Program-made: the position numbers and the translations under genes
Origin: Akkermansiaceae bacterium
Lineage (GTDB): Bacteria > Verrucomicrobiota > Verrucomicrobiia > Verrucomicrobiales > Akkermansiaceae
Reading direction: 5' to 3'
Assembly: GCA_029253285.1 (NCBI GenBank)
Contig: JAQWZU010000195.1
Coordinates: 1 to 32,137, forward strand
DNA: 32,137 nt
Notes under the pieces: model-generated
Told to the model about the DNA's origin: nothing
The model's input: the letters and a program-made list of their open reading frames with translations, nothing else
Databases searched by the model: none
In this document: one piece after another, positions 1-32,137 of the stretch
How positions within the stretch are numbered: the stretch's first letter is position 1
Layout: each line of letters starts with the position of its first letter

Positions 1-186
1 GAAACGACTGAGGAATTTTCCCAGCGCGATGTTCATCTCCCAAAGGATGCCGCAGACCTCTTGAACGATCTCAATACCACCAAGTATTCCCCTTCCCACG
101 CCTCTCCCGAACTCGCAGAAGAACTGGTCAACCGCTGCCAAGCCTGCCTTAAAACCCTCCACACCGCCAACACTCTTGGGAAATGA
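1..186 (+). CDS. C-terminal end of an unidentified gene at the head of the Bat operon (partial)
   Basis: Frame 1 is open from the window edge for 61 codons and ends in a TGA at 184-186 that overlaps the batA ATG (183-185) in an ATGA junction, typical of translational coupling. The visible tail is hydrophilic and helical, with the stretch LLNDLNTTKYSPSHASPELAEE-like in character (short leucine-rich helix, then a Ser/Pro segment, then a Glu/Cys-containing helix). In Bat operons the genes just before batA are usually a MoxR ATPase, a DUF58 protein and a DUF4381-like membrane protein, so the last of these is my best guess. The fragment is too short to prove it. Confidence 0.6.
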   Translation, partial: ETTEEFSQRDVHLPKDAADLLNDLNTTKYSPSHASPELAEELVNRCQACLKTLHTANTLGK

Positions 187-1184
187 GGAGTCTTGAAAAT
201 TTCACCTTCGCCACTCCGGGATGGTTATTCCTCCTCCTCGCTATCCCAGTCCTTTGCTTCCTTGGATTCAATCAGGGAACCCGTAGTTGGATTCTTTACC
301 CCACGCTGCGGGTCCTGGGAACCTTTGGCTGGAAACCCAAGGACACGCCCTTCCGGCTCGCTCCGCTCATTTTACCTCTTGCCTTAATTCCCGCCATCCT
401 GGCGTTAGCCCGTCCGCAATTCCAAGAAGATCGCAGCTCCAGAACAGCAAGCGGAATCGACATCCTCATCGCCCTCGACGTCTCGCGCTCAATGGAGATT
501 GCAGATTTTCAAGATGCCGAGACAAGAGCCCTTCGCCGTGAACGCCGCATCGATGCCGCAAAGAAAGTGATCACCGACTTTATTAAAGGTCGACCGGACG
601 ACAGAATCGGCATCGTCACTTTCGCCGCCCGCCCTTACACCGTAGCTCCTCTAACCTTGAGTCACGAGATCATCGCCCATGCCTTGGAACCAATCTCCCT
701 GGTCGATGGCGAGGAAAGCGGGACAGCCATTGGCAGCGCGATTTCCGCAGCAGCCACCCGCCTTGAGAACCTACAAAATTCGAAGAGTAAAGTCATCGTT
801 CTTGTCACCGATGGAATGAGCAACTCAGGCCAGCTCTCGCCACTCGAGGCCGCCGAACTTGCCGGAGATCTTGGCATCAAAGTTTATCCGGTAGCGATCG
901 GCACTGAGTCAGGCCGCCTTAAAAATGGTGTTCCCCAGAAAGAATTTGACGAGGAAACATTGAAGAAGATCGCCGAAATCACCAAGGGGGACTACTACCG
1001 GGCTCGAAATTATACCGGATTGCGCGAGGCATTTTCCAGCATCGATCAATTGGAGAAAACCGAAGTTCAACGCGAAAGCTGGATTCAAAGTGAAGATCTC
1101 TATCCTTGGTTTATCCTGCCCAGCATGATCATCGTTTTCCTCTTCCTCGCGGTTTCCGCACTCAACCCTCCCACGATGCCATGA
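183..1184 (+). CDS. batA: BatA-like von Willebrand factor A membrane protein
   Basis: A 333-residue protein of the BatA/BatB aerotolerance family. It has an N-terminal membrane segment (about residues 12-29), a second hydrophobic segment (about 60-77), a VWA domain (about 92-290) and a C-terminal membrane anchor (about 308-326). The MIDAS metal site is intact: DVSRS at 99-103 (D99, S101, S103), a Thr at 181 and the TDG aspartate at 210. BatA proteins are thought to sit in the inner membrane with BatB and the TPR proteins BatC and BatE and to be activated by a MoxR ATPase; their exact role is unsettled. The start overlaps the upstream stop (ATGA) and the stop overlaps the batB start (ATGA at 1181-1184), so the genes form one operon. 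Confidence 0.9.
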   Translation: MRSLENFTFATPGWLFLLLAIPVLCFLGFNQGTRSWILYPTLRVLGTFGWKPKDTPFRLAPLILPLALIPAILALARPQFQEDRSSRTASGIDILIALDVSRSMEIADFQDAETRALRRERRIDAAKKVITDFIKGRPDDRIGIVTFAARPYTVAPLTLSHEIIAHALEPISLVDGEESGTAIGSAISAAATRLENLQNSKSKVIVLVTDGMSNSGQLSPLEAAELAGDLGIKVYPVAIGTESGRLKNGVPQKEFDEETLKKIAEITKGDYYRARNYTGLREAFSSIDQLEKTEVQRESWIQSEDLYPWFILPSMIIVFLFLAVSALNPPTMP

Positions 1185-3208
1185 CCTTTGCCAATCCAAC
1201 CTGGCTTCTCCTGCTCATCCCTCTTCCTCTCTTAGTGATCGCGGCCGGCATCACCTGGCAGCGGCGCGGAGAGCGTTGGCATGAAATGGTTGCCGACCGT
1301 CATCGCGCCCGCCTGAGCCACCAGCGACCAGTGTGGATTTACTTTACCAGCCTGGCACTCGGGCTTTTTGGATTGGCCGGGCTGATCGTAGCATACGCGC
1401 AACCGGAATCAGGTGAAGAATGGATCGAAACAAAAAACGAAGGACGCAATATTTTGCTCTGCGTCGATATTTCGCGAAGCATGCTCACCAAGGATGTCAG
1501 CCCCAACCGGCTTCTGGCTGCCCGGGCTGCCGCTCTCGACATCGTGGAGCAGTTTCCTCAGGACCGGATCGGCCTCCTCGTTTTCTCCGGAGAAACCCAG
1601 GTTCAGGTTCCCCTCACCATCGACCACACCTTCATCCAACAATCTCTGGCCCAACTCAACCCGGTTGACCTCCCCATCGGGGGCTCCAATCTTGGAGAAG
1701 CCATCCTAACGGGCACACGCGTTCTCGTAGATACCGGCCAGCGCAGCAATGTTCTCGTAATCTTCAGCGATGGAGAGGAATTTTCCTCGGGACTGGAGGA
1801 AGCCGCCAAGACTGCAGTTGATAGCGGGGTCTTTGTCTACGCTCTCGGGTTCGGCACAAAGGCCGGAGACTTCATTCCCGGAGACACTCCGGAGCAACCA
1901 TTTTTCTTCGACCGAAATAACAACCGGGTGCAAAGTCGCCTAAACGAGGAATCGCTCACGATGATTGCCAAAATCAGCGATGGCTTCTATTCCCGGGGCA
2001 TCGGACCAACTTTTTTGCGTAAATTGGATAATGCTATTCAAGAAATGGACCGTTTTGAAGAAGAGGGAAAACATCAACGAGTTGCGAAACCGGCCTATCA
2101 ATGGTTTCTTTTTGGAGGTATCTTATTCCTGATGGCTTCCCTGGCACTTCGCTGTTTCCCGCTTCGCTCTGCGACTGCGGCGGTATTGGCATTCCTTTTT
2201 CTCCCAACACCCCCGGCCCAGGCTAATCCCCTCGCTGATGGTCGAAGCGCATTGCGTCAGGGCGACGCGATGAGAGCACATTCTCTTTTTACCGAAGCGG
2301 CAGAGCAAACCTCCGGAGACCGAGCGTCCCGCATCCATCTGGCAGCAGGGTCGGCAGCCTTTCAGGCTCAGGGATGGAGCTCGGCAGCAGATTCGTTTAG
2401 TCAGGCCCTCGTTAGTAACGATGCCGACCTTAAACAACAGGCTCACTACTCTCTTGCCACGAGTCTTTTCTACCTGGGAAACAAACAGTCAAAAGAAGCC
2501 AAAATAAAAACCTGGCAAGGAGCGATCGAACACTACGAGCAAGCACTGGAAATCACGCCTGACGACGAAAACTCTGAGAAGAATCTCGAGTTGGTCCGGA
2601 AATACCTGAAGGAATTGCAATCCGAAGAAGAGCAGAAAGAGGATCAAAAACAGGAATCATCGGACGACCAGGAAAAGGAGGACGAAGAGCAACCGGATGA
2701 CAAAGAAGAGTCGGAAGATCAGGAAGGTGACAACCAGGACGACAAAGAAGAGTCGGAAAATCAGGAAGGTGACAACCCGGACAACAAAGAAGAGCAATCC
2801 AATCAGGACGAGAACCAATCAGAAGATAAAGAGGAGAGAGAGGACCCATCAAAAGGCGAGGGAGAAAACGAGCAAGAGTCGAGGAAACAAGAGGAGAACA
2901 AGGAAGATGATCAGGACCCAAAGGATAGCGAAGGAAAGTCTGGAAATGAAAATGATCCTCAAAAGGACCAAGAAACTTCAAACAATTCCGAAGAAAAGAA
3001 CCAACAGGGCGCTGAGGATCCTGAGAATAAAGAAAAGTCTGACAAGGAATCCTCAACAGTAAGCGAGGCCGAAAGCGAGCTCCCCCCACCTGATGGAGAA
3101 TCAAGAGAGGAACGAGCAAGGCGCCTCCTCCGTCAACACGCAGACTTTGGCGGCAAGCCTCCAAAATATCGCCGCAGGCCCTTCCGTCGGCCTGAGAAAG
3201 ACTGGTAA
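1181..3208 (+). CDS. batB: BatB-BatC fusion: VWA domain plus TPR region and acidic low-complexity tail
   Basis: I start this at ATG 1181, overlapping the batA stop, rather than at an in-frame ATG at 1106 inside batA; the protein then opens with the usual BatB helix MTFANPTWLLLLIP. It has 675 residues. Segments: two membrane helices (about 7-22 and 53-72), VWA domain (about 88-290) with MIDAS DISRS at 96-100, and a membrane helix at about 306-325. A second, signal-peptide-like hydrophobic stretch ending in TPPAQANPLADG follows at about 330-350. Then come TPR-like helices (about 350-475), a very acidic Glu/Asp/Gln/Asn/Lys region (about 480-640) and an Arg-rich end. The second half corresponds to BatC, normally a separate gene, so this is read as a fusion. 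The acidic tail could be a flexible linker or binding surface. Confidence 0.88.
   Translation: MTFANPTWLLLLIPLPLLVIAAGITWQRRGERWHEMVADRHRARLSHQRPVWIYFTSLALGLFGLAGLIVAYAQPESGEEWIETKNEGRNILLCVDISRSMLTKDVSPNRLLAARAAALDIVEQFPQDRIGLLVFSGETQVQVPLTIDHTFIQQSLAQLNPVDLPIGGSNLGEAILTGTRVLVDTGQRSNVLVIFSDGEEFSSGLEEAAKTAVDSGVFVYALGFGTKAGDFIPGDTPEQPFFFDRNNNRVQSRLNEESLTMIAKISDGFYSRGIGPTFLRKLDNAIQEMDRFEEEGKHQRVAKPAYQWFLFGGILFLMASLALRCFPLRSATAAVLAFLFLPTPPAQANPLADGRSALRQGDAMRAHSLFTEAAEQTSGDRASRIHLAAGSAAFQAQGWSSAADSFSQALVSNDADLKQQAHYSLATSLFYLGNKQSKEAKIKTWQGAIEHYEQALEITPDDENSEKNLELVRKYLKELQSEEEQKEDQKQESSDDQEKEDEEQPDDKEESEDQEGDNQDDKEESENQEGDNPDNKEEQSNQDENQSEDKEEREDPSKGEGENEQESRKQEENKEDDQDPKDSEGKSGNENDPQKDQETSNNSEEKNQQGAEDPENKEKSDKESSTVSEAESELPPPDGESREERARRLLRQHADFGGKPPKYRRRPFRRPEKDW
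2699..2800 (+). repeat. 42-base tandem repeat inside the acidic tail of the BatB-BatC fusion
   Basis: Units starting at 2699, 2741 and 2783 share the gaCAAAGAAGAG opening; the first two are almost identical over 42 bases and the third diverges after about 15 bases. Each unit encodes 14 residues of the form DKEESExQEGDNxD. The repeat is in frame, so copy-number change would lengthen or shorten the acidic tail without breaking the protein. Confidence 0.8.
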
Positions 3209-3220
3209 CCATTTCCCGCA

Positions 3221-5512
3221 ATGATTTCCGTTTCGCGATATTCTCTCCCAAGCATTTTCACCTTCCTTGCTGCGCTTTTATTCAGCCAGGGAGTATTTAG
3301 CCAGACTCCGGAAGTCCAGGCCCGATTGACGTCTGACTTTCTTGTCGTAGGAGAAAAGGCGGAACTTATCCTGGAGGTTTATGATCTGAGACTGACCAAC
3401 TGGCCCACCCCTCCCAAAGTCAGCCCGCTCACGCTCAAACAAAAACGCCACTACGCTCCCGCGATCCGTGGTCGAACCGCATTGGTTTTTGTCTACAATG
3501 TCTCCTGCTTCAAACCCGGACGCTTCACCATCCCTCCGTTTAATTTCAGGTATGGAAACACCACTCTGAGTACGGAACAATTCGAACTTCAGGTTTTCCC
3601 GACCGACCTGCTCAATGTGGGAGCCATTCAAATCGGAGATTCCACATTTCCTTACATGAGTGCGCTTTTACTCGAAAAAGGCACAGCGTTTGTCGGAGAA
3701 ACCCAATCCGCCGTGGCCAAAATTTATCTGCCGGGGAATTTCAATCTTCGTAACATTCGTGTAATTGATCTAGAAAAAGAGAAAATCGCAGCTTGGAGGT
3801 TCTCAGCCCAAAAGGACCAGGGAACTTATCTTCGCGAGGGAAAACAGTACACCGTAATCTCGTATCCCAGCGCGATTACACCGCTCACCGATGGAGATCT
3901 CAAGCTGGGGCCCGGGAATACCCAGATCAATCTGCAATGGCAGGAGGCCCAGCGTGGAATTGTATCTTGGGCAAAAAACAAGGACTTCGAATTTTACTTC
4001 CCCGCACAGAAACTCCAAGTGCGCCCTCTTCCCACCCCCAAACCGGCCGACTTCCAGGGAGCGGTGGGAAACTTCCGACTTACCGCCCAGGCCTCGGCCA
4101 CCAAAGTTCGCCAAAACGAAAACATCACGATGGAGGTCAAAGTTAAAGGAACCGGGAATTTCGACCAGTTTCCCGGCCCTATCCTCCTGGATGAGAAAAA
4201 AGAATGGAAGCAGTTTGAGATGACTCAAAAACCCCAAGGCAGCGAACGGCGCTCCTCTTCCGGAGAAGTCGAATTCTCCCAAGTGATCCGTCCCGAACAG
4301 GTCGTTGCCGGTCTTCCACCCTATGCCTTCACCTTCTTTGATCCCTTATTGGAGAAATACCGCACGATCAAAAGCCCCCTTCAAGCACTCACGGTCCTTC
4401 CCGCCCCCAAATCTGTCGCCACAAACGAGGAATCAGGCGATAGCAACTACCTTACCCCCGGCAAACTTCCCCTTCTGGTATTTCAGGAAAAAAGCAGTTT
4501 CCCCATCTGGATCTGGCAAATCATCCCACTGGGAATCGTGACATTTTTCATCGTATCCTGGAGCCGACAAAAACTCGCCCGAAGAAAAGCTGTCTCACTC
4601 CCGGCCCGCGAATTTGAAGATGCTCTGAAGGCAGTCTCGGCAAGCTCGACCGAGCGTGTCAGCTTTTATCGTGAGGCCGCCAATTTCATTGTTTTCTGGA
4701 AGGGACAAACTGATGACGAAGACTTCGCCCAGATTCAAAATACTCGCGACGACATATGCTTCTCTCCGAATGTTCCGCCTGAAGCCGTTTCAGCGGATGA
4801 GAAAACATGGGTTCTCGAAAGCCTCAAAAAATTGAGTCCACTCATCATTTTCTTTCTAGTTCTTGTTCCGGATTCCCTCCTTGCTCTCAACTCCGATCCA
4901 GAGATAGCCAAAGGAGAAATTCTTGAGCTAATGGAATCCCAGCCCAGCCGGGAGCATTTTCATAATCTGGCTCTTGCCGAGAAAAACCTCGGAAACCAAA
5001 GCGAAGCCGCTCTGTGGGCTTACCGCTATGCCGTTCAGGGCGGGGATGCCACGGAACTATTCAAAGGACTTCCAGGAATCCGGCCCAGAAAACCCAAGGG
5101 ATCGGAATGGGTGTCCATTCTCCCGCTGACATTTTACCAGCAGGTTTTTGCTGCGGGAATTTGGGGAACCATCCTCATCTTCTTTTTCTTTAGAATGGAT
5201 CATTCCAAAGCGAGGAAAACCCTCATCACTAGCTTTTCCGCGTTTGCGCCCCTCCTGCTCATTCTTGGTGCATTATCATGGCTCATTTACCCGAAAGACG
5301 AGAGCTTTCGGCACCTCTCCGAGATGTCGGTGCTAATGAAAGAGACAGCCCTGCAAGCCCAGCCATACCGGGGCGGACAAAGCGGCCGAAGTGTCGAAGC
5401 CGGCAGCCTCGGTCTGGTTACCGCAACCAGCCGCGAGTGGGTCCATGTTGAATTCCCCGGAAAAATGAAAGGCTGGCTCCCTAAAGAGGTCGTCCGGCCC
5501 ATCATTGAGTAA
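3221..5512 (+). CDS. batD: BatD-BatE fusion: oxygen-tolerance protein with TPR-like region and SH3b domain
   Basis: A 763-residue protein starting 12 bases after batB. It has a signal peptide (cleavage probably after GVFSQ, about residue 28), a long beta-rich BatD extracytoplasmic region (about 30-410) and a membrane helix (about 428-446). A cytoplasmic helical stretch leads to a second hydrophobic segment at about 538-556 (ending PDSLLALNSD) that looks like a signal peptide in the middle of the chain. After it come TPR-like helices (about 560-620), two more membrane helices (about 638-658 and 668-688) and a C-terminal SH3b-like domain (about 705-763) ending in GWLPKEVVRPI. TPR plus two helices plus SH3b is the BatE layout, so I read this as batD fused to batE. 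It is the last gene of the operon and converges on clpC with only 10 bases between stops. Confidence 0.85.
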   Translation: MISVSRYSLPSIFTFLAALLFSQGVFSQTPEVQARLTSDFLVVGEKAELILEVYDLRLTNWPTPPKVSPLTLKQKRHYAPAIRGRTALVFVYNVSCFKPGRFTIPPFNFRYGNTTLSTEQFELQVFPTDLLNVGAIQIGDSTFPYMSALLLEKGTAFVGETQSAVAKIYLPGNFNLRNIRVIDLEKEKIAAWRFSAQKDQGTYLREGKQYTVISYPSAITPLTDGDLKLGPGNTQINLQWQEAQRGIVSWAKNKDFEFYFPAQKLQVRPLPTPKPADFQGAVGNFRLTAQASATKVRQNENITMEVKVKGTGNFDQFPGPILLDEKKEWKQFEMTQKPQGSERRSSSGEVEFSQVIRPEQVVAGLPPYAFTFFDPLLEKYRTIKSPLQALTVLPAPKSVATNEESGDSNYLTPGKLPLLVFQEKSSFPIWIWQIIPLGIVTFFIVSWSRQKLARRKAVSLPAREFEDALKAVSASSTERVSFYREAANFIVFWKGQTDDEDFAQIQNTRDDICFSPNVPPEAVSADEKTWVLESLKKLSPLIIFFLVLVPDSLLALNSDPEIAKGEILELMESQPSREHFHNLALAEKNLGNQSEAALWAYRYAVQGGDATELFKGLPGIRPRKPKGSEWVSILPLTFYQQVFAAGIWGTILIFFFFRMDHSKARKTLITSFSAFAPLLLILGALSWLIYPKDESFRHLSEMSVLMKETALQAQPYRGGQSGRSVEAGSLGLVTATSREWVHVEFPGKMKGWLPKEVVRPIIE

Positions 5513-5522
5513 CTGGAAACGC

Positions 5523-8039
5523 TTACTTGGCAGTTTTCTCAGGCTTCTCGACCTTCTTTTTTGATTTGAAGAAGATCTTACCGTCCTTCTTCTTCACTGC
5601 AGCCGTGACCACATCACCTTCCTTAACCTCTGAGGCCAGAAGGGCTTCCGCCAAGGGGTCTTCAAGAAATCTCTCAACCGCCCGTCTCATTGGGCGAGCC
5701 CCATACTCCGGGTCGTATCCTTTGGTAACGATGAGTTCGCGTGCCGATTTGTCCAAAACCAATTCAATCTCCTTCTCAGCCAGGCGTTCAACAAGTTTCT
5801 TCACTTCGAGATCCACGATCTTATTAAGATGGGTCTTCTCAAGCATGTGGAAGACAACCATCTCATCGAGACGATTCAAGAATTCAGGCCTGAAGTGTTT
5901 TTTGGCAACCTCCTCGATCTTGGCCTTCATTCCTTCGAAATCTCCCTCGCTATCAGCCATGGCATTGAAACCAAGACTAGACTGACGCTTGATGCTGTCA
6001 GCACCGACATTGGAAGTGAGGATGATGATCGTATTACGGAAGTCGATTTTCCGACCAAAACTATCAGTCACCATTCCTTCCTCTAAAATCTGAAGCAGGA
6101 GATTCATCACGTCAGGATGGGCCTTCTCCACTTCATCGAAGAGCACCACTGAGTATGGCCGGCGACGCACCGCTTCCGAAAGCTGACCACCTTCTTCATA
6201 GCCGACGTATCCTGGAGGAGGTCCGATGAGACGACTCGCGCTGAATTTCTCCATGTATTCAGACATATCGATTTGAATCAGGGAGTCAGGGTCGCCGAAC
6301 ATGAAGTTCGCCAGGTTCCGAGCGAGGTAAGTCTTACCAACACCGGTAGGCCCAAGAAACAGGAAGGAACCGATCGGGCGACGGGGATCTTTGAGATCTG
6401 CCCGAGAGCGACGGAGGGCTTTCGAAATCACGACTACAGCCTCATCCTGGCCAATGACAGACTCTTTGAGATCCTTCTCCATATTGAGCAATTTGGCGGC
6501 CTCTCTCTGCTCCATCCGCTGGAGTGGAACGCCAGTCCATTTCGAAACGACTGACATGATGTCATCTTCGACGATATCAACAATCTTCTCCTCACTCTCA
6601 CCACGCCAACCTTCGGTTTCATCGTCGAGTTGTTTGCGGGTACTCTTTTCTTCGTCACGCAAAGAAGCTGCTTTCTCGAAGTCCTGATCGTTTATGGCTG
6701 CGATCTTTTCGTCGTTGATCTCGGCGATACGCCCTTCCAACTGCTTGAGCTCCGGCGGCCGGGTCATTGTGGTGATCCTCGCCCGCGCTCCGGCTTCATC
6801 AACCACGTCAATGGCCTTATCAGGAAGAAAACGGCTGGTTAGGTAGCGAGAGGTCAGCTTAACGGCAGCCTCCAATGCATCGTCAGCATAACGAACTTTG
6901 TGGTGGCTCTCATATTTTTCACGGAGACCTTTCATGATCTCGATCGCGTCATCGACCGAAGGCTCGTCGACCTTGACCTGCTGGAAACGACGCTCCAAAG
7001 CGGCATCTTTTTCGATGTGCTTACGATACTCGTTCATAGTGGTTGCTCCGACACACTGCATCTCAGAACGACTGAGGGCGGGCTTAATGATATTCGAAGC
7101 GTCCATTGCTCCTTCCGCAGACCCCGCACCCACGATGGTGTGAAGTTCATCGATGAAAAGGATGACGTCTTTGACTTTTCGAATTTCATCCATCACGGCC
7201 TTGATCCGCTCTTCAAACTGACCGCGATATTTAGTACCCGCTACCATGAGGGCCAGGTCAAGGGTCACCACTTTCCTATCCCGGAGAATCTCGGGAACAT
7301 CACCAGCTGCAATTTCTTGGGCCAACCCTTCAACAATCGCGGTCTTACCAACACCCGCTTCCCCAACGAGGACAGGGTTATTTTTTGTTCGGCGACAGAG
7401 AATCTGAATCACGCGCTCGATTTCAGGAGCGCGCCCAATAACCGGATCCAACTCACCGGATTTTGCGAGTTTGGTCAAATCCCGACCGAACGCCTTCAAC
7501 GCCGGTGTCTTGGTCTTTCCTTCGGAACTCTCCGCCTCCTCTTCAAGATCAAGATCTTCTTCTCCTTCAAAATCAAAATCTTCTTCAGCATCTTCGGAGG
7601 AAAAATTGGGATCAATCTCCGCCAGGACCTCATTACGAGTTGTGGCAAGATCCACATTGAGGCTGGTCAGGACACGGGAAGCCATGCCCTCTCCTTCACG
7701 CAACAAGCCCAGAAGAATGTGTTCGGTCCCGACATAGGAATGGTTGAGTTGTTTGGCTTCCTTATTTGCCAGTGAGAGAACTTTTTTCACTCTTGGAGTG
7801 TAGGGGATATTCGATGATTTTTTTTGATCCGGACCGGTGCCGACTTCCTTCTCAACTTCCATGCGAACAGATTCGAGATCCAACCCCATCCTCTGAAGAA
7901 CACTCACCGCGACGCCCTGACCGAGCTTGATCAGTCCGAGAAGAACATGTTCGGTTCCAATGTAGTTGTGATTAAAACGGTCAGCCTCTTTCCGGGCCAA
8001 TGCCAGAACTTGCTGGGCGCGAGGTGTGAAATTGCTCAT
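5523..8039 (-). CDS. clpC: ClpC-type AAA+ unfoldase, ATP-dependent Clp protease subunit
   Basis: An 838-residue class I Hsp100 protein of the ClpC type. A double Clp-N domain (about 1-145) binds adaptors and substrates; an unusually acidic linker follows (about 146-175). The first AAA+ domain has Walker A GEAGVGKT (226-233) and Walker B ILFIDE (about 293-298). The middle domain contains a UVR-type helical pair around 430-472, which marks ClpC rather than ClpA or ClpB. The second AAA+ domain has Walker A GPTGVGKT (563-570) and Walker B VVLFDE. A SSLGFN loop near 705 matches the LGF/VGF tripeptide that docks onto ClpP. The C-terminus is Lys-rich. It is the third gene of mcsA-mcsB-clpC, 23 bases after mcsB. 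In Firmicutes McsB tags substrates with phosphoarginine, which the ClpC N-domain recognises; the same use is inferred here. No clpP lies in the window. Confidence 0.97.
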
Positions 8040-8062
8040 ATCGTCGATTACCTAGGTGAAAA

Positions 8063-9154
8063 TTAATGTTTGCTTCCTGAAATATCAATAGCAGGGGGAA
8101 GGGCGGAACGCAACTGATCCCGGATCATTTGCGCTCTCATAATGTCCCGAGCATCGGGCTCGAGCTTACTTCCTGCATCCCACTGCAGATGGGCCGGTTG
8201 AGTTTCCATGAAAAGCCGGTCGCAGGTCTCGACCAATTCTTCCGGCATTACTCCCAGATCAGCCCCCAAACGCAGCATCGAAAGATGAGTCAACGCCTCC
8301 TTAGAAGCAATGATGCGGGCGTAGGTAAGAATACCGGCAGCCCTGCCAATGTGATCCTGCACCATCAAAGGATCATCCGTCATGAGTTTCTCTCTCGCTT
8401 GGGACTCGTATCGCGCCACATCCCCAATAACCTTGGACAGGCGGGCCAAAATATCTTCCTCGCTCTCACCGAGAGTCGATTGATTGGAAATTTGGTAGAG
8501 ATTTCCCAGAGACTCGGTGCCCTCACCATAAAGACCCCTTACCGCCAACCCTAACTTGGCAATTCCCTTCAAAACCTGACCAATTTGATCACTCAGAACC
8601 AAACCGGGCAAATGGAGCATTGATGACGCCCGCATACCAGTTCCCAAGTTCGTGGGACACGCAGTCAGATATCCCCATTTTGGGTGAAAGGCATAGGGCA
8701 GATCTTTCTCAAGAGCCCGGTCGACTTTGTGGGCGAGATGGTAGGCCTCTCTCAATTGCAAACTTGGCCGAATGGCCTGAATGCGGAGGTGATCCTCCTC
8801 GTTTACCATGAGACTCAGTGTCTGCTTGCGGTTCACCACGGTCGCACTCCCCTCATTGCGTGCTGCTTGCTCGCGACTAATTAAATGTCTCTCCACGAGC
8901 ACCTGCTTCTGCAGCGAATCGAGACTCGATAGTTCATGGGAAAAACCACTTTTCATTTCAGGCAAGGCTTCCAGCCTTCCGTGCAGGGATTCCAACAATT
9001 CGCGACGTTGGTTTTTCCTGGCCCAACCAGGAAATGGTGCATTCCGAATATTCCGGGCCAGACGAACACGGCTGGTGACCACCACCGAAGTTTCGGCAGT
9101 GTGCCCCGTCATCCAATCAGCTGGATGCTTAAGAAGTGTCTTAAACCGCATCAT
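8063..9154 (-). CDS. mcsB: McsB protein-arginine kinase
   Basis: A 363-residue ATP:guanido phosphotransferase-family protein that phosphorylates arginine residues of proteins. Visible family features: the substrate/ATP site segment VVVTSRVRLARNIR (about 24-37), the signature NEEDHLRI (118-125) containing the catalytic acidic residues, and the CPTNLGTGMRAS nucleotide-binding loop near 190. The C-terminal part (about 250-350) matches the McsB helical region used to bind phosphoarginine and ClpC. Its ATG overlaps the mcsA stop in an ATGA junction (a second ATG follows directly), so production is coupled to its activator McsA. It has bacterial McsB length and gene neighbours, not those of a metabolic arginine or creatine kinase. 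Confidence 0.93.
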   Translation of the reverse strand: MMRFKTLLKHPADWMTGHTAETSVVVTSRVRLARNIRNAPFPGWARKNQRRELLESLHGRLEALPEMKSGFSHELSSLDSLQKQVLVERHLISREQAARNEGSATVVNRKQTLSLMVNEEDHLRIQAIRPSLQLREAYHLAHKVDRALEKDLPYAFHPKWGYLTACPTNLGTGMRASSMLHLPGLVLSDQIGQVLKGIAKLGLAVRGLYGEGTESLGNLYQISNQSTLGESEEDILARLSKVIGDVARYESQAREKLMTDDPLMVQDHIGRAAGILTYARIIASKEALTHLSMLRLGADLGVMPEELVETCDRLFMETQPAHLQWDAGSKLEPDARDIMRAQMIRDQLRSALPPAIDISGSKH

Positions 9155-9675
9155 AACTCCGATTCCGTAACAGGTTCTTCCGCAACAACAGGGGTGACTT
9201 TCTCCAATTCGTCCCGCAAGCGGCCAGCTTCTTCGTAATTTTCAGCGTCAATCGCCTTCGAGAGACGGCTTTTAAGGTCGTTGAGTTTGGCATCGCGGGC
9301 CTGAGTCGCGACCAAGCCCGCCGGAATGTACCCGACATGGGCGCCTCCTTTGTGGAGGGTGGGAATCCTCTCGCTGATCTCTCTCGCGAGGGCATCGTAG
9401 CACTCCGGACACCCAAGACGTCCGACTTTCTGATAATTGCCGATTCCAAATCCACAAACGGAACATTCGGTGGATGAACCAAGAACCACCTCGGTCTCAG
9501 GAACCGACAGGGTATGATCGAGCACCTGCTCGGCCATTAACAAGCCATCGGGATTCGTGATTCCTTTTTCCTGAGCACAGGTCTCACAGAGGACAAACTT
9601 CTTCAGCTTGCCATCCGCGATCTGGGTATAAAAGACCGTCGCTTTTTCTTCACACAAGTCGCACTTCATCGACAC
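9151..9675 (-). CDS. mcsA: McsA zinc-binding activator of the McsB arginine kinase (UvrB/UvrC motif protein)
   Basis: A 174-residue protein with four Cys-x2-Cys pairs in two zinc modules: CDLC and CETC near the start (about 5-36), CSVC and CPEC in the middle (about 70-98). A UVR motif (about 130-165, core NYEEAGRLRDELEKV) completes the McsA architecture. In Firmicutes McsA activates McsB and takes part in stress signalling. The longest form starts at GTG 9675, about 11 bases after GAGAGG on the coding strand; an ATG at 9669 giving MKCDLC is equally plausible. It is the first gene of mcsA-mcsB-clpC. No CtsR-like repressor gene precedes it, unlike the Bacillus operon; instead an exbD remnant lies upstream. 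Confidence 0.9.
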   Translation of the reverse strand: MSMKCDLCEEKATVFYTQIADGKLKKFVLCETCAQEKGITNPDGLLMAEQVLDHTLSVPETEVVLGSSTECSVCGFGIGNYQKVGRLGCPECYDALAREISERIPTLHKGGAHVGYIPAGLVATQARDAKLNDLKSRLSKAIDAENYEEAGRLRDELEKVTPVVAEEPVTESEL

Positions 9676-9704
9676 GCTTAAGATAACCTCTCCAGTCGCG
9701 ATGG

Positions 9705-10163
9705 CTACTGAAAAGTCTCGGCAGAATCAACAATCCCCACTGAATTGATCTTCATCTCAGCGAGACAATTCAGAATATCGATAAAACGTTGATATTCGCT
9801 GCCTTCGTCACTCCAAACATACACAGTTGGCCCCCAAAAAAAGATCTCTGACCAGATCCAATCGGGCTTTAAGAGTCGGCGAATCCGACCCGCTGCCACT
9901 CAACTCCACGATTTCTTCATTCTTTCCTAATTTCAGGGTGATTTCACCTTCCTTCTCCAAATTGATTCGGGGGACCTCCATCCGGGGGACTTTCCCGCGC
10001 TCACACCCCTGCTGAATAGTGAGACCTTGCTCCGTCCTTACGGTGGACCTTGCAACGAGGAAAAAATGAGGAGTGAAAAACTGACGTCCACCAATGATGA
10101 GATGTCTAATTTCGAGTCATCGGTTTTGAATTTTCTTTGAGATGGGGAGTGTTTTCTTTTCAT
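9705..10163 (-). pseudogene. exbD: ExbD/TolR-family gene with two opposite frameshifts
   Basis: Three overlapping reading frames join into one ExbD/TolR protein. Frame 1 starts at ATG 10163 and gives a basic N-terminus, then KLDISSLVDVSFSLLIF, the typical ExbD transmembrane start with its conserved Asp; it stops soon after. A -1 shift at the six-A run 10061-10066 (plus strand) restores FLVARSTVRTEQGLTIQ and a periplasmic segment (PRINLEKEGEITLKLG). A +1 shift at the A7/C5 run 9831-9842 leads into VYVWSDEGSEYQRFIDIL and the ending MKINSVGIVDS, a normal ExbD C-terminus. The corrected product would have 152 residues, the family's usual size. No exbB/tolQ neighbour is seen. Either this is a decaying gene, or both runs carry sequencing errors and the gene is intact. 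Confidence 0.8.
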
Positions 10164-10245
10164 GACTACTCAGGAAACAAATGAAGCCCCAATCTCCTTG
10201 GATCATTTCTTGCCCAATGATGAAGAGGCCCTAATCTTTTGCCAC

Positions 10246-11034
10246 ATGAACAATGCTCAATTTCTGACAGACATGTTTGGCCTCGAAGGCAAGACCGCCG
10301 TTGTCATCGGTGGAACCGGAGAACTTTGCTCCTACATGGCGCTGGGACTTGCAAAGGCCGGAGCCGAAGTCGTCCTCGTAGGCCGCAACGAAGAAAAGGC
10401 CAACCAACGGCTCAAAGTCATTCGCGAAGCAGGTGGCAAGGGCTATTTCGCCGCAGCTGATGCAGGAAACCGACAATCTCTCAATGAACTCCTCGACTCT
10501 GTCGTCGAGCAATCCGGCAAGATCGACATCCTTATCAATGGCGCGGGAATCAACTCCCCCACTCCGTTTGTCGAAATTACCGACGAAGAAGCGCTCAACA
10601 TTTTTGACATTAACCTCGTCGGCGTCATGCGTGCCTGTCAGGTCTTTGGAAATTACTTCCTGAGCCGCGATGTCCAGGCCTCGATCATCAACCTTGGATC
10701 AATTTCCGGACTGAACCCGCTTTCCCGCGTCTTCACCTATTCAGCATCAAAGGCCGCCGTTCACAATCTCACCCGCAACCTCGCCCGTGAATGGGCCGAT
10801 CGTGACATCCGGGTCAATACCCTCGTTCCCGGATTCTTCCCGGCTGAACAAAACCGGTCCGTTCTCGATGAATCACGAGTTGCGGAGATTCTCCGTCACA
10901 CCCCGGCTTCACGATTTGGTAATCCCGACGAATTGATCGGAGCCACCCTCCTCCTCGCCTCAAACGCAGCAGGCGGATTCATCACCGGCACCGAAGTGGT
11001 CGTCGATGGCGGATTCAACTCGATGACGATCTAG
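10246..11034 (+). CDS. Short-chain dehydrogenase/reductase (SDR), sugar-acid or gluconate dehydrogenase-like
   Basis: A classical SDR with a Rossmann fold. The cofactor loop near the start is [10 protein letters not shown], the NNAG-equivalent motif is NGAGINSP, the catalytic Ser is in NLGSISG, and the Tyr/Lys pair is YSASK. It ends in the usual [11 protein letters not shown]. The substrate cannot be read from sequence; the overall pattern resembles gluconate 5-dehydrogenase and mannonate/fructuronate-type SDRs, so sugar or sugar-acid oxidation is likely. I chose ATG 10246 because family members begin shortly before [13 protein letters not shown]. An in-frame ATG at 10162 would add 28 residues, has GGGGAG about 13 bases ahead, and would overlap the opposing exbD start codon. 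The stop shares the palindrome CTAG (11031-11034) with the stop of the ftsB-like gene on the other strand. Confidence 0.85.
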
Positions 11035-11387
11035 CGCTCGAGTTGAAAAATTGTTTCCCCTTCGCGGTAATAGCGAAGGCGGTCGCGGGCCCGGTCTTCG
11101 AGATAACGGCGGTTATTCTGAAGTGCATCAGATTCGGCACGGAACTGCTTTTTCTTCTCAAGCAACTCCTGCTCCTGCGCTTCAGCATCCGCAAGCTCGT
11201 TCTCGATATCCTGCAACTTCTGATATTGCGGAATTGCCGGGATAATAAAGGAAAGAGAAACCACGAGAACAAAGACACCAAAGACAATCCAGGTCGGCTT
11301 GCCAATCAATCCACGCTTGGGCACATCCCGCGCGAACTCAGGATCACGCCGGGATTTGGAATAATATTTGCGATACCTGTGCGCCAT
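11031..11387 (-). CDS. FtsB/DivIC-like septum formation initiator protein
   Basis: A 118-residue bitopic membrane protein: basic cytoplasmic N-terminus (about 1-30), one membrane helix (about 31-52), a Glu/Lys/Gln-rich coiled coil (about 54-95) and a short end containing [12 protein letters not shown], the characteristic 'A..LRyv.pGE' ending of FtsB/DivIC. Such proteins form the FtsQ-FtsB-FtsL (DivIB-DivIC-FtsL) complex that activates septal wall synthesis. It lies downstream of enolase on the same strand, but a terminator lies between them, so it may have its own promoter or depend on readthrough. Its stop codon overlaps that of the convergent SDR gene. Confidence 0.82.
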
Positions 11388-11455
11388 CTCGGAACCTCTT
11401 TATCACAAAAAGTCGATAATTAGGAAGACTAAAATAAAATTCCCAAACAGAACCG

Positions 11456-11490
11456 AAAAAGCCACAAGGGGAAATTCCCTCGTGGCTTTG
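11456..11490 (-). terminator. Rho-independent terminator after enolase
   Basis: GCCACAAGGG (11461-11470) pairs with CCCTCGTGGC (11477-11486) with one mismatch and a six-base loop. On the minus strand the hairpin is followed by a run of five U (the A-run 11456-11460). It begins about 25 bases beyond the enolase stop. Confidence 0.85.
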
Positions 11491-11510
11491 AAATTAATCG
11501 CGAAGTCAGA

Positions 11511-14673
<3,163 letters not shown>

Positions 14674-14752
14674 GGCGCGAGCGTGCCTTTCTCACACCTG
14701 AAAAGCAAGAACTGATCGAAAACCTTTTAGGTTAGTCAAATTCACCCTCCCG

Positions 14753-15451
14753 TCAATTTGTTTCCTTCGGCTTTGGATCTCGTGCAATATACCTCACCCG
14801 ACTCTTCCTCTCTCCTGACCCAGACGATGACTTTTGGACCAAGGTCATCTGCAAAACCATAAAAGGCTCCATCCATCGAGGCTCCAATGAATTGGACAGG
14901 TTGACAGGAGTTAACTCTTTGTCAAAAAGCGCTTTATCATCTTTTATTACCTTCAACCACCATCCATGAGGTCGTTTTTCCAGGGTGAAATGCTCTCCAT
15001 TGACCGTCATTTCGGTCGTCTCCACCGAACTCTCAAGTCTGCGGGAACCTTGCTCAGGAATATCCCGCGATCCCCTGCTCGAAACGACATAGCTCTTGGA
15101 TTTGGGCCATTCGGAGAGAACCAATGATAAGTTTTTCGGCTGATTATTCCTAAAAAATTCCACCTTCACCCTGTCTCCTGGCTTTTTCCCCCGTAATAGA
15201 ACAACTAATTGTCCCCGACTGACCAGAATCTGACCGTCAAATTTCCACCACAAATCACCCTTCAGTCCACCAGATTTTTCTAGTGGTCCATTCCGGGCAA
15301 CATGTCGAACACTCAGGCCCACCCCGTTAGCCACTCCCGCTGCCACTGATTCTTCGCCTTTAGGACAATGCAAAGATACACCAATCCATGGGAGCCTCCC
15401 CGCGAATAGCAAAGAACTCGAAAGAAAAAACAGACAAACGAAGGACTTCAT
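14753..15451 (-). CDS. Secreted PDZ-domain protein
   Basis: A 232-residue protein with a signal peptide (about 1-17, SSSLLFAG at the cleavage side). A PDZ-like domain follows (about 20-105), recognisable from IGVSLHC..., the 'NGPLEKSGGLKGDLWWKFDGQ' type segment and RGKKPGDRVKVEFFRN. The rest (about 130-232) is beta-rich and unassigned. PDZ domains bind exposed C-termini or unfolded segments, but no protease domain is present. It lies 16 bases after the anti-sigma gene and is probably the third gene of the sigma operon, which suggests a role in sensing or responding to envelope conditions; that is inference from position. Confidence 0.72.
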   Translation of the reverse strand: MKSFVCLFFLSSSLLFAGRLPWIGVSLHCPKGEESVAAGVANGVGLSVRHVARNGPLEKSGGLKGDLWWKFDGQILVSRGQLVVLLRGKKPGDRVKVEFFRNNQPKNLSLVLSEWPKSKSYVVSSRGSRDIPEQGSRRLESSVETTEMTVNGEHFTLEKRPHGWWLKVIKDDKALFDKELTPVNLSNSLEPRWMEPFMVLQMTLVQKSSSGSGERKSRVRYIARDPKPKETN

Positions 15452-15467
15452 TGATTACACAAGTTCT

Positions 15468-15956
15468 CTAAAACTGGCTTTTAGGCACCTCAATCTCGTA
15501 GCGATCTTTCTTTGACCAAGTAATCACGCTGTTGGTTCCCACTGGACGAATTGTCTCTTTCTCCACTTTCACCTCATTCCAAACTTCGCGGACCTCTCCC
15601 GCGTCATCAACATAGACGGAGGCGAGGCCTTCGGACACGGTCTTTGTGGGATGCTCAATAATATCGAATCCCGCCACATAGCTCGCAGACACCGGATCTT
15701 CTCCAACAAGATCCCGAGGATTGGAAACCCCTTTCCCCAGCCACCATCCGGACCCCAAACCTATTCCCAAAGCAACTGCCGCCGCCGCGGCGCTGGCCTT
15801 CCAGGTCAGTCCGGATCGATACGGTGTCAGATCATCCACTTCACCAGCTGCCAATTTGTCAATGAGCGCCGAACACGAAGCTTCACCTTCATCGGTAAGC
15901 CCACGCGGAAGCAATGATTCCAACTGCGATTCTAGTTCTTTTAGAGAATTATCCAT
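15468..15956 (-). CDS. Single-pass membrane protein, probable anti-sigma factor
   Basis: From ATG 15956 the protein has 162 residues: an acidic cytoplasmic N-terminus (DNSLKELESQLESLLPRGLT...), one Ala/Gly-rich membrane helix (about 53-73) and a small extracytoplasmic domain. This start overlaps the ECF sigma factor's end by eight bases (15949-15956), a coupling typical of sigma/anti-sigma pairs. A longer in-frame start at 16007 would lie further inside the sigma gene and adds a low-quality segment, so I rejected it. No ZAS zinc motif is visible. The anti-sigma call rests on topology, size and gene order, not on a recognised domain. Confidence 0.68.
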   Translation of the reverse strand: MDNSLKELESQLESLLPRGLTDEGEASCSALIDKLAAGEVDDLTPYRSGLTWKASAAAAAVALGIGLGSGWWLGKGVSNPRDLVGEDPVSASYVAGFDIIEHPTKTVSEGLASVYVDDAGEVREVWNEVKVEKETIRPVGTNSVITWSKKDRYEIEVPKSQF

Positions 15957-16482
15957 GTCTGGAGTTTTTGAGATGTTTGAGTTTTTTCTGCAACTGCTCA
16001 AGAGCATAACGATATCGTGACGCTGCCGTGTTGTTTGATAAATTTAGGATCTTGGCGATTTCGGCAAAAGTGAGACCACCCCAGATTTTCAGAGTCAGAA
16101 CCTCCCGCAATTTCTCCGGAAGCGACTGCACCTCTCTTCGAAGGATCTCCGCCTCCTCCTGATCCTCGGCGGCAGGATCCAACCAATGATCATCATCCTG
16201 TTGAAACTGAATGATCTTATGGTCCCGCTTTTCGCGGCGCCCTTTTCCGCGACCATGGTCCAAGCCTAGATATCTCAAAACTGAAAAAGCCAAAGGAAGA
16301 TCTGGCGGTCTAAACTCCCTCTCCTCCTGATAATGCCAAAGTTTAATCAAGGCATCCTGCAAAACATCCTCTGCCTCCTCGGCACTTTGGCACCGCTGTC
16401 GGGCATAGGCCAACAGTCTGGGAGCATTCTCGCTCAACCACGACTTCCATTGCTTATTCAAATTCTGACCTTTAAGCGCCAT
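15949..16482 (-). CDS. ECF-family RNA polymerase sigma-70 factor
   Basis: A 177-residue protein with sigma region 2 (about 20-90, core AEEAEDVLQDALIKLW) and sigma region 4 (about 118-170, SLPEKLREVLTLKIWGG then the helix-turn-helix LTFAEIAKILNLSNNTAASR). Regions 1 and 3 are absent, as expected for extracytoplasmic-function sigma factors. It is followed by an overlapping membrane gene and a secreted PDZ protein, suggesting a response to an envelope signal. It starts about 70 bases downstream of the tRNA-Val gene on the same strand. Confidence 0.9.
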   Translation of the reverse strand: MALKGQNLNKQWKSWLSENAPRLLAYARQRCQSAEEAEDVLQDALIKLWHYQEEREFRPPDLPLAFSVLRYLGLDHGRGKGRREKRDHKIIQFQQDDDHWLDPAAEDQEEAEILRREVQSLPEKLREVLTLKIWGGLTFAEIAKILNLSNNTAASRYRYALEQLQKKLKHLKNSRHG

Positions 16483-16553
16483 TCTTCACACATGAGAATG
16501 CCTGAAACCAAACGATTTGTCTCCAAAAAGATGAAAAGCTTTAGGGCCGCGGA

Positions 16554-16628
16554 TGGTGCTCGATACTGGATTTGAACCAGTGACATCTTGCGTGTGAAGC
16601 AAGCGCTCTACCACTGAGCTAACCGAGC
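16554..16628 (-). tRNA. tRNA-Val (anticodon CAC)
   Basis: Cloverleaf read on the minus strand from 16628: acceptor GCTCGGT pairs with ATCGAGC, D arm AGCTCAGTGGTAGAGC, anticodon stem CTTGC/GCAAG with loop TTCACAC (anticodon CAC), T arm ACTGGTTCAAATCCAGT, discriminator A. The CCA end is encoded (16554-16556). Confidence 0.95.
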
Positions 16629-16646
16629 ATGATCCGGGGAAACCCG

Positions 16647-16668
16647 AAAGGCCCCGTTTGGGGCCTTT
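16647..16668 (-). terminator. Hairpin between the two tRNA genes, probable terminator of tRNA-Leu
   Basis: A perfect nine-base stem AAAGGCCCC/GGGGCCTTT with a GTTT loop. On the minus strand it lies about 20 bases after the tRNA-Leu CCA end and its stem ends in UUU. It could also act as a processing signal between the two tRNAs. Confidence 0.6.
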
Positions 16669-16686
16669 GTAAGACTGTCAATCAGA

Positions 16687-16774
16687 TGGTGCGCGAGGGG
16701 GGAGTCGAACCCCCACGTCCAAAAAGGACACCAGATCCTTAGTCTGGCGCGTCTACCAATTCCGCCACCCGCGC
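16687..16774 (-). tRNA. tRNA-Leu with anticodon AAG
   Basis: Class II tRNA read on the minus strand from 16774: acceptor GCGCGGG pairs with CTCGCGC (one G-U), D arm with GGAATTGGTAGAC, anticodon stem CCAGA/TCTGG with loop CTAAGGA, so positions 34-36 are AAG. A long variable arm (GTCC-TTTTT-GGAC) identifies it as a Leu-type tRNA. T arm GGGGGTTCGACTCCCCC, discriminator A, CCA encoded (16687-16689). An unmodified A at position 34 is unusual in bacterial tRNA-Leu. Confidence 0.92.
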
Positions 16775-16853
16775 TTTCAATCTGTTAACGGCGCAGCTCT
16801 TAAGCCCGGCTTTGCCTGCATGCAAGAAATTCTTGGAAGATTTCTAAAAAAAA

Positions 16854-17771
16854 TTATGGACGGGGAGTGATTACTGTTTTGGTGTAACGGTATCCATTTT
16901 GTTCGATGAATTTGGCCTTAGCCTCCGCATTCGCAAAAGGACTATTCTTAAGAATTCGCAGACCCGGGTCCGAGATGACGGTAATACTCAAATCCACTGC
17001 GACCACCGAACCATTTTTGTAGGGAACACTATCCCTTCCATTAGCTTTAATTCTGGTTCCGTTAATAATGAACTCCCGAACGGCGTTCTGTCCTTTGGCC
17101 GTTGCCATAATAGGAATACGCACTGTTTTCTTGTCATTATCCCCATCGATATACTCCACGACGAAAGTCACCGTCAGTTCATAGATATTTTCGCAAATAA
17201 AATCAACGGGCTCGTTTCCGGTCGATTTCGAACGAAATGCAACCTCAAGATTCTCCTCCCCGAGAAGCCCTCGAAACGTCTCATCAGGATTAAGCAGGGC
17301 CCGATACATGACGAAGGTAGAGGTCTTCTCATCATCCCCTCCGAAAATTGGATCGGTGTATGCCAACTGATAGGATACCGCACAAACGTCTCCGCCTTTA
17401 TCGACGGATTCCTTACCAACCTCACCATTATATCGATCAGCAGCAGCGGTGAAAAAAATCAAGCGGCCGGCATTTGGACTCGGCTGATCCTCCGGACCGA
17501 CGTCGGTCTCCTTAGAGTCAGCATGCAGCCACTCGAATTCATTATTACGACGAAGAATCATCGATTCGAGATCACTTCCAAGGGCATCGAGCATAATTTT
17601 TGCCTGACTCGCTGCCCTGATTTCTGTCCGGGCCCCTCTCCAGGCGTCGATTGCAGTGCCGGTAATGGTGATGGTCAAAGTAACCAAAACAATCGTGATC
17701 GTCATGGCGACTAAAAGTTCGGCCAAGGTGAAACCCTTTCGTCGAGTCGAATGGCGGGTGGAAATGATCAT
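16854..17771 (-). CDS. Prepilin-like protein, largest of a three-gene set (GspJ / Verru_Chthon cassette C-like)
   Basis: A 305-residue protein with a short basic leader and a type IV prepilin cleavage site, KG|FTLAELLVAM (about 12-22), followed by a hydrophobic helix up to about residue 45. The rest is a globular extracytoplasmic domain with no motif I recognise. In size and sequence style it resembles minor pseudopilin GspJ and, as I remember it, the 'Verru_Chthon cassette protein C' family of Verrucomicrobia. It is the last of three such genes on this strand (gap of 22 bases from the middle one), with a tRNA-Leu gene downstream. No secretin, ATPase or prepilin peptidase is in the window. 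Confidence 0.78.
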   Translation of the reverse strand: MIISTRHSTRRKGFTLAELLVAMTITIVLVTLTITITGTAIDAWRGARTEIRAASQAKIMLDALGSDLESMILRRNNEFEWLHADSKETDVGPEDQPSPNAGRLIFFTAAADRYNGEVGKESVDKGGDVCAVSYQLAYTDPIFGGDDEKTSTFVMYRALLNPDETFRGLLGEENLEVAFRSKSTGNEPVDFICENIYELTVTFVVEYIDGDNDKKTVRIPIMATAKGQNAVREFIINGTRIKANGRDSVPYKNGSVVAVDLSITVISDPGLRILKNSPFANAEAKAKFIEQNGYRYTKTVITPRP

Positions 17772-17793
17772 AATAATGGGGAATTAAAGAAAA

Positions 17794-18516
17794 CTAGCGA
17801 CGAACTGTGAGATTCCGCGTGAACACCGGTTTGGTGAACTTCTCCGGATTGAACGCATTGGTGAGGAAATCGTAGGAAACCGTGGGAAGGGTGAAAAACT
17901 GAGCTTCATAGGCAATGACAGCCTCGGGATATTCATCCGGAGTGGCTGCAAAATCTTCACCTGGATCATAGGGATCGGTAATGACACCAATCTCTTCGGC
18001 CACCCGTAATCCCTCTCCCTCAAAGATTAACTGGGTCATTTTCACAAAGAAGACTCTTCCATCGACAGCACCCAGATCATCTTCCAGAAGCGGATCATCA
18101 ACACGACGAACCATCGGCTGGATAACGTAATCCTCGCCAGCCAGCTGGATCTTTCCTCTATCGGTAGGCTCAAGCGTTCCATCAATGCGTATTTCCGCTG
18201 GATTACCCCGATACTTATAAATCAATACTGTGTTCCCTCTCTCATGAGATCTGGAAATCCAATTCATCGCCTTATAAAACGAGTTGCTGAGATAACGTTG
18301 TTCATCATCACCCTCCCTGATATTGGAAAGCTCCCTCTCAAGGGTCGTTTGGAGTCGACTGGCCTCATCGGCAGAAAGTGTTTTCCGAATTACCGTTGCA
18401 GCTGGTCCAAAAACCGCCAAAAACCCAGTAATCAAGACAACCAGAATCCCCAACGCAATGACAGATTCCGCAAGGGTAAATCCTTTCAGATGGGACTTTT
18501 TAAAATGCTTTTTCAT
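17794..18516 (-). CDS. Prepilin-like protein, middle gene of the set
   Basis: A 240-residue protein with a basic leader (KKHFKKSHLK) and prepilin cleavage motif KG|FTLAESVIALG, with the conserved Glu at +5 of the mature protein, then a membrane-spanning N-terminal helix. The remaining domain is unassigned and acidic. It resembles minor pseudopilins of type II secretion systems and possibly Verru_Chthon cassette protein B. Gaps to its neighbours are 22 and 20 bases, so the three genes are probably cotranscribed. Confidence 0.76.
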   Translation of the reverse strand: MKKHFKKSHLKGFTLAESVIALGILVVLITGFLAVFGPAATVIRKTLSADEASRLQTTLERELSNIREGDDEQRYLSNSFYKAMNWISRSHERGNTVLIYKYRGNPAEIRIDGTLEPTDRGKIQLAGEDYVIQPMVRRVDDPLLEDDLGAVDGRVFFVKMTQLIFEGEGLRVAEEIGVITDPYDPGEDFAATPDEYPEAVIAYEAQFFTLPTVSYDFLTNAFNPEKFTKPVFTRNLTVRR

Positions 18517-18536
18517 GATGGCAAATAGTTGTGAAA

Positions 18537-19211
18537 TTAGCCTTCGCTATCAATTTGGTCGATGTCTCTGATCATTGAGGTGCTTCCATTCCTCCAAATA
18601 ACAAACCCCCCGATATTTCTCGTTTTTCCTAAAATCGCTCTTTCCTCGTTGTTGGGACGAGCCCCGTTTTCAAACACGAAACTTGCACCGGGAGTGGTGC
18701 AAATCCCCTGGGAATTGAACTCGATATAGTAACAATCCGCAGAATCAGACAGATCGTTGGACAACTGGAATCTATCCTTGGACCACTCATCGCCGGTCGC
18801 GACTTCTTTCCTGCTACGCTCCGCACTAAAATATACTTGGTCGGGCAAAAACACCGGAACCCCGGACCGAGACCAAGTTTGACTTTCGACGCCTGTTTCA
18901 GGATCTATTTCGTGATAAACAACCATCATCAGCCGGCGATAACGACTCCGCTCAGTCGGATCGTTATCATTCAGCTCCGAATGAATGATTAGCCTCGCAG
19001 TAGTCCCCTTCCCTTTGGCAATACTACGGGCAGAACTCACAAGCCCCTCTGCCAAGGCAATCCCGGAGGTGATTCCCTGACCTTTACCGATTTTCGAAAT
19101 TCCAACCGACGCCAACGAGAGAAGAACGGCAATGATTGTCATCACGGCGAGCAGCTCGACAAGACTGAAGCCTTTCGAACCGATGCGGGTTCTGGATGTT
19201 GTCCTTAACAT
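18537..19211 (-). CDS. Prepilin-like protein, first gene of the set (Verru_Chthon cassette D / GspH-like)
   Basis: A 224-residue protein with prepilin cleavage motif KG|FSLVELLAVMTIIAVL (Glu at +5) and a hydrophobic helix. The early part of the mature domain (LAEGLVSSARSIAKGKGTTARLII) matches the GspH/FimT-like helix-strand pattern, 'A..L...lr.AR..A...g..v.l', and as I recall the Verru_Chthon cassette protein D family. It opens the three-gene set and starts 66 bases after the galE stop on the same strand. Confidence 0.78.
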   Translation of the reverse strand: MLRTTSRTRIGSKGFSLVELLAVMTIIAVLLSLASVGISKIGKGQGITSGIALAEGLVSSARSIAKGKGTTARLIIHSELNDNDPTERSRYRRLMMVVYHEIDPETGVESQTWSRSGVPVFLPDQVYFSAERSRKEVATGDEWSKDRFQLSNDLSDSADCYYIEFNSQGICTTPGASFVFENGARPNNEERAILGKTRNIGGFVIWRNGSTSMIRDIDQIDSEG

Positions 19212-19277
19212 TTGTTGGATAAGAGATCGGCCTTAAACAGAGAGAGAGCAAGCAAAAAATTGTAGTTACACTGTAAA

Positions 19278-20282
19278 TCACTCCTCGAAATGACCGCCAT
19301 GCGGGGCAGACATCCACTGCCAAGCTGTTTCCACCATTGAACGTACCTTCGTGTGCTGTGCCTCCCACTCAAGAATTTCCTTCGCCAATCTGGGATCTGC
19401 AACAAGTTGCGCCGGATCGCCCGGACGCCGCTCCCCATACTTCACCGGCACCTTTCGTCCCGTAACCTCCTCCGCAATATCAATGATTTCTTTCACCGAC
19501 ACTCCAATTCCCGTCCCAAGATTGCAACGCACCGACTCTCCTCCACCGGCAAGATGCTTCACCGCCGCAGCATGGGCCGTCGCCAGATCCTCCACATGAA
19601 TATAGTCCCGGATACAGGTTCCGTCGGGGGTCTCATAATCGGTGCCAAAAACCGTAAGATACTCAATCCCCCCCTGCGCCGCCTGGAGAACGAGAGGAAT
19701 AAGGTGGGTCTCCGGATTGTGATCCTCTCCGATCTTGCCGTCCGACGAGCATCCACTTGCGTTGAAATAGCGCAGTGCGACACTCTTTAAGTTAAAAGCC
19801 TGATCACAATCCTCCAGGATCCACTCAACCATGAGCTTGCTCCTGCCATAGGGGTTGATCGGACTCTGGGGATGATCCTCGGTAAGAGGAATACTCCGGG
19901 GTTCCCCATAAGTGGCGCAGGTTGAAGAAAAGACAAAAGCCTGACAATTAAACTCAGCCATCACCTCAAGAAGAGTCAAAGGCTCCGCGGTATTGTTACG
20001 GTAATACTTCAACGGGGCGGTCACCGATTCCCCGACATAGGCAAAAGCCGCAAAGTGAATAACAGCCTCGAACTGGTGTTCCTTGAACAAGCGCCTCAAA
20101 AGCTCCCCATCACCCACTGCACCCTCAACGAAAACCACCTCGTTATCAACAATGGCATCACGATGCCCGTATACGAGATTATCAAGGACCACCACTTTGT
20201 AGCCCTCTGAGTTCAGCAAGCGAACCGTATGCGATCCGATATATCCGGCTCCCCCGGCGACAAGAATTGACTGCGATCCCAT
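19278..20282 (-). CDS. galE: UDP-glucose 4-epimerase
   Basis: A 334-residue extended SDR that interconverts UDP-glucose and UDP-galactose, supplying galactose units for polysaccharides and lipopolysaccharide. The NAD site GGAGYIG is at 10-16, HFAAFAYVGESV at about 76-88, the catalytic Ser/Thr in FSSTCATYG (about 118-126) and YGRSK at 145-149 (Tyr145, Lys149). Later segments RYFNASGC, GTDYETPDGTCIRDYIHVxD and the GERRPGDPAQLVAD ending are all typical of GalE. Length is normal. Confidence 0.95.
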   Translation of the reverse strand: MGSQSILVAGGAGYIGSHTVRLLNSEGYKVVVLDNLVYGHRDAIVDNEVVFVEGAVGDGELLRRLFKEHQFEAVIHFAAFAYVGESVTAPLKYYRNNTAEPLTLLEVMAEFNCQAFVFSSTCATYGEPRSIPLTEDHPQSPINPYGRSKLMVEWILEDCDQAFNLKSVALRYFNASGCSSDGKIGEDHNPETHLIPLVLQAAQGGIEYLTVFGTDYETPDGTCIRDYIHVEDLATAHAAAVKHLAGGGESVRCNLGTGIGVSVKEIIDIAEEVTGRKVPVKYGERRPGDPAQLVADPRLAKEILEWEAQHTKVRSMVETAWQWMSAPHGGHFEE

Positions 20283-20338
20283 AAATTATTGCAAAGTCAA
20301 TCAGCGCCTACTTTGACCGTCAACCACTGAGAAGTTTT

Positions 20339-21109
20339 CTAGCGTAATTGCGCCACGATTTCCGATTGATTTCGCATTCTCACTAAATCCTCCAAGGTCA
20401 GCATTTTTGGAAAAAACCTTGGAATCGAGACCCAACCAACCAAGCCCCCGGCAAAATGCAACAAGTGGGCGATTTGAAACAATTCCGGACCCAGCAGATC
20501 AACCAAGCCCCCTCCCAAGTCACCAAGAAGGGGAATCCCCAATGAGGGCGTCGCCACAAAAAGAAGCACACTCGCAACCAAAATCCCCTTAGCCAGATTG
20601 TTGGCCGAAACCGGAATAAAAAGCATTCGTGAACCTGGAGAGAGGGCGAAATAAGCCAACAAAAGACCCATAATTCCTCCCGACGCTCCCACCAGAGGGT
20701 CTCTGGGCATCCCGTCGAAAACGGCTTGAGCAGAAATATGAATCAATCCCGAACCAATACTCACCGCCAAAAAAAGCACCAAGATCCTGAAACTACTCAG
20801 GACGTGACTCAAGCGGGCACAGCTATAGTAAAATAAAATCACATTAAGAACGAGATGTCCCCAATTTCCATGAAGCCAAAAATATGTAAATAGCTGCCAG
20901 ACATGGCCGGACGTAACGCCTTCCCAAGTCAGACCCAGCTGGATATAAAGCGATCTCAACCCTTCTTCCGCTCCATCGGGAAAAACACCTCCCGTCGACA
21001 TTACCACGATATGGATAATGATCATCGCAACCGACCCGATCGTTGCACAATTGAACCCCGGTGCCTGAAGCAATAACCACTTTCCCTTTTCTTCGTCCAA
21101 TTTATCCAT
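20339..21109 (-). CDS. Rhomboid-family intramembrane serine protease
   Basis: A multi-spanning membrane protein of about 256 residues. Rhomboid signatures are present: the HGNWGHLVLNV helix with its conserved His and Asn, the catalytic serine in LVGASGGIMGL (GxSG), and the catalytic histidine in IAHLLHFAGGLVGW. Rhomboids cut membrane proteins within or next to their transmembrane helices; the substrate is unknown. I start at ATG 21109 (MDKLDEEKGK); ATG 21118 and GTG 21130 are in-frame alternatives. The C-terminal 30 residues are cytoplasmic. It diverges from the ECF sigma gene at 21261; the 130 to 150 bases between them must carry both promoters, but I see no clear promoter boxes. Confidence 0.9.
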   Translation of the reverse strand: MDKLDEEKGKWLLLQAPGFNCATIGSVAMIIIHIVVMSTGGVFPDGAEEGLRSLYIQLGLTWEGVTSGHVWQLFTYFWLHGNWGHLVLNVILFYYSCARLSHVLSSFRILVLFLAVSIGSGLIHISAQAVFDGMPRDPLVGASGGIMGLLLAYFALSPGSRMLFIPVSANNLAKGILVASVLLFVATPSLGIPLLGDLGGGLVDLLGPELFQIAHLLHFAGGLVGWVSIPRFFPKMLTLEDLVRMRNQSEIVAQLR

Positions 21110-21260
21110 GCTTCTCATACTAATGACCACTCAGTCGGCGATTTGCTCACCGAAATCTAAATTAATCATGGGCGTTTCCTTTTTTCGGGCCAATCAAAAT
21201 AAATCCCGGGGAATTCTCGCGACTCGCGGCCAATCCTCTGGTTAACTCCCCCGAAGATTC

Positions 21261-21848
21261 ATGGGGAATATTCAGGATGCCAATGATGAAGACGTAGCTT
21301 GGATGGCCCGCATCGCAAAAGGCGACGACCAGGCCTTCCGTCTCCTCGTAGAAAAGCATCAAGGCGCAGTCATTGGAACTGTGGCCAAAATGACCAACGG
21401 CTCCGCCGATACCGAAGACATCGCCCAACAAGTCTTCCTCCGAATCTGGAAATCAGCCAAACGCTACCAACCGACGGCCAAATTCACGACCTTCCTCTTC
21501 ACCGTCACCCGAAATCTCGTTTTCAACGAAACGGCCAAGAAATCCCGACGAAAAGAATTTTCCATCGAAGAGCAAGAGGACGACTGGCATCGCTCAGTCG
21601 CCTATTCAGACGAAACTTCCCAACCCGATCAAAAGCTCGCCCAGTCGGAGATGAAAGAGGTCGTAGACATCGCCATTGCCCGCCTTCCCGAAAAACAGAG
21701 GCTCGCTGTGATTCTTCGTCGCTACGAACAAATGCCCTACGAGGAAATGGCCACGGTCCTGGAACTCTCGGTTCCTGCCGTGAAGAGCCAACTCTTCCGC
21801 GCTCGCAATAGCCTCCGCGAAATGCTCTCAGATTACCTTAAGGATTAG
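21261..21848 (+). CDS. ECF-family RNA polymerase sigma-70 factor (RpoE-like)
   Basis: A 195-residue protein with region 2 (about 25-95, core GSADTEDIAQQVFLRIWKSA, then a YQPTAKFTTFLFTVTRNL segment for -10 melting) and region 4 (about 135-190, LPEKQRLAVILRRYEQMPYEEMA then a helix-turn-helix with SVPAVKSQLFRARNSLRE). Unlike the sigma factor at 15949-16482 it has no overlapping membrane gene; its 3' end overlaps the opposing gene at 21838-22401 by 11 bases. It is therefore an orphan in gene order, or is controlled by a partner elsewhere. Confidence 0.92.
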   Translation: MGNIQDANDEDVAWMARIAKGDDQAFRLLVEKHQGAVIGTVAKMTNGSADTEDIAQQVFLRIWKSAKRYQPTAKFTTFLFTVTRNLVFNETAKKSRRKEFSIEEQEDDWHRSVAYSDETSQPDQKLAQSEMKEVVDIAIARLPEKQRLAVILRRYEQMPYEEMATVLELSVPAVKSQLFRARNSLREMLSDYLKD

Positions 21849-22401
21849 GAATCACCGGCTTGGGAGCATCAGTAATCGGGCCCCATGGCAATTCCCCCAA
21901 ATCGATTTTCTGCATCTCATAAGCGTAAACGGCATCCTCATTTCGAGGATCAATCGTGACAGCCAGATCGATCAAACAGCGCGCCAGCAATCGATTTACA
22001 TTTCCCTTCTGCTGATAAAGAAATTCAGCACGCGTGACAAACAAGGTAGCCAATGTCTTGGGCCCGTATTGCGTCTCAAGAGTTGTGGGCATCACCCCCT
22101 TCTCTAATTGAAATTTAAGAATCACCGCCCGCTTATTTCGAGGCGACAGGTGCATAGCCACGGCCAGGGCCTTCCGGGCAAAGCCCAAGGAATCCTTGTT
22201 CGCCTTCATACGCACAATTTCATTCGCCGTGAAAATAGCCAGATTAGTGGCATAAGTATCCTTCTCCCGGTCGTTCATCCCAGCTTCCTTAAAAATACTT
22301 TCTCTTACGATCGGAGCCTTAAATTCAAAGGCACGCTTTTCTTGTGCCTCGATAGCAAAACAAAAAAGTAAAAATAAGGACACTTGCCCAAGCAGACGCA
22401 T
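21838..22401 (-). CDS. Secreted or periplasmic helical-repeat protein of unknown function
   Basis: From ATG 22401 the protein has 187 residues and begins with a clear signal peptide (MRLLGQVSLFLLFCFAIEAQ). A longer in-frame start at 22677 would run antisense through the folate gene and is not credible. The mature part is helical, with two TPR-like units marked by LAVAMHLSPRNKRAV and LAVTIDPRNEDAVYAYEM. I do not recognise a family. Its ATG overlaps the CATG palindrome at 22399-22402 opposite the possible upstream start of the folate gene, and its 3' end overlaps the ECF sigma gene by 11 bases. The position between them gives no firm clue to role. Confidence 0.75.
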   Translation of the reverse strand: MRLLGQVSLFLLFCFAIEAQEKRAFEFKAPIVRESIFKEAGMNDREKDTYATNLAIFTANEIVRMKANKDSLGFARKALAVAMHLSPRNKRAVILKFQLEKGVMPTTLETQYGPKTLATLFVTRAEFLYQQKGNVNRLLARCLIDLAVTIDPRNEDAVYAYEMQKIDLGELPWGPITDAPKPVIPNP

Positions 22402-22420
22402 GGACGATATTGTCCCCACG

Positions 22421-22993
22421 ATGTCAACAAACGCAAGCGCCAAGGATAAACTCCGCTCTGCGATCAGATCATCGCTTGCCAAAATCTCTGCGCCTACATT
22501 GCAAGCTGCGTCCACAGGGATATCGCGTTCCATCACTCTTGAAAGCGGAACAAACTGTGCCCTTTTTTCCGGAACTTCCCGCGAACCCCAACTCCTCTCT
22601 CTCCTTTCCAACGAAAATATCCAGTGGTTCCTCCCCAGAGTTACCGGGCTTGGGTCGATGACCTTCCACCAGGTCACCAGTCACTGTAATCTGACCATCG
22701 GAAAGTTTGGTATTCTGGAACCCCTGCCATCCGCCCCCGAAATCACCCCCGACAATCTCGATACCCTGATCTGCCCGGGAATCGCTTTTTCTCCATCAGG
22801 AATACGTCTTGGCCAGGGAGGTGGATACTACGACCGCTATCTCACAAAGACCATCAAGGCTCGTCTGATAGGTGTGGCCTTCGACCTTCAAATTCAGGAC
22901 ATGCTCCCAAACGACCTCCATGATATTGCCATGCACGAAATCATCTCGGAATCCCGACACCTCAGGATATCGAATCCGGGACAACGAGGTTGA
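22421..22993 (+). CDS. 5-formyltetrahydrofolate cyclo-ligase
   Basis: Converts 5-formyltetrahydrofolate to 5,10-methenyltetrahydrofolate with ATP. The protein has about 190 residues, with an N-terminal helix starting AKDKLRSAIRSSLAKI, WFLPRVTG in the middle, GILEPLPSAPEI, the segment LDTLICPGIAFSPSGIRLGQGGGYYDRYL that holds the ATP-binding GQGGGYYDR signature, and a HD-IAMHEIISE end. I chose ATG 22421; an in-frame ATG at 22400 adds seven residues and overlaps the opposite gene's start. The last 32 bases overlap apaG on the other strand. Confidence 0.92.
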   Translation: MSTNASAKDKLRSAIRSSLAKISAPTLQAASTGISRSITLESGTNCALFSGTSREPQLLSLLSNENIQWFLPRVTGLGSMTFHQVTSHCNLTIGKFGILEPLPSAPEITPDNLDTLICPGIAFSPSGIRLGQGGGYYDRYLTKTIKARLIGVAFDLQIQDMLPNDLHDIAMHEIISESRHLRISNPGQRG

Positions 22994-23351
22994 AGTCCGG
23001 AATGGTTACCCTGACTTTCGCGCCATGCTCCGAAGTCCCAAAAAAAGAACCACTCACCCTGCTGTCTTTTCCAATAACGTGGTAGGAATTATAAGAGAAC
23101 CGTTCTCCCGGAAGTAAAAACGGGTTTTCCCCAACGACGCCACTCCCCTCAACCACCATCATCTCTCCTGTCACATCCTTTAAAATCCACTTCCGCCCCC
23201 AAATAGTGAGAGCCTCGTTCGAGTCGTTGATGATCGAGATAAAGTAAACAAAGGGGTAAGGCCTCTCTTCCGGAGCCTCAAGATTCGGATTGTAGATCAC
23301 CTCTTCAACCTCGACTCTTAGTCCTGAAATTTCCTGATACCCATCTGGCAC
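22962..23351 (-). CDS. apaG: ApaG-domain protein
   Basis: A 129-residue all-beta protein of the ApaG (DUF525) family. Visible family features: VEVEEVIYNPNLEAP near the start, YFISIINDSNEALTIWGRKWILKD, the Gly-rich VEGSGVVGENPFLLPGERF loop, and YHVIGKDSRVSGSFFG near the end. Biochemical function is uncertain; the domain occurs alone in bacteria and in eukaryotic F-box and other proteins, and was first seen beside apaH in E. coli. The 3' end overlaps the convergent folate gene by 32 bases. Confidence 0.92.
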   Translation of the reverse strand: MPDGYQEISGLRVEVEEVIYNPNLEAPEERPYPFVYFISIINDSNEALTIWGRKWILKDVTGEMMVVEGSGVVGENPFLLPGERFSYNSYHVIGKDSRVSGSFFGTSEHGAKVRVTIPDFNLVVPDSIS

Positions 23352-23501
23352 GACAGCAGATTAGCAATCAAAGGGGACTCGGCAAGCCCATCTATCTTCA
23401 ACTGAATTGCACAATCCCCTCCCTTCCCGCTCGATATCCTTTTTCCCTGTTCAGCTGCCCATCTTTCCTCAATCTCTTACTCCATATTCTTCCCTCGATT
23501 T

Positions 23502-23606
23502 CTGGTCACACTTTTGGTCATTGGCCTCTCGCACTTTCTCTCAGCCGCCGCCGACTGGGAAAATAAAACCATTTCCCGACAGAACAAGGCGCTTCCAGCC
23601 GATTAG
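23502..23606 (+). pseudogene. Possible remnant of a secreted-protein gene (signal peptide plus short tail)
   Basis: In the 251-base gap between apaG and the next gene, the plus strand reads, in one frame, a hydrophobic run LVTLLVIGLSHFLSAAADWE followed by NKTISRQNKALPAD and a TAG. The hydrophobic core and SAAA|D look like a signal peptide with a cleavage site. There is no ATG in frame, only CTG 23502 and TTG starts, and the stop overlaps the stop of the dehydrogenase on the other strand. The tail is loosely like the first residues of some secreted glycoside hydrolases. It may be a broken gene remnant or chance; nothing else is seen in the gap. Confidence 0.22.
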
Positions 23607-24490
23607 GAAGAATGGCGTCCGGGGAAGGTCAGTTCGGCGATGCCGGACTTGTCCAATTCACCGAGGCCTTCGGAAACCATCTTGTCGTATTGGGCTTTGG
23701 TTGCATCGTTGACAGGAAGAGAGATTCCAAGACCATTGGCTATATCCTGGGCAATCCCGGAATCCTTGGCAGCGTGTTCAGCAGAGAACCAGCATTCGTG
23801 ATCGCGGTCGCGCATATCTTCCGCATCGGTCTCAAGAACACGACTATTTGCGCCGGTCTGTGAGAAGATGTTACAGATCAGATCGATGTCGATTCCCAGC
23901 GCACTGGCGAGACCAAGACCTTCGGCGAGGCCGGCAGTATTGATATTCATCACCATGTTTACGAGAGCCTTCACTTCAGCGGCTTTACCAATCTCACCGC
24001 AAAGACTAAGATTCACGGAAAGTTGGTCGAGGATCTCCTTGTGAGTATTGAAGACCCCTTCGTCTCCACCAATCATGAGGAAGAGCGACCCTTCGCGGGC
24101 CTGTGAAATTGAGGAAGCCATCGCTCCCTCGAGAACGTCGGCATCAACAGCCTTACCGGCAGTATAGACCTCTTTGTGTATACCGGGCGATAAAGTCGCG
24201 CAGTTGATGAAGGTCTTGCCGGAGGAGTCAACGAGGAGGTTATCTCCGTCACCAAGGAAGATGGCTCGCATTGCATGATCGTTGGTGACGACAGTGAAGA
24301 TGATCTCTGCTGCTTCGGTCACTTCGGCAAGAGTGGCGCAATCCTTTGCTCCCAGCTCTGCCGCGATCTCGGCAGAAGCCTCTTTGTTCACATCATAAAC
24401 AGCGGTGATTTCATGGCCGCAATCAAGTTGAAGATGACGAGCCATATTGGCTCCCATGCGGCCGACGCCGACAAATGCTACTTTACTCAT
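23603..24490 (-). CDS. Beta-hydroxyacid dehydrogenase (3-hydroxyisobutyrate dehydrogenase family)
   Basis: A 295-residue NAD(P)-dependent oxidoreductase. The Rossmann motif GVGRMG is at 8-13 and the catalytic Lys, in GKAAEVKALVN, is at about 174. INCATLSPG follows the beta strands in the usual place, but the substrate loop reads EGAMASSI rather than the common DAPVSGG, so the substrate may not be 3-hydroxyisobutyrate; glyoxylate/succinic-semialdehyde reductase or tartronate-semialdehyde reductase-type activities are alternatives. It lies 32 bases after the metallo-hydrolase gene on the same strand and is probably the last gene of a three-gene unit. Confidence 0.9.
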   Translation of the reverse strand: MSKVAFVGVGRMGANMARHLQLDCGHEITAVYDVNKEASAEIAAELGAKDCATLAEVTEAAEIIFTVVTNDHAMRAIFLGDGDNLLVDSSGKTFINCATLSPGIHKEVYTAGKAVDADVLEGAMASSISQAREGSLFLMIGGDEGVFNTHKEILDQLSVNLSLCGEIGKAAEVKALVNMVMNINTAGLAEGLGLASALGIDIDLICNIFSQTGANSRVLETDAEDMRDRDHECWFSAEHAAKDSGIAQDIANGLGISLPVNDATKAQYDKMVSEGLGELDKSGIAELTFPGRHSS

Positions 24491-24522
24491 GAGTTCGGTT
24501 ATTAATTAGGTTGGTAGTTTGT

Positions 24523-25344
24523 TTATTTAAATTCTGGAAAGAAAGGATTGTGAGCTTTTTCTTCACCCACGGAAGTCATGGGACCATGCCCGGGACAGAC
24601 GACGGTCTGATCTTCGAGAGTGAAAATCTGTTCACGATTCGTGGCAAGCGCATCTTTGAAGGAAACGACCCCTCCACCCATCGATTGGGCAAAAAGAGCA
24701 TCACCGACAACTGCAACCGGACGGTCGAGACCATGAACAACGTAAGTCGTTCCCGCAGGTGAATGCCCCCAAGTGAGACGCGTGGAAACACGAAGTGTTC
24801 CGATGGAAAAGGTATCACCGGCAGCAAAACGCTCGGCTCCAGCGACGGGTTCCTTTCCATTCACAAGAACTCGAATCCCGGGATTGGCCGCGATCACTTT
24901 CTCCCGATCAATGATGTGATCAATATGGGTGTGGGTAATGAAGAGCGTCTTGATTTCCACACCTAATTCCTTCGCTGCCGCAAGTGCAGGGTCCGCGTTC
25001 GCTCCAGTGTCAAAGAGCGCCGCTTCCTTCGTTTGCGCATCCCAAATTAGGTAAGCGTTCACAGTCATCTCGCCATCGAAGTCAGTGTTGAACTGCTTGA
25101 GTCCATCAAGCTCAACATCCTCCGGACGCCAGGAACGATTACCAAGCTCGACAAGGCTATCCGCATCGAGGCCCAGCGAAGGGGCCACCGCCCGAACTGC
25201 GTCTTCATTGAATTCACCATCCTTCAACTTCGCAATAAGATCCTCGTCCACATTGGTGAGAAAGGACAACACACCGTCAGCCATCCCCGTTCCCCGGAGT
25301 GTCTTGCCGATGACATCTTCAAAAAAATCTTCTAATTCTATCAT
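24523..25344 (-). CDS. Metallo-beta-lactamase-fold hydrolase with N-terminal extension
   Basis: A 273-residue protein. The MBL-fold part (about 88-273) has the zinc motif HTHIDH (138-143), a later His in TWGHSPAGTTYVV, the bridging Asp in VVGDALF and a last His in VCPGHGPM, the glyoxalase II-like pattern. The first 85 residues are a separate helical, acidic segment (ELEDFFEDVIGKTLRG...) that I do not recognise. Glyoxalase II or another thioester or lactone hydrolase are candidate activities. It lies 15 bases after the beta-propeller gene and 32 before the dehydrogenase. Confidence 0.88.
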   Translation of the reverse strand: MIELEDFFEDVIGKTLRGTGMADGVLSFLTNVDEDLIAKLKDGEFNEDAVRAVAPSLGLDADSLVELGNRSWRPEDVELDGLKQFNTDFDGEMTVNAYLIWDAQTKEAALFDTGANADPALAAAKELGVEIKTLFITHTHIDHIIDREKVIAANPGIRVLVNGKEPVAGAERFAAGDTFSIGTLRVSTRLTWGHSPAGTTYVVHGLDRPVAVVGDALFAQSMGGGVVSFKDALATNREQIFTLEDQTVVCPGHGPMTSVGEEKAHNPFFPEFK

Positions 25345-25359
25345 GATTCTTGGAGTAAA

Positions 25360-26379
25360 CTATTTCTTGGGAAAAAGTGTGATTAGGCGACCTACCTTGC
25401 TGTGTTCAGAAACGTAAATCTGCCCCCGGGGTCCCCACTTGATCCCATGAGGAGCGGAAAACCTGCTGTCTCGCAATTGATGGGTAGGCACAGTATTGAT
25501 CCCCCATTGCCTCTTGTTCGGATTATCCAGTAAAGCCGCGACGACCTTTCCCTCTTTGTCCATGAGAATGACACGTCCTTCGATTTCGGCAACCGCTGCG
25601 TAGTCGCCCTGCACATCAACATCAGCCGGACGCCGCATGGAAGTGGTGCCATAAATTCCGATCCAGGTAAGATCAAGAGTGAGATGGATCATACGGCGAC
25701 CATCCCGGTCGCAAACGAGAATGCGGGGCTGGTCATAGCGAAAATCCATGGCCGCTCCATGACAAGCCGAGAACTGGTCCTTGCCGGTTCCCCCGCCCCC
25801 GTATGTTTTCACCAGACTACCATCGGGTTTGAGTTTGTGAATTTTTTTTGAACCATACCCCATGAAGAAAAAGAGGTGCCCTTTGGGGCCCACAAGAACT
25901 TCGCTCAGCCCCTCCATCCCGCCTTCGATTTTTCCGGTCTTCTCATTAGGAAGGGTGGAAGCAATATTGCCTTCGAGATCAAATTTAACCGCTCGGTTGG
26001 CTTGATACTGAGCCCCCCAAAGAAACTCCTTTCCATTTTCTTCAACGGCAGTGAGCGAGTGAAACTGCTGCAGTCCAGGCTTGAGGGTTTTGATGAATCT
26101 CCCGTGTTTATCGAAAACGGCGACTCCTGCATTAGATTCTATCGAAACATAAACATTGCCGGATTTCACAACAGCCAAATCGCCGTGGAGTGGTCCGATA
26201 TTCTTCCCCCCGGGAAGCGACCCCCATCCAGGAACAGTAACAAACTTGTGCCCTTCAGGTCCGGTGACAGTCGCGGTGGTGACGATATTGCCTATTCCAG
26301 TGGCGTGAACGTGCCCCTCGTGCGCGAAAACCGGAGCAGCAAGCGTCAAGGCCGTCGTGATCATTCGAAACAGGTTCAT
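25360..26379 (-). CDS. Secreted NHL-repeat/six-bladed beta-propeller protein
   Basis: A 339-residue protein with a signal peptide (about 1-19, ALTLAAPVFA) and a His-rich mature start (HEGHVHATG). The body is built from repeated blades recognisable by strands such as GNVYVSIESNAGVAVFDKHG, FIKTL, GHLFFFMGYGSKKIHKL, SLVKTYGGGGTGKDQF and APHGIKWGPRGQIYVSE, the NHL pattern 'PxGi....g.iyV'. NHL propellers bind ligands or act as lyases and lactonases; no catalytic set can be assigned. It opens the three-gene minus-strand unit and diverges from selO, leaving 114 bases for both promoters. Confidence 0.85.
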   Translation of the reverse strand: MNLFRMITTALTLAAPVFAHEGHVHATGIGNIVTTATVTGPEGHKFVTVPGWGSLPGGKNIGPLHGDLAVVKSGNVYVSIESNAGVAVFDKHGRFIKTLKPGLQQFHSLTAVEENGKEFLWGAQYQANRAVKFDLEGNIASTLPNEKTGKIEGGMEGLSEVLVGPKGHLFFFMGYGSKKIHKLKPDGSLVKTYGGGGTGKDQFSACHGAAMDFRYDQPRILVCDRDGRRMIHLTLDLTWIGIYGTTSMRRPADVDVQGDYAAVAEIEGRVILMDKEGKVVAALLDNPNKRQWGINTVPTHQLRDSRFSAPHGIKWGPRGQIYVSEHSKVGRLITLFPKK

Positions 26380-26493
26380 GAGGGCAGTATGCTGTCTGAC
26401 AGGACTACCGGGAAAAGAAAAAAGTGAGCGAGAATTGCCTCCTTCCCCAGAATTAATACTGCGTTTTTTGCTCTATTGCGCATCTTTAACGCG

Positions 26494-27921
26494 ATGCGAA
26501 TCGCCTTCGACAATACCTACGCGCGACTCCCCGGAAGATTCTACTTCAAACAGGAAGCCGCGCAGGTTCCCGGGCCAGAAATCATCCAGATCAACACCTC
26601 ACTGGCCAAGAACCTCTCGCTTGACCCTGATGAGCTCAAGTCCGCCGAAGGTCTGGCTTTCCTCTCAGGTAATGCGACTCCGGAAGGTGCCGATCCTCTG
26701 GCGCAAGCCTACGCCGGACATCAGTTCGGCAACTTTTCCCCGCAGCTCGGAGACGGACGGGCACTCCTCATCGGCGAACTTCTGGATCAATCTGGCAAAC
26801 GGTTCGATCTCCAGCTCAAGGGATCTGGACCCACGCCCTTCTCCCGTAGCGGTGATGGCAGGTCCGCCCTCGGCCCCGTTCTACGGGAATACATCGTGAG
26901 CGAAGCGATGGCGGCCTTTGGCGTCCCCACCACCCGCGCTCTGGCGGCGGTTTCGACCGGGGAACCCGTCCACCGTCAAGACGGACCGGAACCCGGAGGG
27001 ATCTTCACAAGAATCGCGGCGAGCCATATTCGTGTGGGGACCTTTCAATACTTCTATGGCCGCAACGATGCGGAAGCGCTTCAGATTCTGACCGACTATA
27101 CCATCGAGCGCCACTATCCTGAAGCTAGTGATCCCATCGAGCTCCTTCGAGCGGTCATCGCAGCTCATGCTTCGCTGGTTGCGCATTGGATGTCGTTGGG
27201 ATTCATCCATGGCGTCATGAATACCGACAACTGTGCCATTTCCGGGGAGACCATCGACTTCGGCCCATGCGCCTTCATGGATCAATTTCATCCGCAATGT
27301 GTCTTCAGTTCGATTGATCGTAATGCGCGCTACGCCTGGGGAAACCAAGCCAGTATTGCGCACTGGAATCTCATGCGCTTCGCGGAAACGCTTCTGCCCT
27401 TGATTGATTCCGATACAGACAAAGCCATCACTCTGGCTGAAACCGAACTCAAAGCCTTCGGAGACCTGTTTCAAAAAGACTATCAAACACGCTTCCTTCA
27501 AAAACTTGGACTTCCTGAAACCTCATCGCGTGACGAGATTGACCGATGCCTGAAACTTCTCACCGAACAGCAAATCGATTTCACTCTTTTCTTCCGACGC
27601 CTCACCCAATTCGCCGCGGGAGAATCAAGCGAACCGCTTGCCGAATTATTCCCTGACAAAGTCACCTTCAAGGACTGGCTCAACGATTGGAATCGATCAT
27701 CGCTCGACGTCTCGAAGATGCGTGAAGCCAATCCCATCCTCATTCCAAGAAACCATCGCGTGGAGCAAACTATCCAGGCAAGCTACCAAGGGGACCTCGC
27801 GCCTTTCCATCGACTCATCGATGCCTTAAAGAGTCCCTTTACCGAACAAGAGGAATACTCCGATCTCGAAACGCCTCCTCGTCCCGAGGAGGTCGTTCAC
27901 GAAACCTTCTGCGGAACCTAA
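26494..27921 (+). CDS. selO: SelO (YdiU-family) protein adenylyltransferase
   Basis: A 475-residue pseudokinase that transfers AMP from ATP to Ser, Thr or Tyr residues of proteins, linked in E. coli and yeast to redox stress. Features: QAYAGHQFGNFSPQLGDGRA (about 71-90), the lysine of QLKGSGPTPFSRSGDG (about 107-122), the catalytic-loop-like HGVMNTDN (239-246) and IDFGP (about 254-258, the DFG Asp). I start at ATG 26494 because the in-frame TTG at 26476 gives only six extra residues. It ends in ...TFCGT with a cysteine near the C-terminus, not selenocysteine (codon TGC). Its stop overlaps the stop of the sulfatase on the other strand. It is the only gene of its strand here, opposite the beta-propeller operon. 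Confidence 0.95.
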   Translation: MRIAFDNTYARLPGRFYFKQEAAQVPGPEIIQINTSLAKNLSLDPDELKSAEGLAFLSGNATPEGADPLAQAYAGHQFGNFSPQLGDGRALLIGELLDQSGKRFDLQLKGSGPTPFSRSGDGRSALGPVLREYIVSEAMAAFGVPTTRALAAVSTGEPVHRQDGPEPGGIFTRIAASHIRVGTFQYFYGRNDAEALQILTDYTIERHYPEASDPIELLRAVIAAHASLVAHWMSLGFIHGVMNTDNCAISGETIDFGPCAFMDQFHPQCVFSSIDRNARYAWGNQASIAHWNLMRFAETLLPLIDSDTDKAITLAETELKAFGDLFQKDYQTRFLQKLGLPETSSRDEIDRCLKLLTEQQIDFTLFFRRLTQFAAGESSEPLAELFPDKVTFKDWLNDWNRSSLDVSKMREANPILIPRNHRVEQTIQASYQGDLAPFHRLIDALKSPFTEQEEYSDLETPPRPEEVVHETFCGT

Positions 27922-30128
27922 AGCCCGAATTCCTTCAGCTTGGGCTCGATCGCCTCGGCCCAAATCTTGTATCCCTCTGCTTTTGGGTGAAGGAAGTCAG
28001 GCATGATTGCCTTGGGCAAAACTCCATCCTTATCGAGGAACTTGCCCCCGATGTCCATGAAGTGAACCCGCTCGCCATCAGCAAGTTTTGCGATGCGTTC
28101 ATTGATGGCATTGTTGATCTGTCGAAGCTTCCCATCGGGCTTGTGGTCACGAGGAAAAACACCTAAGAGTAAAACTTTCGCTAGGGGACAACGGGCACGA
28201 AGCGCGGAGAGAATTCGCTCAATTCCGTCGGCGGTCTCACTCGGATCCTGCTGACTATGTCCGGTATTATTCGTGCCGATCATCATCACGATGGCCTTGG
28301 CATCTTTCTGCTTCTGCAACTCACGATTATTGATCCTCCAGAGAACGTGTTCGGTCCGATCCCCCGAAAAACCAAGGTTCAAGGCTTTGCGCCCGCCGTA
28401 GTATTTTTCCCAGGTGGCCTTACCGGCACCCTCCCAGGAATGCGTGATGGAATCACCAATGAAGATGAGATCGTGGGACTGCTTGCGAGCTTCCGCCACT
28501 TTCTGGGCGTGGCGCTTTTTCCACCATTCTTGGTTATTTCGATCAGCGCGAAGGATCGCCGAGTGCGCACGATACTTGCCCTTCAGCTTGGCATACTCCT
28601 GCTGAAGTTCACTGAGCTTCGCTGTGTAAGCGGGGTCCTTATGAACACTCCTCATCTGCTGCGGATCTTTCTTAAGATCGAACAACTGCCACTCTTTCGT
28701 TTTGGGAACATAGAAGGCGGTGAAGTCTTCCGTGCGCACTCCATCATGAGCTGCCACCTGATGGGTCCGCTCTCCGTAGTAGGTGTAGTAGATCGATTTC
28801 CGCCAATCATCTGGAGCCTTGCCACTATTCTTGAGAACGGGAACTAGGCTCTTTCCTTGAAGATCTTTGGGAATCTCCGCTCCGCAGACATCGAGGAAAG
28901 TTGAAGCGTAATCGATATTTTGGATGAGCGCCTTTGACGACGAACCCGGCTTAATCACGCCAGGCCAGCGAATCACGAAGGGCATCTGAAAGGACTCTTC
29001 AAACATCCATCGTTTGTCGTACCACCCGTGTTCACCCAGATAAAACCCCTGGTCCGAGGAATAGATCACAATCGTGTTTTTTGCTAAACCAGACTCATCG
29101 AGGTAATCGAGAATCTTTCCAATCCCTTCGTCCATACTGCGAATCGTCGCAAGATAGTCTTTGATATAGCGCTGGTATTTCCACCGAACGACATCCTTGT
29201 CGGTCAGCTTATCCGCTTTCATGTCCGCGATGAATTTCTGGTTCTGCGGCTCATAAACGGCATCCCAGGCTTTCTTCTGCTCGGGCGTCATTCGCTTGTA
29301 TTCGCCATTAGCGAGCCCACTCATAAAGTGATTGGGAAAGGGGTTCTTTTCATGGAACTTCATGTCCCAGCCCCAGAACATGTGCTTGTCGATTCCCATG
29401 GCGTGTTCTTTGAGCACGGAAGACCGATTTTCATATGCATCAAACAATGTGTCCGGCTCAGGCATGGTGACGCCGTCAAACATCTTGATGTGACGCAAGG
29501 CCGGCGACCAGTTACGGTGAGGGGCCTTGAACTGCGACATCATCACAAAGGGTTTACTCTTATCGCGGCCATTCTTGAGCCATTCGAGAGAAAACTCGGT
29601 CACCTTGTCGTTGCCGTATCCCTCGTAGCGCTTGCGGCTCCCGTCCATTTCAATGAAGTCCGGATTATAGTAACTCCCCTGCCCTGGAAGAATTCGCCAA
29701 AAGTCAAAACCAACGGGATTCGAATGAAGGTGCCACTTTCCGATCATTGCCGACTGGTAGCCTGTCTTACCCAAAAGCTGGGGAAAGGTCTGCTGCAACC
29801 CATCGAAGTGCGAAGAGTTGTTATCGAGGAAGCCATTCATGTGACTGTGCTTTCCGGTCAGAATAGAGGCCCGGGAGGGCCCGCAAATCCCATTGGCGCA
29901 GAAGCTATTGGTGAAAATCAAGCCCTCCTTGGCAATGCGATCAATCGACGGCGTCGGAGCAACCTTGTCAAAAAGTCCGCCGGGATAGCAGGAAATGGCA
30001 TTCGGAGCGTGATCGTCGGAAAAGAGGAAAAGGATATTGGGGCGCTCCTCGGCACTCGCCATTCCAGGAAGGAGGCTGAGTGCAGAAAGAAGAGCACGTT
30101 GGGGCCGAAGCCAGAGGGTCATGTTCAT
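27918..30128 (-). CDS. Secreted sulfatase fused to an SGNH/GDSL hydrolase
   Basis: A 736-residue two-domain protein with a signal peptide (about 1-26, PGMASA). The sulfatase domain (about 29-500) has FSDDHAPN with the metal aspartates D38 and D39, the modification motif CGPSR (82-86) whose Cys would become formylglycine, LTGKHSH, and IYSSDQGFYLGEHG (the second metal site). A linker (about 505-545) leads to an SGNH hydrolase (about 551-736) with GDS (558-560), the Gly of LGFSGD, Asn of GTNNTGH (about 620) and the Asp-His pair in DFLHPK (about 711-714). The combination suggests concerted removal of sulfate and acetyl groups from algal or animal polysaccharide; substrate is inferred only. Its stop overlaps the selO stop. 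A transcription terminator lies upstream of its start. Confidence 0.92.
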   Translation of the reverse strand: MNMTLWLRPQRALLSALSLLPGMASAEERPNILFLFSDDHAPNAISCYPGGLFDKVAPTPSIDRIAKEGLIFTNSFCANGICGPSRASILTGKHSHMNGFLDNNSSHFDGLQQTFPQLLGKTGYQSAMIGKWHLHSNPVGFDFWRILPGQGSYYNPDFIEMDGSRKRYEGYGNDKVTEFSLEWLKNGRDKSKPFVMMSQFKAPHRNWSPALRHIKMFDGVTMPEPDTLFDAYENRSSVLKEHAMGIDKHMFWGWDMKFHEKNPFPNHFMSGLANGEYKRMTPEQKKAWDAVYEPQNQKFIADMKADKLTDKDVVRWKYQRYIKDYLATIRSMDEGIGKILDYLDESGLAKNTIVIYSSDQGFYLGEHGWYDKRWMFEESFQMPFVIRWPGVIKPGSSSKALIQNIDYASTFLDVCGAEIPKDLQGKSLVPVLKNSGKAPDDWRKSIYYTYYGERTHQVAAHDGVRTEDFTAFYVPKTKEWQLFDLKKDPQQMRSVHKDPAYTAKLSELQQEYAKLKGKYRAHSAILRADRNNQEWWKKRHAQKVAEARKQSHDLIFIGDSITHSWEGAGKATWEKYYGGRKALNLGFSGDRTEHVLWRINNRELQKQKDAKAIVMMIGTNNTGHSQQDPSETADGIERILSALRARCPLAKVLLLGVFPRDHKPDGKLRQINNAINERIAKLADGERVHFMDIGGKFLDKDGVLPKAIMPDFLHPKAEGYKIWAEAIEPKLKEFGL

Positions 30129-30207
30129 AAAGTTATCTGTGGACCGGATGATAAGGCAATGGAACGACCGGGATACAGCGCCTTTTTCAGGAGATTGCTC
30201 AAATACG

Positions 30208-30240
30208 AAAAAAGCCCGGAGAACGAATCTCCGGGCTTTT
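30208..30240 (-). terminator. Terminator between trxB and the sulfatase gene (bidirectional-looking)
   Basis: A perfect ten-base stem AGCCCGGAGA/TCTCCGGGCT with loop ACGAA, extended by A-T pairs, with an A-run on the left and a T-run on the right, so it can end transcription in both directions. It begins 17 bases beyond the trxB stop. Confidence 0.9.
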
Positions 30241-30256
30241 CAAAATTGATTAAGCC

Positions 30257-31183
30257 TTACTCGCTGTCGGCGAGATAGCGCTCGGCTTCAAGAGCAGCAG
30301 CACAACCCTGTCCAGCCGCCGTGATAGCCTGACGATAGACATGATCGGCGACATCACCCGCCGCGAAAACCCCCGGCGTTTTGGTTCCGGTGCTGTGCGC
30401 GTTTTGCAGAATATAACCACCTTCGTCAAGATCGACCAAATCACCCACAAACTGACTATTGGGAACGTGACCAATGGCCACGAAAACACATTTCACTTCA
30501 AGCTCGGACTCATCACCTGATTTCAGATTTTTTAGAGTGGCCGCTCGAACTTCGCCAGCCTCATCAGTGAGATACTCAGTGATCGCAGAATCCCAAACCG
30601 GCTCAACCTTCTCGTTGGCAAGAACACGGTCAGCCATGATTTTAGAAGCGCGAAGTTCATCGCGACGATGAATGAGATATACCCTGGAAGCAAAACGCGT
30701 AAGGAAGTTGGCTTCTTCACAAGCCGAGTCACCTCCACCAACAACCGCGACCGGGACGTCACGGTAAAATGCACCATCACAGGTCGCGCAGGAAGTCACT
30801 CCGTGACCGACCAACTCCATTTCGTTCTCTAAGCCGAGATAACGAGGAGCTGCTCCGGTAGCAATAATGACGGTCTTGCTCTGAAGCTCGTCCGAGTCAG
30901 TCTTGATCGTAAAGGTTCCATCGTCGTTCTTTGCAATTTCAACGACCTTCTTATATTCTACCCGGGCTCCAAACTTCTCAGCCTGCTGTTGCATCCGGCC
31001 CATTAGCTCAGGGCCCATCACTCCCTCGGGAAAGCCCGGGAAGTTTTCCACTTCGGTCGTGGTCGTGAGCTGACCGCCGAGTTGAGTGCCCGAAAGGACA
31101 AGCGGAGAAAGATTTGCGCGACCAGTATAAATGGCAGCCGTCCAACCGGCACAACCGGTTCCAATAATAACAACGTTTTCCAT
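30257..31183 (-). CDS. trxB: Thioredoxin reductase (NADPH)
   Basis: A 308-residue flavoprotein that passes electrons from NADPH to thioredoxin. The FAD site [12 protein letters not shown] is at 8-19, the redox-active pair CATC at 132-135, the NADPH motif [10 protein letters not shown] at about 148-157, and the second FAD segment [15 protein letters not shown] near the end is typical. The N-terminal FAD loop has Cys-Ala (GTGCAG) where most family members have Pro-Ala. Length is normal. It lies 48 bases downstream of ftsH on the same strand and is followed by a strong terminator. Confidence 0.95.
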
Positions 31184-31231
31184 GATTTTTGAGAGGGTAT
31201 GAAGAGAAATTTAATTCCCTGAAAAAATTCT

Positions 31232-32137
31232 TTAAGCAGGAGCACCCACAATTTCCCCTGGCAAAGAGTCGTCGTCCTCATCTTTGGACTCTTTCGATTC
31301 CTTTGGAGCTTCCTCTATCTTCATTTCTTCGGGCACCTCGGGAGGTGCTGGTGGATTGGGTGGATCTTTCATTTCGCCGTGCTCAATGAGATCACTAATG
31401 TGATTGGCGTCGAGGGTTTCGAATTCCATCAGGGCCTGAGCAATCAATTCAAGGAGATCTTTCCGCTCTCTAAGTTCCTTTTGCGCCACGGCATAGGACT
31501 CGTCGATAAAGCGCTTAATCTCTGCATCGATCTGTTGCGCGGTGGCTTCAGAGTAATTGTTGGAATGATTCATCATGTCCTTAGCGAGGAATCCTGCGCT
31601 TCCACCGTCGCCATATTCGATCATGCCCATCTTGTCGCTCATTCCCCATTCGCAAACCATGCGGCGAGCCAGGCTGGTTGCCATGTGGATATCGCCACTG
31701 GCTCCGCTTGCGACATCATCAAGCATGATCTCTTCCGCCACACGCCCGCCCATCAGCACGACCAGTTGCGCGAGCATTTCCTTTTTGTGATAGCTAAAAC
31801 GATCGCCCTCAGGAAGGAACATTGTGGAGCCCAGAGAAGGACCACGAGGAATAATCGTCACCTTGTGAAGCGGGTCGGTATGCTCGATCACTTCATTCAA
31901 GATGGCGTGGCCAGCTTCGTGGTAAGCAGTCTTGAGTTTATCCTCCTCGGAAAGGGCCATACTGCGACGTTCACGCCCCCAACGGACTTTATCACGGGCC
32001 TCCTCCATTTCGGCCAGAGTCACCGCCTTGATCCCTTTACGAGCCGCAAGAAGAGCGGCCTCATTGATTAAATTGGCCAGTTCAGCTCCCGAGAATCCCG
32101 GAGTTCCTTTGGCGATCACCCCGAGGTCAACACCCTC
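31232..32137 (-). CDS. ftsH: C-terminal part of the FtsH membrane zinc metalloprotease (partial)
   Basis: About 302 codons of the C-terminal half; the N-terminal membrane helices and most of the AAA+ domain lie beyond the window. The AAA+ lid begins at the edge (VIAKGTPGFSGAELANLINEAA). The zinc-protease domain has HEAGH and the downstream Asp in SGASGDIHMATSLARRMV, the usual third zinc ligand. The C-terminus after the coiled-coil helix is Pro- and Glu-rich (NPPAPPEVPEE...). FtsH degrades misfolded membrane proteins and short-lived regulators. The frame is open to the edge; the true start is upstream. Confidence 0.95.
   Translation of the reverse strand, partial: EGVDLGVIAKGTPGFSGAELANLINEAALLAARKGIKAVTLAEMEEARDKVRWGRERRSMALSEEDKLKTAYHEAGHAILNEVIEHTDPLHKVTIIPRGPSLGSTMFLPEGDRFSYHKKEMLAQLVVLMGGRVAEEIMLDDVASGASGDIHMATSLARRMVCEWGMSDKMGMIEYGDGGSAGFLAKDMMNHSNNYSEATAQQIDAEIKRFIDESYAVAQKELRERKDLLELIAQALMEFETLDANHISDLIEHGEMKDPPNPPAPPEVPEEMKIEEAPKESKESKDEDDDSLPGEIVGAPA

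Follow-up and report, generated by a model that had tools for sequence, protein, structure and literature searches.

In proteins of the ExbD family, a functional role is ascribed to a conserved aspartate of the membrane segment, and the genes that encode them usually, though not universally, have an exbB-type partner within their own cluster. In X. campestris, exbD2 is a tandem second exbD gene that is reported not to be required for iron uptake (PMC3551730). Bacterial pseudogenes are reported to occur at various stages of decay (PMC2916853). Here we describe a locus that is very probably a pseudogene of this family, namely an orphan ExbD paralog in decay. It lies in the window analyzed here, which is the entire contig C114 (32,137 nucleotides) of a draft genome of 4.31 Mb, assembled into 224 contigs (hereafter G000), from an uncultured bacterium that probably belongs to the Akkermansiaceae. 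A literature search on exbD with pseudogene and frameshift returned this locus in no title or abstract opening among the matches listed, and a search on Akkermansiaceae with ExbD found no paper.

Results

The exbD copy and its surroundings

The exbD coding sequence of G000 begins with an ATG at 10163 and ends with a TAG at 9707-9705 on the minus strand, and its reading frame is interrupted by two frame changes (Table 1). When read through these frame changes, the protein (152 aa as joined) matched the Pfam ExbD family (PF02472) with 49.8 bits (E 4.6e-13), the curated cut-off being 25.4 bits; among the separate pieces, only the first and the third gave a match, in each case below this cut-off. 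A profile of orphan ExbDs matched all three pieces in order (46.4, 87.6 and 55.6 bits), with a best score reached by 0 of 200 shuffles, although the G000 copy is itself part of this profile and the match is therefore not independent. The single N-terminal membrane segment with its conserved aspartate (SSLVDVSFSLLIF) is present and aligns, by sequence only, with those of paralogs and orthologs. Thus, the earlier note, made from the letters of the window, was right to recognize an ExbD protein with frame changes at an A6 and an A7/C5 run, both of which are present as it gave them. Its view of the gene as an orphan with no exbB nearby also held when exbB/tolQ was sought elsewhere in the genome: no MotA_ExbB match was found on contig C114, and all eight matches in the genome (E <= 0.001) are on other contigs, as are ten other ExbD matches; none of these has an internal stop.

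Table 1. Window coordinates of the exbD copy, its frame changes and the adjoining genes.
Feature	Position	Strand	Basis
clpC-like gene (Clp_N, AAA and ClpB_D2-small domains), open	5523-8039	-	
mcsB-like gene (ATP:guanido phosphotransferase domain), open	8063-9154	-	
mcsA-like gene (UvrB/UvrC motif), open, downstream neighbor; likely start 9669	9151-9675	-	name from motif and neighbors
Broken orphan exbD (very probable pseudogene), three stretches in two frames	9705-10163	-	frame reading, Pfam and profile matches
exbD third stretch, with the C-terminal part of ExbD (YQRFIDILNCLAEM) and the stop	9705-9830	-	15.0 bits against Pfam ExbD, under cut-off
C5/A7 run (C5 9831-9835, A7 9836-9842), second frame change; G000 two bases short versus G002	9831-9842		
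exbD middle stretch, other frame	9843-10060	-	87.6 bits against orphan profile; no Pfam ExbD match alone
A6 run, first frame change; frame runs through in G002; G000 one base short versus G002	10061-10066		
exbD first stretch, with the start codon and the membrane segment that holds the conserved Asp (SSLVDVSF)	10067-10163	-	13.4 bits against Pfam ExbD, under cut-off
Short-chain dehydrogenase gene, divergent neighbor, open	10246-11034	+	

The listed open reading frame of the dehydrogenase starts at 10162 and overlaps the exbD start, but its relatives indicate 10246 as the likely start. Elsewhere in the window, a 736-aa protein (27918-30128) combines a sulfatase domain with a GDSL lipase domain, and a 611-aa protein (12838-14673) ends in a GreA/GreB-type domain pair, its first ~450 residues having no Pfam match at E <= 1.

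Lesions compared with relatives

Among the relatives found, G002 is the closest, and it is collinear with the full window in one block (G002:C12) at 92.6% identity. Its exbD, located at the same place, runs in a single frame across both G000 shift sites and is broken otherwise, with CTG at the start position, a stop at codon 9 and a frame change near the 3′ end, so that the two copies have no lesion in common. Over the 459 bp there are four single-base gaps, the base being absent from G000 in three and from G002 in one; of the three bases missing from G000, one falls at the first site and the other two at the second. The length from the start position to the codon of the YQxFID motif is 369 nt in G000, versus 372 nt in each of G002, G006 and G001 (in the more diverged G022, 384 nt separate the start position from the corresponding YQDYLG codon). 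Because of this difference in length and of the alignment gaps, the frame changes of G000 are, as judged by alignment, losses at both sites and not a loss and a gain, which overturns the claim of two opposite, compensating indels (-1 and +1) in the earlier note. These lesions are likewise absent from the open relatives G006, G022 and G001, as is expected of a pseudogene.

None of 28 other genes or open reading frames of the window shows a net frame change relative to G002: the gaps there either have lengths divisible by three or, in 1190-3208 and 14753-15451, offset one another within some ten bases. A run-length difference between G000 and G002 (A8 versus A7) occurs just outside a gene, at 16853. 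In a VWA/TPR protein, a repeat-like region that appears acidic by eye (2698-2760) carries in-frame length differences of 42 bp and 9 bp from G002.

Substitution pattern

Substitutions between G000 and G002 were counted by the Nei-Gojobori method; gapped and stop codons were dropped, the last codons past the G002 frame change were left out, and the parts of exbD were delimited by the frame breaks. Among the window genes compared, exbD alone shows near-neutral substitution, with a dN of 0.174 and a dN/dS of 0.65 over 134 codons, whereas in the 28 comparators dN is 0.005-0.062 and dN/dS is 0.02-0.34 in 27 genes, the exception being one doubtful ORF with 11 differences (0.51). The exbD count of 48 nonsynonymous and 21 synonymous differences stands against about 500 and 1,496 in the pooled comparators (Fisher p 3.5e-14), and differences at the three codon positions number 20, 26 and 23 in exbD versus 321, 173 and 1503 in the comparators. 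The dN/dS of the whole gene is that of relaxed selection, but the parts differ, falling from 1.19 in the first (31 codons) and 0.87 in the middle (73 codons) to 0.10 in the third, which comprises the last 30 comparable codons and holds 9 differences only.

The 3′ end of exbD and the region upstream of mcsA

Differences from G002 are likewise fewer at the 3′ end by raw count, 10 of 129 positions in 9705-9833 as opposed to 61 of 322 in 9843-10163 (Fisher p 0.0026, with a cut chosen after seeing the data). The exbD stop falls in a block upstream of mcsA that visual inspection finds in 18 of the 20 genus members, the exceptions being G006 and G039. At 9682-9714, this block resembles TTTTC(G/A)GTAGCCAT, and many members have a facing arm (GTAGCCA...TGGCTAC); the resulting inverted repeat is perfect upstream of mcsA in six genomes and imperfect in G000. 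Lying before mcsA-mcsB-clpC, the block and arm are possibly a candidate operator or hairpin. A search across the genus for the inverted repeat as a possible shared operator gave no support for a regulon: three further perfect copies lie elsewhere, and seven genomes have one copy each of the reversed control pattern. The less diverged 3′ end of exbD may represent either control sequence of mcsA or a protein constraint that was lost late.

Paralogs

From which ExbD might the orphan derive? Contig C122 of G000 carries an exbB-exbD-exbD set, and, judged by proxy, the second ExbD of this set appears to be the paralog most like the orphan. When the G006 orphan was compared with places in G000, the C122 protein was the best match (44% identity, E 9.5e-26; next, 1.4e-6), and the G002 orphan shares 37% identity with the C122 ExbD. 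The latter is the same in G000 and G002, with 100% identity over 158 of 158 residues; G005 and G017 also come near G000 in this paralog (99 and 98%).

Survey of the genus

We searched 27 genomes of the genus, in 20 of which the spacer between the dehydrogenase gene and mcsA could be measured. The spacer is 576 bp in G000, 579 bp in G002, 586 bp in G006 and 624 bp in G022; it is intermediate in G004 (460 bp), G040 (404 bp) and G020 (339 bp), and short in the others (165-220 bp in 12 genomes and 98 bp in G039). The other seven genomes gave no length: in G016, mcsA is at a contig end with no dehydrogenase match; in G001, the genes are on different contigs; in G011, the dehydrogenase was found with no mcsA match; and in G005, G008, G017 and G023, neither was found (for the dehydrogenase, at E <= 1e-60). 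At the dehydrogenase-side end of the spacer (10164-10245 in the window), a GCAAG block is invariant in 20 of 20 aligned spacers and may belong to the promoter or leader of the dehydrogenase gene.

Across the genus, three genomes have an open orphan exbD and two a broken one; in two or three others it is eroded, and 13 of the 20 measured spacers lack it. Full-length open frames above the Pfam cut-off are present in G006 (148 aa) and G022 (154 aa), and G001 has an open 152-aa copy that adjoins the dehydrogenase gene and is 45% identical to the G006 copy. The membrane segment of the G022 copy has an unusual start. In G001 (locus L199), the orphan exbD is followed by another gene that looks ThuA-like by eye, mcsA being on a different contig. 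To the intermediate and short spacers we applied a remnant profile, which consists of the orphan ExbDs and the C122 paralog and contains no remnants. G004 gave pieces of 7.6 and 6.5 bits, and G040 one of 4.2 bits and a second of -0.6; these scores are low, but the best score of each spacer was reached by 0 of 200 shuffles and the pieces are correctly ordered. The score of G020 (0.9 bits, reached by 2 of 200 shuffles) is marginal, and in the 13 shorter spacers the best score was reached by 8 to 174 of 200 shuffles. A plain tblastn search with the orphan ExbDs did not separate the remnants of G004, G040 and G020 from shuffles, giving 17.7-19.2 bits against a maximum of 23.5 in 420 shuffled spacers.

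In a tree of the dehydrogenase, McsA and McsB, from which G001 was left out, the broken pair G000/G002 (support 100) clusters with G006 (support 89) and G022 (support 72), and the eroded pair G004/G040 (support 99) is placed among genomes that lack the orphan gene. The simplest reading is that of independent losses within the genus, with the absence of the orphan elsewhere in the genus also probably due to loss; several nodes of the tree are weak (44-75), however, and this, the omission of G001 and the tblastn result all weaken the case for repeated loss. An ExbD match was found in one (L154, not adjacent) of 80 named loci around related dehydrogenases, in a search that covered open stretches of at least 40 codons and would miss remnants.

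Discussion

How might the G000 locus have reached its present state? We propose that the orphan exbD stood between the divergent short-chain dehydrogenase gene and mcsA-mcsB-clpC and that, when whole, it would have encoded a single-span inner-membrane subunit needing an ExbB partner encoded elsewhere, as the ExbD family would lead one to expect. Its loss might have been tolerated through redundancy, ten other ExbD genes having been kept in the genome. The relaxation of selection would date to about the time at which G000 and G002 diverged, or earlier, and separate lesions would then have struck the two copies: G000 came to lack one base at the first run and two at the second, whereas in G002 the start codon was lost and a premature stop and a frame change near the 3′ end arose. 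Elsewhere in the genus, the gene would have shrunk to remnants or disappeared. The G000 copy itself would probably no longer give a functional protein. The decay that the earlier note offered as one of two explanations was a recent one, and the lesions, unshared with G002, agree with that dating; the substitutions, on the other hand, point to a relaxed constraint over most of the G000-G002 path. In the comparison with related genomes, the copy in G002 is broken too, by other lesions, and those of G006, G022 and G001 are open.

Sequencing error, the other explanation that the earlier note had offered, would place faults of sequencing or assembly at two homopolymer runs of an intact exbD. Both frame changes do lie at runs of five to seven identical bases, the protein is otherwise readable, the assembly is a draft in many contigs, and the run at 16853 shows that one such length difference from G002 exists outside genes. 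Nevertheless, we consider error very improbable, and we favor decay because the G002 copy is differently broken, by substitutions too, because the neighbors have no net frame change in any of the 28 comparisons, and because exbD has evolved near-neutrally. Indel errors do not produce substitutions, and the near-neutral pattern is therefore not explained by run bases lost in one assembly; moreover, the second site is short of two bases and not one, and the net loss over the gene is three. Some observations do weigh against decay: the low dN/dS of the last 30 comparable codons, few as their differences are; the possibility that a total loss of three bases, returning to frame, arises in a gene still under selection; and the occurrence of run-length differences outside genes. 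Under another explanation, full-length ExbD would be made from the locus as it stands, by programmed ribosomal frameshifting or by slippage of the polymerase at the coding-strand runs T6 and T7. The open middle frame connects both ends, and the coding-strand sequence of the first site is T TTT TTC, which we take to be a slippery-type heptamer. We rejected this explanation, which is hardly credible, on the ground that the shift is not conserved, the frames of G002, G006 and G001 being continuous through both sites; it would also require two shifts of different kind, and the first two parts of exbD lack normal protein constraint.

A further proposal, which adds to the reading of decay and does not oppose it, is that the protein is dead while the 3′ part of the gene is kept through its overlap with the control region of mcsA-mcsB-clpC. 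The scarcity of differences in the last 129 bp and the position of the exbD stop inside the block upstream of mcsA both point this way. We hold the proposal tentatively, as something short of an even chance, since the cut point was picked after the data had been seen and since third positions account for six of the nine differences in the comparable codons there, which would also fit protein constraint. More doubtful is a combined scheme, in which the whole orphan ExbD of G006, G001 and G022 would be a free-standing spare subunit entering an ExbB-ExbD-ExbD motor encoded elsewhere and the 3′ end in G000 would live on as a leader controlling mcsA-mcsB-clpC once the protein had died; we think it unlikely.

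With regard to decay of the orphan ExbD, which remains our preferred explanation, the case indicates how decay can be told from assembly error without reads, namely by a collinear relative with other lesions, by intact neighbors and by near-neutral substitution concentrated in the suspect gene. It also presents one small gene, at one place in one genus, in successive grades: open, broken, eroded and absent.

How does the locus compare with known systems? The read-through G000 protein is like members of the ExbD/TolR family (PF02472) in its score, its membrane segment with the aspartate and its C-terminal part, and the G000 copy differs from them in that its frame is not open and its contig has no MotA_ExbB match. 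The second ExbD of an exbB-exbD-exbD cluster, represented in G000 by C122 and comparable to exbD2 of X. campestris (PMC3551730), provides the best paralog by proxy; the C122 copy, however, is open and identical to that of G002, whereas the orphan stands alone beside mcsA. The case resembles bacterial pseudogenes (PMC2916853) in its broken frame, in its near-neutral substitution and in the gene's erosion and apparent removal, with no notable difference; the locus is very probably an ordinary pseudogene, and one that comparison documents well.
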